Shown: positions 1-64,000 of the stretch, one piece after another
Layout: every line of letters begins with the position of its first letter
Position numbering within the stretch: position 1 is the stretch's first letter
Assembly: GCF_010993745.1 (NCBI RefSeq)
Contig: NZ_WOTN01000001.1
Coordinates: forward strand, 2,173,235 to 2,237,234
Length of the DNA stretch: 64,000 bases
Direction of reading: 5' to 3'
Source: Fodinicola acaciae
GTDB taxonomy: Bacteria > Actinomycetota > Actinomycetes > Mycobacteriales > HKI-0501
Made by a program: the position numbers and the translations under genes
The notes under the pieces: generated by a model
The model's input: only the letters and a program-made list of their open reading frames with translations
What the model was told of the DNA's origin: nothing
The model's database searches: none

Positions 1-4304
<4,304 letters not shown>

Positions 4305-4870
4305 TGCATATAAGAATCCCCCACCCAACAAAGAGCAGGATCATCGACACAACGAAGCGCCAAGCAAAACTTGGCAGAACCTGGCAATCAAACAAGCTGA
4401 CACTTGTTCTCATACCAAAGGAATCCGACCTGCCGACCGACACCGGCCCCGACGGGGCCTTGCCAGAACGCCAGGCACGGGATAATTTGGCACTGACAAT
4501 CCAACACGCTGTTGAGTTCTCAAAGAACAACCGCCGCCAGTTTCGCCTCTCGGTCTCCCTGGCGCCTCGGAGAACCTTACTCCGTCGGTTTTCGCCGTCG
4601 TAGTGGGGGTCCCCCTCCAGTCGCTCACCCGGTCGTGCGGTTCGCTCCTGGTTTTTGCCAACCCCACAACCTTACCTCGGCGGATTTTCACCGCCTGAGT
4701 GGGGGTCGGAGGTTCCAGCAGGCCGTCCGATTTCCGTCCGGTGCCCCGCTGGCAGAGAGAAAGTTACGTGCGAGTGGACGGCCGAGTCAAATCCGCGGCC
4801 AGTGTCGCCGGTCACACCTCACCAGCCACAGCCGTTCACCCACGCAACAGCTGATTGTTTGCGCTGGTGA
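4305..4870 (-). promoter_or_regulatory. rRNA operon leader and promoter region
   Basis: About 565 non-coding bases upstream of 16S. On the minus strand: (1) a promoter-like pair TTGACT (4785-4790) and TAACTT (4761-4766) with 18 bases between; (2) two imperfect direct copies, 95 bases apart, of a 38-39 base element (4668-4706 and 4573-4610), each starting ACCCCCACT on the minus strand and ending GTAAGGTT, which may be further -10-like elements or leader structures; (3) a box-like element at 4511-4531 (GTTGTTCTTTGAGAACTCAAC) as found before 16S in actinobacteria. No protein gene is seen here. Confidence 0.7.
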
Positions 4871-4874
4871 CCGG

Positions 4875-5498
4875 CTATGCGGTCTGGTTTTTGCCGGTAC
4901 GAACACGTTTCACCGCCGGCCGGTAGGGCGAGACGGTCGGCTCGCCGTCGATCCAGAACCGCCACGGCGTGGCCGCTCCGTCACCGGCGACACCGGTCCG
5001 CGGACCGCTGAGGATCCGCTTCGCCGCGACCGGCTTGCCGGCGACCAGGCGTACCGCCGACCCCTCCGCCAGCAGATCGACGCCGTCGGAGGTGCGATCC
5101 AGGCCCATGCATTGCGCCAGGCGCGCCGGGCCGCGCGCCAGATCGCGATCGGTCGAGCCACGCCGGCGTTCTCTGGCCAGCTCCACGCCGTCGACCACCT
5201 CGCCGGCGCGCAGCAGCACCGCCGACCCGACCCCGGCGGGCCGGCAGGCGACGTTGGCGCAGAAGTGCATCCCGTACGTGAAGTAGACGTAAAGCGTGCC
5301 AGGCTGGGAAAACATCGACGTGTTGCGTGGTGTCCGGCCGCGGTGAGCGTGTGAGCCCGGGTCCTCGCCGACGCCGGCGTACGCCTCGACCTCGACCAGC
5401 CGCAGGGTCACGCCGTTGGCAACCAGCGTGCAGCCCAACAGCCGTTTCGCCGCCGTCACCGGGTCGCCGGCCAGTGCCTGCTCAAGCGTCCTCGCCAC
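4875..5498 (-). CDS. DNA-3-methyladenine glycosylase (AAG/MPG family)
   Basis: Base-excision repair enzyme expected to remove alkylated purines such as 3-methyladenine. The 207-residue product matches the usual family length. It shows LLGCTLV near the N-terminus, then VEVEAYAG with the catalytic-type Glu, the HRGRTPRN segment, and the aromatic LYVYFTYGMHFCANV stretch typical of AAG proteins. The GTG start at 5498 is chosen because GAGGAG lies just upstream and the alignable region begins at ARTLEQAL. The open frame runs further upstream, but that extension is a shadow of thiG. The gene stands alone, on the same strand as thiG and about 120 bases downstream of it. Confidence 0.9.
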   Translation of the reverse strand: MARTLEQALAGDPVTAAKRLLGCTLVANGVTLRLVEVEAYAGVGEDPGSHAHRGRTPRNTSMFSQPGTLYVYFTYGMHFCANVACRPAGVGSAVLLRAGEVVDGVELARERRRGSTDRDLARGPARLAQCMGLDRTSDGVDLLAEGSAVRLVAGKPVAAKRILSGPRTGVAGDGAATPWRFWIDGEPTVSPYRPAVKRVRTGKNQTA

Positions 5499-5620
5499 GC
5501 CTCTCCTCAAGATCAACTTTTCTTGCTTGTCAACATTCCACGCGAACCCACCCCCCACCCGTTCTGGGTGGGGGCCAGATTGGCAGGTGGGTATGACAGT
5601 TTCGCGGCGTAGCGGGTAGT

Positions 5621-6379
<759 letters not shown>

Positions 6380-6580
6380 TCAACCTCCCTGCGTGGCGGT
6401 CAGGATCTCCACCCGGCCGCCATCCGGTACGTACGTCGTGCCCCACTCCGACCGCGGCACCACCGCGTCGTCCAACGCGACCGCGATGCCACCGGTCGGG
6501 ATCGCCAGAAGGTCGATCACCGCGGCCACCGTCGCGTCGTCGGCCAGCTCCCGATCGACGCCGTTGACCTGCGCTTTCAT
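6380..6580 (-). CDS. thiS: Thiamine biosynthesis sulfur carrier ThiS
   Basis: A 66-residue ubiquitin-fold sulfur carrier. Its C-terminal Gly-Gly (ending TATQGG) is adenylated and then thiocarboxylated to give sulfur to ThiG. The ATG at 6580 overlaps the thiO stop by four bases (ATGA), a translational-coupling arrangement. A longer open frame upstream is out of frame with thiO coding and is not used. VPRSEWGTTYVPDGGRVEIL matches the ThiS consensus before the tail. Confidence 0.95.
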   Translation of the reverse strand: MKAQVNGVDRELADDATVAAVIDLLAIPTGGIAVALDDAVVPRSEWGTTYVPDGGRVEILTATQGG

Positions 6581-7677
6581 CTCGCCACCTCCACGCTGAA
6601 GCGGTCCGGACGGACCGCCGCCGGCGGCTCGCCACCGGCCAGTACGTCCCGCACGATGTCGGTCGTCACCGGCGCGAGCAGGATGCCGTTGCGGTGATGG
6701 CCGGTGGCGACCAGCAGGCCGTCCTCCAGCCAGCCGATCACCGGCCGGTTGTCCGGCGTGCCCGGCCGCAATCCGGCGGAGCACTCGACCAGCTCGTACT
6801 CCCCGATCTCCGGCACGATCCGCTCGGCGTCGGCCAACAGATCGCGTACGCCGCCCACCGTCACCCGCGTGTCGAAGCCGGCCTCGTACTGCGTCGCGCC
6901 GAGCACCACACCGCCGTCATCGCGCGGCACCAGATACATCGCGCGGCCAGCGACCAGCGCGCGTACGGTCCGCCGCGGTGGACCGACAGTGCCAGGACGC
7001 GCGCGCAGCCGCAGGATCTCGCCTTTCACCGGTCGTACGACCCGCGACAACCGCTCGTGGAGCCGGCCGCTGTACGCACCGGCCGCCAGCACGACGGCAT
7101 CGGCGCGCAGGACACCGCCGCCGGCGAGGGTCACCTCGCCGCCGCGTACCGACGCGGCCGCTGTCCGTACGACCGGCACGTCACGGATGGCCAGGGACAA
7201 CGCGGTCATCAGCTGACGGTTGTCGACCGCGTGGTCGTGCGGTACGGACAACCCGCCGCGGACCGGACCGGCGACCGCCGGCTCCAGCTCGCGGACCTCG
7301 CGCGGCCGCAGCGACCGCACCTGGCGGCCGAGACCGTCCAGGAAGGCCGCCAGCCGGTCGAGCTCGGCGCGATCGGTGCCGTCCGCGGCGACCACGATCG
7401 TCCCGTCCGTCCGCAGACCGGCCGGCACGCCGGCGGCGGACGCAAGATCATCGGCGTATGCGGGCCAGGCATCGAGCGAGGCGGCGCCGAGCTCCAGCAA
7501 CGGCTCCTCGCCGTGCCACGCCTCGGTGACCGGCGCGAGCATCCCGCCAGCGACCGCCGACGCGCCGCTGCCGGCGGCAGGATCGACCAGTGTGACCTGC
7601 CATGACGCCGAGGCGCGCCAACAGATGGAGAGACCGACGACGCCACCGCCGACCACGATCAACGTACGAGCTGTCAC
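6577..7677 (-). CDS. thiO: Glycine oxidase ThiO
   Basis: FAD-dependent oxidase that converts glycine to the dehydroglycine used by ThiG. The 366-residue protein opens with the Rossmann motif VVGGGVVGLS (residues about 8-17) and has a C-terminal DAO-type region including ECSAGLRPGTPDNRPVIG and ATGHHRNGILLAPVT, typical of ThiO. The start is GTG at 7677; an in-frame TGA six bases upstream excludes a longer form. The ribosome site GGGAG forms part of the 3' strand of the TPP aptamer just upstream. First gene of thiOSG. Confidence 0.94.
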   Translation of the reverse strand: MTARTLIVVGGGVVGLSICWRASASWQVTLVDPAAGSGASAVAGGMLAPVTEAWHGEEPLLELGAASLDAWPAYADDLASAAGVPAGLRTDGTIVVAADGTDRAELDRLAAFLDGLGRQVRSLRPREVRELEPAVAGPVRGGLSVPHDHAVDNRQLMTALSLAIRDVPVVRTAAASVRGGEVTLAGGGVLRADAVVLAAGAYSGRLHERLSRVVRPVKGEILRLRARPGTVGPPRRTVRALVAGRAMYLVPRDDGGVVLGATQYEAGFDTRVTVGGVRDLLADAERIVPEIGEYELVECSAGLRPGTPDNRPVIGWLEDGLLVATGHHRNGILLAPVTTDIVRDVLAGGEPPAAVRPDRFSVEVAR

Positions 7678-7685
7678 CGATCACC

Positions 7686-7776
7686 ACGCTCCCTGCGCCG
7701 GCATGACCCGGATCAGGTTCGACGGTCGAAGCGGATCGCGCTTCCTCTCAGCCCGGCTTGCCCAGGCTCCCGTGCG
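7686..7776 (-). promoter_or_regulatory. TPP riboswitch (THI box) of thiOSG
   Basis: On the minus strand the conserved blocks occur in order: GGGAGCC (P1/P2 5' side), GGCTGAGAGG, then TCGAACCTGATCCGGGTCATGCCGGCGCAGGGAG. These are the hallmark CUGAGA and ACCUGAUCUGGGUAAUGCC-type segments of the thiamine pyrophosphate aptamer. It ends about ten bases before the GTG of thiO, so the terminal P1 strand contains the apparent Shine-Dalgarno. This suggests translational control by sequestration rather than a separate expression platform. Confidence 0.93.
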
Positions 7777-7820
7777 GACCAACTGCCATCCTAACCCGGA
7801 GACTCGCTACGGTCGGAACC

Positions 7821-8477
7821 ATGAACAGCGACCCCCGCCACCGCCTCGCCGACGCGAGGCTCTATCTGTGTACGGACGCGCGTCGCGACCGCGCAGATCT
7901 GGCCGAGTTCGTGAACGCGGCGCTGGCCGGTGGCGTCGACATCGTGCAGCTGCGCGACAAGGGTCCGGACGGTCCGCTGGAAGCGCGCGAGGAGCTGGCC
8001 GCGCTGGAGATCCTCGCTGAGGCGTGCGAGCGGCACGGTGCGCTGTTCGCGGTGAACGACCGCGCCGACATCGCGCTCGCCGCCGGTGCCGACGTCCTGC
8101 ATCTCGGACAGGACGACCTGCCGGTTTCCTGGGCCAGGCGGATCGTCGGCGACGATGTCGTGATCGGCCGGTCCTCACACGACGTCGGCCAGGCGTCGGC
8201 CGCGGCGACCGAGCCAGGCGTCGACTACTTCTGCACCGGGCCGTGCTGGCCGACGCCGACCAAGCCGGGCCGGCCGGCGCCGGGCCTCAGCTTGGTGCGC
8301 GCGACCGCCGGCTCCGAGCGGCCGTGGTTCGCGATCGGCGGCATCGACGCCGATCGTCTCGACGAGGTGATCGAGGCCGGCGCGCGGCGAGTCGTGGTCG
8401 TACGCGCCATCACGCAGGCCGAGGACCCGCGCGCCGCCGCAGAGTTCTTCGCGACCCGGCTGCGAAAGGTGAGCTGA
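7821..8477 (+). CDS. thiE: Thiamine-phosphate synthase ThiE
   Basis: Joins HMP diphosphate to thiazole phosphate, giving thiamine phosphate. The 218-residue TIM barrel shows VQLRDKG (about 37-43), [20 protein letters not shown] (about 82-101), the [18 protein letters not shown] loop (about 144-161), and AIGGI near residue 175. The ATG at 7821 gives the family length; the upstream frame runs into the divergent riboswitch. It is divergent from thiOSG and has no aptamer of its own on this strand. The stop lies four bases before the next gene. Confidence 0.95.
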
Positions 8478-8481
8478 CGGC

Positions 8482-10818
8482 GTGGACGCGGAAGGCCTGC
8501 GCCGGCTCGGTGAGGACGGGCTCGCCGAGCTGCTCCGCCGCCGGCCGGACGCCGCCGACCCGGCGCCGGACAGCCTGCTCGCACTGGCCAACCATCTCCA
8601 GCACCCCAACTCCGTCGTACGCGCGCTGCAGCGGCTCGACCTGCCGACGATCCAGGTCTGCGAAGCGCTCGCCGCGCTGGGCAGCGAACCGTCGGTCAAG
8701 GAGTTGGCGCGGTTGCTGGGGGTCAGTCCGCGCGACGACGACCTCCAGCGCTGTCTCAGCGTCCTTCGGGCATACGGGCTGCTGGACGAGGTGGCGGCGC
8801 AGCGCCATCTCTCAGTGGTCACCGACCACGGCGCGACGGTCGGCCGCGTACGGCTGGTCACCACGGCCGCGCTGGCCTGGGAGTCGCCGCTCGACCTCGG
8901 TCCCCCGATCGGCCCGTACCTGGCCGAGCTGACCGTCTCCGCCCTCGCCGGCATCCTCACCGCGCTCGGCCGCGACCGGCCGTCCCGCAAGCAGGACCTG
9001 ATCGACGCCGTCGTCGCCGCGCTGACCGACCACGACTTCGTCCGGCAGGTCGTCGACGAGGCGGACGAGGAGGTCGGCGCGCTACTGCACCGAATCTCGC
9101 GTACCGGCGAGGTGGTCGCTCCGCCGATGTTCGCCGAGCGACAGACGCCGGCGCAGTGGGCCCAGCAGCGTGGACTGCTGATCCCCAGCGACTGGTACTA
9201 CAACGCCCTGGTGATGCCGGCCGAGGTGATGCTCGCGTTGCGCGACGACGAGCACCACGCTCCGTTCCAGCCGGTGCCGCCGGAGGTAGCGCACGAGCCG
9301 GTCGACAGCGAGCGCGTCACCGCCGACGCGATGGCCAGCGTCGGCAGGCTGCTGCGCGTCGTCACCGCCTCGCTGGACCAGGCCGGCGTCAAGCCGATCC
9401 CAGTGCTGAAGAGCGGCCACATCGGCGTACGCGAGCTGCGCCGGATCGGCAAGGAGCACAGCGCCGATGAGCTGGAGGTGCACACCGCGCTGCGGCTCGC
9501 CGGATCGCTGGGGATCGCGTCGGTCGATGAGCGCGGCGTGTCGCCGACAGCGGACTACGACGCTTGGCGGGCGCAGCAGCCGGCCGAACAGATCGCCAGC
9601 CTGCTGGCCATCTGGTGGGAAGTGCCCGTCCCGCCGTCACGGTCCATCGCCAGGCGTCCCGAGCTCAGCGTGGCGCTGTTCCGCCAGCAGCTGATCAGGT
9701 CGGCGGCACCGTACGGCCGCGTCGACCTCGACTCGGTGATCGAGCACGCCCGCTGGTCGGCCGCGCTGGCCTGGCCAGCCGACGAGGACGGCCAGGACGG
9801 CTCCGAACACGAGGCCGCCGCGCATGCGTGCTGGCAGGAGGCGGAGTTCCTCGGCGTCGTCGGCGCCGGCGCGGTCAGTCCGATCGGCCACGCGCTGCTG
9901 GCCGGCGACGACCTGACCAAGGTGCTCGCCGGTGTCGGCGAGACCGAGCACTCCGTACGGCTGCAGAGCGATCTGACCGCGATCGTCGGCGGCACACCGA
10001 GCGCGGCACTGCGCAAGCTGCTCGACCTGGCCGCCGATCCGGAGGCGTCCGGCACCGCGTCGACATGGCGGTTTTCGCCCGCCAGCGTGCGCCGTGCCTT
10101 CGACGCCGGCTACACCGCCGAGCAGCTGCTCGCCGAGATCGAGGCGGTCGCCGCCGGCACGTTGCCGCAGCCGCTCGGCTACCTGATCCGCGACGTTGGC
10201 CGTACGTACGGACACATCCGCGCGATCAAGGTCGCCTGCTGCCTGCGGTCCGAGGACACCGCGCTGCTGGCGGAGGTGGCCGCGGACAAGCGGCTGCGCA
10301 AGCTCGGGCTGCGCTTGCTGGCGCCGACCGTACTGGCGAGTCCGAAGCCGCTCAAAGACACCATCGCTGCACTCCGCGCCGCCGGCTTCGCACCAGTCGC
10401 CGAGTCCGCCGACGGCGAGCCGGTCGTCGAGCGCCTGACGACACACCGCTCGCCACCGCGCCGCCGCGTCCAGTTGAAGCGCGTCGACTACGCCGCCGTC
10501 GCGCGCCAGCTCCTCGCCGGTGAGGACGGCGAACCTGAGCTGCCACAGCCAAGCCCCACCGCCGAACAGATCGCGCCACTGGTGCCGCAACTCAGCGCCC
10601 CGGAGCTGGTCACGCTGGCCTTCGCTATCGACGATGAGCGGCCGGTGATGATCGAATATCGGTCACAGAGCGGGAAACGTAGCCGTCGGGTGATCGAGCA
10701 GCTCGATCTCGACGGTCCGGTGCTGCATGCGTGGTGTCGTTTGCGGCAGGACGATCGCGCTTTTCATCTCGGTCGGATTTTGTCGGTGTCGCCGGTGTCG
10801 GAGGAAGAGGACGACTGA
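8482..10818 (+). CDS. Helicase-associated / WYL-domain protein
   Basis: A 778-residue actinobacterial protein of the helicase-associated (Helicase_C_3-like) type. The central alpha-helical region is rich in short winged-helix-like segments. The C-terminus (about 700-775) has a WYL-like fold: MIEYRSQSGKRSRRVIEQLDL, then HAWCRLRQDDRAFHLGRI. In many actinobacteria this family precedes a gene for an XPB-type DNA repair helicase; none follows here, only repeats. GTG start at 8482 with AAAGGTGAG inside the thiE end. A role in DNA repair or nucleic-acid sensing is an inference from family context. Confidence 0.82.
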   Translation: MDAEGLRRLGEDGLAELLRRRPDAADPAPDSLLALANHLQHPNSVVRALQRLDLPTIQVCEALAALGSEPSVKELARLLGVSPRDDDLQRCLSVLRAYGLLDEVAAQRHLSVVTDHGATVGRVRLVTTAALAWESPLDLGPPIGPYLAELTVSALAGILTALGRDRPSRKQDLIDAVVAALTDHDFVRQVVDEADEEVGALLHRISRTGEVVAPPMFAERQTPAQWAQQRGLLIPSDWYYNALVMPAEVMLALRDDEHHAPFQPVPPEVAHEPVDSERVTADAMASVGRLLRVVTASLDQAGVKPIPVLKSGHIGVRELRRIGKEHSADELEVHTALRLAGSLGIASVDERGVSPTADYDAWRAQQPAEQIASLLAIWWEVPVPPSRSIARRPELSVALFRQQLIRSAAPYGRVDLDSVIEHARWSAALAWPADEDGQDGSEHEAAAHACWQEAEFLGVVGAGAVSPIGHALLAGDDLTKVLAGVGETEHSVRLQSDLTAIVGGTPSAALRKLLDLAADPEASGTASTWRFSPASVRRAFDAGYTAEQLLAEIEAVAAGTLPQPLGYLIRDVGRTYGHIRAIKVACCLRSEDTALLAEVAADKRLRKLGLRLLAPTVLASPKPLKDTIAALRAAGFAPVAESADGEPVVERLTTHRSPPRRRVQLKRVDYAAVARQLLAGEDGEPELPQPSPTAEQIAPLVPQLSAPELVTLAFAIDDERPVMIEYRSQSGKRSRRVIEQLDLDGPVLHAWCRLRQDDRAFHLGRILSVSPVSEEEDD

Positions 10819-10829
10819 GTGTCCGGGGA

Positions 10830-11205
10830 TCGTTGGAGTTTCCGGTTGTTGCGTCGGTGAGGGGTGGTTGGGGTTTCAGGTTGCTGCGTTGGCGAGGGGG
10901 TTGGGTTTTCTGATTGTTGCGTTGGGTGGGTGGTTGCGTTTTATGTTTTGTTGCGTCAGGGGGTGGTTGGTTTTTTCGCCTGCGCGGCGGGCGCGCCTAC
11001 GCGGCGAGCGACCTCAAGGGAGGGGGCGCGTGGCCGCCAATCATGTGCATTGGGGATGCGGGCGGCGGTTGCGGGCGGGGCTGGGTTCTCCAGGCTTGCT
11101 CGGTCACGTATGGGAAGCAACCCGTCGGGATGGACGCTAAACGATCGTGCCGTAGCGGCTGACTGCGTAATACTTGTTTAACAAGACATCAAAACCGACA
11201 TCTGT
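10830..11205 (+). repeat. Dispersed repeat A, copy 1 (G/T-rich array plus GC core)
   Basis: Non-coding. It begins with about four degenerate 34-36 base units, each with GTTGCGT followed by GGGTGGTTGGG and a T-rich stretch. The conserved core at about 10977-11030 follows (CGCCTGCGCGGCGGGCG, then GCGACCTCAAGGGAGGGG), then a tail that includes GAAGCAACCCGTCGG and ends GACTGCGTAATACTTG. The same order is found at 20830-21270, and a shorter inverted copy at 11660-11790. Short open frames through it do not resemble known proteins. Strong G/T skew makes it stand out from flanking genes. Confidence 0.8.
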
Positions 11206-11430
11206 TGCAGCCGAGCAGCCACAACAGCATTATCAGCCTCGGTAGTCACACCCGTCACAGCCTCCGGAGATCACGGCGGCGTGAAAGCCTTGTTCCTTGC
11301 GTCCAACGCAAGTAACTCGACATTCATGCCATCCACGACCCTCACAAGCCGGACATTTAGCGCTCCATACGCCTTCGCATCCCACATACTGGACCCCCAC
11401 GCCACCCGCTGAGACGCCACGGCACCGCCG
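11206..11430. repeat. Dispersed repeat B, copy 1
   Basis: About 220 non-coding bases that align with 23620-23830. Shared words, in order, are ACAACAGCATT, GTCACACC, GTCACAG, GTGAAAGCC, CTTGC, GACATTTAGCG, CCCACATA and GACGCCACGGCA. It contains the small palindrome CTTGCGTCCAACGCAAG (11296-11312), seen again in a hairpin at 63287. On the minus strand both copies can be read with similar peptide fragments (ALDAR.KAFT, AVTGVT.EA.NAVV), but this copy has stops, so it is not a functional gene. It may be the relic of one. Confidence 0.7.
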
Positions 11431-11448
11431 GCGCCCCAGCCACACTCC

Positions 11449-11611
11449 TGGTCCGGTTTGTCCGTTCTCCCCCGTCGGCGAGCTCTGCTTGAGCACATTC
11501 TGGCCGGGCCTGCCGCGTACGCAAACCAACCACGCACGAAAGCTCGGCAGGCCCGGCCAGAATGTGCTCATCCTCCGGACGCCGGCGGGGGAGAACGGAC
11601 AAACCGGACCA
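11449..11611. repeat. Long inverted repeat (about 66 bp arms)
   Basis: Left arm 11449-11515 and right arm 11543-11611 are reverse complements with a few mismatches. Matching ends are GGTCCGGTTTGTCCGTTCTC on the left and GAGAACGGACAAACCGGACC on the right. Inner parts are CATTCTGGCCGGGCCTGCCG and CGGCAGGCCCGGCCAGAATG. The loop is about 27 bases. It lies between two convergent genes. It could be a MITE-like element or a strong bidirectional terminator; no T-run or target duplication is evident. Confidence 0.85.
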
Positions 11612-11659
11612 CACCACAAACACAACCGCACCCGCCGCACCCAACCCAACCAACAACGA

Positions 11660-11790
11660 AACCCCGCGCGCCCCTCCCCTTGAGGTCGCCCTCCGCGCAG
11701 GAGCGCCCGCCGCGAAGGCGCCACCACCCCCAAACGCAACAAAAATGAGAACCCAACCACCCCAAACGCAACAATCATGAAAACCAGCCG
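11660..11790 (-). repeat. Dispersed repeat A, copy 3 (short, inverted)
   Basis: On the minus strand this reads as two G/T-rich units (GTTGCGTTTGGGGTGGTTGGG and GTTGCGTTTGGGGGTGGTGG), then the core GGGCGCTCCTGCGCGGAGGG and CGACCTCAAGGGGAGGGG. It matches copies 1 and 2 but lacks their tail. It faces copy 1 across the hairpin at 11449-11611, so the intergenic block as a whole is roughly symmetrical. It ends about 25 bases from the argH stop codon. Confidence 0.78.
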
Positions 11791-11813
11791 CTCCTAGGAC
11801 ACTCCTAGACCGA

Positions 11814-15853
<4,040 letters not shown>

Positions 15854-15857
<4 letters not shown>

Positions 15858-16747
15858 GACGGGTCCACCATCGTTCCGATCCCCTCCGGGGTGAAGATTT
15901 CCAGCAGTACGGAGTGCGGCAGCCGGCCGTCGATGACGTGCGCGCCGGTGCAACCGCCTTGCACGGCGCGCAGGCACGCCTCCATCTTCGGCACCATGCC
16001 ACTGTCCAATGTGGGCAGCAGTTTTTCCAGGTCGGCGGCGTTGATCCGGCGGATCAGCGAGTCGCGGTCCGGCCAGTTGGCATACAGGCCCTCGACATCG
16101 GTGAGCACGATCAGCTTCTCCGCGCCGAGCGCGATCGCCAGCGCGCCCGCGGCCGTGTCGGCGTTGAGGTTGTGCACCTGTCCGTCGGTATCCGGTGCGA
16201 CCGTGGAAATCACCGGGATCCGGCCGGCCTCGATGAGGTCGGTGACGGCGTCCGGGTTGACGCTTTCGACATCGCCGACCAGACCGACGTCGATCGCCTC
16301 GCCGTTCACATACGCCGACCGGCGCGTCGCGGTGAGCAGCCGGCCGTCCTCGCCCGACATGCCGACCGCGTACGGCCCGTGCGCGTTCAACGTGTTGACC
16401 AGCTCGCGACCGACCTGGCCGACCAACACCATCCGTACGACTTCGAGAGTTTCCGGTGTGGTCACTCGCAAACCGCCGCGGAACTCGCTGTCGATGCCGA
16501 GCCGGTGCAGCATCGAGGAGATCTGCGGACCGCCGCCGTGCACGACGACCGGCCGGATTCCCGCGGCACGCAGGAAAATCAGGTCCTCGGCGAAGGCCTC
16601 GGTGAGCGCGCGGTCGGTCATCACGTGACCGCCGTACTTGATCACCACGACCTTGCCGTAAAACCGTTGCAGCCATGGCAAAGCCTCGATCAGCGTCTGC
16701 GCCTTGACGATCGCTTCCACGGCGTGCGCCGGAATCTGCGTGGTCAC
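15854..16747 (-). CDS. argB: Acetylglutamate kinase
   Basis: Phosphorylates N-acetylglutamate, usually the arginine feedback point. The 297-residue amino-acid-kinase fold has [10 protein letters not shown] near residue 33, [11 protein letters not shown] near 67, and [19 protein letters not shown] in the C-terminal ATP-binding half. The N-terminal extension before the kinase core is of the kind seen in arginine-sensitive enzymes, so feedback inhibition is likely but inferred. Four-base overlaps join it to argJ and argD. Confidence 0.96.
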
Positions 16748-17895
16748 GTCGAGTACGCCGAGTTCTCGTGGACGTAGGCCTCGGTGAGGTCGTTGGTCCA
16801 GATCGTCCCGGACTCAGCACCGGCGTGCAGGTCGACGCGTACGTTCACCGCGCGGCCGTCGAAAACGACCTTCTCCGGCGACTCGTCCGGCTCGCCACCC
16901 GTGCACACCTGGACCCCGTTGATCGCCACGTCCAGTTGGTGTGGCTCGAAAACCGCCTTGGTCGTGCCGGCCGCGGCGAGTACGCGTCCCCAGTTGGGGT
17001 CCTCGCCGTAGATGGCGCATTTGAACAGCGAGCTGCGAGCGACGGCGCGGCCGACCTCCAGTGCATCGGCCTCAGAGGCAGCGTTGACGACCTCGATGGT
17101 GATCTCGTGCGCGGATCCCTCGGCATCGCCGAGAAGTTGCATCGCCAGATCCTGGCAAACATTCGTGACGGCGGCCGTCAGCTCGTGTGCGTCGACGCTC
17201 ACGCCGGAGGCGCCTGACGCCATCAACACGACCGTGTCGTTGGTCGACTGGCAGCCGTCGGAATCGAGGCGGTCGAAGGTTTTCGCGGTGGCGGCGCGCA
17301 ATGCCTCGTCGCAGATTTCGGTGTCCACGACGGCATCCGTGGTGATGACGACCAACATGGTGGCCAATGCCGGCGCGAGCATGCCGGCACCTTTCGCCAT
17401 GCCGCCGACACTCCAGCCTTCGGTGCGTACGAGCGACTGCTTGGAATGCGTGTCGGTCGTCATGATCGCCTCGGCGGCGTCGGCGCCACCATCGCGCGAC
17501 AGTTGGTCGGCCGCGACGCGTACGCCTTCGAGCAGCTTGTCGCGATGGAAATTGACGCCGATCAGGCCGGTGGAGCAGACGATCACGTCGACCGCGCCGG
17601 CGCCGACGAGTTCGCCCACCAGCTCCGCGGTGGCGTGTGTCGTCTGGAAACCCTGGGCGCCGGTGTAGCAGTTGGCGCCGCCGGAATTGAGCACGACGGC
17701 TTTTGCGTGACCGTCGCGGATCGCCTGCTCGCTCCACAGCACCGGATTGGCTTTGCAGCGATTACTGGTGAAAACGGCCGCGGCCACGTCGAGCGGACCG
17801 TCGTTGACGACCAGAGCGAGGTCTTTGTTGCCGCTGTCCTTGAGTCCGGCGGTGACGCCGGCGGCGCGGAACCCGGCCGGAAACGTGACGCTCAC
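16744..17895 (-). CDS. argJ: Glutamate N-acetyltransferase / ornithine acetyltransferase
   Basis: Recycles the acetyl group from acetylornithine to glutamate. The 383-residue precursor is expected to self-cleave before the Thr of its ATML motif, seen in [15 protein letters not shown]. Other family marks are the N-terminal [28 protein letters not shown], and [14 protein letters not shown]. The sequence does not show whether it also uses acetyl-CoA (bifunctional). Four-base overlaps with argC and argB. Confidence 0.95.
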
Positions 17896-18905
17896 GGTGC
17901 CACTCCGTTGATCGGCAGGCCGGTCGTCTCGTCCAGACCGAGAACAATGTTCGCATTCTGTACGGCCTGGCCGGCGGCGCCCTTGCCGAGGTTGTCGATC
18001 GCGCTCGTGACGATGAGCCGTCCCGAGTCGATGTCGACGCCAGCCTGCAGATGTGCCGAGTTGCTGCCGAAAGTCGCCGCCGTGTGCGGCATCTGCCCCT
18101 CCGGCAGGACGTGCACGAACGGCTCGTCGCCGTACGCCGCCTGCAAAACCTCGCGCACGTCCTGGGCTTTTGTCGTCTTTGTTGGCTTGACCGTCACGGT
18201 GGAGAGGATGCCACGCGGCATCGGCGCGAGCACCGGTGTCATCGACACCGATGCCGCTTTGCTGGCCTGCTTGATCTCGGCCACGTGCTGGTGCGCGCCG
18301 ATCTTGTACGGCGACAGGTCGCCCATCACCTCACTGCCGAGCAGGTGCGGCTTGGCCGACCGGCCGGCACCGGACGTGCCGGAGGCCGCCACGATCACCA
18401 CGTCGTCCGGCTCCGCGATGCCGGCGGCGATCAGCGGCGCGAGCGCCAGAATCGAGGCCACCGCATAGCATCCGGTGTTGGCGACCCGTTTCGCGCCGGC
18501 GATCAGCTGGCGCTGACCCGGCAGCTCCGGCAGTCCGTACGTCCAGCTGCCGGCGTATGTGCCGCCGTAGTAGCGGGCCCACGCGGCCGCGTCGGTGAGC
18601 CGGAAGTCCGCGCCGAGATCGACGATCGCCGTCTGTTCCGGCAGTTTCGCCGCCAAGGCCGCCGACTGTCCGTGCGGCAACGCCAGAAACACCAGGTCGG
18701 CGCCGGCCAGCGCGTCCACCGTGGTCTCCTGGAGGACCAGCTCGGCCAGCGTGACCAGCTGTGGATGCACCTCGCCGAGGCGCTTCCCCGCCTGCTCGTA
18801 CGCCGTCGCCGCCGTCACCTCCAGCTCGGGATGTCCGGCCAGCAGGCGCAACACCTCCCCACCCGCGTATCCGCTGGCGCCCGCGACCGCCACCTGTAAC
18901 CCCAC
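17892..18905 (-). CDS. argC: N-acetyl-gamma-glutamyl-phosphate reductase
   Basis: NADPH-dependent reductase making acetylglutamate semialdehyde. 337 residues from GTG at 18905 (MGLQVAVAGASGYAGGE), which has AGGAG seven bases upstream. A further upstream ATG gives an unlikely leader. The Rossmann motif is at residues 6-13, the catalytic Cys is in VANTGCYAVASILAL, and HQHVAEIKQ lies in the C-terminal half. First gene of the argCJBDFRH operon, directly behind the ARG-box-like sites. Confidence 0.96.
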   Translation of the reverse strand: MGLQVAVAGASGYAGGEVLRLLAGHPELEVTAATAYEQAGKRLGEVHPQLVTLAELVLQETTVDALAGADLVFLALPHGQSAALAAKLPEQTAIVDLGADFRLTDAAAWARYYGGTYAGSWTYGLPELPGQRQLIAGAKRVANTGCYAVASILALAPLIAAGIAEPDDVVIVAASGTSGAGRSAKPHLLGSEVMGDLSPYKIGAHQHVAEIKQASKAASVSMTPVLAPMPRGILSTVTVKPTKTTKAQDVREVLQAAYGDEPFVHVLPEGQMPHTAATFGSNSAHLQAGVDIDSGRLIVTSAIDNLGKGAAGQAVQNANIVLGLDETTGLPINGVAP

Positions 18906-18925
18906 CGGATCTCCTCTCGCCTCCG

Positions 18926-18960
18926 TACAACTATGCACTAGGTCGCATAATCATGCAATC
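18926..18960 (-). promoter_or_regulatory. ARG-box-like operator upstream of argC
   Basis: On the minus strand, ATTGCATGATTATGCGA (18944-18960) fits the ArgR operator pattern of two TGCAT-like half-sites around an A/T centre. A weaker second half-site pair follows (TAGTGCATAGTTGTA, 18926-18940). The pair lies 20-55 bases before the argC start, suited to repression of the operon by its own ArgR. Assignment is by motif only. Confidence 0.7.
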
Positions 18961-19163
18961 GTGTCGCCGGCCACGCCAGTGGTTTTACGCCGCCGCGCGT
19001 TCAACGTTGGAAAATTCGGCGTCGCGCAAAACAAACCGGCTCGTAAGCGGCACCGGCGAAGATGTGTCCGGGCTCGTCACCGAAGGTCCACCACCAGGCA
19101 GCGGCGGCGAGTATCGGTGTGGTCGACGGCAGCGAAAACCTGCCCCCTGCCGTCGACCTCGCC

Positions 19164-20738
19164 TCAGCTGACCTCCAGCGCGAAGAGGCGCACCAACTCC
19201 GAATAGCGATAGCGGCCCGCTTCGACGTCAAGCAGCCGCACGTCGACGAGCTGGTCAAGGATGTCGCCGGCGGCGCGGGAGGGGATGCCGAGCGCCGCGG
19301 CGGCCGTCTCGCCGGTGAGGTCCTTCAGGACCGCCAGCCGGCGAAAGGCCGAGCGTACGGGTGGCGACAGGCCGTCGTAGCCGGTGGCCAGACACGCCCG
19401 TACGCCTCGGCCGGCCGGCGAGAGCAGGCCAAGCCGCCGCGCCGGATCGGCGAGCGCCTCCGCCAGGCCGGCGACCGACCGCGTGGCCAGCTCGTCATGA
19501 GCCGCCTGCAACGCGACCGGCAGTCGCTCGCACAGCGACACGATCGACAAGGCGGCCGCGTCCCGGCGATCGGTGGCGAGCACGGCCAACGCGTCGCGCT
19601 CCGGCAGCGGCGCCAGGTCGAGCTGCCGCGCCGGCAGGCCGGCCAGCCGTACGCGGCTGGTGACGATCACGCCGCAGCTCGGCGTGCCCGGCAGCAACGG
19701 CTCGACCTGCGCCTCCGTGGTCGCGTTGTCGAGCACGACGAGCACGCGGCGGTCGGCGACCAGGCTGCGAAACAGCGCGGCGCGCTCAGCGGGCTCCTCC
19801 GGACTCTCGGCGCCGAAGGCGGCCAGAAACCGGCCGAGCACGTCGTCGCCGGCGCGCAGGTCGCCGTACAGCTGGCCGTCCGGATAGTCGTCGCGTACGA
19901 GGTGCGCCAGCCGGATCGCGAGCGCGCTCTTGCCGACTCCCCAACGACCCGAGATCGCCACCGCACCGGCACGCAGGAGCGCGCGCAGCTCGGCGAGCTC
20001 GGCCTGGCGGCCGCGGAAACCGGCCGGTGCCGGCGGCAGGCCGTCGACCTCCAGCTCGGCGTCGAGCAGCGCCTGCAGCACCTTCTGCAGCTTGGCGCCA
20101 GGCTGGACGCCTGGCCCGAGCGCGCGGCGACTGTCGTGATATGCCTCGATGGCCTCGGCGCGGCGGCCGCTGCGGTCGAGCGCCGTCATCAGCTGGCCGA
20201 CGAACCGCTCGCGCGCCGGATGCTCGCGTACCAGGTGGCGCAGCTCGCCGACCAGCTCCGCGGCCTGACCGGCGGCCAGGTCGGCGTCGATCCGCGCGGC
20301 GACCGCGGTCAGCCAGGCCTCCTGCAGCCGCGCCGCCTCCGCGCGTACGCCCGGGTCGTCGCTGACCTGGTCGTACGCCGGACCGCGCCACAGCGCCAAC
20401 GCCTCGCGCAGCCGGCCGGCGGCCACCTGCCGCTCGAAGACCTCGGCGTCGACCTCCTCCGGCCGTACGTGCAGCGTGTAGCCGCCGGGTCCGAGAGTCA
20501 GCCGCGCCGGGTCACCGAACAGCTGCCGGAGGTGGTGGATCGCCACCTGCAGGCTGTTGGCCGCCGTACGCGGTGGCCCGGCCGGCCACACGGCCGCGAT
20601 CAGCCGCTCCGCCGACACCGGCCGGCCGCGGGCGCTCAACAACACCGACAGCACGATCCGCTGGTTGCCGGACCGCAGCGCCACCTCCGGCCCCTTGTCA
20701 GGCAACACCGCGAGCGGCCCCAGCACGCGGAACCGCAT
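19164..20738 (-). CDS. SARP-type regulator with NB-ARC ATPase domain (AfsR-like, short)
   Basis: Transcriptional activator, 524 residues. The N-terminal OmpR-type winged helix (1-92, MRFRVLGPL start) is followed by a bacterial transcriptional activation domain (about 98-230) and an NB-ARC ATPase with P-loop GRWGVGKS (264-271) and Walker B RVLVVLDNA. It ends soon after the winged-helix part of the ATPase unit and lacks the TPR region of full AfsR proteins. ATG at 20738 has GGGAGGT just upstream. SARPs often control secondary metabolism, but no biosynthetic cluster is visible nearby, so the target is unknown. Confidence 0.9.
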   Translation of the reverse strand: MRFRVLGPLAVLPDKGPEVALRSGNQRIVLSVLLSARGRPVSAERLIAAVWPAGPPRTAANSLQVAIHHLRQLFGDPARLTLGPGGYTLHVRPEEVDAEVFERQVAAGRLREALALWRGPAYDQVSDDPGVRAEAARLQEAWLTAVAARIDADLAAGQAAELVGELRHLVREHPARERFVGQLMTALDRSGRRAEAIEAYHDSRRALGPGVQPGAKLQKVLQALLDAELEVDGLPPAPAGFRGRQAELAELRALLRAGAVAISGRWGVGKSALAIRLAHLVRDDYPDGQLYGDLRAGDDVLGRFLAAFGAESPEEPAERAALFRSLVADRRVLVVLDNATTEAQVEPLLPGTPSCGVIVTSRVRLAGLPARQLDLAPLPERDALAVLATDRRDAAALSIVSLCERLPVALQAAHDELATRSVAGLAEALADPARRLGLLSPAGRGVRACLATGYDGLSPPVRSAFRRLAVLKDLTGETAAAALGIPSRAAGDILDQLVDVRLLDVEAGRYRYSELVRLFALEVS

Positions 20739-20809
20739 CGCACCTCCCTGCCTCTTGGTCGCTGGCACCGTAACAGCCGGTCCCAAGGAGGTGCGTATGC
20801 CACCTGCGA

Positions 20810-21276
20810 GGAGGGGCGGGTGGGTGGTTGTCCGTGGTGCCGGGGGAGCTGGGTCGGGGTGGCGGTAGGTGGTGCTTCGTGTGCTGTTGCGTTGGAGAGG
20901 GTGGTTGGGCGTTTCCCTCGGGGCGTTGGAGAGGTGGTTGCGTCTCTTGTTGGTCGCGCCAGGGGGTGGTTGGGCTTTCTGGTTGTTGCGTCAGGGGGTG
21001 GTTGGGTTTCGCCTGCGCGGCAGGCGCTCCTGCGCGGAGGGCGACCTCAAGGGAGGGGGGCGCGGGAACGCCAATCGGTGTGCATGGGGGTGCGGGCGGC
21101 GGTTGCGTGCGGGGTCGGGTTTTCCGAGCTTGCGCGGTCACGTGTTGGAAGCAACCCGTCGGTATGGACGCCGATCACGGGTGCTGGTGTGGCTCATGTG
21201 GCTGACAATGCAGGTGAGGCGGGCTGACTGCGTAATACTTGGCCAACAAGGCATTAAAACGGACATTTTGTCGCGC
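20810..21276 (+). repeat. Dispersed repeat A, copy 2
   Basis: Fills most of the roughly 540-base gap between the SARP start and the mntH stop. Degenerate G/T-rich units (TTGCGT, then GGGTGGTTGGG) at about 20880-21010 are followed by the core CGCCTGCGCGGCAGGCGCTC and GCGACCTCAAGGGAGGGG (about 21013-21060). The tail contains GAAGCAACCCGTCGGTATGG and CTGACTGCGTAATACTTG (21229-21246). Order and sequence match copy 1 at 10830. No gene is seen. The last part doubles as the mntH 3' untranslated region. Confidence 0.8.
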
Positions 21277-22509
21277 TTAGGCGGTGATCGTGAGATAGAC
21301 CAGGGCTACGTTGAGGACGATCACCGCGCCGGCGATGGTGCTGGCGATGATCGTCGTCGCGGGGGCGTTTACCGACTCTCCCATGATGCTGCGCCGGGCC
21401 GTGAGTGCGACCAGCGGGATCATGACGAACGGGATGCCGAAGGACAGCACCACCTGCGACAGGATAAGGGCCCAGGTTGGATCCACGCCGAGGGCGAGGA
21501 TGGCGACCGCCGGCATCAGGGTGATCACCCGGCGTACGAGCAGTGGGATGCGGCGTTTGAGCAGGCCCTGCATGATCACCGCGCCGGCGTAACAACCGAC
21601 CGAGGTGGAGGCGAGGCCTGAGGCGAGCAGGCCGATCGCGAACAGCAGTGCGACTGGCGCGCCGAGCACGTCGCCGATGGCGGTGTGCGCGCCTTGCAGC
21701 GTGTCGACGCCAGGCCGGCCGCGCAGCGCGGAGGCGGCGAGCAGGACCATGGCGAGGTTGACGGTGCCGGCCAGCAGCATCGCCAGTACGACGTCGTACC
21801 TGGTGGCGGTCAGCATCCGTTTGCGGTCGTCGCCGGCCACCATGCCGTGCCGGTCGCGCGCGAGCGCCGAGTGCAGGTAGATCGCGTGCGGCATCACGGT
21901 CGCGCCGAGCATGCCGGCGGCCAGCAGCACGCTCTCGGTGCCGGCGAAGCCCGGCAGCAGGCCGCCGGCGACGCCGGCCGGCGACGGCGGCGACCAGAAC
22001 AGGCCGGCCACGAAGCCGACCGCGATCACCAGCAGCAGGCCGGAGATCAGCCGCTCGAACGGCCGCTGACCGCGCCGGTTCTGTACGGCCAGCAGTCCCA
22101 GCGACACCACGCCGGTGACCAGTCCGCCGACCAGCATCGGCAGGCCGAAGAGAAGGTTGAGCGCGATCGCGCCGCCGATCACCTCGGCCAGGTCGGTCGC
22201 CGCCGCAACCACCTCGGCCTGCAGCCAGTACGCCAGCCGGGTCGGCCGGCGCATCCGGTCGCGTACCACCTCCGGCAGTGACCGACCGGTGGCCAGGCCC
22301 AGCTTGGCGGACAGATACTGCAGCAGGCCGGCCATCAGGTTGGCCACCACGATCACCCAGACGAGCAGATAGCCATAGCGCGCGCCGGCCGACACGTTGG
22401 TCGCGACGTTGCCGGGGTCGACGTACGCGACGGCGGCCACGAAAGCCGGGCCGAGCAGCGCCGAGGACGCGACCAGTCGCACCATCCGCGGCTTGACCCT
22501 CTGCAGCAT
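21277..22509 (-). CDS. mntH: Nramp family divalent metal transporter (MntH-like)
   Basis: Proton-coupled importer of Mn2+ or related divalent metals in the cytoplasmic membrane. The 410 residues have about eleven hydrophobic spans, the TM1 metal-binding motif DPGN (31-34) and the TM6 motif MPHAIYLHS (about 205-213), both conserved in Nramp proteins. No MntR gene or clear metal-regulator box was noticed nearby. The ATG at 22509 fits the usual family N-terminus. Confidence 0.92.
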   Translation of the reverse strand: MLQRVKPRMVRLVASSALLGPAFVAAVAYVDPGNVATNVSAGARYGYLLVWVIVVANLMAGLLQYLSAKLGLATGRSLPEVVRDRMRRPTRLAYWLQAEVVAAATDLAEVIGGAIALNLLFGLPMLVGGLVTGVVSLGLLAVQNRRGQRPFERLISGLLLVIAVGFVAGLFWSPPSPAGVAGGLLPGFAGTESVLLAAGMLGATVMPHAIYLHSALARDRHGMVAGDDRKRMLTATRYDVVLAMLLAGTVNLAMVLLAASALRGRPGVDTLQGAHTAIGDVLGAPVALLFAIGLLASGLASTSVGCYAGAVIMQGLLKRRIPLLVRRVITLMPAVAILALGVDPTWALILSQVVLSFGIPFVMIPLVALTARRSIMGESVNAPATTIIASTIAGAVIVLNVALVYLTITA

Positions 22510-22813
22510 GACTCGTTTCTACCCGGCCGGAGCCCCGCTGACGAGAGCCGGCCGGCGACGACCCTCGGTCATAGGAATGGCGCTCGCCAGTCACCGGCGC
22601 CGATGTGACCAACAAAATCTTGCGAGCGGCCATCTTCGCTGGTAAACACGGTAAACGACGCCTCGGCGACGCGGATATTCGTACGGTTAAAGATGCTGAC
22701 AGTCAACCAGCTCTGCTATTGTGACGAGACCGCGAATTTTTTTCACCTCTACCGAGTTTTTGGCGCTATTCCTCGACGACCTCGCCTCACGAGAGCGAAG
22801 GAGCAACCGCACC
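22510..22813. other. Intergenic region between divergent mntH and methyltransferase
   Basis: About 300 bases holding the promoters of two divergent genes. It is AT-richer than its neighbours towards the right (22660-22760). A possible plus-strand promoter is CTGACA with TATTGT about 15 bases later (22696-22722). No RNA gene or repeat was recognised. Confidence 0.4.
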
Positions 22814-23590
22814 ATGCCGGTAAGTGATGCCTCGATCCCTGCCACAGAGCCAAAAAACCAATTCCGGATCGCACTACCAGAGCCGTCCACCTCCTACGAC
22901 CAGGACGCCGAATGGTGCCTGGTCGACGTCGATGGAAAATGGCGAGAGTTCCGTTTTCACGACTATGCCGACATCTATCGGATGCCAGGACTGTACGAAC
23001 AGCTTTTCCATCGCGTACTGCGCTGCACCTCACCACGGACCATCGCCACGCTGCTCGCCGGCGGGCTGCGAGAGGACGGCACGCCGGCCGCCGACCTGCG
23101 CGTGCTCGACCTCGGCGCCGGCAACGGCCTGGTGGCCGAGGAACTGACCCGGATCGGCGTCGGCTACCTGGTCGGCGCCGACCTGCTGCCGGAAGCCGCC
23201 GAGGCGGCACGCCGCGACCGGCCGGGGACCTATCGTGACTATCTCGTCGCCGACATGGCCAACCTGACCGCCGAGCAGACGACCCGGCTGCGCGACCACC
23301 GGTTCACCGCGCTGACCTGCGTGGCGGCCCTCGGCTTCGGTGACATCCCGACCGACTGTTTCCGCGTCGCGTACGACCTGGTCGCCGACGGCGGCTGGAT
23401 CGCCATCACGATCAAGGACGACTTCCTCTCCGACCGGGACACCTCCGGCTTCTCCGGCCTGATCAAGCGCGCCGTGCAGGACGGTGCGCTCAAGATCGTG
23501 GAGTCGCACACGTACGAGCACCGGCTGTCGACCGATGGCACGCCACTGCGGTATGTAGCGGTCGTCGGCCGGAAGCTCAGCGACCTCTAG
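22814..23590 (+). CDS. SAM-dependent methyltransferase
   Basis: Class I methyltransferase-like protein of 258 residues. Motif I is VLDLGAGNG (98-106), followed by an acidic loop VGADLLPEAAEAA and the strand GGWIAITIKDDF. The substrate is unknown. The ATG at 22814 (MPVSDASIP) is chosen because GGAG lies ten bases upstream; an in-frame GTG at 22721 would add 31 residues unlike the family. The gene stands alone and is followed by repeat B copy 2. Confidence 0.8.
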   Translation: MPVSDASIPATEPKNQFRIALPEPSTSYDQDAEWCLVDVDGKWREFRFHDYADIYRMPGLYEQLFHRVLRCTSPRTIATLLAGGLREDGTPAADLRVLDLGAGNGLVAEELTRIGVGYLVGADLLPEAAEAARRDRPGTYRDYLVADMANLTAEQTTRLRDHRFTALTCVAALGFGDIPTDCFRVAYDLVADGGWIAITIKDDFLSDRDTSGFSGLIKRAVQDGALKIVESHTYEHRLSTDGTPLRYVAVVGRKLSDL

Positions 23591-23604
23591 ATGGTCGAGG
23601 AAGC

Positions 23605-23835
23605 GCGGACGAGCAAGTCGACCCACCTGAGTCACAACAGCATTGGCGGCCTCAAGAGTCACACCAGTCACAGCGCATGGCGGCCACGTGGCAGTGAAAG
23701 CCGTTTTTCTTGCATCTAGCGCCCCATGAACCACGCAAGCCAGACATTTAGCGTTACAGATCCTTGTCCGTCCCACATAGTGGCCCGTCTCGCCATCTAC
23801 CAGGACGCCACGGCATGCCCGACACCGCGCAATTG
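23605..23835. repeat. Dispersed repeat B, copy 2
   Basis: About 230 non-coding bases after the methyltransferase, matching 11206-11430. Shared words in order are CACAACAGCATT, GTCACACC, GTCACAG, GTGAAAGCC, CTTGC, GACATTTAGCG, CCCACATA and GACGCCACGGCA. On the minus strand this copy stays open longer than copy 1 (peptide containing VHGALDARKTAFTATWPP), but the frame continues into antisense of the methyltransferase, so it is not called a gene. Confidence 0.7.
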
Positions 23836-23871
23836 GGCGAAAGGTGCATGTAGCGCTCCGACAGCCAGCGC

Positions 23872-23949
23872 CTCGGTTTTGCCGCCCCTATGCTAGAGTC
23901 CACGGCACCACCGGCAAAACCGAGTCGGCACAATCGGGTCCCGATTGTG
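23872..23949. terminator. Tandem palindromes downstream of pheT
   Basis: Two perfect inverted repeats. The first is CTCGGTTTTGCCG (23872-23884) pairing with CGGCAAAACCGAG (23912-23924) over a 27-base loop. The second is CACAATCGGG (23929-23938) pairing with CCCGATTGTG (23940-23949) around one base. The second begins four bases past the pheT stop. There is no T-run, so terminator function is likely but not certain. Confidence 0.6.
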
Positions 23950-23953
23950 ACGG

Positions 23954-26434
23954 TCAGACGCGCTGGACGGCTCCACACCGGCGTACGGCCTCGTCGACCG
24001 CCGACTGTCGCGCCGCCGTCGCCTCGTCGACGGTCAGCGTGCGGTCCGGCGCGCGGAAGCGCAGCGTGTACGCCAGGCTCTTGCGGCCGGCGCCGACCTG
24101 CTCACCGGCGTAGACGTCGAAGAGCCGTACGTCCTCCAGCAGCTCACCGGCACCGTCTCGCAGTGCCGCGGCCACGGCGGCCGCCGGCGTTGCGGCCGGC
24201 ACGGTGAGCGCCACGTCCTGGGTCGCCGGCGGATAGCCGGAGACCTTCGGCGCCGACGGCTCCGGCGTGCCGGCGTCCAGGACCAGTGTGAGGTCGAGCT
24301 CGGCGGCGACCGTTCGCTTCGGCAGCTCCAGCGCCTCGCACACCGCCGGATGCAGCTCACCGGCATAGCCGACCACCGCGCCGTCGACCCTCACCGCCGC
24401 ACAGCGGCCGGGATGCCACGGCGCCTGCTCGGCGGCGGCCAGCTCGATCGTCACGTCGGCGGCGTCGGCGACCAGGCGTACGGCGTCGATCGCGTCGGCC
24501 CAGGTCAGCTCGCGGCCGCGACCCCACCAACCGGCCGGCTCAGCCGCGCCTGTCGCGGCGATCGCCACGTGCTCGTGCTGGATCGGCAGGGCCGCGTTTT
24601 GCGCGGCGATCTCGTCGTCGGTCGGCTTACGCGCACCGGCGAGCACCGGTGCCGGCCGCCGGTCGGTCCGCTCGACGAAAACCGTGCCGGTCTCGTACGC
24701 CGGCACGTCGCCGAGCCCTCGGCCGAGGTTGCGAACGACGGTCGCGAGCAGGCCGGGCAGCAGACTCGAGCGCAGGAACGCCTGATCCGACGAGAGCGGG
24801 TTGGCCATCCGTACGAGCCGGCGCCGCTCGTCGTCGGCCGGCACACGCAGCGCGTCGAGCACGTCGGCCGACTGGAACGGGAACGACGGCACCTCGACGT
24901 ATCCGCCGTATGCCAGCGCGCGCGACACCGCACGGCGACGGCGCTGCCGGCGGGTCAGGCCGCCACCGGCCGGCGCGGCCGGCAGCACCGGCTCGATGCG
25001 GTCATAGCCGTCGACGCGCGCGACCTCCTCGGCCAGGTCGGCCATCTCGACCAGGTCGGGCCGCCAGGTCGGTGGCGTGACGGTCAGCAGGTCCGCACCG
25101 GCGACCGTGCAACCGACCTGCTCCAGCCGGCGCGCGACGGTGGCGCTGGAGTAGTCGACGCCAACCAGCTTCGACACGCGCGACGGGTCGAGCTCGATGG
25201 CCGTCGGCGGCTCCGGCGCGCCGACGATGCCGACACCGCCCTCCGCGCGCGCACCGCCGTACGTGGACAGCAGCTCGGTCGCGAGCGCGATCGCCACCGG
25301 ACCCATCTCGGGGTCGACGCCGCGTTCGAACCGCCGGCCGGCCTCGGACAGCAGCGCGTGCCGGCGGATCGTCCGGCTGGTGGTGCGCTGGTCGAAGTGC
25401 GCGGCCTCCAGCAGTACGTCGGTGGTCGCCGCGGTGATCTCGCTGTGCGCGGCGCCCATCACGCCGGCGATCCCCTGGATCCGCTCGTCGTCGACGATCA
25501 GCAGGTCCTCGCCGCCGATCAGCTTGCGCTCGACGTCGTCCAGCGTGGTCAGCGTCTCGCCGTCGGCGGCCCGCCGCACCAGGATCCGGCCGGCCAGCTT
25601 GGCCAGGTCGTACGCGTGCATCGGCTGACCGAGCAGCAGCATCACGTAGTTGGTCACGTCGACGGCCAGCGAGATCGGCCGTACGCCGGCCTTCGCCAGC
25701 CGCGCGCGCATCCACAGTGGACTCGGTGACGCCGGGTCGAAACCGCGCAGGACGCGATAGCTGAACCGGTCACAACCGGTCGGATCGTCAATGACGACGG
25801 GGAAAGCCGGCTCGTCGCCGGCCGGCAGCTCGACGGCTCCCTGGTCGGCGAAGTCGGTGTCCAGCTTCGCGGCCAGCTCGCGCGCCAGGCCGCGTACGGA
25901 CAGCTGATAGCCACGGTCAGGCGTCGGCTCGGTGACCAGCACCGAGTCGTGCAGGCCGAGCAACCCCACCGCGTCGGCGCCGATCTCGGTGTCCGGCGGC
26001 AGCACCATGATGCCGGTGTGGTCGTCGCCCAGGCCCAGCTCGCGCGCCGAGCAGATCATGCCGTCGGACACGTGACCGTACGTTTTCCGCGCGGTGATGG
26101 CGAAACCGCCGGGCAGCACGGAGCCGGGCAGCGCGACGACGACCCGGTCGCCGGCGGCGAAGTTTTGCGCGCCACAGATGATGCCGCGCACCGCATCGTC
26201 GCTGTCCTTTGTGGACACTCGGACCTGGCACCAGCGGATCGGCTTTTTCAGGCCCTCCAGGACCTCGAACTCCAGCACCTCGCCGATCACCAGGCCGGAC
26301 ACGTCGGCCGGGCCGGTGGTGACGATCTCGTCGACCTCGACACCGAGGTTGTCGAACAGGTCGGCGACCTCGGCCGCGGTCTTGCCGGCGAGCGCCGGCA
26401 CGACCTCGACCAGCCACGAAAGCGGGACCCGCAT
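23954..26434 (-). CDS. pheT: Phenylalanyl-tRNA synthetase beta subunit
   Basis: Large subunit of the alpha2-beta2 enzyme that charges tRNA-Phe and edits mischarged Tyr. The 826 residues begin MRVPLSWLVEVVPA. An EMAP/OB tRNA-binding domain (about 40-150, with VGEVLEFEVLEG-type sequence and GMICSARELGLGDDHTGI) is followed by B3/B4 editing and B5 domains and a C-terminal FDX-ACB anticodon-binding domain (about 735-826). ATG at 26434 lies 4 bases after the pheS stop, with GGAGG in the pheS tail. The open frame extends upstream only as a pheS shadow. Confidence 0.96.
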   Translation of the reverse strand: MRVPLSWLVEVVPALAGKTAAEVADLFDNLGVEVDEIVTTGPADVSGLVIGEVLEFEVLEGLKKPIRWCQVRVSTKDSDDAVRGIICGAQNFAAGDRVVVALPGSVLPGGFAITARKTYGHVSDGMICSARELGLGDDHTGIMVLPPDTEIGADAVGLLGLHDSVLVTEPTPDRGYQLSVRGLARELAAKLDTDFADQGAVELPAGDEPAFPVVIDDPTGCDRFSYRVLRGFDPASPSPLWMRARLAKAGVRPISLAVDVTNYVMLLLGQPMHAYDLAKLAGRILVRRAADGETLTTLDDVERKLIGGEDLLIVDDERIQGIAGVMGAAHSEITAATTDVLLEAAHFDQRTTSRTIRRHALLSEAGRRFERGVDPEMGPVAIALATELLSTYGGARAEGGVGIVGAPEPPTAIELDPSRVSKLVGVDYSSATVARRLEQVGCTVAGADLLTVTPPTWRPDLVEMADLAEEVARVDGYDRIEPVLPAAPAGGGLTRRQRRRRAVSRALAYGGYVEVPSFPFQSADVLDALRVPADDERRRLVRMANPLSSDQAFLRSSLLPGLLATVVRNLGRGLGDVPAYETGTVFVERTDRRPAPVLAGARKPTDDEIAAQNAALPIQHEHVAIAATGAAEPAGWWGRGRELTWADAIDAVRLVADAADVTIELAAAEQAPWHPGRCAAVRVDGAVVGYAGELHPAVCEALELPKRTVAAELDLTLVLDAGTPEPSAPKVSGYPPATQDVALTVPAATPAAAVAAALRDGAGELLEDVRLFDVYAGEQVGAGRKSLAYTLRFRAPDRTLTVDEATAARQSAVDEAVRRCGAVQRV

Positions 26435-26438
26435 GGTG

Positions 26439-27690
<1,252 letters not shown>

Positions 27691-27835
27691 TGACCGTTCC
27701 GCGACTTTCGGCCGATAAGCACCTTCGGCGGCCGGCGACGTCGATCGCCTGTTATAACGTTGGAAAGCATTTTCGCCATACCGCTGTCCGATCCGAAGTT
27801 TTCACCCTAATAAACACACACGGAGGGCAAACTTG

Positions 27836-29320
27836 ATGAAATCCCATCGGCGCAGACTGCCGTGGTACGGCGTCGCCGCCGCCGCGACGGTCGCCGCGCT
27901 GGTCGCGACCGGCGTGGTCGTCGCCGGCATCGGCAACGCCTCGGCCGAGACCACCGGCGGCCAGAGTTGGCGTAACGCGCGGTTGGCCGCGCAGTTGCGG
28001 GCCGCGGTCGCGCAGCAGGACTGGAAGAACGTCCTGGACACCACCCCGCCCGGCTCGACCGCGGCGCGTCTGGTCGGCAAGACCCAGGCCGAGAAGGACG
28101 GTGCGGAGCCGTCGCCGGCTCAGGTGATGCAGCGGCTGCGTACGCTTGCCACCGCGCAAGCGACGCCAGCGCCGATTCACCAGAACCCGCAGCTGGACGC
28201 GGCGGTCATCGAGCTGGACAGCGCCGGCCGGCCGATCGCCGCCGCCGATGTGGTGATGAGCCCGCAGTATCCGACCGGCAAGATCGTGCCGCTGGACGCC
28301 AACCTGTCCACCGACCAGGTCCGCTATCGCGCCTGGGACGATGACACCTGGGACAACAACAACGGCCAGGGCGTCAAGGACGCGATCCCCGGCCGCGAGA
28401 ACGCACCGATCGACTTCATGTCGCCGTATCCGGCGTCGGTGTTCAAGATGATGGTCGGCTTCGGCGTGCTGCAGCTGGTCGACAAGGGCGAGATCTCCCT
28501 GGACGACCAGTACGCCTACGACCCGACCGGGGCACCGTCCACCAGCTCCTGCGGCGGAAAGGTCACCAAGCCGATCCGCCAGTTCTTCGACGAGATGATC
28601 ACCGTGTCACGCAACGAGTCCGCCTGCGCGATGGTCAAGCTGCTCCACCAGCACAACTACGTCACCGGCCTCAACGACTACTTCGCCGGCATCGGCCTGC
28701 CGATGCTGCAGATCAACGGCACCCGCCCGGTCGACGGCGGCCGCTGGGTCGACAACATCATGAGCGCCCTGGACACCGCCAAACTCTTCCTCATCCTCAA
28801 CGGCACACCGGGCACCCTGTGGAAGGCACCGGACGGCACACCGGTCACCCGCGACGCACTCAGCGCCACCTCCCGCGCGTTCTTCCTCAAGGAACTCAAC
28901 GAACAGGCGCTCAACCAAGCCCTGTCCACCACCAACTGGTGCGGCCGCGCCTACCCCGCGCCCGGCATCCCGCAGAGGATCTCCGACCGGTGGATCAACC
29001 CCGCCGACGGCACCGTCACCGCCGCCGGCCGCGTCTACGGCCAGGACGTACGCCCCTGCCAGGCAGCCGCCCAGGTCAACTTCGCCCACAAGACCGGCTT
29101 CGTGGACACCTCCGGCAACGACGCCGGCATCGTCGACTCACTGCCCGGCAAAACCAGGCGGCACTACATCATCGCGGTGCACTGCAACCTCGGCAACCGC
29201 TACATCGACCCCAACCGCCCCGCCGACCCACCCGGCATCTACCCCGTGCAGTACTCCGAGAAATACGGCCTCTTCGGCAAAGCGGTCGACACGATCGTCA
29301 CCGGCCACCACAACCCGTAG
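27836..29320 (+). CDS. Secreted serine hydrolase, class A beta-lactamase-like
   Basis: 494 residues. The N-terminus is basic (KSHRRR), followed by a hydrophobic span (11-33) and ASA-type cleavage region, so it is probably exported. Penicillin-recognising motifs are in order: SVFK (S201, K204), SRN (258-260), and HKTGF near residue 430. This suggests a beta-lactamase-like or D,D-peptidase-like fold acting outside the cell; the long segment before the SxxK is unusual for true class A enzymes (about 290 residues). ATG at 27836 with GGAGGG eight bases upstream; an adjacent TTG is less likely. Confidence 0.78.
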   Translation: MKSHRRRLPWYGVAAAATVAALVATGVVVAGIGNASAETTGGQSWRNARLAAQLRAAVAQQDWKNVLDTTPPGSTAARLVGKTQAEKDGAEPSPAQVMQRLRTLATAQATPAPIHQNPQLDAAVIELDSAGRPIAAADVVMSPQYPTGKIVPLDANLSTDQVRYRAWDDDTWDNNNGQGVKDAIPGRENAPIDFMSPYPASVFKMMVGFGVLQLVDKGEISLDDQYAYDPTGAPSTSSCGGKVTKPIRQFFDEMITVSRNESACAMVKLLHQHNYVTGLNDYFAGIGLPMLQINGTRPVDGGRWVDNIMSALDTAKLFLILNGTPGTLWKAPDGTPVTRDALSATSRAFFLKELNEQALNQALSTTNWCGRAYPAPGIPQRISDRWINPADGTVTAAGRVYGQDVRPCQAAAQVNFAHKTGFVDTSGNDAGIVDSLPGKTRRHYIIAVHCNLGNRYIDPNRPADPPGIYPVQYSEKYGLFGKAVDTIVTGHHNP

Positions 29321-29472
29321 CCGACAGTTCGCGGCCCCGGTTCAACCCGACCGGGGCCGCTTCTGTTTTGCCGGCACTACCAGGTGCGTGCGGAATATGC
29401 CCACGGGCAGATGTGGTCTGCTACGGCGGCTGGCTACGGTCCATGGATCCGAATGCAAGAGAGGATTTCGCA

Positions 29473-31050
29473 GTGACGTATCGCCGCACTGCCGGGGCTT
29501 TGTTGAGCCTCCTGGCGCTCGGGGCGCTGAGCGCCACGCTGGTCAGTACGCCGTCGGACGCGGCGATCCCGCGCGCCGTGGCGCACCAGGATCCGACGCT
29601 GCCGGCCGACCTGGACAAGATCCTCGCCGATCCGCGGCTGGCCAACGCCGTCTACGGTGTGGACGTACGCGTCGCCGCGACGGCCACCAGCCTCTATGCG
29701 CACACCGTCGACGCGGCCGTGACGCCGGCGTCGAACACCAAGCTGTTCACCACTCTCACCGCGCTGGACCTGCTCGGCCCCGACCACCGCTTCCAGACAA
29801 CGGTCGGCGCGACAGGCCCGCTCGGCGGCTCGACGCTGCGTGGCGACCTCGTGCTCAAGGGCACCGGCGACCCGACCGTACGCGCGGCCGAATATGACGC
29901 GCTGGCAGCGAAAATCGCCGCGAACGGCGTACGCACCGTCACCGGCCGGCTGCTCGCCGACGACACCTACTTCGACAGCCAGCGGTGGAACCCGCGCTGG
30001 GATCCGACGGACGCTCCGTTCGCGTACGCGTCGCAGATCTCGGCGCTGACGCTTGCGGTCGACGACGTCTACGACACCGGCGCCGTACAGGTCACCACGA
30101 CGCCGACCACGCAGGGGCAGCCGGCCGCTGTCGCGCTGAGCCCGGCGACCGGCTACGTGACCGTCGACAACCGCGCCACCACCGGCGCCGCCGGCTCAGC
30201 CAACACATTGACCGTCGACCGGCCGGCCGGTGCCAACAAGGTGGTCGTCACCGGATCGATCCCGGCCGGCGGCGCGGCCGTCGTCAAGCTCCGTACGGTC
30301 GAGGACCCGGCGCTCTACGCGGCCAGCGTTTTCCGCGTCGCGCTTGCCAAACACGGCGTCACGGTGGCCGGCGCGACCGCGCACGGCACGCTGCCGGCCG
30401 GCGCGCCGACGCTGGCCGCCCGGCAGTCCGCGCCGCTCAGCGCGATCCTCACGCCGTTCCTCAAGCTCAGCAACAACGGCATCGCCGACATCCTGGCCAA
30501 GTCCATCGGCAAGAAGGTCACCGGCGTCGGCAGCTGGAGCGCCGGTCTGGGGATCGTCAAGGCGCACGTACGCGCGTCCGGCATCGACACGTCGGCGATG
30601 CGGCTCTTCGACGGCTCCGGCCTGTCCTTCGACGACCACACGTCGGCACGCTCGGTGGCCGACCTGTTGTCGGTGGTGCGCAAGCGGCGCTGGTTCACCA
30701 CCTTCTACGACGCGCTGCCGATCGCCGGCAAGCCCGGCCAGCTGGTCGGCGGCACCCTGGAGACCCGGATGGTCGGCACACCGGCGGCCGGCAACGTCCA
30801 CGCCAAGACCGGCACGCTGACCGGCGCCACCGCGTTGTCCGGCTATGCCACCGCACCGGACGGCACGCCGCTGGTTTTCGCGATCATCATGAACAAATAC
30901 GCGACGCCGACGCCGACCGACCTGCAGAACCGGATCGCCATCCGGCTCGCCGGCGGCCCCGGCTCCACACCAGCGGCCGCGAAGATCGCACCGCAACGTC
31001 ACGCCGCCGGCCACAAGGAGCTGGAGCCTTCCTGGCAACGCTGGCGCTAA
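29473..31050 (+). CDS. dacB: D-alanyl-D-alanine carboxypeptidase/endopeptidase (PBP4, DacB family)
   Basis: Exported peptidoglycan-remodelling enzyme of peptidase family S13, 525 residues. Signal peptide at 1-31. Motifs are SNTK (87-90) as SxxK, SNN (in LKLSNNGIADIL) and KTG (in VHAKTGTLTG). The large insertion between the first two is normal for S13. GTG at 29473 has GAGAGGA upstream; an ATG ten codons earlier is possible. Located 150 bases after another penicillin-binding-fold gene on the same strand, which suggests a cell-wall theme for this island. Confidence 0.9.
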   Translation: MTYRRTAGALLSLLALGALSATLVSTPSDAAIPRAVAHQDPTLPADLDKILADPRLANAVYGVDVRVAATATSLYAHTVDAAVTPASNTKLFTTLTALDLLGPDHRFQTTVGATGPLGGSTLRGDLVLKGTGDPTVRAAEYDALAAKIAANGVRTVTGRLLADDTYFDSQRWNPRWDPTDAPFAYASQISALTLAVDDVYDTGAVQVTTTPTTQGQPAAVALSPATGYVTVDNRATTGAAGSANTLTVDRPAGANKVVVTGSIPAGGAAVVKLRTVEDPALYAASVFRVALAKHGVTVAGATAHGTLPAGAPTLAARQSAPLSAILTPFLKLSNNGIADILAKSIGKKVTGVGSWSAGLGIVKAHVRASGIDTSAMRLFDGSGLSFDDHTSARSVADLLSVVRKRRWFTTFYDALPIAGKPGQLVGGTLETRMVGTPAAGNVHAKTGTLTGATALSGYATAPDGTPLVFAIIMNKYATPTPTDLQNRIAIRLAGGPGSTPAAAKIAPQRHAAGHKELEPSWQRWR

Positions 31051-31378
31051 AGAAAATCCGCAGGGACTCCCCACGTGCACCAGGCGCCAATGCCAGGAAC
31101 TTGAGGTCGTCCGGATCGCTTTCCCTGTCTCGCGCATCGAGCGCGGAAAAATCCCGCATCTGAGGGCCAGTCGTACCGGGATGTGACCACACTCGACCAG
31201 CCGTCACCACAGATCCTGGACCACGACCACATCCGCACACTCAGGACGGCCGCAGCATGCGGTGAACGGAGCATCCCGTGCATCAGACGCACGGGGTGGG
31301 GAACCGACCCAACCGAGACCGACATTAAGTTCCTGGCATTGGCACGAGGCGCACGCGGGAGTCCCTGCGATCTTCAGC
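31050..31378. repeat. Inverted repeat element with about 58-bp arms
   Basis: Fills the gap between convergent dacB and the CPBP gene. The left arm (31050-31108) contains CGCAGGGACTCCC and GCCAATGCCAGGAACTT. The right arm (31320-31378) contains AAGTTCCTGGCATTGGC and GGGAGTCCCTGCG. They are imperfect reverse complements. The 210-base centre has weaker internal symmetry and no credible protein. It could fold into a long hairpin. It may be a MITE or decayed element; no target duplication was identified. Confidence 0.75.
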
Positions 31379-32240
31379 GCAGATAGGCGGCGAACGCGTT
31401 CAATGCGGAGTACGTCAGAGGCAGGCCGGCCACCGGGATCGACACGACGAAATGCGCGATCAACAGCGGCAGGATCCGCCGGTGCAGGTGCGAGATGACG
31501 CCGGCGAACAGTCCCCAGACGAAGTACGCGGCCATGAAGACCGGCACACTCCCCCAGGCCCACGCGTACGCGCCATACTGCACACCGAAGGCCACCGCGG
31601 TGATCGGGATGCCGATCCAGGTGTGCCGGGATCGCGCGATCAGCCGTGGCTGGACGTAGCCGCGATAGTGCATCTCCTCGAACAGCGAGTTGGCCAGCGG
31701 GAACAACAGTGCGATCAGAATGCTGTACCAGAGCGGAAAACTCAGCGCGACCTGCGGACCCATCCGGTCGACGAACAGCCGGTTGACGCCGTTGACCAGG
31801 CTGATCAGGTCGGTCGGCCGGGCCAGCAGATAGGTGACGCCGACGAGCGTGACGGTGAACAGCAGCTGCAGGCCGAGCAGCCACAGCAGGCTCCAGCCGA
31901 GGTCCTTCAGCACCGGCACCAAGCCGCCGCGGAAGCCGATCAGCTGGCGCAGCCGGAAACCCTCGGCGTGGCCGCGCCAGATCAGGATCTCCAGGCTCAC
32001 CAGGTTGGCGACCAGGGTGAGCGGCATCGCCGCGGTCAGCGCGTAGAGCAGCTCCTGCGGGCTGTGCAGCAGCCGCGCGACACCGAAGACGACCCCCATG
32101 CCGACGGCGATGATGCCGAGCCGCAGGAACAGCAGGCCGAGCGGCCAGCCCCAGCCGACGGCTCCGGAGCGTACGCCGGACCGCGCCACCCGGACCGCGT
32201 CGAGCTGGCCCGTCCGGGCCCTGGCACTTGCCATCACCAT
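31374..32240 (-). CDS. CPBP-family intramembrane metalloprotease
   Basis: 288-residue multi-pass membrane protein (about seven or eight hydrophobic spans) of the CPBP (Abi, CAAX-like) family. Motif 1 is FEEMHYRG with the EExxxR pattern (188-193). Motif 3 histidine appears in IAHFVVS. The motif 2 position reads FGVQYG rather than the usual F-x-x-x-H, so one metal ligand may be replaced; activity is therefore uncertain. A second ATG at 32234 is equally possible. Natural substrates of such proteins are mostly unknown. Confidence 0.8.
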   Translation of the reverse strand: MVMASARARTGQLDAVRVARSGVRSGAVGWGWPLGLLFLRLGIIAVGMGVVFGVARLLHSPQELLYALTAAMPLTLVANLVSLEILIWRGHAEGFRLRQLIGFRGGLVPVLKDLGWSLLWLLGLQLLFTVTLVGVTYLLARPTDLISLVNGVNRLFVDRMGPQVALSFPLWYSILIALLFPLANSLFEEMHYRGYVQPRLIARSRHTWIGIPITAVAFGVQYGAYAWAWGSVPVFMAAYFVWGLFAGVISHLHRRILPLLIAHFVVSIPVAGLPLTYSALNAFAAYLR

Positions 32241-32425
32241 GTCCGACCACCGTGGCGCCGCCCGCAGGCACGCGCGTCACCCTGAACTGCCCCGCTGCCG
32301 ATCATCGCCACCAACCCTAGCCAGCCGGCACAGTGGCGTACGGCCGTTTCGCCGCATTAGTGCCCGGACGGCCACCGAGATGTCCACAAAGCCACATTCT
32401 TCCGGCCCACACCGGCCAGCGTTTG

Positions 32426-33211
32426 TCACCTCTGTGAGGATGCCGTTGTGTAGAGGCACACAGCGGCGGCCGCGGCGAGGTTGAGGCTTTCCGCCTGACC
32501 GAAAATCGGCACCCGTACACGCGCGTCGGCGAGGGTGGCGACCGTGTCCGGCAGACCGCGTGCCTCGTTGCCGAACAGCCACGCCGTCGGCTCGGCCAGC
32601 CGGCCGGAACGGGCCTCCTCGAACAGGTCGGCCTCGCCGTCGCCGGTCGCTGCCAGCACGCGTACGCCCGCGGCTCGCAGCGTGCCGATGATCTCGGTAA
32701 CGTCGCCGCCGCGTACGACCGGGAGGTGGAAGAGGCTGCCGGCCGACGCCCGTACGCACTTGCCGTTGTAGACGTCGACGCTGCCGTCGGTGAGGACGAC
32801 CGCGCCAGCCCCGGCCGCGTCGGACGTACGCAGGACCGTGCCGGCGTTGCCGGGCTCGTTTGCCTCCACCAGCACCGAGACCAGCGACGGCCGCAGCCCG
32901 GCCAGCGGCACGTCGATGAACGAGCAGACCGCGACGATCCCTTGTGGCGTCACGGTTTCCGAGAGGCCGGCGAGCGCCTGTTCGGTGGCCAGGTGGACGC
33001 GTACGCCCTGCAGCATGTCGTCATATCGTGCGGCGGCCTCAGGAGTCGCGAAGACCTCGACGTCCGGCAGCCGTACGGCCTCGGACACGGCCTGCGGTCC
33101 TTCGGCGAGAAACCGCCGGGTCTTGTCGCGATGCGCGCGCCGCGTCAGCTTGCGCGCAGCGACAACCCGGGGGGTCCGCTCGGTGAAGAGCGGGCCATCC
33201 CCGGGTTGCAT
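32426..33211 (-). CDS. TrmH/SpoU family RNA 2'-O-methyltransferase
   Basis: SPOUT-class RNA methyltransferase, 261 residues. An N-terminal substrate-binding domain precedes the knotted core with motif 1 EANEPGNAGTVLRTSDAAG, motif 2 WLFGNEARGLP and motif 3 AESLNLAAAAAVCLY. Members in this position are annotated as tsnR-like or 23S rRNA methyltransferases; the target site cannot be read from the sequence. ATG at 33211 is used; the longer frame upstream is an rplT shadow. It follows rplT by 16 bases, as in other actinobacteria. Confidence 0.9.
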   Translation of the reverse strand: MQPGDGPLFTERTPRVVAARKLTRRAHRDKTRRFLAEGPQAVSEAVRLPDVEVFATPEAAARYDDMLQGVRVHLATEQALAGLSETVTPQGIVAVCSFIDVPLAGLRPSLVSVLVEANEPGNAGTVLRTSDAAGAGAVVLTDGSVDVYNGKCVRASAGSLFHLPVVRGGDVTEIIGTLRAAGVRVLAATGDGEADLFEEARSGRLAEPTAWLFGNEARGLPDTVATLADARVRVPIFGQAESLNLAAAAAVCLYTTASSQR

Positions 33212-33227
33212 GAAGGAAGGGAGCGGA

Positions 33228-33608
33228 TCAGGCGGCCGACTCGCCGGTGTGACCGACGACGGCTTCCTTGGCGACCTTGACCAGAGCGGCGAACGCCGGC
33301 GCGTCGGTGACGGCCAGGTCGGCGAGGACCTTGCGGTCGACCTCGACACCGGCCAGCTTCAGGCCCTGCACGAAGCGGTTGTACGTCATGCCGTTCTCAC
33401 GGGCCGCCGCGTTGATGCGGGTGATCCACAGCTGCCGGAAGTCGCCCTTGCGCGCCTTGCGGTCGCGGTAGGCGTACGTCGCGGAGTGGAGCAGCTGCTC
33501 CTTGGCCTTGCGGTACAGCCGGGAACGCTGGCCGCGATAGCCGCTGGCCGCCTCAAGCGTGGTCCGTCGTTTCTTCTGGGCATTGACTGCCCGCTTCACG
33601 CGCGCCAC
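33228..33608 (-). CDS. rplT: 50S ribosomal protein L20
   Basis: 126-residue large-subunit assembly protein that binds 23S rRNA. The basic N-terminus ([21 protein letters not shown]), [15 protein letters not shown] and [20 protein letters not shown] are family signatures. Part of infC-rpmI-rplT. L20 represses its operon in some bacteria; whether it does so here is not visible. Confidence 0.98.
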
Positions 33609-33686
33609 TTGTCCACCTATCTCATCACTGTCCCGCGCCGGCGCGGGATTACGTCTGCGGTCTGTTCGGTTCTGGCGTTGCGAAGG

Positions 33687-33881
33687 TCAGCGGGCGAGCA
33701 TCCGCTTCATCGTCTTGCTGTCGGCCGGCGAGATGTCGACGATCGCGGACAGCCGGCGGGACCGCTTGCTGGTCTTGACCTCCAGGCGGTGCCGGCGGTT
33801 GGTCTGCTCGCGCTGCAGCTTGCCCGAACCGGTGATGCGTACCCGCTTCTTGGCGCTGCTGTTCGTCTTCTGCTTCGGCAT
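33687..33881 (-). CDS. rpmI: 50S ribosomal protein L35
   Basis: 64-residue basic ribosomal protein starting MPKQKTNSSAKKRVRITGSG. The ATG at 33881 has AGGAGA two bases upstream. An ATG six codons earlier is in frame but lacks this spacing. Lies between infC and rplT as expected. Confidence 0.97.
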   Translation of the reverse strand: MPKQKTNSSAKKRVRITGSGKLQREQTNRRHRLEVKTSKRSRRLSAIVDISPADSKTMKRMLAR

Positions 33882-33955
33882 GTTCTCCTCGTCCTTCATG
33901 GCGGCGGCCGTCGGCTCCGGCCGGCGGTTGCCGGCGGAGTGCGGTGCGGCAGCCG

Positions 33956-34483
33956 TTATTTCGCGGTCTTCAGTGCACGGTGCGGGGCCATCACCATGAT
34001 CATGTTCCGACCGTCCTGCTTGGGCTGAGACTCGACGTAGCCGAGCTCCTCCACGTCCTCGGCGAGCTTGCGCAACAGCCGGAAGCCGAGCTCCGGACGG
34101 CTCTGCTCGCGACCACGGAACATGATCGTGATCTTGACCTTGTCGCCGGCCTTCAGGAACCGCTCGACGTGACCCTTCTTGGTGTCGTAGTCGTGCGGGT
34201 CGATCTTGGGCCGAAGCTTCATTTCCTTGATGACCGTGAGGGTCTGGTTGCGGCGGGCTTCGCGGGCCTTCTGCGCGCTCTCGTACTTGAACTTGCCATA
34301 GTCCATGAGCTTGCAGACCGGCGGCCGCGCGTTGGCCGCGACCTCCACGAGGTCAAGGTCGGTGTCAGATGCCAGTGCTAGCGCTTTGTCGATCGGCACG
34401 ATGCCGATCTGCTCACCCTCCGGACCGACTAGACGCACCTCTCTGGCGCGAATCTGGTCGTTCACACGCAGGTCGACGCTGAT
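33956..34483 (-). CDS. infC: Translation initiation factor IF-3
   Basis: Binds the 30S subunit and checks start codon and initiator tRNA. 175 residues if the ATC at 34483 is the start ([20 protein letters not shown]); 169 if the GTG at 34465 is used. The ATC is preferred because AAGGAGG (34488-34494) sits four bases before it and 22 bases before the GTG, and because non-AUG starts are a known autoregulatory feature of infC. N-terminal domain 1-75 and C-terminal domain 80-175 (with KMKLRPKI-like and GRNMIMV) are both present. Confidence 0.95.
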
Positions 34484-34745
34484 GGGGCCTCCTTGGACGG
34501 AACCATTTCTTCTTTCTTACTGCCACTGCTTGCGCGGGCCCCGAATACAACAAAAAGAGCCCTGGGCTATGCCCGGGGCCCTCGCTGAACCGGCCTTTGA
34601 CTGCGGCAACGCCACAGCTGGCGACGAGGTCCGTCGCCGGGACCGGACCCGGACGCCTGATGGTGCGACGGCGACTCGGGTGGGAGCGGGGCTCCACTTG
34701 ACGCCACCCGCTCGCACGGGTGGTCGGTCAGCGCAGAATACTAGC
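34484..34745 (-). promoter_or_regulatory. infC leader with attenuator-type terminator
   Basis: About 255 bases of leader on the minus strand. It starts near a -10-like TAGTAT (34737-34742) and a first hairpin CCACCCG...CGGGTGG (34703-34722). At 34551-34582 there is a typical intrinsic terminator: a GC stem starting AGGGCCCCGGGC and ending GGGCTCT, followed by TTTTTGTT. Since it lies about 65 bases before infC and after the promoter, it is probably an attenuator controlling infC-rpmI-rplT. Mechanism (L20, IF3 or other) is not visible. Confidence 0.65.
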
Positions 34746-34764
34746 AGGCCGGTCGCGGCCGCTG

Positions 34765-35232
34765 CTAATCGCCGTCCGCGTCACCGTCGCGCGACGCCGC
34801 CAGCAGCGCCCGCAGGCCACGCACGGCGGCGACCGCGCGCTCCTTGTCCTGCCGCTGGATCGCCATCACCGCGACCTGGTCGTCGTCGGCGAGGTCCAGC
34901 GTGGCCCACGGCGAGCCGTCGTCGAAGCGTACGGCCGTGACCACCTGCCACGGCAGCTGGTAGGAGCCGACCATGTTGCGGATGCGTACGCCCTTGCTGT
35001 CGGCGTAGACCCGCGGCCTGGTGAACCAGAGCACCGCCAGCCCCATCAGGATGCCGAGGCCCACCATCGCGATCTGGTCGCCGGTGCTGAAGTAGCCGCC
35101 GCCTTCGGTGCGGCCGGACAGGCCGAAGGACAGCAGTCCGAACAGGATCACGATGAACGGAGCCACGAACCAGCAGACCTGCGTCAACCGGCGCGGTTTG
35201 GACTGGACGACAGGCGGACGCTGCTCACTCAC
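34765..35232 (-). CDS. PH-domain (bPH_6 type) membrane protein
   Basis: 155 residues with two hydrophobic spans (about 20-42 and 55-75), followed by a PH-like domain: YADSKGVRIRNMVGSYQLPWQVVTAVRF. This family sits beside hisG in many actinobacteria; here hisG is 7 kb away. Function unknown. GTG at 35232 with GGAG just upstream is preferred over the longer frame. Confidence 0.8.
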   Translation of the reverse strand: MSEQRPPVVQSKPRRLTQVCWFVAPFIVILFGLLSFGLSGRTEGGGYFSTGDQIAMVGLGILMGLAVLWFTRPRVYADSKGVRIRNMVGSYQLPWQVVTAVRFDDGSPWATLDLADDDQVAVMAIQRQDKERAVAAVRGLRALLAASRDGDADGD

Positions 35233-35253
35233 GGCTCCAGTGTGCCGCACCCG

Positions 35254-35589
35254 TCAGTTGCTCAGGAACAGCGGCTGCCACGGCAGCAGGTCCTGCCAGC
35301 CGGGCCGGTCGAAGGCCCACCGGGTCATCACGTCGTGCACCAGCCGCTTGTCCGAGGCCACCGCCTGGAAGTGCCGGTCGGGGCCGCCGTCGCGGTATTC
35401 GACCTGGTATTCGCCGGTCGGCGCGAAACCGACCTGGACGTAGGTCTGCGGCGTCGCCAGCCGGTCGATGATGACGAAGTACTCCTCGCCGCTGTCCATG
35501 TCGTCCAGCAGTTGGAGGATCAGCTCCTCGGACGGGTCGTCCCAGGTCTTCCCCGACGAGGTGCTCGCGCGCAGTGCCGGCTCTGTCAT
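35254..35589 (-). CDS. Conserved actinobacterial protein, unknown function
   Basis: 111 residues, acidic N-terminal half (DDPSEELILQLLDDMDSGEEYFVIID). No membrane span and no motif I recognise. It resembles small actinobacterial proteins annotated as hypothetical. ATG at 35589 is used, as the upstream frame overlaps the end of the next gene. Same strand as, and 21 bases before, the PH-domain gene, so possibly cotranscribed. Confidence 0.65.
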   Translation of the reverse strand: MTEPALRASTSSGKTWDDPSEELILQLLDDMDSGEEYFVIIDRLATPQTYVQVGFAPTGEYQVEYRDGGPDRHFQAVASDKRLVHDVMTRWAFDRPGWQDLLPWQPLFLSN

Positions 35590-35596
35590 CGTCCGA

Positions 35597-38500
35597 TCAT
35601 GACGCACGCGACCGTACGATCCACCGGCGCGGCAGACCGGGACCGGGCTCATATACGCAGTCCGCGCCGGTGACGATCGCCGCTTTCAGTCGCGCTCCGA
35701 GGTCCGCGTCGCCGGCGGCCACGGCCTCCAGCGCGCGGCGCAATGCCTTCTGTACGGCCGTACGCGCGCGTTCCTTGCTGTCGACGAACGTACGCGCGCG
35801 GCCGCCGACGCCGGTGTGCCGCGCGATCTCGCCGAGCAATGCCTGGCGCTCGGCCCTCGCGCGATCGACGCGGCCGAGGTCGGCGCAGGCTTCGGCGTCC
35901 GCCAGCTCGGCGTCGATGTCGGCGAGCCGGTGGCGGTATGCGTGTCGAGCCGACGCGTCCAGCACCTCCTGCGACGACTCGCCACCGATCCAGCCGGCCA
36001 GGTCCCCCGCCGGCACCGACCGGCCGGGTCGTCCGAGCAGGACAGCCAGATGCGCCATGCCGCGCGAGTGCGCGACCTCGACGGTCCGCGGCCCGATCCG
36101 GAAACACCAGCCGCGACCGTCGCGCTCGAGAACGCCGGTCGTCGCCTCCGCGGCTCGTCGTGCCGCCGCGTCCGCCCGCGTACGCCAACTGGCCGCTCGC
36201 CGTGCCAGCCCCATCTCGGCGGCCGCCGCAGCCGCCCCGCGCCAGTGCGCGATCGCGGCCTCCTCGTCGCCGGTCGCGGCGAGCGCATCGGCAAGCTCGC
36301 CACGCGCCAGGCAGGCGAACGGCCGGTTGCCGAGCTTGTCGTTGTCGGCCACGGCCGCCGCGAAATGCTCCGCGGCGACCGCCGACTGCCCGGCGACCAT
36401 CGCGCAGACGCCGAGCGACCGCTCGACGGATCCGAGGCAGACGACCGCGAAAGACGTGAGTGCCGCGAGTCGTGCGTACGGCTCAAGCCTGGCCGCGGTG
36501 GCGGCGGCCAACTCTCGATCGTCGAGCAACCGGGCCGCCTCGGCCGACAGCACCTGCAGCCCCAGCCAGGTCGACGACAGCCGCTCGTCGTCCGGACCAC
36601 GCGGCTGGTAGGTCGCCAGGCAGCGCCGAGCGCCGTCGAGGTCACCGCCGGCGGCCATCACCAGCGCCGCCATCGCCGCGTACGCCTTCTCCGGACCGTA
36701 CGCGGAAGCGTGCAGCTCCGCCGCCACCGGCCCGAGCTCGCCGGCACGGTCCTGCAGCCAGCGGATCGTCAGCATCTGCGTGCCGAACCAGCCGTACGCG
36801 TCGGGATCGCCGGCGGCCAGACCACCGGCGAGGCAGCCTTCCGCGCGCTGCTCCGCCTCGGCGACTTCGCCGTCGCGCAGCAGCAGCATGATGTCGAGGA
36901 TGTCGACGACATAGCCGATCCCCAGATGGCCGAGCGACCGCGCGCGTACGCGCAAATCCGCCAACGCACGCTCGGCGTCCGGATCTGCGACCAGAAACGC
37001 GTCGATCGTGGCCCAGCAGCGGCCATAGAGTGCGAGTACGTCGTTGCCGGCGCGCGTCGCGACCTCGACAAGCTCCCGTGCGACGGCGATCCGTTCCTCG
37101 GCACCGGCCGGACCCATCAGCGTGTGGTGGCGCATCGACAGCGCCTCGCCGAGCGCGTCCGGATCGCCGAGCGCGCGTGCGCGCGCGAGCGCCTGCCGTA
37201 CCGGCTCGTCCGGCCCGCCGGCATAGCAGTCGACGGCCGCGATCCGTGCCTCCAGGCGCACGCGAAGAGCGTGTTCGTCCGGCGGCAGCGTGGCCAGCGC
37301 GCGGCGCTGGAGGGCGAGGATGCGCTCGGCGTCGATCGCGGTCACCGTCTCGTTGATCCACACGCCGCCGAGGCCCAACGCGGATCGACCGAGCATGACC
37401 GCGTCGGCCTCCGCCGTCGCCGCCGCGCTGGCGACCTCGAATGCCGACCTCGCCGCGGCCAGCTGTCCGGCTGACCGCAGCGCCTCGGCGCACGCGGTGA
37501 GCAGTGGCGCGCGCGGTCCGTGCAGATGTCCGCGGTCGAGCACGTCGACGGCTTGAGCGAGCCAAGCGGCCGCACGCTCGTATCCGGTCGCGCGGACCGC
37601 GTCGGCGGCCGCGCGCCGGCAGGCGTGCACGGCGAACTCAGCGTCGACCCGGCCCCGAGCCGCCGCGCGTACGGCATGGTGCGCACACCGGGTCACGTGC
37701 TCGGAACCGTTGCCTACGGCGAAAATCGCGGCCGCCTTGGCGTGTGCCTCCAGCCGGTCGCCGGCCGGCAGGCTGTCCTCCAGCGCCTCGCGCACGAGGT
37801 CATGGACGAACCGCAGCCGGCCGTCGGCTGGCTCGGCCAACTCGGCGGCGACCGCATCGGCGACAACCGCCATCACCGCGCGCGCTGAAACACCACTGAT
37901 CGCGGCGATCTCCTCGACAGTGCTCTCGGCGCCGAGCACGGCCGCGCGCGCGAGTACGGAGACGGTCGAGCGAGCGAGTGGACGCAGCCGCGCGTCGATC
38001 ACCTCGCGTACGGTCGCCGGCGGCGGACGCTGGCCATGTGCCACGACTTCGCTGAGAAACAACGGATTTCCACCGGTCGCCGCGCGCAGCCGGACCGCGT
38101 CGACGTGGTGCTGACCGACGGCCGCCAGATATGCGCGTACGTCGTCACGCGTCAGGCCTGTCAGGGCGATCGTGCTGCCTTCGCGAGCCAGGTCGGCCAG
38201 CGCCACCGCCGACGGCGTGCCTGGCCGCGGCTCGGTGGACCGCCGGCTCACCAGTACGAGCAGCCGCGAGGCGCCGGCCTCGGCCGCCAGCATCCGGGTC
38301 ACCAGGATCGCGTCCGGATCGGCCAGGTGGAGGTCGTCCAGGATCAGCAGCCGCGGCCACTCGGCGCTGGCGGCGCGTACCGCCTCGACGATCGCCATGA
38401 ACCGGGCGAACCGCGGGACCCGCTCCTCCCCCAACTCCGGCTGTCCGAGCTCGGAGAGCACCTTCGGCCACGGCCACAACGCCGGTGCGTCACCGCCGGC

Positions 38501-38689
38501 CCAGCACCGGCCGGTGTGCACCACGAAACCGGTTTTCGCCGCTGTTTCGGCACATTCCCGCAGCAGCCGGGTCTTGCCCATCCCGGGCTCGCCGGTCACC
38601 ACAACCAGGCCGGCCTGCCCGGCAGCGGCCTCGTCCGCCGCCGCGAGCAGCGCGCGCAGCTCCGTCTCGCGTCCGACGAACGGCTTCAC
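35597..38689 (-). CDS. Large ATP-binding regulator-like protein (MalT/LAL-type ATPase)
   Basis: 1030 residues. An N-terminal STAND-type ATPase has P-loop GEPGMGKT (33-40) and Walker B RLLILDDLH (113-121). A long helical, TPR-like region (about 330-850) follows. The C-terminus (about 870-1030) holds a beta-rich segment (GWCFRIGPRTVEVAHSRGMAHLAVLL) also seen at the end of other actinobacterial ATPase regulators; no LuxR HTH is found. GTG at 38689 begins KPFVGRETE, the usual start of the ATPase. DNA binding is therefore unproven and the pathway unknown. A MITE-like palindrome lies 33 bases upstream. Confidence 0.8.
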   Translation of the reverse strand: MKPFVGRETELRALLAAADEAAAGQAGLVVVTGEPGMGKTRLLRECAETAAKTGFVVHTGRCWAGGDAPALWPWPKVLSELGQPELGEERVPRFARFMAIVEAVRAASAEWPRLLILDDLHLADPDAILVTRMLAAEAGASRLLVLVSRRSTEPRPGTPSAVALADLAREGSTIALTGLTRDDVRAYLAAVGQHHVDAVRLRAATGGNPLFLSEVVAHGQRPPPATVREVIDARLRPLARSTVSVLARAAVLGAESTVEEIAAISGVSARAVMAVVADAVAAELAEPADGRLRFVHDLVREALEDSLPAGDRLEAHAKAAAIFAVGNGSEHVTRCAHHAVRAAARGRVDAEFAVHACRRAAADAVRATGYERAAAWLAQAVDVLDRGHLHGPRAPLLTACAEALRSAGQLAAARSAFEVASAAATAEADAVMLGRSALGLGGVWINETVTAIDAERILALQRRALATLPPDEHALRVRLEARIAAVDCYAGGPDEPVRQALARARALGDPDALGEALSMRHHTLMGPAGAEERIAVARELVEVATRAGNDVLALYGRCWATIDAFLVADPDAERALADLRVRARSLGHLGIGYVVDILDIMLLLRDGEVAEAEQRAEGCLAGGLAAGDPDAYGWFGTQMLTIRWLQDRAGELGPVAAELHASAYGPEKAYAAMAALVMAAGGDLDGARRCLATYQPRGPDDERLSSTWLGLQVLSAEAARLLDDRELAAATAARLEPYARLAALTSFAVVCLGSVERSLGVCAMVAGQSAVAAEHFAAAVADNDKLGNRPFACLARGELADALAATGDEEAAIAHWRGAAAAAAEMGLARRAASWRTRADAAARRAAEATTGVLERDGRGWCFRIGPRTVEVAHSRGMAHLAVLLGRPGRSVPAGDLAGWIGGESSQEVLDASARHAYRHRLADIDAELADAEACADLGRVDRARAERQALLGEIARHTGVGGRARTFVDSKERARTAVQKALRRALEAVAAGDADLGARLKAAIVTGADCVYEPGPGLPRRWIVRSRAS

Positions 38690-38721
38690 GCCCGGATGGT
38701 AGCCGTCAGTCAGCTTCCCTG

Positions 38722-38885
38722 AGAGCCTGTTGGTAAACGGTGGTGCGTGAGAGTCGAGATCCAAACGTCGCTCTGCCGGTGCCGGGCGGAGCCCCAAATA
38801 GCAGCGCAATGGTGGAGTTTCGTCCGGTGCCGGCAGGCGGCGTTTGGGCTCGGCTATCGCGTACCACCGTTTACCAACAGGCTCT
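38722..38885. mobile_element. MITE-like palindromic element
   Basis: 164 bases with terminal inverted repeats: AGAGCCTGTTGGTAAACGGT at the left and its exact complement ACCGTTTACCAACAGGCTCT at the right. The symmetry continues imperfectly inward to about 70-base arms (inner parts CCAAACG, TGCCGGTGCCGG / CCGGTGCCGGCA) round a short centre. The ends resemble those of IS5-type elements, but no transposase is present. No clear target duplication is seen. It sits in the probable promoter of the large ATPase gene. Confidence 0.75.
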
Positions 38886-38903
38886 AAAGTGCAGCGAGAT
38901 CCG

Positions 38904-39212
38904 TCAGTCGTCAGGCAGCGGATCGACCGGCAGATAGACGACACGGACGGTGCCACGGCTGGACAACACGCGTACGACCCGGTCGAGGGTGGAGAAGCTC
39001 AGCCGCGTACGGCCGTCTGTCAGTGCCACGTCGACGTGCTCGGCGAACTGCAGGCCCCAGCCGATGACCTGCGCGTCCGCGCGTACGCCCAACTCGGCCA
39101 CCAGCGCGAAAGCGCGCGGCTGTTCCATGGCCACCAGCCGGTTGACGAACTCGTCGAACTCCTTCTCGTCGTAGAGCGGCGGCCAGTCCTCATCGTCTTC
39201 CTCGGCCGGCAT
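38904..39212 (-). CDS. Hypothetical protein
   Basis: 102 residues, acidic at both ends (MPAEEDDEDWPPLYDEKEFD; VDPLPDD). The centre (VALTDGRTRLSFSTLDRVVRVL) is soluble-looking, without recognised motifs. The ATG at 39212 is used since the upstream frame is antisense to other coding. Lies 31 bases downstream of the methyltransferase on the same strand, so perhaps in one operon. Similar short proteins are common in actinobacteria; function unknown. Confidence 0.6.
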   Translation of the reverse strand: MPAEEDDEDWPPLYDEKEFDEFVNRLVAMEQPRAFALVAELGVRADAQVIGWGLQFAEHVDVALTDGRTRLSFSTLDRVVRVLSSRGTVRVVYLPVDPLPDD

Positions 39213-39243
39213 GCCATCAGTGTGGCGCACCGCGGCCGGCCCG

Positions 39244-40035
39244 TCATCCGAGCCGGCGGCCCCAGGTGGACAACAGCGGATAGGAGGCCACCGCCAGCTC
39301 CGGATTGTCCAGCAACACAAGGAAAGCCTCGATCGCGGCGTCCGTCGCATAACCCTTGGCGACCAGCTCGCCGCGCACCTGCACGGCATTGGCGCGGTGC
39401 AGTCCGATCGCCGGCGTGCCGCCGATCCACGACTCGGAGAAGCCGCGCATGCCGCAGTCCACCAGACCGGCCGCGCGCATCGCGGCGAAGGCGTGCAGGC
39501 CCCAACGCTGGTCGCCGCCGCGGTCGTCGACCAGCCGGTGTACGCCGCCGCTGACCTTGGTGAACAGCTCGGCGGCGGCCTCGTCGGGAGCGGCGAGCAC
39601 CGGCAGGTACGAGCAGTCGAACTCGTCCAGCAGCAGCCAGCCACCGGATTTGAGCGCTCGGACGATGTTGTCCAGCGCGGTCAGGCGGTCGCGCAGATGC
39701 AGGAGCACCAGCCGGGCGTGCACCAGGTCGAAATGGCCGGCCGGCAGCTCGTCGGCGACGATGTCGTGCCGCTGGACCCGTACGTTCGGCCGGTCGACGC
39801 GTACCAGCGCCGGATCGATGTCGGTGGCCAGCACCGATCCGGCCGGACCGACGTGCTCGGCCAGCCAGTTGGCGATCGAGCCGCCGCCGGCACCGACCTC
39901 CAGGCACCGCCAGCCGGCGTCGACGCCCAGCTCGGTCAGCTGGTCGATGGTGACCGGGTCATAGCGGTGCTCCAGCGCGGCGAACCGGTTGGCGGTCGGC
40001 ACGGTCTGGCTGTTGTCGAAAACGTACGCTGTCAT
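39244..40035 (-). CDS. SAM-dependent methyltransferase
   Basis: 263-residue class I methyltransferase. Motif I is CLEVGAGGG (44-52), motif II region VLATDIDPALV, motif III FDLVHARLVLLHL, and motif IV GGWLLLDEFD. The sequence most resembles small-molecule or ubiE-like methyltransferases of actinobacteria. Substrate unknown. ATG at 40035 is the natural start. It is divergent from the UvrC-like gene 65 bases away. Confidence 0.85.
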   Translation of the reverse strand: MTAYVFDNSQTVPTANRFAALEHRYDPVTIDQLTELGVDAGWRCLEVGAGGGSIANWLAEHVGPAGSVLATDIDPALVRVDRPNVRVQRHDIVADELPAGHFDLVHARLVLLHLRDRLTALDNIVRALKSGGWLLLDEFDCSYLPVLAAPDEAAAELFTKVSGGVHRLVDDRGGDQRWGLHAFAAMRAAGLVDCGMRGFSESWIGGTPAIGLHRANAVQVRGELVAKGYATDAAIEAFLVLLDNPELAVASYPLLSTWGRRLG

Positions 40036-40100
40036 GGCTCTCCCCGACGCAATCGGATTCCGAATGTAACGTCCACCGCGGCGACGGGCAGGCAGCCCAG

Positions 40101-41033
40101 GTGACCTCGACCCGTAAAGGCAGGCCGGCGGCGCTCCGCCAGCTGCCGGCCGGTCCAGGCGTCTACCGGTTTCGCGACGACCGCGGCCGCACGCTCTACG
40201 TCGGCCGCGCCGTCGACCTGCGCCGCCGCGTCGCGTCGTACTGGCGCGACCTGCGCGACCGCCAGCACCTGTCCGCGATGGTCAGCCGAATCGGCCGGGT
40301 GGAGGCACTCGCCTGCGACTGGAGACCACGAGGCCGCCTGGCTCGAACGCAACCTGCTCGAACACCGGCTGGCGCCGTGGAACCGCATCACCGGCGGCAT
40401 GGAGGTGCCGCTTTTCCTGCGGCTGGACGAAAAAGCCGGCACGCTGCGGATCGTACGCACACCGGAGCGCGGCCGGCTTTTCGGACCATACCTCGGCGGC
40501 ATGAAGGTGCGCGCCGCGGTTTCCGCCCTGCACAGGCTTTTCCGCTCGCGTACGCCACCGACCGGCTCACTGGCGCCGAGCGCGACATGGCGCGCGTACG
40601 CGGCATCGACATCGCCGACCGCGACGGTCTGGTCGCCGCCGTCGGGACTCTTCTCGACCGAGACACGCGGGCCGTGGCGGCGGCTCTCGCGGATCTGACC
40701 GAAAAACGCGACAAGGCCGCGGCCGAGCTGAGCTTCGAGCTGGCCGGCCAGCTGCAGGCCGAGATCGAAGGCCTCGGCTGGATCACCGCCGAACAGAAAG
40801 TCACCGTGCACGGCTGCGCGGACGCCATCGCGTACGGCTGGCGCGACGGCGTGCTGGTGCGTTTGGACATCTGTGCCGGTCGGCTCGTCGAATGGACGCA
40901 GCGCAGCTGCGGCGAAGACACCGCACGCGAGCGTATCGCCGCCACGCCGTACGAATGGCACGCATTCACTGAGCGAAACGCCCGGCTCGCGGCGCTGCTG
41001 GTTGGCCGCCAGCGGCCGGAAAAGAATTCTTGA
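40101..41033 (+). pseudogene. UvrC-like GIY-YIG nuclease with two compensating frameshifts
   Basis: Reads as a short UvrC/Cho-like protein of about 310 residues. The GIY-YIG N-terminus GPGVYRFRDDRGRTLYVGRA is followed in frame to about 40320. Family sequence then continues in the next frame to about 40545 (AAWLERNLLEHRLAPWN, then MEVPLFLRLDEKAGTLRIV), and returns to the first frame (FPLAYATDRLTGAERDMARVRG, then a UVR-like helical segment with AAAELSFELAGQLQAEI). So one base has been gained near 40320-40330 and one lost near 40540. The full-frame product would carry about 75 wrong residues. Either a real pseudogene or two sequence errors. Confidence 0.75.
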
Positions 41034-41126
41034 CGCCGGTCAACCCAGCGGACGGCGCAGGCGTTGACCAAAGTAACGAGCGCTCGCGACCTGACGGGAA
41101 TTTTCACGACGATAGGCCACAAATCC

Positions 41127-42029
41127 ATGACGATCAGTGACGACGTGCTGAATGCCAGCTGCCGGTACGAGCCGATCGGCGAGGCCGAGCGGCGGCGCTT
41201 CCAGGAACAGGGTTGGCTGCTGATTCCAGGTGCTTTGGACGCCGCTACGCACCGACGGATGGTCAATGCCGTCGACACCATATACGCCGAGGAAGAACGC
41301 GCCGGCGGACTGCGCGGCGACCGTTCGCTGCACCTGCTCGGTTTCTTTTCGCGCAACCCGGAGTTTGCCGAGCTTCTGGACTATCCAACGACATTCCGCT
41401 ATGTCTGGAGCCTGCTCGGCTGGAACATCTACAGCCACCACAACCACATCGACGTCAATCCGCCGGTCGAGCCGGGTCCGCTGCCGTGGAACTGGCACCA
41501 GGACGGCTATCGGCAGAACTCCGACGTCGACCTCTCGCCGCGACCCATGCTGTCGCTGAAAATCTGCTTCGTCCTTTCCGATCTCACCGAGAAAGGGCGC
41601 GGCGCCACCCAGATCATCCCCGGCAGCCACCTGGACAACCAGCTGGCCGGCCGGCCGGCCAAAACCAGCGATCCGTACGTGAATCCGCCCGGCGCGGTGG
41701 AAATCCAGGCCGAGGCCGGCGACGCGTTCGTCTTCGACCGCCGGCTGTGGCACTCGCGGTCGCTCAACACCTCTGACGTCACGCGAAAACTCATCTTCGT
41801 CGGCTACACGCACCGGTGGATCCGGCCACTGGACGAGCCGCGCTATCACCCCGACGCCAACTGGCAGCTCGGACTTTCGGCCGTACGACGGCAGTTGCTC
41901 GGCAGCGGCCCGGACCACGCCAACTTCTGGGGTGTCCGGCAGGACGGCTGGATCGACGACGAGATCCCCCTGCGCGCCGAACTGCGCCGCCGCGGCGTGC
42001 TGGACGGCAGCGAACCCTATCTCCGCTGA
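41127..42029 (+). CDS. Phytanoyl-CoA dioxygenase (PhyH) family protein
   Basis: Fe(II)/2-oxoglutarate dioxygenase-like protein, 300 residues. The iron-binding facial triad is visible: HQD (H124, D126) and distal His in WHSRSLN (H209), with a following Arg (in VTRKLIFVGY) suited to bind 2-oxoglutarate. Substrate unknown; the family includes hydroxylases and halogenase-like enzymes of secondary metabolism. The ATG at 41127 gives the usual family start; an in-frame TTG at 41064 is less likely. No partner gene nearby except the broken UvrC-like gene. Confidence 0.85.
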   Translation: MTISDDVLNASCRYEPIGEAERRRFQEQGWLLIPGALDAATHRRMVNAVDTIYAEEERAGGLRGDRSLHLLGFFSRNPEFAELLDYPTTFRYVWSLLGWNIYSHHNHIDVNPPVEPGPLPWNWHQDGYRQNSDVDLSPRPMLSLKICFVLSDLTEKGRGATQIIPGSHLDNQLAGRPAKTSDPYVNPPGAVEIQAEAGDAFVFDRRLWHSRSLNTSDVTRKLIFVGYTHRWIRPLDEPRYHPDANWQLGLSAVRRQLLGSGPDHANFWGVRQDGWIDDEIPLRAELRRRGVLDGSEPYLR

Positions 42030-42039
42030 GTCGTGCTGT

Positions 42040-42094
42040 GAGTGTGGACAAATCCCGGTAAACCAGCCTCGCGACGCGGGACTTTTCCACACTC
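42040..42094. terminator. Bidirectional hairpin between convergent genes
   Basis: GAGTGTGGA...TCCCG (42040-42057) pairs with CGGGA...TCCACACTC (42077-42094), an 18-base stem with two mismatches and a 19-base loop. It lies ten bases after the PhyH stop and 13 bases after the hisG stop on the other strand, so it probably ends transcription from both sides. No long T-run. Confidence 0.7.
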
Positions 42095-42106
42095 GATGTG
42101 CCGCAG

Positions 42107-42976
42107 CTACAGACGGCAGGCGTGGATGTCGGTGGTGAGGATCGCGCGGGCGCCGACCTCGTAAAGCGCGTCCATGATCGGATGCATCTCCGACCGCAGG
42201 ATCATCGCCTGCACGGCGACCCAGCCTTCGCGCCGCAGCTTGGACACCGTCGGCGACTCGATGCCGGGGGTCAGGGCGGTCGCGCGGTCCAGGATCGCCT
42301 CCTCCACGTCGTACGCGAGCATCACGTACTGCCGCGCCACCAGGACGCCCTGCAGCCGGCGCAGCAACAGCTCCACCGCCGGCCATACGGACTCGTCGCG
42401 GTCGCCTGGCCGGCGTACGAGCACCGCCTCGGACTCCATGATCGGGTCGAGCACGATCTCCAGTCCTGCGGCGCGCAACGTGCTGCCGGTCTCCACGACA
42501 TCGGCGATCGCGTCGGCCACACCGAGCCGGATGGAGCTTTCCACCGCGCCGTCGAGCCGGATGATGGTCGCCGCGTGACCGTGCCGCGCCAGGTGCGCCG
42601 CGACCAGGCCGGGGAAGGACGTGGCGATCCGCAGTCCGTTGAGGTCGGCCAGCTCCTTCACCGCGCCGGGGCGCGCCGCGTAGCGGAAGGTGGAGCCGCC
42701 GAAGCCGAGCTTGAGCAGCGTCTCGGCCTCGACGCCGGCGTCCTGCAGCAGGTCCCAGCCGGTGATGCCGAGGTCGATCTCGCCGGATCCGACGTACGTG
42801 GCGATGTCGCGCGGCCGCAGGTAGAAAAACTCCACATGGTTCTTCGCGTCCAGCGCGGCCAGCTCGCGCTGGCTGCCGCGCTGGTGATAGCCGGCCTCCC
42901 GGAGCATGGTCGCGGCCGGCTCGGCGAGCGAGCCCTTGTTCGGCAGGGCGATACGCAGCGTACGAGTGGGTTGCAT
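42107..42976 (-). CDS. hisG: ATP phosphoribosyltransferase (long form)
   Basis: First enzyme of histidine synthesis, condensing ATP and PRPP. The 289-residue long form has an N-terminal RIALPNKGSLAEPA, ELDLGITGWDLL-type segment (GEIDLGITGWDLLQDAG), the PRPP-loop region VVETGSTLRAAGLEIV, and a C-terminal ACT-like regulatory domain (about 215-289) used for histidine feedback. Seven bases after hisE. Confidence 0.96.
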   Translation of the reverse strand: MQPTRTLRIALPNKGSLAEPAATMLREAGYHQRGSQRELAALDAKNHVEFFYLRPRDIATYVGSGEIDLGITGWDLLQDAGVEAETLLKLGFGGSTFRYAARPGAVKELADLNGLRIATSFPGLVAAHLARHGHAATIIRLDGAVESSIRLGVADAIADVVETGSTLRAAGLEIVLDPIMESEAVLVRRPGDRDESVWPAVELLLRRLQGVLVARQYVMLAYDVEEAILDRATALTPGIESPTVSKLRREGWVAVQAMILRSEMHPIMDALYEVGARAILTTDIHACRL

Positions 42977-42983
42977 CAGGTCC

Positions 42984-43247
42984 TCAGAGGTGGGCGTAAA
43001 CGTCGTCCAGGCCGATGCCGCGGGCCAGCATCACGACCTGCAGGTGATAGAGCAGCTGCGAGATCTCCTCGGCGGTGCGCTCGGTCGACTCGTACTCGGC
43101 GGCCATCCACACCTCGGCGGCCTCCTCGACGATCTTCTTGCCGATCGCGTGGACGCCGGCGTCGAGCGCCTTCACGGTGCCGGAGGCCGGGTCGCCGGCC
43201 GCGGCCTTAGCCGACAGCTCGCCGAACAACTGCTCAAAAGTCTTCAC
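42984..43247 (-). CDS. hisE: Phosphoribosyl-ATP pyrophosphatase
   Basis: Second step of histidine synthesis; 87 residues of the MazG-like all-alpha fold. [15 protein letters not shown] opens the domain, and [16 protein letters not shown] plus [16 protein letters not shown] carry the acidic metal-binding residues. GTG at 43247 matches the family start (MKTF); the longer frame adds residues without support. Forms a two-gene operon with hisG. Confidence 0.94.
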
Positions 43248-43361
43248 ATCGGTATCTTTCCAGGCCGTCACGATTCCGGCCGCACGGGCCACCGGCCATT
43301 CTCACTGACTGAAGAGTGCTTTCTCAGGGAATTGTCAGGTAGTTCACGCAGACTCAGGCTT

Positions 43362-43595
43362 ATGACGGTGGGGACCGGTCGAAGTGATCACGCGATGGAC
43401 GAGCGGGCTCGTACGGGCCGCGAGCGGCGGCGGATGGCCGCGGTCACGGCGGCCGCGGCCGGCGGTCTGATCAGCCTCACGGTGGCGCTGCTCGGCGCCA
43501 ACTCCAGCGCGCCGGCCTCCGCCGCGACCCCGACGGTGCACCGTCCCGCGCAGGTCAGCGGAGTGACCGCCGGCACGACCAACCAACGGCGGTGA
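43362..43595 (+). CDS. Small membrane-anchored or secreted protein
   Basis: 77 residues: a basic N-terminal half (ERARTGRERRRM), one hydrophobic span (about 27-47) with a following ASA site, and a short Thr/Gln-rich tail. No motif recognised. Nine bases before the next plus-strand gene, so probably cotranscribed and possibly functionally linked to it. The ATG at 43362 is preferred over the longer open frame that crosses hisE antisense. Confidence 0.5.
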   Translation: MTVGTGRSDHAMDERARTGRERRRMAAVTAAAAGGLISLTVALLGANSSAPASAATPTVHRPAQVSGVTAGTTNQRR

Positions 43596-43604
43596 GCCGG
43601 CTCG

Positions 43605-44339
43605 ATGCCTGACACGCCGCTGGTCCGGCTGCCGTACTGCGACGACGCGGACGCGGCACCGATCTTCCGCAGCCATGTGTGCGACGACCGCGAGGACGCC
43701 GAGCTGCTCATCGTCGGCGGCGACGCCGGCATCCTGGAGGACGCGCGCGACTCGCTGCACCGGCTGGCCGTACGGTGGGCTCCGCGCGGCAAGCGCAGCG
43801 AGCTGCACTGGATCGGCACGTCCACCGGCCCGGTCTCGGTCAGCCCGGAGACGCTGCTGCTCGCCGGCCTGTTGGAGGACCAGGGTTTTCCGCTGACCGT
43901 CGACTTCACCGCCGGCACGGTGAGCCGCGACGGCACGGAACCACTCGAGCTGGCCGGCGTCCCGGATGCGCTGGCGACCGACCTGGTCGCCGCCGAGGCG
44001 CTGGAAGGCGGCGCGGACGGCGTCGCGATCGCGGTCGGCAACGTCGTACGCGTCGCCGGCGTCGCGCCGCACCGGGTCGGCTGGCGGGTGCCGGCCTGGC
44101 TCGGACCGGACGGCTGGCGTCCGCTCCTGCTGCGCGAAGGCGCCGTCGCCGCCGCGCAGGACGGTCGGCGTACGGCCGTCGCGGTGGACGCACAGGCCTG
44201 GCGAGCGCAGCGCGCGCTGACCGGCCTGCTGTCCGGTGACGACCCGGCGCCGGAGGTCGGCGCGCTGGTCGTCGGCGACGGTCTGCCGGCATGGCGTACG
44301 CCGGCGTGGAGCCAGTACGTCTATCCGGCCTCGGCATAG
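43605..44339 (+). CDS. Conserved protein with faint ApbE-like character
   Basis: 244 residues without membrane spans. Two stretches resemble ApbE (FAD:protein FMN transferase): SELHWIGTSTGPVSVSPET (family: SE..RLN....PV.VSPE) and DGVAIAVGNVVRVAGVAPHRVGWRV (family: ..L.N.GGD..V.G......W.V). The Gly-Gly-Asp and metal-binding residues of true ApbE are missing. It could be a degenerate or specialised relative, or an unrelated actinobacterial protein. The last 19 bases overlap the convergent gene at 44321. Confidence 0.5.
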   Translation: MPDTPLVRLPYCDDADAAPIFRSHVCDDREDAELLIVGGDAGILEDARDSLHRLAVRWAPRGKRSELHWIGTSTGPVSVSPETLLLAGLLEDQGFPLTVDFTAGTVSRDGTEPLELAGVPDALATDLVAAEALEGGADGVAIAVGNVVRVAGVAPHRVGWRVPAWLGPDGWRPLLLREGAVAAAQDGRRTAVAVDAQAWRAQRALTGLLSGDDPAPEVGALVVGDGLPAWRTPAWSQYVYPASA

Positions 44340-44581
44340 CCGCGCCACCAGCCGGCCGGCACGCTCGACCGTACGTCCGGCTCCGGTGGCGACATCGCCA
44401 GTTCCCAGACGTCGTCGACCACCGCCGGGTCGTCGACGTCCTCGACGCGGATCACCCGGAAGCCGCGCTCGGCGAGAGCGTCCAGGACGTGTTGCGGCCA
44501 GCGGCCGAGGACCAGCAGCAGTGGCCCGTCAGCGCCATAGGTGATCTCGGCAGCGCCGCGGCGGATCGTCTCGGTGGCCAT
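44321..44581 (-). CDS. Hypothetical protein
   Basis: 86 residues, soluble, with GPLLLVLGRWPQHVLDALAERGFRVIRVEDVDD, suggestive of a small alpha/beta fold; ends in a Trp-rich tail (PAGWWRGYAEAG). No family recognised. About 100 bases downstream of the P450 on the same strand and overlapping the end of the convergent gene. Codon use resembles neighbours, so it is likely real. Confidence 0.55.
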   Translation of the reverse strand: MATETIRRGAAEITYGADGPLLLVLGRWPQHVLDALAERGFRVIRVEDVDDPAVVDDVWELAMSPPEPDVRSSVPAGWWRGYAEAG

Positions 44582-44685
44582 AGTTCTCCCCTTGTGCTTG
44601 GAAAACTCTGGTCGGGCCGCGGGCCGCTGACCGTGTCGGCCTCAGCGTAAACGGCGCGCTCGACGTGTGTCCAGCGTGATCCTGG

Positions 44686-45852
44686 CTACCCGCGGAATGT
44701 CCGGATCGACCGCGGACTCACGAAATCCGGATGCGGCAGGAACTCTGGCGGCGCCTCGACGCGCAGCTCAGGCAACCGTTCCAGCAGTACGTCCAGCACG
44801 ATCGCGCCTTCCAGCCGCGCGAGCGGAGCGCCGAGGCAGAAATGGACGCCGCGTCCGAAGGCGAGATGGGGATTGGGATCGCGGGTCAGGTCGAACACGT
44901 CCGGATCAGCGAACTGCCGCGGATCGCGGTTGGCCGCGCCGAGCCAGACCTTGATGATCTGACCCGCCGGGATCGTCGTGCCACCGACGTTCGCGTCAGC
45001 GCTCGTGACGCGATCGGTCGCGGCGAGAGGACTGAGAAACCGCAACGATTCCTCGATCACCGCCGGCACCAGCGATCGGTCCTCGCGTACGCGGTCGGCC
45101 GCGTCCGGATTGGCGTCCAGGCACAAGACCGTGTTGCCGATCAGGCTCGTCGTCGTGATGTGGCCGGCGTGCAGCACCAGACTGGCGAAACTCACGATCT
45201 GGTCGTCGGTCAGCCGGTCGCCGTCAGCTTCGGCCCGCAGCAGCAGCGTCAGCAGGTCGTCGCGCGGCTGCTTTCGCCGATCCTCGACGTAACCGAGAAA
45301 ATAGTCGCGTATCGACGGCGTGTCATTCTGCGTGTCATTCGGCGTGTCATTCTGCGTGTCATTGTCGTCCGATCCGCCGATCGCCTCGTCGGCCCATTGC
45401 CGGAACAACGCGCGATCCTCACTTGGCACGCCGAGCAGCTCGGCGATGACCGTCACCGGCAACGGATACGCCAGCTCCTCGACCAGGTCGAAGCGATCGC
45501 CGACGCCGTCCAGGATGTCGTTGGCCAGCGTACGAATCCGCGGCGCGAGGCCGGCGACGATCGCCGGTGTGAACGCGTGGCTCACGAGTTTTCTGATCTT
45601 GCGGTGTTCCTCGCCATCCAAAGTGGACAGTGCGTCGTCCGGAAACCTGTCGGCGAGCTCTTTGGGCAGCACGCCGTCCGTGTCACCGGTGAAGGTCGCC
45701 GCGTCGGTGAGCACCTGGCGGACCTCCGGATAGCCGAACACGTGCCAATAGCCGTACGTGTCGAACATCCCCCAGTCCTGGTGGAATTCCACCGGTTGCC
45801 CAAATGTGCCGCCGCGCATCCAGAAATGCGCCGGATGAGTGTCCCAGGTCAT
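44686..45852 (-). CDS. Cytochrome P450
   Basis: Heme monooxygenase of 388 residues, of the soluble bacterial type. Marks are the I-helix AGHITT (229-234), K-helix EESLR (267-271), and heme loop FGRGVHFCLG with the ligand Cys339. Between helices there is an unusual Asn-Asp-Thr run (residues 164-179) of four NDTx units, encoded by 12-base tandem repeats at about 45316-45363. Fifteen bases after the ABC permease, so probably the last gene of the RHH/DUF4097/permease operon. No ferredoxin gene nearby. Substrate unknown. Confidence 0.93.
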   Translation of the reverse strand: MTWDTHPAHFWMRGGTFGQPVEFHQDWGMFDTYGYWHVFGYPEVRQVLTDAATFTGDTDGVLPKELADRFPDDALSTLDGEEHRKIRKLVSHAFTPAIVAGLAPRIRTLANDILDGVGDRFDLVEELAYPLPVTVIAELLGVPSEDRALFRQWADEAIGGSDDNDTQNDTPNDTQNDTPSIRDYFLGYVEDRRKQPRDDLLTLLLRAEADGDRLTDDQIVSFASLVLHAGHITTTSLIGNTVLCLDANPDAADRVREDRSLVPAVIEESLRFLSPLAATDRVTSADANVGGTTIPAGQIIKVWLGAANRDPRQFADPDVFDLTRDPNPHLAFGRGVHFCLGAPLARLEGAIVLDVLLERLPELRVEAPPEFLPHPDFVSPRSIRTFRG

Positions 45853-45867
45853 CGGTCTCTTCCTTCG

Positions 45868-46698
45868 TCAGTTCACGCGTTGCATTGCTTTGTCACGGCG
45901 TGCGGCGACACTCGACCCGGACTCACGGCGCGCCATCCGCCGCAGCATTCCCGGCGCCAGCAGGAGTCCCAGAGCACTCCAGACCGCCAACACGCCAATG
46001 GTCTCGAGATGGCGCCACGACTGTCCGATCTCGACGGCCGCCGCGCCGGCCGGCAACAGTGCCGACCGCATGCCCAAACCCAGCCAGTAGAGCGGAAACA
46101 CCTGTGCGATTCCCTGCAGCCAGCCGGGAAGTGCGGTGATCGGATAGAAGATGCCGGAGACGGCGGTCAGTCCGAAGATCGGCAGGAGCAACAGGTTGAG
46201 ATTGCGCGCGTTCGCGGTGACCGCACCGAGCACCGCACCGATCGGAATCGTCGCCACCATCCCCAAAGCCAGCACCCATGGCAGTGTCTCGGCTCGTACG
46301 CTGACACCGCCGACGATGAACGCGCCGGGAATCAACACGACCAGCAGATCGACGATCAGCGAACCACCGACGAAAACGACCTTGCCGATCAGATAGCCGG
46401 ACATGCCGTGCGGAATCGCCTTGCTCCGCAGCAAAGTGCCGTCCTCGCGTTCCATCGCGAGCAAAGCCGCGGTGGTCAGCAAGCCGTTGGTCGCCAGGTT
46501 CATCGCCAGCATGCCGGGCAGCCCGAGCGCGCCCAGCGACCACGTGGTGGCCGCGAACGTCTTCTTCTGCAGGAAAAACAGGGCGACGAGCATCAGCGCC
46601 GGCCAGAAGAAATGGCCCCAGAGGTCGGCCGCGCTGGTGAACGACTGCCGCAGCTCGATCAGGCCGCGCACGCAGCCGGCGCGTACGGCGCGTCTCAT
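45868..46698 (-). CDS. ABC-2 type transporter permease, no ATPase partner
   Basis: 276 residues with six hydrophobic spans and the ABC-2 layout: an amphipathic N-terminus, EREDGTLLRSKAIPHG after TM2, and a C-terminal gate region SGIFYPITALPGWLQGIAQVFPLYWL. Such permeases need an ATP-binding subunit, normally encoded just upstream. Here the gene upstream is the DUF4097 protein, overlapping by one base (TGATG), and no ATPase is found within the window. It may borrow an ATPase or have lost its own. Confidence 0.85.
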   Translation of the reverse strand: MRRAVRAGCVRGLIELRQSFTSAADLWGHFFWPALMLVALFFLQKKTFAATTWSLGALGLPGMLAMNLATNGLLTTAALLAMEREDGTLLRSKAIPHGMSGYLIGKVVFVGGSLIVDLLVVLIPGAFIVGGVSVRAETLPWVLALGMVATIPIGAVLGAVTANARNLNLLLLPIFGLTAVSGIFYPITALPGWLQGIAQVFPLYWLGLGMRSALLPAGAAAVEIGQSWRHLETIGVLAVWSALGLLLAPGMLRRMARRESGSSVAARRDKAMQRVN

Positions 46699-47537
46699 CA
46701 CCGCGGCACCGGCGTGTCGGACCGGCGGATGACGATGTCGCCGTTGTGCGTACGCGCTCGCACTTCCACACTCGACTCGGCTTTCTCCGGACTGTCGACG
46801 GCGTCGAGAAACCGTCGTACGGTCCCGGTCACCGTGTTCGCGTCCAGCCACACCGGTGTCTCCGGCCGTACGCCGACGTCCACGCCGCCGACCGCGGTCG
46901 TCAGGTCGACGCGGTCGGCGGACACCTCACCGACGTGGATGTTTCCTTGCGTCGTACGGACATCGACGGCGCCGCCCGCACGGTCGACGTGCACGTCGCC
47001 CTTGCTGGCCGTGACGCGCAAGACGCCGGCCACCTCGCCGATCTTGGTGTCACCACGGTCGTTGCGTACGGTCGCCGGGCCGTCTACCTCGTCGACGACG
47101 ATCTGACCGGCGAGCGTACTCAACTGCAGCTCACCGACCCGATCGATGTCGAAATCGCCGTGGTAGGCCTCAAACCGGCACTCTGCCAGGCGACCTTCGG
47201 TCCGCAGCACGACCGCGGCGACGTTTCCGCGTACGGACGAGCCGGCCGGCAGCTCGACGGTCACGTCGATCGAGCCGACACTGCCGAAAAGCTCGGTGAG
47301 GACGCCCTTCGCGCTCTGCGCATCCGGATTTTTCGGCGTCACCACGGACAACCGGCCCTCGGCGAAGTCGATCTCGGCGCGCTCGGCGAGCCGTACGTTG
47401 GATTTTCGCGACTCGCGCGACGGCGCGACGTGGACGACCGTGTCGGTGCGGTCAGTGGCGGTGAGCTGGATCCGGCTGGCGATCCCGTCCAGCTCCAGGA
47501 ACAGCGATATCGGCGCAGGCGTGTCGAACGTCGGCAT
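46698..47537 (-). CDS. DUF4097 family beta-helix-like protein
   Basis: 279 residues of short repeated beta segments (DVTVELPAGSSV, RLAECRFEAYHGDFDIDRVG, GPATVRNDRGDTKIGEVAG, GDVHVDRAGGAVDVRTTQGNIHVGEV), the DUF4097 pattern expected to form a right-handed beta-helix. No signal peptide. ATG at 47537 has GGAGGC seven bases upstream. In many actinobacteria it lies between an RHH (HicB-like) gene and ABC transporter genes, as here. Function unknown. Confidence 0.85.
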   Translation of the reverse strand: MPTFDTPAPISLFLELDGIASRIQLTATDRTDTVVHVAPSRESRKSNVRLAERAEIDFAEGRLSVVTPKNPDAQSAKGVLTELFGSVGSIDVTVELPAGSSVRGNVAAVVLRTEGRLAECRFEAYHGDFDIDRVGELQLSTLAGQIVVDEVDGPATVRNDRGDTKIGEVAGVLRVTASKGDVHVDRAGGAVDVRTTQGNIHVGEVSADRVDLTTAVGGVDVGVRPETPVWLDANTVTGTVRRFLDAVDSPEKAESSVEVRARTHNGDIVIRRSDTPVPR

Positions 47538-47564
47538 GACAGATGCCTCCAAATGATCAGTGGA

Positions 47565-48068
47565 CTAGCGAAGCCAGCCGGTGTAACGGCGACCGGTGGC
47601 GCCATCCTTGGTCGGACCTGTGGCGCCAAGTGTGGCGCCAACGGCACGTACCAGCCAGGCGTTGACGGAGAGGCCGTCGCGACTCGCGGCCTCCTCGATG
47701 CGGGCCTTGAGCTCGCCCGGCGGTCGGAAGTTGATACGCGCGGTCGGACCGTCGGCCTCGTACGGCGTCTGAGGAGCCGGTTGTGGAGCCGGTTGTGGAG
47801 CCGACTGGGGCGCCGGCTGGTCGGCGCGCTGCCGAGTCACCGCCAGCTCCGGCTCGAAACCGCGAAGTCGCACGTCAACCCTGGTCGGAGCGAGCTCCTC
47901 GGTCAGCTCCTGGGCGGCGGCCGAGAGCGCACCGAGCAGCGCGAGCCGGAGCGCCGACTCCAGCGGCACGGCAAGCTGCCGCGCCAACCGCTGCGCGTCG
48001 TCGCCTCCGGCAGCCGCGCTCGCGACCAACTCGCGTTGTACGGCGTCGATGAACGGCTTGAGCTCCAT
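47565..48068 (-). CDS. HicB-like ribbon-helix-helix regulator
   Basis: 167 residues. A helical N-terminal domain (1-75), a Gln-Pro-Ala linker (about 84-100), then a ribbon-helix-helix domain: ARINFRPPGELKARIEEA and DGLSVNAWLVRAV (about 110-146). Similar proteins are annotated as HicB-family antitoxins, but no HicA toxin gene is adjacent, so a plain regulator role is likelier. Six TGGCGCCA palindromes lie before its start and in its own 3' end, good candidate operators. No Shine-Dalgarno is evident at the ATG (48068), so it may be leaderless. Confidence 0.8.
   Translation of the reverse strand: MELKPFIDAVQRELVASAAAGGDDAQRLARQLAVPLESALRLALLGALSAAAQELTEELAPTRVDVRLRGFEPELAVTRQRADQPAPQSAPQPAPQPAPQTPYEADGPTARINFRPPGELKARIEEAASRDGLSVNAWLVRAVGATLGATGPTKDGATGRRYTGWLR
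47597..47640. promoter_or_regulatory. Three TGGCGCCA palindromes before the DUF4097 gene
   Basis: Perfect 8-base palindromes at 47597-47604, 47621-47628 and 47633-47640, inside the last codons of the RHH gene (encoding GATGPTKDGATG) and 60-105 bases upstream of the DUF4097 start. Spacings are 24 and 12 bases. Probably operators of the RHH protein for a second promoter. Assignment is by pattern only. Confidence 0.6.
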
Positions 48069-48078
48069 GACGCCATTA

Positions 48079-48117
48079 TGGCGCCATCACTGGCGCCAAT
48101 GCAAGCCAGTGGCGCCA
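48079..48117. promoter_or_regulatory. Three TGGCGCCA palindromes before the RHH gene
   Basis: Perfect palindromes at 48079-48086, 48091-48098 and 48110-48117, starting 11 bases upstream of the RHH start codon. Centre spacings are 12 and 19 bases. The first pair shares the 12-base spacing of the internal cluster at 47621-47640. Their position over the probable promoter suggests autorepression. Confidence 0.65.
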
Positions 48118-48171
48118 CACACGAAAAGCCGCCCACGTCGTGTACGACGCAGGCGGCGTTTTCGACTCTCT

Positions 48172-49888
<1,717 letters not shown>

Positions 49889-49892
<4 letters not shown>

Positions 49893-50479
49893 CGCGCGCT
49901 CACCAGCCGCTCGACGTACTTGGCGATCACGTCGACCTCGATGTTGACCCGCTGGCCCGGCTCTTTCTTGCCGAGCGTGGTCAGGCCGAGGGTGGTCGGG
50001 ATCAGGCTGACCTCGAACCAGTCGGCGCCGACGCCGGAGACGGTCAGCGACACGCCGTCGACCGCCACCGACCCCTTTTCGGCCAGGTAGCGCGCGGTGT
50101 CCGCGGCGAGCTGGAACCGTACGATGTCCCAGTGCTCGTCGGACTCGCGGCGCAGCAGCGTGGCCGTGTCGTCCACGTGTCCCTGCACGATGTGTCCACC
50201 GAGCCGGTCGCTGGCGCGTACGGCCCGTTCCAGGTTGACCGGGTCGCCGGGCTGCAGCTCGCCGACGGTCGACCGCTTGAGGGTTTCGGCCATCACGTCG
50301 ACGGTGAACCGCTCACCGTCGGTCCGGATGACGGTCAGGCAGACGCCGTTGACGGCGATGGAGTCGCCGTGTCTCGCGTCCGACGAGACGGTCGGCCCGT
50401 GCAGCGTCAGCTGCCCGGCCGTACCCAGATCGCTCCAGCTCACCACGGAGCCGAGCTCTTCCACGATTCCAGTGAACAT
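49889..50479 (-). CDS. ribE: Riboflavin synthase alpha subunit
   Basis: Dismutates two lumazines to riboflavin. 196 residues made of two lumazine-binding barrels: [10 protein letters not shown]...[13 protein letters not shown] and, in the second half, [15 protein letters not shown]...[15 protein letters not shown] at 50479 with GGAGG four bases upstream. First gene of the rib operon, behind the FMN riboswitch. ribD, often first in actinobacterial rib operons, is absent here. Confidence 0.95.
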
Positions 50480-50566
50480 CCTGCCTCCCGGCCAGACGAT
50501 GGTCACCGGGGTTGATCAGGCAGGTGCCAGAAAGCGGCACCACAGGCAGGCCTGTGGCGTCGCGCG
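50480..50566 (-). promoter_or_regulatory. Expression-platform hairpins between FMN aptamer and ribE
   Basis: On the minus strand, CCACAGGCCTGCCTGTGG (50541-50558) and GTGCC...GGCAC (50524-50540) form two consecutive hairpins directly after the aptamer. There is no T-run after them, so control may act on translation or by Rho; the ribE ribosome site is 40 bases further on. Confidence 0.45.
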
Positions 50567-50703
50567 CATCCTCCCATCCGGACTTTCACCGTCGGTCCCG
50601 GACTCTCACCAGGTCAACCGGCCGCTGGCTGCGGACGGGTCGCGGACTGAGGGCCGTCAAGCCCATCACCGCCGGTTCGGAATTACACCGACCCCGGAGC
50701 GCG
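50567..50703 (-). promoter_or_regulatory. FMN riboswitch (RFN element)
   Basis: The minus strand shows the RFN blocks in order: CTCCGGGGTCGGTGTAATTC, CGAACCGGCGGTGATGGG, AGTCCGCGACC, then GGTTGACCTGGTGAGAGTCC and CGACGGTGAAAGTCCGGATG, and GGGAGGAT at the 3' side. These are diagnostic of the FMN aptamer. It controls ribE-ribBA-ribH. A divergent-looking palindrome GTTGACG/CGTCAAAC at 50817-50837 lies further upstream, next to the hydrolase stop. The rest of the stretch to 50840 holds only the presumed promoter. Confidence 0.95.
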
Positions 50704-50840
50704 TACTGCTTCTTACCTGATCGATTGTCGCACGCGCCGTCGCCGCCGGCGCCGGACGTGACCCGCTCCACACCGGCCGGCTGGCCGTCCGTCCACCGGG
50801 CTGCGACCTCCTGGCTGTTGACGCTTCTACGTCAAACTCC

Positions 50841-51617
50841 TCAGGACGTGGCCCGTGCGGACTCTTTTCGCGCAAGTTCGTCGATCGCGGCGGCGAGCGT
50901 GTCCGCGTTCTTGAACGGGATCTCGGTGTGCGACGACGGCAGCGTCGCGAACACCGAGACGTGGTCGTGTTTCTCGGCCAACGGCGCGACGGACGCGCGC
51001 ATCTTGCGCACCTCCTCGTCGGTGCTGCCCGTGTGCCGCTTCGTACCGAGGACGAACGTGATCGGGCAGTCGATGCTGCCGAAATCCGGCGCGATCCGGT
51101 CGAGGATGTCGCAGTTCTCGATGTTGATCTCGGCGGCCTGCCTGGCCGGCACGCTGGTCCGGCCGATCAGCCGGAGGATCCACATGATCGGCGCCATCCG
51201 GCCGAACAGCTTGCGGATGCGAGCCTGTTCCTCGTTGCCGAAAGCCGGGAAAGGCATGCCGCCGTCGACAAGCACGAGGCCGGCGATCTCGCCGGGACGC
51301 CGCGCCGCATGGCGGACGGCGAGCGTGGCACCGTACGACCAGCCGACCAGGATCGGCCGGCGGATGCCGGTGGTGGCCACGACGGCCGAGACGTCGTCGA
51401 GCGCACCGACAAACGAATAGTCCTTTGACGGCCCCGATTTTCCGCGGCCGCGCGCGTCGAAGGTGATCGTACGGTAACGACCGCCCAGCTCACGCAGCGT
51501 GCGCTTCCAGTCGGTCTGCGGTGCCAGCATGCCGTTGAGGAAGAGGACCGGCTGGCCATCGCCACTGTCGTTGATGTCCAGCGCGGTGTCAGCAACCGGA
51601 ATCCGGATATGAGCCAT
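50841..51617 (-). CDS. Alpha/beta hydrolase
   Basis: 258 residues of the alpha/beta hydrolase fold. The nucleophile elbow is GWSYG (Ser94), an acidic residue follows in VLVDGG (Asp118), and the likely catalytic His is in SSHTEIPF (about 233). An oxyanion-type motif FLNGM occurs near residue 27. Substrate unknown. ATG at 51617 directly follows the TAA of the MarR-like gene, with GAGGTG upstream, so the two form an operon. Confidence 0.88.
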   Translation of the reverse strand: MAHIRIPVADTALDINDSGDGQPVLFLNGMLAPQTDWKRTLRELGGRYRTITFDARGRGKSGPSKDYSFVGALDDVSAVVATTGIRRPILVGWSYGATLAVRHAARRPGEIAGLVLVDGGMPFPAFGNEEQARIRKLFGRMAPIMWILRLIGRTSVPARQAAEINIENCDILDRIAPDFGSIDCPITFVLGTKRHTGSTDEEVRKMRASVAPLAEKHDHVSVFATLPSSHTEIPFKNADTLAAAIDELARKESARATS

Positions 51618-52085
51618 TTATTCACCTCGTGATTTTCTTTGCGACCACCACTCATCGGCCAGAGCGGGGATCCTTCTGGCCAGAAACTCGTAGAATTCCA
51701 CCGCCTCGCGCAGCATCGCGGTCTGCGTCGGCGCGTCGTGGTCCAGGTGCGTCAGGCCTTCTCGCGCAAGCGCCGCCATTTCATGGAAGAGGCCACCGTC
51801 GAAGCCTCGCGGCCGCACCAGGCAGCTCGGGTCGATCTCGATCGAGTCGACTCGCTCGCCGGCCTCGCGCCACCGGCTGACGATCCGTCGCTCCTCCAGC
51901 ATCTTCACCGCGCCGGTGATCGCACTGCGACTGGCTCGCAGCGCGTCGCTCAACTCGGCGATGGACTGGCGAGGCGGATCGCAGACCAGCAGGAAACCCA
52001 TCAGGCGTCCGGCCATCGGCGGAAACGCGTACTCACGTGCGTAGAACCGGCCGATCAGGTCGGCGAAACGGAGCTTGTCATCCAT
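51618..52085 (-). CDS. MarR/GbsR-like transcriptional regulator
   Basis: 155 residues. The winged-helix core has FPPMAGRLMGFLLVCDPPRQSIAELSDAL, ASRSAITGAVKMLEERRIVSRW, typical of GbsR-type MarR relatives, followed by a helical C-terminus. It likely controls the downstream hydrolase and perhaps the divergent membrane protein. ATG at 52085 (MDDKLRFADL) is preferred; upstream frame is unsupported. Divergent region contains the GTTCATGAAC palindrome. Confidence 0.85.
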   Translation of the reverse strand: MDDKLRFADLIGRFYAREYAFPPMAGRLMGFLLVCDPPRQSIAELSDALRASRSAITGAVKMLEERRIVSRWREAGERVDSIEIDPSCLVRPRGFDGGLFHEMAALAREGLTHLDHDAPTQTAMLREAVEFYEFLARRIPALADEWWSQRKSRGE

Positions 52086-52183
52086 GGCCACCCTGGCAAC
52101 GTAGCACGGACAACGAAGATGACACATATTTCTGTCATCCATGGCACATCATTTTGGTGCCAATCCGACACCAGACCGCTTGC

Positions 52184-52226
52184 ACATTGTTCAAAAAGGT
52201 CTTATGGTTCATGAACTAAGTTCAAG
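52184..52226. promoter_or_regulatory. GTTCATGAAC palindrome with extra GTTCA half-sites
   Basis: A perfect palindrome GTTCATGAAC (52207-52216) lies between flanking GTTCA words (52187 area and AAGTTCAAG at 52219-52226) 25-55 bases before the membrane protein gene. A candidate operator for the MarR- or TetR-like regulators beside it. Confidence 0.45.
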
Positions 52227-52241
52227 AGAGGACCCATAGGC

Positions 52242-52784
52242 ATGCCTGTTCCGGTCACCATCGCCGCCGCGCTCCAGCTGCTGCTGGCGGCGAGTTTCGT
52301 TGTCATCGCACTGATCGCTCACCGTTACGGTGACGCCGCTCAGCACGCCGCCGAGGCCGAGGCGGTCCGCCAGGGACACCCGGCGGGTGTGCTCGCGGCG
52401 CATCGCGTACGGTTCGCCGAGACCACCACCGAGATGCTGTTGCCACTGGCCATCGGTGTGGTGATCGGCGTGCTCGCGGCGGTCAACCTGGCCGGTGTCC
52501 AGGCCGGCCGGATCGCCACCTGGGTGCTCGCGCCGGTGCTGGTCGTCGCCGGCGGCCTGGTGACCGCGACCCAGGTCTTCGCCGCGCGCTTCACGGCCGC
52601 GGTGTTCCGGAAGTCGACGACCGCCTCCGGCATCGACGCGTACGCGATCGTCGACGCGGCCAGCCGGACCTATCCGGCCATCCTCCGGCCGCTGGTGCTC
52701 GTACGGTTCGCGCTCACCACGCTCGGCACCCTGGCGGTCGTCATTCTCCTCGCGCTGCCGGCCGCGAACGCGCACTTCGGCTAG
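52242..52784 (+). CDS. Four-span membrane protein, unknown function
   Basis: 180 residues with four hydrophobic spans (about 5-28, 65-85, 90-112, 150-173) and an AAHRVRFAETTTEML segment. The overall plan recalls DUF1772-type proteins, but I see no diagnostic residue. It is flanked by a divergent MarR-like gene and a convergent TetR gene whose end overlaps this one by 44 bases. Possible small-molecule or stress role; not determinable. Confidence 0.65.
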   Translation: MPVPVTIAAALQLLLAASFVVIALIAHRYGDAAQHAAEAEAVRQGHPAGVLAAHRVRFAETTTEMLLPLAIGVVIGVLAAVNLAGVQAGRIATWVLAPVLVVAGGLVTATQVFAARFTAAVFRKSTTASGIDAYAIVDAASRTYPAILRPLVLVRFALTTLGTLAVVILLALPAANAHFG

Positions 52785-53415
52785 CCAGGCCGTCCAGGAT
52801 CGTGGCCAGGCCGAACTCGAACGGACTGGCCATCCCGGCCGCCGACGTCGAGTGAGTGGTCAGCCGCGGATAGCGTCCCGCGACCTCCTCGGCTCGCGCG
52901 ATCGCGATGCGCAAGGCCTCCTCGCCGCCACCGCGCCGCGCGTGCGCGCGCAACGCCTGCTCGCTTCCTTCGGCCTGCGCGGCTCCGAGTACGAACATCA
53001 GCACGGTGGCGGCGGCCTGGTTTGCCTCCGCCACGGTGAATCCGGCCGACTCGTACGCGGCCAGGCAACAGTCGTCATAGCGAGCCTTGCCGGGACCGTA
53101 GACCAGGTGCGTGCTCATCGCCGGCACCAGCCAGAAATGCCGGCTGACCATCTCGTACGCACCCCGTGCGAGCACCGTCGTGGCCTCGCGCCAGCCGGTG
53201 GTGGCCAGATCCGGCAGCTCGATCTGCGACCAGGCGTGGTCGCCGGCCAGCACGACCAGGTCGTCCTTGCTCCTGACGTGCCAGTACATCGCGGTCGCGG
53301 CCATGCCCAGCTGCGCGCCGAGCCGGCGCATGTTCAGACCGGTGATGCCGTCGGCGTCCAACACGGCGACCGCCGCCTCCACGATCTGGTCCCTGGTCAG
53401 CGTGTCGCGCGGCAC
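52741..53415 (-). CDS. TetR family regulator (TetR_C class)
   Basis: 224 residues. N-terminal HTH (about 5-50): LTRDQIVEAAVAVLDADG, AQLGMAATAMYWHVRSKDDLV. The C-terminal ligand domain is of the tetracycline-repressor type. GTG at 53415 begins PRDTLTRDQ, the common start of this subfamily. Divergent from the LysE-family exporter, which it probably represses. The 3' end overlaps the convergent membrane-protein gene. Confidence 0.88.
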   Translation of the reverse strand: MPRDTLTRDQIVEAAVAVLDADGITGLNMRRLGAQLGMAATAMYWHVRSKDDLVVLAGDHAWSQIELPDLATTGWREATTVLARGAYEMVSRHFWLVPAMSTHLVYGPGKARYDDCCLAAYESAGFTVAEANQAAATVLMFVLGAAQAEGSEQALRAHARRGGGEEALRIAIARAEEVAGRYPRLTTHSTSAAGMASPFEFGLATILDGLASRSARSRPAARGE

Positions 53416-53479
53416 TGTCCGAGCGTACCGGCAGACGTACGCTGACAACGTCACCAACCTCGTGGACGGGAGCCACTAA

Positions 53480-54109
53480 TTGGACCTGCAGCTGTTGTTG
53501 CCGTTCGTCGTCGCCATCACGCTGATCAGCCTGGTGCCGGGGCCGGACATGTTCTACATCGTCGCCAACGGCATCGCCGGCGGACCACGTGCCGGAGTCG
53601 TCGCCGCCGTCGGCATGTCGACCGGCATGGCCGTACACACGCTCGCCGCGGCCGCCGGCCTCAGCGCGTTGTTCATCGCTCTCCCCGCTGCCATGGACGT
53701 CCTGCGCGTCGTCGGCATCGCGGTGTTGCTCTATCTCGCGATGAGCACGTTGCGATCGTCGTTCGCGCAACAGGAGCTTGAGCTGCGGCCGGAGCAGCGG
53801 CCGCTGAGCCGCACGTACGGCATGGCCGTGCTCACCAACGTCAGCAACCCGAAGGTGATCGTCTTCTATCTCGCCTTCATGCCGCAGTTCACCGATCCGC
53901 ACGGCGCCTGGCCCGTACCGGTGCAACTGCTGGCGCTCGGGCTGCTGTTCATCACGGTCGGACTCGGCATCGACGCCGGCGTCGGACTGGCGGCCGGCAA
54001 GCTGTCCGGCCTGCTCGCCGGCAGCCTGCGGTTCCGGCGCTGGCTGCAGCGTGTCTCCGCCGCCGTTTTCGGTGCTCTCGCGGTGGACCTCGGCCTCAGC
54101 CGCGGCTGA
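53480..54109 (+). CDS. LysE/RhtB family exporter
   Basis: 209-residue amino-acid or homologous small-molecule exporter with about six spans. Signatures: VPGPDMFYIVANGIAGGPRAG (18-38) and LTNVSNPKVIVFYLAFMPQF. TTG start at 53480 with GGGAG six bases upstream. Divergent from the TetR gene, as often for regulated exporters. Downstream lies the minisatellite. Confidence 0.9.
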   Translation: MDLQLLLPFVVAITLISLVPGPDMFYIVANGIAGGPRAGVVAAVGMSTGMAVHTLAAAAGLSALFIALPAAMDVLRVVGIAVLLYLAMSTLRSSFAQQELELRPEQRPLSRTYGMAVLTNVSNPKVIVFYLAFMPQFTDPHGAWPVPVQLLALGLLFITVGLGIDAGVGLAAGKLSGLLAGSLRFRRWLQRVSAAVFGALAVDLGLSRG

Positions 54110-54189
54110 CCGACAGCCCTTCGGACGCCGGCGAGCGCTCGCGCGCCGGCGTCATCGGGGCTGGCCGTCGCCTGCCTCGGGTCGCGGCG

Positions 54190-54775
54190 CGCCGAGTGCC
54201 GGCCTTTACGCGTCGCCCGCCGAACGACGCCGCTTGCGCGGCCCTCGGCGAACGACGCCATTTCGCCGGCACCAAACGGCCAACGACGCATGTCGCCCGG
54301 CGCTCGCCGAGCGACGACTCCTACGCGGCGCTTGCCGAGCGACACCGTTTACGCGGCCCTCGGCGAACGACGCCATCTCGGCGGCACCGCACGGCCAACG
54401 ACGCACATCAGGCGGCAATCGACCAGCGCCACAAATTCCGCGACACTCGGCCAACGCCGGCCTTCACACGACGCTCACCGAACGACGCCGCTTGCGCGGC
54501 CCTCGGCGAACGACGCCATTTCGCCGGCACCAAACGGCCAACGACGCATGTCGCCCGGCGCTCGCCGAGCGACGACTCCTACGCGGCGCTTGCCGAGCGA
54601 CACCGTTTACGCGGCCCTCGGCGAACGACGCCATCTCGGCGGCACCGCACGGCAAACGACGTACGTCTGCCGGCAGCCGAGCGACACCGTTTACGCGACG
54701 ATCGCCGAGCGACGCGTCTTACGCGACGCCCGCCGAGCGGCGGCGACAGCGCTACAGCCGAGCGGCGGCAACTGC
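54190..54775. repeat. 28-30 bp minisatellite with nested 259-bp duplication
   Basis: About 20 tandem degenerate units of 28, 29 or 30 bases. A unit starts GCCGAGCGACGCC (or GCGAACGACGCC / GGCCAACGACGC) and ends TACGCGGCNCTC. A block of units at about 54218-54402 recurs almost identically 259 bases later at 54477-54661. Unit length is mostly not a multiple of three, and all frames stay open by composition, so it is not coding. There are no unique spacers, so it is not a CRISPR array. The last units touch the 3' end of the monooxygenase gene. Confidence 0.9.
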
Positions 54776-56215
54776 TGAGGGCCTGCCAAACCAGCGCTGC
54801 AGCGCCTCCGCCAGACCCTGGTCGTCGCCGGTGGTCGACGACCACGCGACGTAGCCGTCCGGTCGTACGAGCAGGCCGGTCACCCCGTCCGGCAGCGGCC
54901 CGGCGGTGACCTCGATCCGGTCGTCGTAACCGGCCGCGGAGGCGCCGATCAGCACGCCGCCCGCGTGACGGCCGTACGGCCAGAACCGACCGACCTGCGA
55001 CGGATCCGACGGCGCGTAGTCGATCTCCAGCCCGTTGGCCATCGCCACGAAATGGTCGAGTACGTCGGGAAAAGCCAGCACCTCGGCGACCACCTCGCGC
55101 AACGCGTCCACCTGCGGCCCCGGCCGCATCAACGCGACCTGAGCGCGCGTGTTGCGCAGGACCCACGCACCGACCGGGTGCCGCTCGGCGTCATATGTGT
55201 CCAGCAACGAAGAATCAGCCAGTCCGCGGACGACCAGGCCGAGCTTCCAGCCGAGGTTCGCGGCGTCCTGCAGGCCGAGGTTGAGGCCCTGGCCGCCGAT
55301 CGGCGAGTGGACGTGCGCCGCGTCGCCGGCCAGGAAAATCCGGCCGCGGCGATAGGACGTGGCCTGGCGCGTGTTGTCGGAATACCTGATGCCGCCGTCG
55401 AAACTCGTCACGACGACATCCGGTACGCCGGACGCGCGGCGGATGCTTTCCTGCATTTCCAGGGCGGTCAGCGGAGCGTGCCGGTCGTCCGGGCCGCCGT
55501 CGAACTCGATGGTGGCGATCTCGCCTGGCACCATCGACAGGTTCACCAAGCCGCCCGGGCTGCGTACGCTCGACCGCAAGGCGGACGGATCGGCGACGGT
55601 GGCGGCGGCCGTACGACCGGTCATCGTCGCGTCCGTGCCGACGAAGTCGATGCCGGCGCACTTGCGTACGACGCTCCGGCCGCCGTCGCAGCCCACCAGA
55701 TACGAGCCGCGCACCGTACGACCGTCGGCCAGCACAGCGGCGACGGTCTCACCCTCGTCGACGACGTCCACGACCTCGCAGCCGGACCAGACCGGCACGC
55801 CGAGCGACTCCGCCCAGTCGGCCAGCAGCTGCTCCAGGTTGTGCTGCCGTACGAGGAAGACCGGCAGGTCGCTCGGCTCGGTCACCAGCGGCAACCCACT
55901 GAAATGGCCGCGCGCCCGGCCCTCGCCGAGCATCTTCAGCAGCGAGTCCACCACGTCTGCCGGGTCCGTCCCGCGCTCGGCAGTCATCGAGGCGAACATC
56001 GCCCGCTGAGCCGCGGCCAATGGCGCGTCCAAGCCGCGCAACGCCAGCGTCTGTACGCTTCGGCCGTTGACGCCGCGCATGCCGAAACTGCGCGACCGCC
56101 GCTCGCGCGCGTCCGTCGCGGCCTCCAGGACCAGCGGCTCCGCACCGGCCACCTTCAGCTCACCTGCCAACAAAAATCCCGTCGGCCCTCCGCCGACCAC
56201 GATCACGTCGATCAT
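54752..56215 (-). CDS. FAD-dependent aromatic monooxygenase (PheA/TfdB/PgaE type)
   Basis: 487 residues. Rossmann motif VVGGGPTGFLLAGEL (6-20), DG motif VGCDGGRSVVRK (about 173-184), and the FAD ribityl-binding GD motif IFLAGDAAHVHSPIGGQGLNLGLQDA (about 290-315), as in class A flavin hydroxylases. A C-terminal thioredoxin-like domain ends in LVRPDGYVAWSS. ATG at 56215 with GGAG upstream. Regulated probably by the divergent TetR. The final codons run into the minisatellite edge. Confidence 0.92.
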   Translation of the reverse strand: MIDVIVVGGGPTGFLLAGELKVAGAEPLVLEAATDARERRSRSFGMRGVNGRSVQTLALRGLDAPLAAAQRAMFASMTAERGTDPADVVDSLLKMLGEGRARGHFSGLPLVTEPSDLPVFLVRQHNLEQLLADWAESLGVPVWSGCEVVDVVDEGETVAAVLADGRTVRGSYLVGCDGGRSVVRKCAGIDFVGTDATMTGRTAAATVADPSALRSSVRSPGGLVNLSMVPGEIATIEFDGGPDDRHAPLTALEMQESIRRASGVPDVVVTSFDGGIRYSDNTRQATSYRRGRIFLAGDAAHVHSPIGGQGLNLGLQDAANLGWKLGLVVRGLADSSLLDTYDAERHPVGAWVLRNTRAQVALMRPGPQVDALREVVAEVLAFPDVLDHFVAMANGLEIDYAPSDPSQVGRFWPYGRHAGGVLIGASAAGYDDRIEVTAGPLPDGVTGLLVRPDGYVAWSSTTGDDQGLAEALQRWFGRPSAVAAARL

Positions 56216-56231
56216 CGTCTCACTCCTTTTA

Positions 56232-56280
56232 CTTACACCGTATGCTTACAGTGTAAGCTTTACACGTACGGTGTAAGCTT
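56232..56280. promoter_or_regulatory. Operator region with TTACAC/GTGTAA repeats
   Basis: Between the divergent monooxygenase and TetR genes: CTTACACCGTA (56233-56243) and TACGGTGTAAG (56267-56277) form one inverted pair, and GCTTACAGTGTAAGC (56244-56258) a second perfect palindrome around one base. Likely TetR binding sites overlapping both promoters. Confidence 0.7.
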
Positions 56281-56286
56281 TGTCAA

Positions 56287-56976
56287 GTGCCACGACGAGA
56301 GCTCAACCGCGAGAAGGTGCTCGACGCCGCCCTGGAGCTGGCCGCCGAGGAGGGCATCGACGGCCTGTCCATGCGCAAGCTGGCGAAACGGCTCGGCGTG
56401 GAGGCGATGTCGCTCTACAACCACGTCTCCAGCAAGAGCGACATCCTGGACGGCATCGCCGAGCGCGTACAGGCGAGCATCGAGCGGCCCGACCCGGCCA
56501 AGCCGTGGCCGGAGCGGATCCGCGAGACCGCGCGCAACATGTACCGCGCCATGAAGGCGCATCCGGTGGTGCCGCTGGCGCTCGTACGCGACGAGGCCAA
56601 CCCCCTCTCGACGGCGTCGCTGCTGCCGCTGGACGATGCCGTCGCCGCACTTTTCGAAGCAGGCATGGACGAGGTGACGGCGCGTCAGTCGCTGTCGGCG
56701 ATGAACAGCCTGGTCTTCGGTTCGCTGCTGCTGGCGACCGGCGGCTTCGAGCGCGAGTACAGCACGCAGGCCGAGGCCAACCAGCTCGAGCCATATCTGA
56801 CCGGTCTCGACCACGCGAAGGTGCCGCATTTCAGCCGGCTGCTGCCGGCGATCAGCGCCGGCGACCCGGAAGAGGACTTCGAGGCGGGGCTCGACATGTT
56901 GATCGCCGGCATCGTGAAGGCGGCGGGTTCGGGACCGTCCAACGGAATGGGCAACGGCAGCGCCACTTCCGCCTGA
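56287..56976 (+). CDS. TetR family regulator
   Basis: 229 residues. HTH at about 4-50: NREKVLDAALELAAEEGIDGLSMRKLAKRLGVEAMSLYNHV. C-terminal domain as in TetR/AcrR proteins that sense aromatic compounds. The GTG start at 56287 is only seven bases from the last operator repeat and has no Shine-Dalgarno, so the mRNA may be leaderless. Probably represses the divergent monooxygenase. Confidence 0.88.
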   Translation: MPRRELNREKVLDAALELAAEEGIDGLSMRKLAKRLGVEAMSLYNHVSSKSDILDGIAERVQASIERPDPAKPWPERIRETARNMYRAMKAHPVVPLALVRDEANPLSTASLLPLDDAVAALFEAGMDEVTARQSLSAMNSLVFGSLLLATGGFEREYSTQAEANQLEPYLTGLDHAKVPHFSRLLPAISAGDPEEDFEAGLDMLIAGIVKAAGSGPSNGMGNGSATSA

Positions 56977-57114
56977 GGCGCGGAGTCGTACCGTCGCGAC
57001 AAAAGGGATGTCTGTCACAGAAAACGTCACCAGTGGTTACGGCCAGGTCACCGACCTGCAACAATCCCCGGCGAAGCTTGGTGGCACGTCTCGTACCAGC
57101 CGATCGGAGTCGCA

Positions 57115-57303
57115 ATGGCATCAGCACTCGGTGACGTCCTCTTGTGGTCACTCGGTCGGCTGCTGCCGCACGGCGGCCAACGTACGGCACGACGTAATGC
57201 GTGGATCGCGATGAGCGAAGGCGTGGCGCGGGCACGGCAGCGCCAGGAAGCCGAGACCGCGCTCACCCTGCTGCCTGCTGACGCGCGGAGGAAGCTCATC
57301 TAA
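57115..57303 (+). CDS. Small hypothetical protein
   Basis: 62 residues, basic and helical (PHGGQRTARRNAWIAMSEGVARARQRQEAETAL). GGAG lies five bases before the ATG. Nine bases before plsC-like gene, so perhaps in one operon. No family recognised; short length leaves some doubt. Confidence 0.45.
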   Translation: MASALGDVLLWSLGRLLPHGGQRTARRNAWIAMSEGVARARQRQEAETALTLLPADARRKLI

Positions 57304-57312
57304 CCTCGCCCT

Positions 57313-58086
57313 ATGGCAGAGCTCGTCTATCCCCCGGTGATCGCGTTCGGGCGTACGGTCTTCCGCATCTGGGGCCTGCGTTTCGACCTCCAGGGCACCG
57401 ACAACGTGCCGACCAGCGGAGGCGCGGTGATGGCGATCAACCACGTCGGCTACCTCGACTTCACCTTCGCCGGCCTGGCCGCTCTGCCGTCGAAACGGCT
57501 CGTCCGTTTCATGGCCAAGGAGTCGGTGTTCCGCCACCGCGTCTCCGGGCCGCTCATGCGCGGCATGAAACACATCCCGGTCGACCGCGACGCCGGCGCC
57601 GCCTCCTTCCGCGCCGCGTTGACCGCGTTGAAAGCCGGCGAGATCGTCGGCGTCTTCCCCGAGGCGACCATCTCGCAGTCCTTCGAGCTCAAGGACTTCA
57701 AGTCCGGCACCGTACGGATGGCGCGCTCGGCGAAGGTGCCGATCCTGCCGACGATCGTCTGGGGCTCGCAGCGGATCTGGACCAAGGGCCGCAAGCGCGA
57801 CTTCGGCCGTAACAAGTTTCCGCTGACGGTCGCCGTCGACGAGCCGATCGAGGTGCCGAAAGGCGTCGATCCGGAGGACGTCAACGACGAGCTGCGCCGC
57901 CGGATGACCGCGTTGTTGCATCGCGTACAGGAGGCCTATCCCGACAAACCGCGCGATGAGGACGACCGCTGGTGGTTGCCGGCACGGCTCGGCGGCACGG
58001 CGCCGACGCCGGAGGTCGCCGCCAGGCTCGACGAGGAAGAGGCGACCGAACGAGCCCGTAAACGCGCCGCTCGGCTGGCTGATTAG
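57313..58086 (+). CDS. Lysophospholipid acyltransferase (PlsC family)
   Basis: 1-acyl-sn-glycerol-3-phosphate acyltransferase-like membrane enzyme, 257 residues. Block I NHVGYLD with the HX4D pair (H44, D49), GMKHIPVDRDAG, and block III VGVFPEATIS. It transfers acyl chains to lysophospholipids; exact acceptor not shown. The C-terminal tail (about 215-257) is acidic then basic and may be peripheral. Confidence 0.9.
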   Translation: MAELVYPPVIAFGRTVFRIWGLRFDLQGTDNVPTSGGAVMAINHVGYLDFTFAGLAALPSKRLVRFMAKESVFRHRVSGPLMRGMKHIPVDRDAGAASFRAALTALKAGEIVGVFPEATISQSFELKDFKSGTVRMARSAKVPILPTIVWGSQRIWTKGRKRDFGRNKFPLTVAVDEPIEVPKGVDPEDVNDELRRRMTALLHRVQEAYPDKPRDEDDRWWLPARLGGTAPTPEVAARLDEEEATERARKRAARLAD

Positions 58087-58136
58087 GCACCGACCGGCTG
58101 CGTCCGCGTACGCGCGTTGTCACTAGACTTGGCCGC

Positions 58137-58853
58137 ATGGCAAGAGACCCGGAGAAGCCGACCTTCCGCGAACGCCTGACCAAGTTCCGCGAGCGGTTGG
58201 TGCTGATCTGGCAGATCTTCAGCATGACCCGCAAGCGCGACAAACTGCTCGTGCCGCTGATGGCGGCGATCTTCGTCGCGCCGATCGTCGTGACCGTCGT
58301 GGTCAGCCTGTTCATCGGCTACTGGGGTCAGACGATCCCGATCGGCGTCGCGCTCGGCGCGCTCGGCGCGATGATCATCTTCACTCGGCGCGCCACCAAG
58401 GCGCAGTACGACTCGATCGCCGGCCAGCCCGGCGCGGCGCTCGGCGTGCTGCAGCAGATGCGCGGCGGCTGGATCACCTCGGACACGCCGGTGCAGTTCA
58501 ACGCCAGCCAGGACATGATCCACCGGGTGCTCGGCAAACCCGGCGTCATCCTGGTCGGCGAAGGCAACCCCAACCGGCTCAAGAACATGTTCAGCCAGGA
58601 GATGAAGCGGGTCTCGCGCGTCACCGGCAACGTGGAGATCTATCGCGTCGTCGTCGGCACCGAGGAAGGTCAGGTGCCGCTGGACAAGTTGCAGCGACAT
58701 TTCCTGAAGCTGCCGCGCAACCTCACCGGGAAACAGGTGACCGCGCTGGAGAAGCGGATGGTGGCCATCTCCGGACCCAACATCCCGATCCCCAAGGGCC
58801 CGATGCCCAAGGGCGCGCGGATGCCCAAGGGCGCGCGCTCGCCGCGCGGCTGA
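58137..58853 (+). CDS. DUF4191 membrane protein
   Basis: 238 residues with two adjacent spans (about 40-57 and 62-80) in the N-terminal third and a soluble C-terminal domain. It ends in a low-complexity Pro-Lys-Gly-Ala run (PKGPMPKGARMPKGARSPRG). Family conserved near glnA in actinobacteria, function unknown. Convergent with the RDD gene, with only four bases between stops. Confidence 0.85.
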   Translation: MARDPEKPTFRERLTKFRERLVLIWQIFSMTRKRDKLLVPLMAAIFVAPIVVTVVVSLFIGYWGQTIPIGVALGALGAMIIFTRRATKAQYDSIAGQPGAALGVLQQMRGGWITSDTPVQFNASQDMIHRVLGKPGVILVGEGNPNRLKNMFSQEMKRVSRVTGNVEIYRVVVGTEEGQVPLDKLQRHFLKLPRNLTGKQVTALEKRMVAISGPNIPIPKGPMPKGARMPKGARSPRG

Positions 58854-58857
58854 CCCC

Positions 58858-59256
58858 CTATTTCGTCCGCACCATCACCGACTCGACCGCGCGGTCGTGC
58901 CAGCCGCGGCCGTTGCGGTCGGTGATGACCGCCGGCACGAACAGCTGCAGCAGCGCCGCGCGTACGGCGGCACGCCACAGGCCCAGCCGGCCGCCGTCGG
59001 GCAGCCGTACGCAGGCGATGCCGAGCAGCCGCATGCCGACCGTCTGGCCGAAGAAGCCGACGAACAGCGTGTACTCCGCGAACAGGACGACCGCCGACCA
59101 CACTCCGGGCAGCTGCGGCCGGGTGAACAGCAACGCGGCGAAGAACGACAGCAGGCAGTCGATCGCCAACGCGGCCAGCCGACGACCGAAGCCGGCCACC
59201 GCACCGGCGCCCTCCGCCGGCAGACCCAGGTCAGCGCCGCGGTGCGGCTCGGTCAT
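58858..59256 (-). CDS. RDD family membrane protein
   Basis: 132 residues. RRLAALAIDCLLSFFAALL carries the RDD-type Arg/Asp pattern in TM1; TVGMRLLGIACVRLPDGGRLGL and NGRGWHDRAVESVMV are typical of the family. Three hydrophobic spans. Function unknown. ATG at 59256 is chosen; the longer frame crosses the glnA promoter. Conserved neighbour of glnA in actinobacteria. Confidence 0.85.
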   Translation of the reverse strand: MTEPHRGADLGLPAEGAGAVAGFGRRLAALAIDCLLSFFAALLFTRPQLPGVWSAVVLFAEYTLFVGFFGQTVGMRLLGIACVRLPDGGRLGLWRAAVRAALLQLFVPAVITDRNGRGWHDRAVESVMVRTK

Positions 59257-59340
59257 CTGATCGCTACGCTGACTGTCCACAACTGCCAGCGTAGCGAGAC
59301 GGTGACCGCGCGCCGGAGCATGGTGAGCGTCACCGTCGGC

Positions 59341-59378
59341 GTAACCTCCCCGAAACAATGGGGATACGGGTGAGCAAC
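59341..59378 (+). promoter_or_regulatory. GlnR-type operator upstream of glnA
   Basis: Four half-sites at an exact 11-base period: GTAAC (59341), GAAAC (59352), GATAC (59363), GCAAC (59374). This matches the actinobacterial GlnR pattern gTnAC-n6-GaAAC repeated twice. It lies 50-85 bases before the glnA start, so nitrogen control by GlnR is likely. Confidence 0.8.
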
Positions 59379-59425
59379 GCCGCGTTCGTAGCGTGGACTC
59401 ATCATCGAACCGCGACGGAGGACGG

Positions 59426-60850
59426 ATGTTTTCCAGCCAAGAGGAACTCCTGGAGTATCTGCAGAAAGAGGACGTCAAGTTCGTCGACGTACGTTTCTGT
59501 GACCTGCCGGGAATCATGCAGCACTTCACCGTCCCGGTGGGGTTCTTCGACGCCGACGTGCTGGAAGAGGGCCTGGCCTTCGACGGCTCGTCCATCCGTG
59601 GCTTCCAGCAGATCCACGAGTCCGACATGCTGCTGGTCGCCGACCCGACGACCGCCTTCGTCGACCCGTTCCGCGCGCAGAAGACGCTGATCCTCAACTT
59701 CTTCATCGTCGACCCGTTCACCCGCGAGCCATACACGCGTGACCCGCGGACGATCGCGAAGAAGGCGGAGGAATACCTGGCCGCCTCCGGCATCGCCGAC
59801 ACCGCCTATTTCGGTCCCGAGGCGGAGTTCTACATCTTCGACTCGATCCGTTACGACACCGCACCGCAGCACGGCTTCTACTACATCGACTCGGTCGAGG
59901 GTGCGTGGCGTACCGGCGCCGAGGAGGGTGGCGCCAACCTCGGTCACAAGACGGCGTACAAGGGTGGCTACTTCCCGGTGCCGCCGGTCGACCATTACGC
60001 GGACCTGCGCGACGAGATCGTGACCAACCTGATCAACGCCGGCATCGTGGTGGAGAAGGCGCACCACGAGGTCGGCTCCCCCGGCCAGGCGGAGATCAAC
60101 TACAAGTTCTCCACGCTGCTCAACGCCGGCGACACTTTGCAGAAATACAAGTACATCGTGAAGTGCACCGCGGCCGCGGCCGGCAAGTCGGTGACCTTCA
60201 TGCCGAAGCCGATCTTCGGTGACAACGGCTCCGGCATGCACACGCACCAGTCGCTGTGGAAGGACGGCTCGCCGCTGTTCTACGACGAGACCGGCTACGC
60301 CGGCCTGTCCGACACCGCGCGCTGGTACATCGGCGGCCTGCTCTCGCACGCGCCGTCGCTGCTGGCCTTCACCAACCCGACGGTCAACTCCTACCGCCGG
60401 CTGGTGCCGGGCTTCGAGGCGCCGGTCAACCTGGTCTACTCGCAGCGCAACCGGTCGGCCTGTACGCGTATCCCGATCACCGGCAACAACCCGAAGGCCA
60501 AGCGCGCCGAGTTCCGCGTACCGGACCCGTCCTGCAACCCGTATCTGGCCTTCTCGGCGATGATGATGGCGGGCCTGGACGGCATCAAGAACAAGATCGA
60601 GCCGCCAGCGCCGGTCGACAAGGACCTCTACGAGCTGCCGCCGGAGGAGCTGGCCGAGGTCGCGCAGGTGCCTGGCTCACTGCCCGAGGTGCTCGACACC
60701 CTGGAAGCCGACCACGAATACCTGCTCGCCGGTGACGTGTTCACTCCGGACGTGATCGAGACCTGGATCGACTACAAGCGGGAGAACGAGGTCGACCCGA
60801 TCCGCCTCCGCCCGACCCCACACGAGTTCGCGCTCTACTACGACGTCTGA
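59426..60850 (+). CDS. glnA: Glutamine synthetase type I
   Basis: 474-residue GSI that assimilates ammonium into glutamine. N-terminal beta-grasp [24 protein letters not shown], metal-binding [22 protein letters not shown] loop [25 protein letters not shown], and the adenylylation site [10 protein letters not shown] (Tyr near 402). ATG at 59426 has GGAGG six bases upstream. Likely controlled transcriptionally by GlnR and by adenylylation. Ends in a strong terminator. Confidence 0.97.
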
Positions 60851-60865
60851 TTCCTCGCCTCAAGC

Positions 60866-60904
60866 GGTGGCCGGCCAGCACCTGCTGGCGGGCCACCGTT
60901 TTTT
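60866..60904 (+). terminator. Intrinsic terminator of glnA
   Basis: GGTGGCCGGCCAGCA (60866-60880) pairs with TGCTGGCGGGCCACC (60883-60897) with a single mismatch and a two-base loop, followed by GTTTTTTG (60898-60905). A classic Rho-independent terminator sixteen bases past the glnA stop. Confidence 0.92.
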
Positions 60905-61543
60905 GGGCTCTGTGCCGGCGTTCCGCACGGACGAGGACGGCGGCCGGCACGAGTACGGCGGCGGTGACCAGGACGACCGCGCAGCGCGCCAGTAGCTGTC
61001 GGCCGGTCCGATGAGCGCCAACGGCACCGTCCCCACCACGATCACGACCAGTCCGGCGAAGACGATCCGCGCGCCGCCGACCGTGCTGCCCAGCACCGGC
61101 GCGAGCACCAGCGGAACACTGGCCACCGCCATCAGCCGGCCCATCCGGCGCGGTCCGGCGATCGTCGCCACCATCATCTGGCCGACCGGCACCAACAACC
61201 CGCCGGTCATTCCCAGCAGGATCCGCGCCACGATCAGCAGCTCGATGTTCGGGGCCAACGCACAAAACGCCGACGCGAGAGCGAAAATCCCGATACCGGC
61301 GATCCAGACCCGGCCCGCCCCAAACCGCCGAGCCGCCCAGCCACTGACCGGCACGGTTGCGGCCATCGCCAGCAGATAGCCGGAGGCGGTCCACTGCACG
61401 GTCGCGAGCGGTGCCGAGAACTGCCGGCTGAGTGCGTCCAGCGCGACATTGACGACGGTCGAGGTCGCCATCGACGGGAAGCCGCCAACCAACAAAATCG
61501 CCGTCAGTCCCCACACGTTCGCGGGAATGCGGTCGTCATCCAC
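60870..61543 (-). pseudogene. MFS drug-transporter remnant
   Basis: The reading frame from GTG 61543 matches the N-terminal half of DHA2-type major facilitator proteins: VNVALDALSRQF, GRVWIAGIGIFALASAFCALAPN, GGLLVPVGQMMVATIAG. After GSTVGG it jumps to sequence typical of a much later helix (RIVFAGLVVIVVGTVPLALIGPADSYW), so several hundred bases are missing. Near 60985 the frame shifts; the final helix (VVLVTAAVLVPAAVLVRAERRHRAQK) is in another frame. The end is the glnA terminator. Non-functional remnant. Confidence 0.8.
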
Positions 61544-62573
61544 GGTCGGGCACTCCGAGCGCGTCGCGTACGACCCCGACGATCCGACCGGCATTGTCGC
61601 CTGGCCCCGCGGTCAGCCGGTTGTGGGTGAAGGCAAAGGAAAACCGATGGTCGCGATCGGCGAATGCCAGGCTGACGCCGGAGCCGTTCATGCCGAAGCA
61701 CGCGACCCTGGATCCCATCTCGTAGTCATCGTGGCCATGGAAGAATCCGTATGACTTCGGCACTGGGCCGCCCAGCACAGGGGCGAAGGCGGTGGTGCGC
61801 ACAGCGGTCGCCTCGTCGATGGTTTCCTTGGACAGCAGGCGAAAACCGTCGATCTCGCCATCGCCGGCCAACGCCGCGTAGACTCGCGCGGCCGCGCGCG
61901 CCGTCATCGTCGCGATGGCTGGATTCGGGCCTCGCATCGCATCCGGAGCGTTGCTCAGGTCGGCCATGCCGCCAACGCTTTCCTCGGCACGGCACGGAAA
62001 AGTGGCAGGTCCGCCGGCAGGGAGGCGATCATCGCGGCCCAGCCGCCGTCGTAGGCCGTCGCCTTGACGACGGTCTCCGGCGCGGCGAACATGAGCGCAC
62101 CGGAGATTCCCAGCGGTGTCGCGATTTCCTCGGCCAGCACCGCATCCGCACCGCGTCCGGTGGCTCGCCTGACGATCTCGGCGACCAGCACACCGCACGT
62201 CCAACCGTGATAGGCCGTCTGTGTCCCCGGCTGCCAGGCCGGCGGTTGGCTGGCCAGCCGCGCCGCCATCGCGCGCTGGTCGAGAAGCTCGTCGACATCG
62301 ACGTCGGGCTCGATCCACGGCAGCCCGACCGAATGCGACATCACCTGCCCGACCGTCGCTTCCGCCTTGCCGGCAACGGAAAACTCCGGCCAGTAGCGGG
62401 CCACCGGGGCCTGGTAGTCGAGGAGGCCTCGGTCGACCAGGACGGCCACGGCGGCGGCCGAGATCCCCTTGCCGGCGGAGGCCGAATCAAACAACGTGTC
62501 GCTGGACGCCGATTTCGGCGCCAGAGGCGGTCAAATCGGCCAACACATCCTGCACTCGCTCTTGTGCGCTCAT
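61536..62573 (-). pseudogene. Class C beta-lactamase-family serine hydrolase, broken
   Basis: Starts MSAQERVQDVLADLTASGAEIG at 62573, then an internal deletion and frame change near 62505 joins it to DTLFDSASAGKG, removing about 30-40 residues. The SxxK motif SAGK and VGQVMSHSVGLPW, YHGWTCG, follow in one frame. Near 61970 the frame shifts again (after RAVPRKALA, into MADLSNAPDAMRGPNPAIA) and continues to LGVPDRG. Thus at least two lesions. The start of the MFS remnant overlaps its end, so the two once formed an operon. Confidence 0.8.
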
Positions 62574-62747
62574 TGCCATGTCTGCAGTATATGAATTCTT
62601 TGCATTTACTGCAACCGCCTGGATCGCGTCTTGCCCGATGCCGCGCGGCTTTCTTGGCGCTTTCTTGGTCGTGCCGTTGACGGATCAGGTGCGGTCCAGT
62701 TACTGTCCCGCCGACCCGCTGGTTTAGCGCTAAGAAGGGACCCCGTC

Positions 62748-63275
62748 ATGCGCAGATTCCTTGGCAGGGCAACAAGACTCGTGGCGGTCGCCGTCGCCGC
62801 CGGCACGCTCCTGCTCACGGCACATCCGGCGGCCGCCGCCACCAGTACGAGCACCGAAGGCGAGGCGCTGGTCCCCGGCGCGACCCCGTTCCAGGCCACC
62901 GCGACCGTGCAAAGTGGATCGATCTGGTCCGGCGGCAAGCAGATGCTGGTCAAGGTCGACAGCGGCCAGACCCAGGGAATGATCTCCAACACCATCAGCC
63001 TGCCGTCGCCGAGCGCCGCCGCGTACCACGTCACGGCCTTGCTCACCACCGGCCCGAACTATGGCGTGGTTGAGCTGAAGTTCGGCGGCCACGGCGGCAA
63101 CTACTTCGACGCGTACTCCCCCACGACCGCCGTCAAGACGGTGGAATTCACCGACGTAGTCGTATTTCCGGGCTCCAACAGCACGACCGTGCTGAGCGTC
63201 CTGGTCGCCTCCAAGAACGCCGCTTCCTCCGGCTACAACGCCGGTCTCGACAAGATCACCATGACCCTGCAGTAA
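62748..63275 (+). CDS. Secreted protein, unknown function
   Basis: 175 residues with a clear signal peptide (RRFLGRATRLVAVAVAAGTLLLTAHPAAA, cleavage near 30) and a mature part rich in Ser/Thr/Gly and beta-type sequence (GPNYGVVELKFGGHGGNYFDAY). No Cys, no catalytic motif seen. AAGAAGGG lies ten bases before the ATG. A low-confidence guess is an extracellular beta-sandwich; no function is assigned. Confidence 0.7.
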   Translation: MRRFLGRATRLVAVAVAAGTLLLTAHPAAAATSTSTEGEALVPGATPFQATATVQSGSIWSGGKQMLVKVDSGQTQGMISNTISLPSPSAAAYHVTALLTTGPNYGVVELKFGGHGGNYFDAYSPTTAVKTVEFTDVVVFPGSNSTTVLSVLVASKNAASSGYNAGLDKITMTLQ

Positions 63276-63286
63276 GAAGTTCGCAT

Positions 63287-63323
63287 GGCCACCATGCTTG
63301 CGTTGGACGCAAGCATGGTGGCC
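63287..63323. terminator. Perfect 16-bp hairpin between convergent genes
   Basis: GGCCACCATGCTTGCG (63287-63302) and CGCAAGCATGGTGGCC (63308-63323) pair perfectly around TTGGA. It lies 11 bases after the secreted-protein stop and nine bases from the permease stop on the other strand. No T-run. Probably a bidirectional terminator. The centre TTGCGTTGGACGCAA is also found in repeat B copy 1 on the minus strand. Confidence 0.75.
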
Positions 63324-63332
63324 GTGCGGCCG

Positions 63333-64000
63333 TCAGTCGTCGAGTTTGAGGTCGGTGGTGCGGCCGCGCAGGACCAGGACCAGCGCGACCACGCCACCGG
63401 CGAACAGCCAGACCAGGCCACCGATCTTGGCCAGGATGTCGGCGTTGACCAGCACGTACGCGATGATCACGAAGCCGAGTGCCGGCACCGCCAGATGAAG
63501 CCACCAGTTTCGGCTCCGCTCCCGGCGCAGGTAGTAGTACGCGACGGAGAAATGCAGGAGGAGAAACGAAAACAGCGCGCCGAAATTCACCAGCTGGGAG
63601 ACCAGACCGACCTGGCTGACCGCCGCCAACCCGAACACGAGCGAGATCCCGCCAACCACGAGTACGGCCCGCTCCGGCACCTTCCGGCGCGGATTCACGT
63701 GGGCCAGAAAGCGGAACAGCCGGCCGTCCCGCGCCATGCTGAACAACAGCCGGGAAGTGGCGGCCTGTGCGGCCATCGAGTTGGCGACCGCTGACGCGAG
63801 CGCGGAGGCCACCGCGACCGTCACCATCAGCCAGGCACCGCCGGCGATCCGCGCCACGTCATAGAAAGCGGTGTTCGTCTTGTCGCCGGCCGGAAAGGAC
63901 GTCAGCGTTGGTACGAGCAGACTTGCCACGTATGTCTGCACGATGAACAACACGGCCACCAGGATCAGCGACGCGACGGTGGCCCGGCCGACCACCTTGC
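63333..64000 (-). CDS. Amino-acid permease (APC superfamily), partial
   Basis: C-terminal part of a membrane transporter; the gene runs past the right edge. At least 222 residues with about six hydrophobic spans. AVASALASAVANSMAAQAATSRLLFSMARDGRLF matches the conserved segment in APC permeases between TM7 and TM8, and VPERAVLVVGG follows. Substrate unknown. The methionine at 63995 is internal, not the start. Confidence 0.85.
   Translation of the reverse strand, partial: KVVGRATVASLILVAVLFIVQTYVASLLVPTLTSFPAGDKTNTAFYDVARIAGGAWLMVTVAVASALASAVANSMAAQAATSRLLFSMARDGRLFRFLAHVNPRRKVPERAVLVVGGISLVFGLAAVSQVGLVSQLVNFGALFSFLLLHFSVAYYYLRRERSRNWWLHLAVPALGFVIIAYVLVNADILAKIGGLVWLFAGGVVALVLVLRGRTTDLKLDD

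Follow-up and report, generated by a model that had tools for sequence, protein, structure and literature searches.

Two foldback elements in the window

The window analyzed here, a 64-kb stretch of contig 1 of the Fodinicola acaciae genome (C1:2173235-2237234), begins with large- and small-subunit rRNA genes on the minus strand (1-4304) and carries, also on the minus strand, FMN and TPP riboswitch aptamers that score above gathering (50562-50706 and 7673-7783, respectively). Between two convergent genes, bounded on one side by the stop codon of the gene 8482-10818 and on the other by that of the next gene, at 11814, lies a foldback element of ~0.95 kb (element 1) that belongs to a family denoted here repeat A. 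On the plus strand, a left G/T array of approximately four units of 33-35 bp (10819-10965), which becomes less distinct toward the end of the upstream gene (stop at 10818), is followed by the body of the element from left core to right core (10966-11731), a complete copy running left (L) to right (R) and matching positions 2-883 of the nhmmer model of the family. The left core (10977-11033, plus strand), which is the GC-rich 'palindromic core' of the preliminary description, contains GACCTCAAGGGAGGGG, and the two arms meet at the central palindrome CTTGTTTAACAAG (11173-11185). The right side comprises a coding-like right-arm module on the minus strand (11181-11387), whose frame is interrupted in element 1 by a single TGA, a hairpin (11449-11611) with 67-nt arms that are 88% complementary and a fragment of a C/A array unit in the loop, the inverted right core on the minus strand (11664-11720), which pairs with the left core (86% complementary over 57 nt, 11664-11720 against 10977-11033), and a right C/A array (11732-11813), in which the G/T units are on the minus strand and which reaches the next gene's stop at 11814. 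The single-stranded DNA of element 1 (10965-11735) has a predicted folding energy of -231.9 kcal/mol, compared to -149.8 +/- 5.1 for 20 shuffled sequences (z = -16).

Element 2 consists of a left G/T array (20810-21005, plus strand) and a left half only (21006-21272, plus strand; model positions 9-423), with left core, left arm and central palindrome; it has no right core and ends 5 bases short of the predicted gene end at 21277. A degenerate right-arm fragment of the family, detected as an nhmmer profile match, is located at 23630-23822 on the plus strand (C1:2196864-2197056). The features that the preliminary description had recognized are all present where it placed them: the G/T units are spaced by 32-35 bp (10827-10990 and 20899-21023), the GC-rich cores of the two elements (10974-11026 and 21007-21059) are 91% identical over 53 nt, and the tail GACTGCGTAATACTTG is shared (11161-11176 in element 1 and 21226-21241 in element 2). 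The same description counted three copies; the underlying sequence similarity is real, but its inverted copy at 11660-11790 is the right end of element 1, so there are two elements, of which element 1 possesses both ends. That description did not include the foldback architecture, the replication polarity or the origin gap presented below.

Family size, anatomy and genomic placement

In the genome of 8,860,993 bases (4 contigs, one of 2,350,191 bases), the left core GACCTCAAGGGAGGGG occurs 69 times exactly, whereas its reversed control is absent, and GCGTAATACTTG occurs 71 times exactly and 120 times with at most one mismatch, against 4 for the control, so that the repeat cannot be attributed to chance. 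The proposal of a dispersed intergenic repeat family, which by the preliminary description would be refuted by a lack of further genomic copies, is borne out by the genome-wide search. A single local duplication was set aside because copies are present on all four contigs and the similarity between right arms is unrelated to their chromosomal distance (Mantel r -0.005).

The copies were analyzed in 79 stretches fetched around pattern or BLAST matches which, together with the window, make 80 stretches (875,530 bases), along with 40 control stretches (800,000 bases). A profile built from 37 complete elements detected 109 elements and fragments, of which the 103 that do not fall in control stretches were retained; this set of 103 is a lower bound, six more A-like loci having surfaced later. 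By model coordinates, 36 of the 103 are complete. All p values given here assume that copies are independent. The left core differs from the right core GACCTCAAGGGGAGGG, and inverted pairs of GACCTCAAGGGAGGGG and GACCTCAAGGGGAGGG within 1.5 kb of each other were found at 37 places in the 80 stretches, with core-to-core spacings of 356-843 bp; these 37 complete pairs constitute terminal inverted repeats, as in MITEs, and the long inverted ends composed of tandem units are of the foldback type. The order of parts is G/T array (units of ~33 bp), core, left arm, central palindrome, right arm, inverted core and C/A array. The elements are mosaic: copies differ in the combination of left hairpin, right hairpin and left-arm segments that they contain, and some left-half copies stop 30-55 bases past the start of the center, at a predicted stop codon (e.g., C1 136023, C1 1883795, C1 1898274 and C3 894520).

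The two arms are diverged inverted duplicates of each other, the consensus of 17 left arms agreeing with that of 30 of the 71 right arms at 105 of 194 positions, in collinear pieces with E values of 2e-7 and 3e-5. Fragments of array units were seen by direct inspection in the loops of the long hairpins. The tip of the right hairpin, which few copies have, varies blockwise among copies yet stays paired (195 of 196 cells are Watson-Crick); hairpin-templated copying could produce such blockwise sameness of the stems. Across 261 stem pairs of the 37 elements, changes to G-U account for 106 cells (57 pairs) and changes to A-C for 128 cells (69 pairs). Selection at the RNA level on one strand should make one of these two kinds rarer; because there is no excess of G-U, the stems are read as DNA features.

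Array units are spaced by 32-34 bp family-wide, and all 194 array-unit matches fall within 700 bp of an element. The identity of units declines outward, from 0.74 to background (0.39) over approximately nine units in the left array and from 0.64 to background over approximately six in the right one, and the outer ends fade into unique sequence, such that no target-site duplication or exact empty site could be made out. Quadruplex formation, which the preliminary description considered possible for the G-runs, finds no support as a built-in property of the arrays, since canonical motifs with four G3 tracts are rarer than expected under Markov resampling (7 of 79 left arrays vs 12.8 expected, and 1 of 44 right arrays vs 5.5). 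The weaker two-tetrad motifs, which G/T-rich sequence readily yields, are present in 77 of 79 left and 38 of 44 right arrays.

On the strand read R to L, the right arms appear coding-like, with an omega of ~0.66 compared to 0.78-1.48 in the five other frames, an estimate from the 66 of 109 rows that were usable and in which changes are shared by descent. The frame encompasses 69 residues (..GALNVRLVRFADGMNVELLALDARNKAFTP..) and is intact in 17 of the 66 copies; a related frame in the left arms converges with it, tail to tail, and the module of most class-B relatives (see below) contains an in-frame TGA. The right-arm module produced no match in Pfam or NCBIfam and matched PHROG 15547 only at E 0.04, the best PHROG for the left-arm frame being 6603 at E 0.11. 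A tblastn search with the module yielded no match in phages or plasmids and none that was confirmed in viral contigs, and the search of 396 other genomes of the order gave one weak match of 34 residues (E 0.005). We hold the module for a relic of a coding sequence, any function being hypothetical.

All 103 copies reside in intergenic space or at its edge; seven overlap predicted genes, by 1-31 bp. Genes were predicted with a purpose-built codon model, on which all gene-based counts rest. The R side faces a gene 3' end in 76 of the 103 copies (p = 1.4e-6), compared to 59 of 103 for the L side (p = 0.17), and 41 of the 103 lie in convergent spacers, compared to 113 of 640 gene pairs in the control stretches (p = 1.5e-6).

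Replication polarity, the origin gap and relatives with other ends

The dnaA gene is located on contig 4 (596,668), and a single dif-like site, with one mismatch to what we take to be the dif pattern, on contig 1 (1,302,253). In the sampled stretches, GC skew is positive on contig 1 before the dif-like site and on contig 2, and negative on contig 1 after this site and on contig 3, except for one slightly positive bin. With the terminus inside contig 1 and the origin inside contig 4, these signs fix the order of contigs and yield replichores of 4.47 and 4.39 Mb, and the minus-strand position of the rRNA genes in the window is consistent with this order. Of the three contig-4 samples taken to the left of dnaA, two (at 0.25 and 0.45 Mb) have a positive skew, contrary to the negative sign expected there; the actual origin could be displaced from dnaA by as much as ~0.5 Mb, which would leave the fork direction of the counted copies unchanged and could shift the distances to the origin.

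The L-to-R direction of the element opposes the replication fork in 81 of the 103 copies (p = 4e-9). This bias is present on each replichore (42 of 53 and 39 of 50 copies), among the complete copies (32 of 36) and among the exact cores (57 of 69; p = 3.7e-8 compared to an even split). Of 1443 predicted genes in these stretches, 831 are co-oriented with the fork, a bias that is exceeded by that of the cores (p = 1.4e-5). Within convergent spacers, 30 of 41 copies are directed against the fork (p = 0.004), and this bias is not caused by gene direction because the flanking genes there give none. The region within 1.58 Mb of dnaA, 36% of the genome, holds none of the 69 exact cores (p = 6e-14 if the cores are independent and uniform); contig 4 as a whole is free of them (p = 6e-6, whatever the order of the contigs), as are the 0.24 Mb on either side of the dif-like site. 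When all 103 copies are considered, 2 lie within 1.5 Mb of dnaA, or 3 of 109 including the six later A-like loci. One A-like copy, L208 (C3:1689695), is an exception to both rules, being located 0.79 Mb from dnaA in the minority orientation.

A profile of the right-arm module matched at least 150 places in the genome (150 of the 366 candidates were scored). Among 40 further loci found in this way, 15 have ends of a second kind (class B), CGCATGGCCACCATGCG and/or CTTGAGTTTTAACCTCTGGGTTGG, several have ends of a third kind, GATCTATTCCAAGG, six resemble class A, the ends of repeat A proper, and the remainder are unclassed. Within 1.5 Mb of dnaA lie 12 of the 34 non-A loci compared to 3 of the 109 class-A loci (p = 1.6e-6); since the non-A relatives lack the origin gap, the gap goes with the class-A ends. 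The module follows the fork in 85 of the 109 class-A loci, against 21 of the 34 non-A loci (p = 0.07) and 6 of the 15 loci with class-B ends (p = 0.004), so the contrast in orientation holds for class-B ends and is weaker across all non-A loci. Only a few bases beyond an apparent stop codon, the window contains a 48-bp palindrome (63281-63328), formed by a back-to-back pair of class-B ends (CGCATGGCCACCATGC..GCATGGTGGCCGTGCG), that resembles a solo terminus of this second class of elements. At loci L198, L199 and L215, and in part at L184 and L202, an end of the third kind, CTAGATGATCTATTCCAAGG, flanks the same inner module in inverted orientation; at L199, the third-kind element adjoins one whose ends are GGTCTGTTTCGAAGTCC; the sequence at both junctions is CTAG, often a stop codon in the G+C-rich F. 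acaciae genome.

Lineage distribution, proposed mode of spread and alternatives

Among the right arms of 66 copies, the mean divergence is 17% (range 1.7-32%) and the nearest-neighbor median 10.4%. The closest pair (1.7%) shares a block of 97% identity that ends at an array-unit boundary, whereas the outer arrays differ, and in a second pair, compared by eye, the right half is nearly identical and the left half quite different. Both pairs look, from the distribution of the differences, like conversion between resident copies, and no sign of recent insertion is visible among the copies compared, the closest pair reading as conversion. Right-arm divergence is 0.130 in the minority-orientation copies (n = 11) and 0.104 in the others (n = 55; p = 0.14); the minority copies are thus not younger, as expected from an insertion bias and not from removal.

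The family is restricted to the F. acaciae lineage among the genomes searched. In the sister genome, the gene order around both sites of the window is conserved and the elements are absent, with unrelated sequence in their place and shorter spacers (552 vs 1040 bp at site 1 and 1803 vs 2342 bp at site 2). The searches of this genome, which is 74% complete, with DNA (32 candidates) and with the module gave nothing below E 0.4, and DNA and module searches of a second comparison genome (G002) detected no family member. An order-wide DNA search with two candidates per genome produced one match of 28-50 bases in each of 14 of 297 other genomes (E 4e-5 to 1e-3), taken for chance, and a scan of 84,980 species for the exact core gave three single matches, in unrelated MAGs. 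According to the genome report, the draft of F. acaciae GKU 173 consists of 4 contigs (8.86 Mbp, N50 2.35 Mbp) and that of F. feengrottensis HKI 0501 of 107 contigs (8.71 Mbp; ANI 77.92%), and no word starting with 'repeat' occurs in its main text (PMC7232338); our search of the open-access literature found no paper that describes the repeat A family.

On balance, we consider it somewhat probable that repeat A constitutes the terminal portion of a MITE-like foldback element, non-coding, non-autonomous and ~0.4-1.0 kb long, that expanded in the F. acaciae lineage and spread by replication-linked insertion and gene conversion. Under this scenario, a trans-acting enzyme would recognize the folded ends, and insertion would be linked to replication, most simply through entry of the DNA in folded, single-stranded form on one of the two strands at the fork, thereby fixing the orientation of the element; later conversion among copies would homogenize the core and arms and leave the outer array units to decay. 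The interior of the element includes no transposase gene, the 69-codon module being the only coding-like feature between the cores in the 37 pairs. No larger left-right end pair was found within 1.5 kb in the 80 stretches, and the intergenic lengths leave no room for an autonomous partner at the fetched copies. The Y1 transposase domain (PF01797), the one enzyme family sought, had 0 matches at E 0.001 in the F. acaciae genome, compared to 5 positive genomes among 14 controls. Contrary to the favored explanation, the origin gap of 1.58 Mb on each side is not predicted by a plain lagging-strand insertion bias. A tentative extension, which we regard as possible and somewhat unlikely, holds that the element functions as DNA only and that its repeat-array ends tie insertion to the moving fork, such that the element enters folded and single-stranded, in a fixed orientation and in the chromosome arms only, while the inner module is shared with elements whose other ends give another distribution; if so, the ends and not the cargo would set the fork-coupled targeting, and the enzyme would lie outside the Y1 family.

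The strongest alternative to the favored explanation is selection for a role in the chromosome arms. The copies could be chromosome-organizing or fork-interacting sites whose effect on replication, segregation or domain structure would maintain a single orientation and keep the origin and terminus regions free of them. The polarity on both replichores, the absence of exact cores around dnaA and the dif-like site, and the lack of an origin gap in the relatives with other ends all agree with such sites; yet the family was not found in the sister species, many copies are truncated and those of the wrong polarity are not younger, so that we consider this role unlikely. Less likely still is that the arrays and cores serve as transcription terminators or insulators between genes, a role suggested by the adjacency of the R end to gene 3' ends and the enrichment in convergent spacers. 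Under this reading, outward transcripts would, like Rho sites, be rich in C and A and poor in G, and inward ones would be G/U-rich and followed by a hairpin. Origin-proximal genes, however, do without these elements, as do the corresponding gene ends at both window sites in the sister species, the wobble changes in the stems are symmetric, and the left side shows no preference for 3' ends. Transcription of the elements from R to L, and hence in the direction of the fork, as a family of large structured non-coding RNAs would account for the long, almost perfectly paired stems and for a polarity like that of transcribed genes, but appears highly improbable given that neither strand shows an excess of G-U, the stems differ among copies as blocks, and no Rfam family matches at the gathering threshold, the permissive matches (best E 9e-6) falling on the perfect hairpin with scores far under gathering.

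The foldback (FB) elements of Drosophila have long inverted ends that are composed of short tandem units and form hairpins. Repeat A, in contrast, is bacterial, its units are G/T-rich and its arrays lie outside the core; the likeness considered here is one of architecture. With MITEs, repeat A shares the non-coding nature, the inverted ends, the high copy number, the intergenic location and the lack of a transposase of its own; unlike MITEs, it combines arms of up to ~0.5 kb in one nested foldback with outer arrays of 33-bp units, lacks a defined target duplication and displays replication polarity and an origin gap. The REP/BIME sequences associated with RAYT are likewise intergenic palindromic units that form inverted pairs, exceed 100 copies and lie near gene 3' ends (PMC2817692), but the units of repeat A are ten times larger. 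Membership in the REP/RAYT group was set aside because the F. acaciae genome encodes no Y1 transposase domain. As a model of mechanism, the single-strand transposition of IS200/IS605 on the lagging-strand template, with folded subterminal hairpins and replication-linked orientation, comes close (PMC6006769); unlike these insertion sequences, repeat A has no TnpA (PF01797) in its genome, and its exact ends are undefined. Architecture imparting sequences (AIMS) share the strand polarity along the replichores and are motifs of 8 bp (PMC5993296), whereas repeat A elements are lineage-specific and ~1 kb long, with polarity measured here for the element only.

The presence in one genome of element classes with a common inner module and different ends provides a natural comparison. 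To our knowledge, few bacterial intergenic repeats combine a clear replication polarity with an origin gap. If insertion is coupled to the fork, the family would record past fork direction and offer a route to a new targeting enzyme; if selection is responsible, it would point to a lineage-specific role in the organization of the chromosome arms. With respect to annotation, caution is due because in part of the copies the arms read as small conserved 'proteins'.

Follow-up and report, generated by a model that had tools for sequence, protein, structure and literature searches.

The ribbon-helix-helix (RHH) regulator gene examined here very probably encodes an autorepressor, predicted to bind main operators on a leaderless promoter and an auxiliary operator array inside its own coding sequence, and thereby to control an operon for the RHH protein, a DUF4097 protein, an ABC permease, and a cytochrome P450. 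The gene (47565–48068, minus strand; 167 amino acid residues) lies in the window, the stretch of 64,000 nucleotides of Fodinicola acaciae that was analyzed as a whole. The evidence is comparative and was drawn mainly from 247 distinct homologous loci of the RHH family.

The palindrome TGGCGCCA starts at positions 48079, 48091, and 48110, located 5′ of the RHH start codon, and at positions 47597, 47621, and 47633, located within the final 73 bases of the RHH coding sequence. These are the six copies, three per cluster, on which the initial annotation had been based, and the 12-base spacing that it had pointed out is present in both clusters, with start-to-start distances of 24 and 12 bases in the 3′ cluster and 12 and 19 bases in the start cluster. 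A seventh site that it had not listed, TGGCGTCA on the gene's strand with one mismatch, overlaps the start codon. The window contained nine TGGCGCCA copies, and shuffled windows had a mean of 2.3 and a maximum of 7. A genome-wide count, which had been proposed as a check on the palindrome, revealed 329 copies in 8,860,993 bases, corresponding to one per 27 kb. The expected number in the stretch containing the six copies was 0.019, giving a Poisson probability of 7e-14 for six or more copies and of about 1e-9 once all such stretches were allowed for. The reversed control sequence occurred 880 times in the genome; TGGCGCCA was rarer than this control and is therefore not a common repeat.

On the gene's strand (minus), the region preceding the start codon reads TGGCGCCA CTGGC TTGCAT TGGCGCCA GTGA TGGCGCCA TAA TGGCGTCATGG. 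Operator 1 (48110–48117) lies 5′ of a −35-like hexamer TTGCAT (48099–48104, minus strand), whose TTG is kept at −36 to −34 in 246 loci, and operator 2 (48091–48098) lies within the promoter spacer. Operator 3 (48079–48086) overlaps a −10-like hexamer CATAAT (48075–48080, minus strand), which was assigned from the sequence, the family column profile, and a published spacing rule (PMC3898074). The start array has four members once TGGCGTCA (operator 4, 48068–48075) is counted, and this last site ends in the A of the ATG. The main promoter is thus placed at the start cluster, and transcription is predicted to start at the A of the ATG (48068), yielding a leaderless transcript. The distance between the −10 element and the ATG in the RHH family fits that of leaderless transcripts of Mycobacterium tuberculosis (PMC3898074). 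A strong hairpin followed by T residues was found between ribH and the RHH promoter (48122–48164, minus strand; −31.5 kcal/mol, z −6.3), and it is likely the terminator of the rib genes. Its position suggests that the RHH gene probably opens its own transcription unit.

The same layout was observed across the family. TGRYRYCA palindromes tile the RHH promoters of the 247 loci at approximately −29/−30, −18, and −7 with an 11-base phasing, often with more sites upstream, and strict TGRYRYCA occurred 720 times between −75 and 0, compared to 18 times for the reversed control. Neighboring operators were 10–12, 20–23, or 30–33 bases apart, corresponding to about one, two, and three helical turns, respectively. 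In the family column profile, the operators interleave with a TTG −35 element (at −36) and a CATRAT-like −10 element (at −12), the −10 hexamers fitting C-A-N3-T rather than the full TANNNT. Shine-Dalgarno-like motifs preceded the RHH start in only 3 of the 247 loci, compared to 129 of 143 for the DUF4097 start. The sites, their phasing, and this putative promoter layout thus recur by comparison, and the operators lie on the regulator's own promoter, as is typical of autorepressing RHH proteins. An additional array at approximately −160 to −240 was present in about one third of the loci, including many from Streptomyces. At one Streptomyces locus (L047:5790-5850) and similar ones, up to six operators with an exact 10-base spacing were found about 160–210 bases before the RHH start. 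Of the 394 genomes sampled from the class, 138 encoded the regulator; distant homologues from other classes mostly had no operators, indicating that the layout is not universal in the wider family.

The RHH protein was predicted to consist of an N-terminal helical hairpin with a β-hairpin, a disordered linker, a C-terminal RHH domain, and a disordered tail ending in YTGWLR. The Pfam HicB profile (PF05534) matched residues 95–142 with an E-value of 5e-5, covering the RHH domain only. Sequence matches in the PDB included AtaR-type proteins, Mnt, VapB26, KacA, and Arc, with weak E-values (best 0.003). In the structure model, whose confidence (mean pLDDT 70) was insufficient for docking, helices at residues 118–130 and 135–147 follow a β-strand, which is the order that defines the RHH superfamily, and the top Foldseek matches of the model were Arc, VapB, CopG, and AmrZ, none of which was significant alone. 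The fold search of the model gave no convincing match for the N-terminal domain. A conserved [T/S]GW-type C-terminus (47590–47565 in the window) follows a disordered stretch, and a G-W/Y/F motif was present in most of the 247 homologues; this motif is possibly a docking peptide. An apparent RHH-DUF4097 fusion in a genome of the same genus (L016), considered as a sign of physical contact, was rejected as a frameshift, the usual RYTGWLR tail and its stop codon being present in another frame. The Pro-Ala-Gln linker is encoded in part by a 12-base repeat, TGTGGAGCCGGT (47770–47817), which resembles degenerate operators and may have given rise to intragenic sites or be a remnant of them.

The predicted base-reading strand of the protein is R111-I-N113-F-R115. 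Among the homologues, both arginine residues of this R-x-N-x-R strand were invariant (247/247), and the middle residue was Asn, Thr, or Ser. Loci with Asn carried TGGYRCCA operators, and those with Thr or Ser mostly carried TGACGTCA. G at operator positions 3/6 (G/C in the palindrome) amounted to 0.81, 0.22, and 0.31 for Asn, Thr, and Ser, respectively, with no significant difference in operator spelling between Ser and Thr. On a tree built without the strand columns, all seven independent contrasts had the same direction (7/7, p 0.016), and phylogenetic regression (PGLS) of positions 3/6 on the middle residue gave p values of 7e-24 with fitted lambda and 2e-9 under the Brownian model. The same regression revealed no significant effect of the middle residue on the control operator positions 4/5. 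The rule also held out of sample, in loci mostly of other classes that had not been used in finding it (0.74 for Asn loci vs 0.15 for Thr loci, p 0.008), and the far-upstream and intragenic sites obeyed it as well. Two loci with Ala at the middle strand position (L299 and L302) had TGATATCA operators 5′ of the RHH gene; as a lead only, Ala may specify TGATATCA as a further letter of the code. AmrZ reads 5′-GGC with Lys18, Val20, and Arg22 (PMC3325190), the equivalents of which are R111, N113, and R115. The covariation of operator spelling with the strand, together with the parallel in AmrZ, argues strongly for the RHH protein itself as the reader of the sites, and the covariation and the invariant flanking arginines indirectly indicate that alternate strand residues contact bases, as in other members of the superfamily. 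The palindromes are accordingly predicted, on strong comparative evidence, to be docking sites of the protein whose gene they flank.

Tandem pairs of the form TGRYRYCA-N2-4-TGRYRYCA occurred only nine times in the genome, and the reversed control had none. Eight of the nine were located at the three RHH paralogues of the genome, which have operators matching their strands: the Asn-type paralogues at the window locus and at 2.737 Mb, and the Thr-type paralogue at 3.220 Mb. Most tandem pairs in 15 other genomes were found at RHH loci as well. With arrays on its promoter across the 247 loci, spelling that tracks the strand residue, and tandem arrays nearly confined to RHH loci, the autoregulation by the RHH protein suggested by the initial annotation is supported. 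The ninth pair lies directly before an alpha/beta hydrolase gene with no adjoining RHH gene (L192:3410-3475, near 285,441), where CTTGCC, TAGTGCCA, TGATGTCA, TGACACCA, and ATG follow one another in the family layout; this gene is likely a trans target of the Thr-type paralogue. In another genome (G261; L271:1133-2164, 2045-2160), a solitary DUF4097 gene is preceded by a promoter and operators of the RHH type, as though its RHH partner had disappeared, which is the arrangement that control in trans would predict. An unrelated antitoxin-like RHH gene with the strand MTLRL (G082; L274:1900-2045) had a pair of TGGTACCA 11 bases apart just before its start.

Downstream of the RHH gene, the DUF4097 (Toastrack) gene (46698–47537, minus strand; PF13349, E 2e-8) starts 27 bases 3′ of the RHH stop codon and has its own Shine-Dalgarno sequence GGAGG (47546–47550, minus strand). 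It is followed by an ABC-2 permease gene (45868–46701, minus strand), which lacks the usual preceding ABC ATPase gene, and by a cytochrome P450 gene (44686–45852, minus strand), an occasional member of the operon. DUF4097 was encoded at 238 of the 247 homologous loci, and the common fuller operon in relatives comprises RHH, DUF4097, ABC ATPase, and permease genes, sometimes with P450. The window operon thus consists of RHH, DUF4097, permease, and P450 genes without the ATPase gene, and the paralogue at 2.737 Mb (L190) has RHH, Toastrack, ATPase, and permease genes.

The three copies in the 3′ cluster (47633–47640, 47621–47628, and 47597–47604) were assigned as putative auxiliary intragenic operators based on a recoding test and an excess of such sites in homologues. 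When the last 35 codons were recoded synonymously with local codon usage, three sites arose in 0 of 200,000 trials, and shuffling the gene's own codons produced three sites in 6 of 50,000. In each copy, a T-ending rare codon (GTT, 2.6%; CTT, 2.7%; GAT, 14%) precedes GGC GCC A. The proposal that protein and operator are jointly constrained in the final codons was thus borne out by synonymous recoding, and this codon-level selection indicates that the cluster is maintained by codon choice. In the homologues, 72 intragenic sites were observed against 11.6 expected, and nine genes had intragenic tandem pairs against 0.01 expected; most intragenic neighbors had a spacing of 12 bases, which amounts to whole codons. 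Only a minority of homologues carried a 3′ or intragenic array. The excess of sites and tandem pairs indicates that arrays within genes are a genuine and recurring feature, but not an obligatory one. The best orthologue of the window copy had about 56% identity, and none was close enough for a test of conservation of the 3′ cluster.

The initial annotation had suggested a switch with two promoters; on this reading, the 3′ cluster would control a second, internal promoter for DUF4097, and the RHH protein would act on the regulator gene and on the effector genes independently. The distance from the end of the three sites to the DUF4097 start is 60 bases, one homologous locus (L205) has an array between the two genes, and the lone DUF4097 gene of G261 described above has an RHH-type promoter, all of which would suit such an arrangement. 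However, visual inspection of the 3′ cluster, guided by the promoter spacing of the family, revealed no −35 or −10 element, most homologues have no 3′ array, and at two loci (L003 and L163) the second array falls within the DUF4097 gene itself, 3′ of its start. Given also the short distance between the genes and the GGAGG of DUF4097, this part of the annotation was not upheld; we regard a second promoter as improbable and prefer an auxiliary operator, since inspection of the cluster revealed no promoter. It is similarly doubtful that a 12-base coding repeat, arising from a GAT motif or linker slippage, produced the 3′ cluster incidentally and that the cluster has no regulatory role. The 12- and 24-base spacings do preserve the reading frame and the linker contains another 12-base repeat, but the rare T-ending codon in each copy and the failure of all 200,000 recodings to reach three sites argue against this origin, as do the relatives' intragenic sites, which outnumber expectation and conform to the residue rule.

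Two further explanations concern the identity of the system, and both appear very unlikely. If the sites were those of a different DNA-binding protein, with the RHH gene as just its target, the comparative nature of the support for RHH binding could accommodate this, but the spelling would not be expected to covary with the RHH strand residue, as it does both when phylogeny is corrected for and in the additional loci, nor would tandem arrays be nearly confined to RHH loci. The gene could instead be a HicB-type antitoxin of a toxin-antitoxin module that autoregulates via the palindromes; it has a Pfam HicB match, RHH antitoxins do autoregulate through palindromes, and M. tuberculosis toxin-antitoxin pairs are often leaderless. 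The match is limited to the RHH domain, however, and no toxin gene is adjacent, the conserved partner across the 247 loci being DUF4097 followed by ABC transporter genes.

For the preferred autorepressor, we propose that RHH dimers bind next to one another on sites spaced by roughly one helical turn, with each TGRY half-site read by R111, N113, and R115. The docked dimers would cover the promoter spacer, the −10 element, and the start codon, and would exclude RNA polymerase; because the sites cover the −10 element and the start codon, we infer repression rather than activation. The middle strand residue would set the base at positions 3/6, Asn specifying G and Thr or Ser mostly A, and this rule would keep paralogous RHH systems of one genome apart. 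The 3′ array probably aids repression, whether through a loop to the promoter, a higher local concentration, or a block to elongation ahead of DUF4097. As a guess, the inducing signal may be envelope stress acting via the Toastrack protein. A more extended, family-wide scheme, in which operator identity is dictated by one strand residue (Asn, Thr, or Ser, and perhaps Ala specifying TGATATCA) so that paralogous RHH-Toastrack operons in one genome are insulated from one another, auxiliary arrays in the linker and tail codons tune repression, and the TGW peptide docks on the Toastrack protein, with Toastrack serving as an anti-repressor and sensing envelope stress, is speculative and we consider it rather unlikely as a whole.

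The results give an uncharacterized regulator that is common in actinobacteria a defined candidate operator, promoter, and specificity rule, all of which are directly testable. The rule, for which nature provides replicates, links one residue of an RHH protein to one base pair in a simple way, and it could account for the absence of cross-talk between paralogous copies. The arrays within genes represent a clear case of regulatory sites preserved in coding sequence via codon choice. The operon context was known before: an RHH factor, a Toastrack protein, and an ABC ATPase and permease have been reported together in Actinobacteria (PMC11237479), and the window copy has the RHH, Toastrack, and permease genes of that context, differing in the absence of the ATPase and the presence of P450. 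The main text of that report deals with the context only; the present analysis contributes the operators, the promoter, and the specificity rule. Searches of the open-access literature for the motif and for HicB/RHH with DUF4097 or Toastrack returned no description of these operators, and the operators, promoter architecture, and specificity rule are apparently new within that literature.

Among known regulators, MetJ, Arc, CopG, and AmrZ share with the protein studied here the RHH fold, a strand that enters the major groove to read short palindromic half-sites, the use of several dimers on neighboring sites, and autoregulation, although RHH binding is predicted in the present case. MetJ reads AGACGTCT with Thr at the middle position contacting A, which agrees with the association of Thr with TGACGTCA. 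In contrast to these proteins, to which its sequence similarity is weak, the regulator has its RHH domain at the C-terminus, behind a helical domain and a linker, and its operators cover a leaderless promoter and recur within coding sequence. The operator lacO2 and the internal gal operator are examples of secondary operators that lie within the transcribed region, several hundred bases from its start, and can assist repression; the array described here differs from them in consisting of 8-base RHH sites in the tail codons of the regulator's own gene, for which looping is a proposal.
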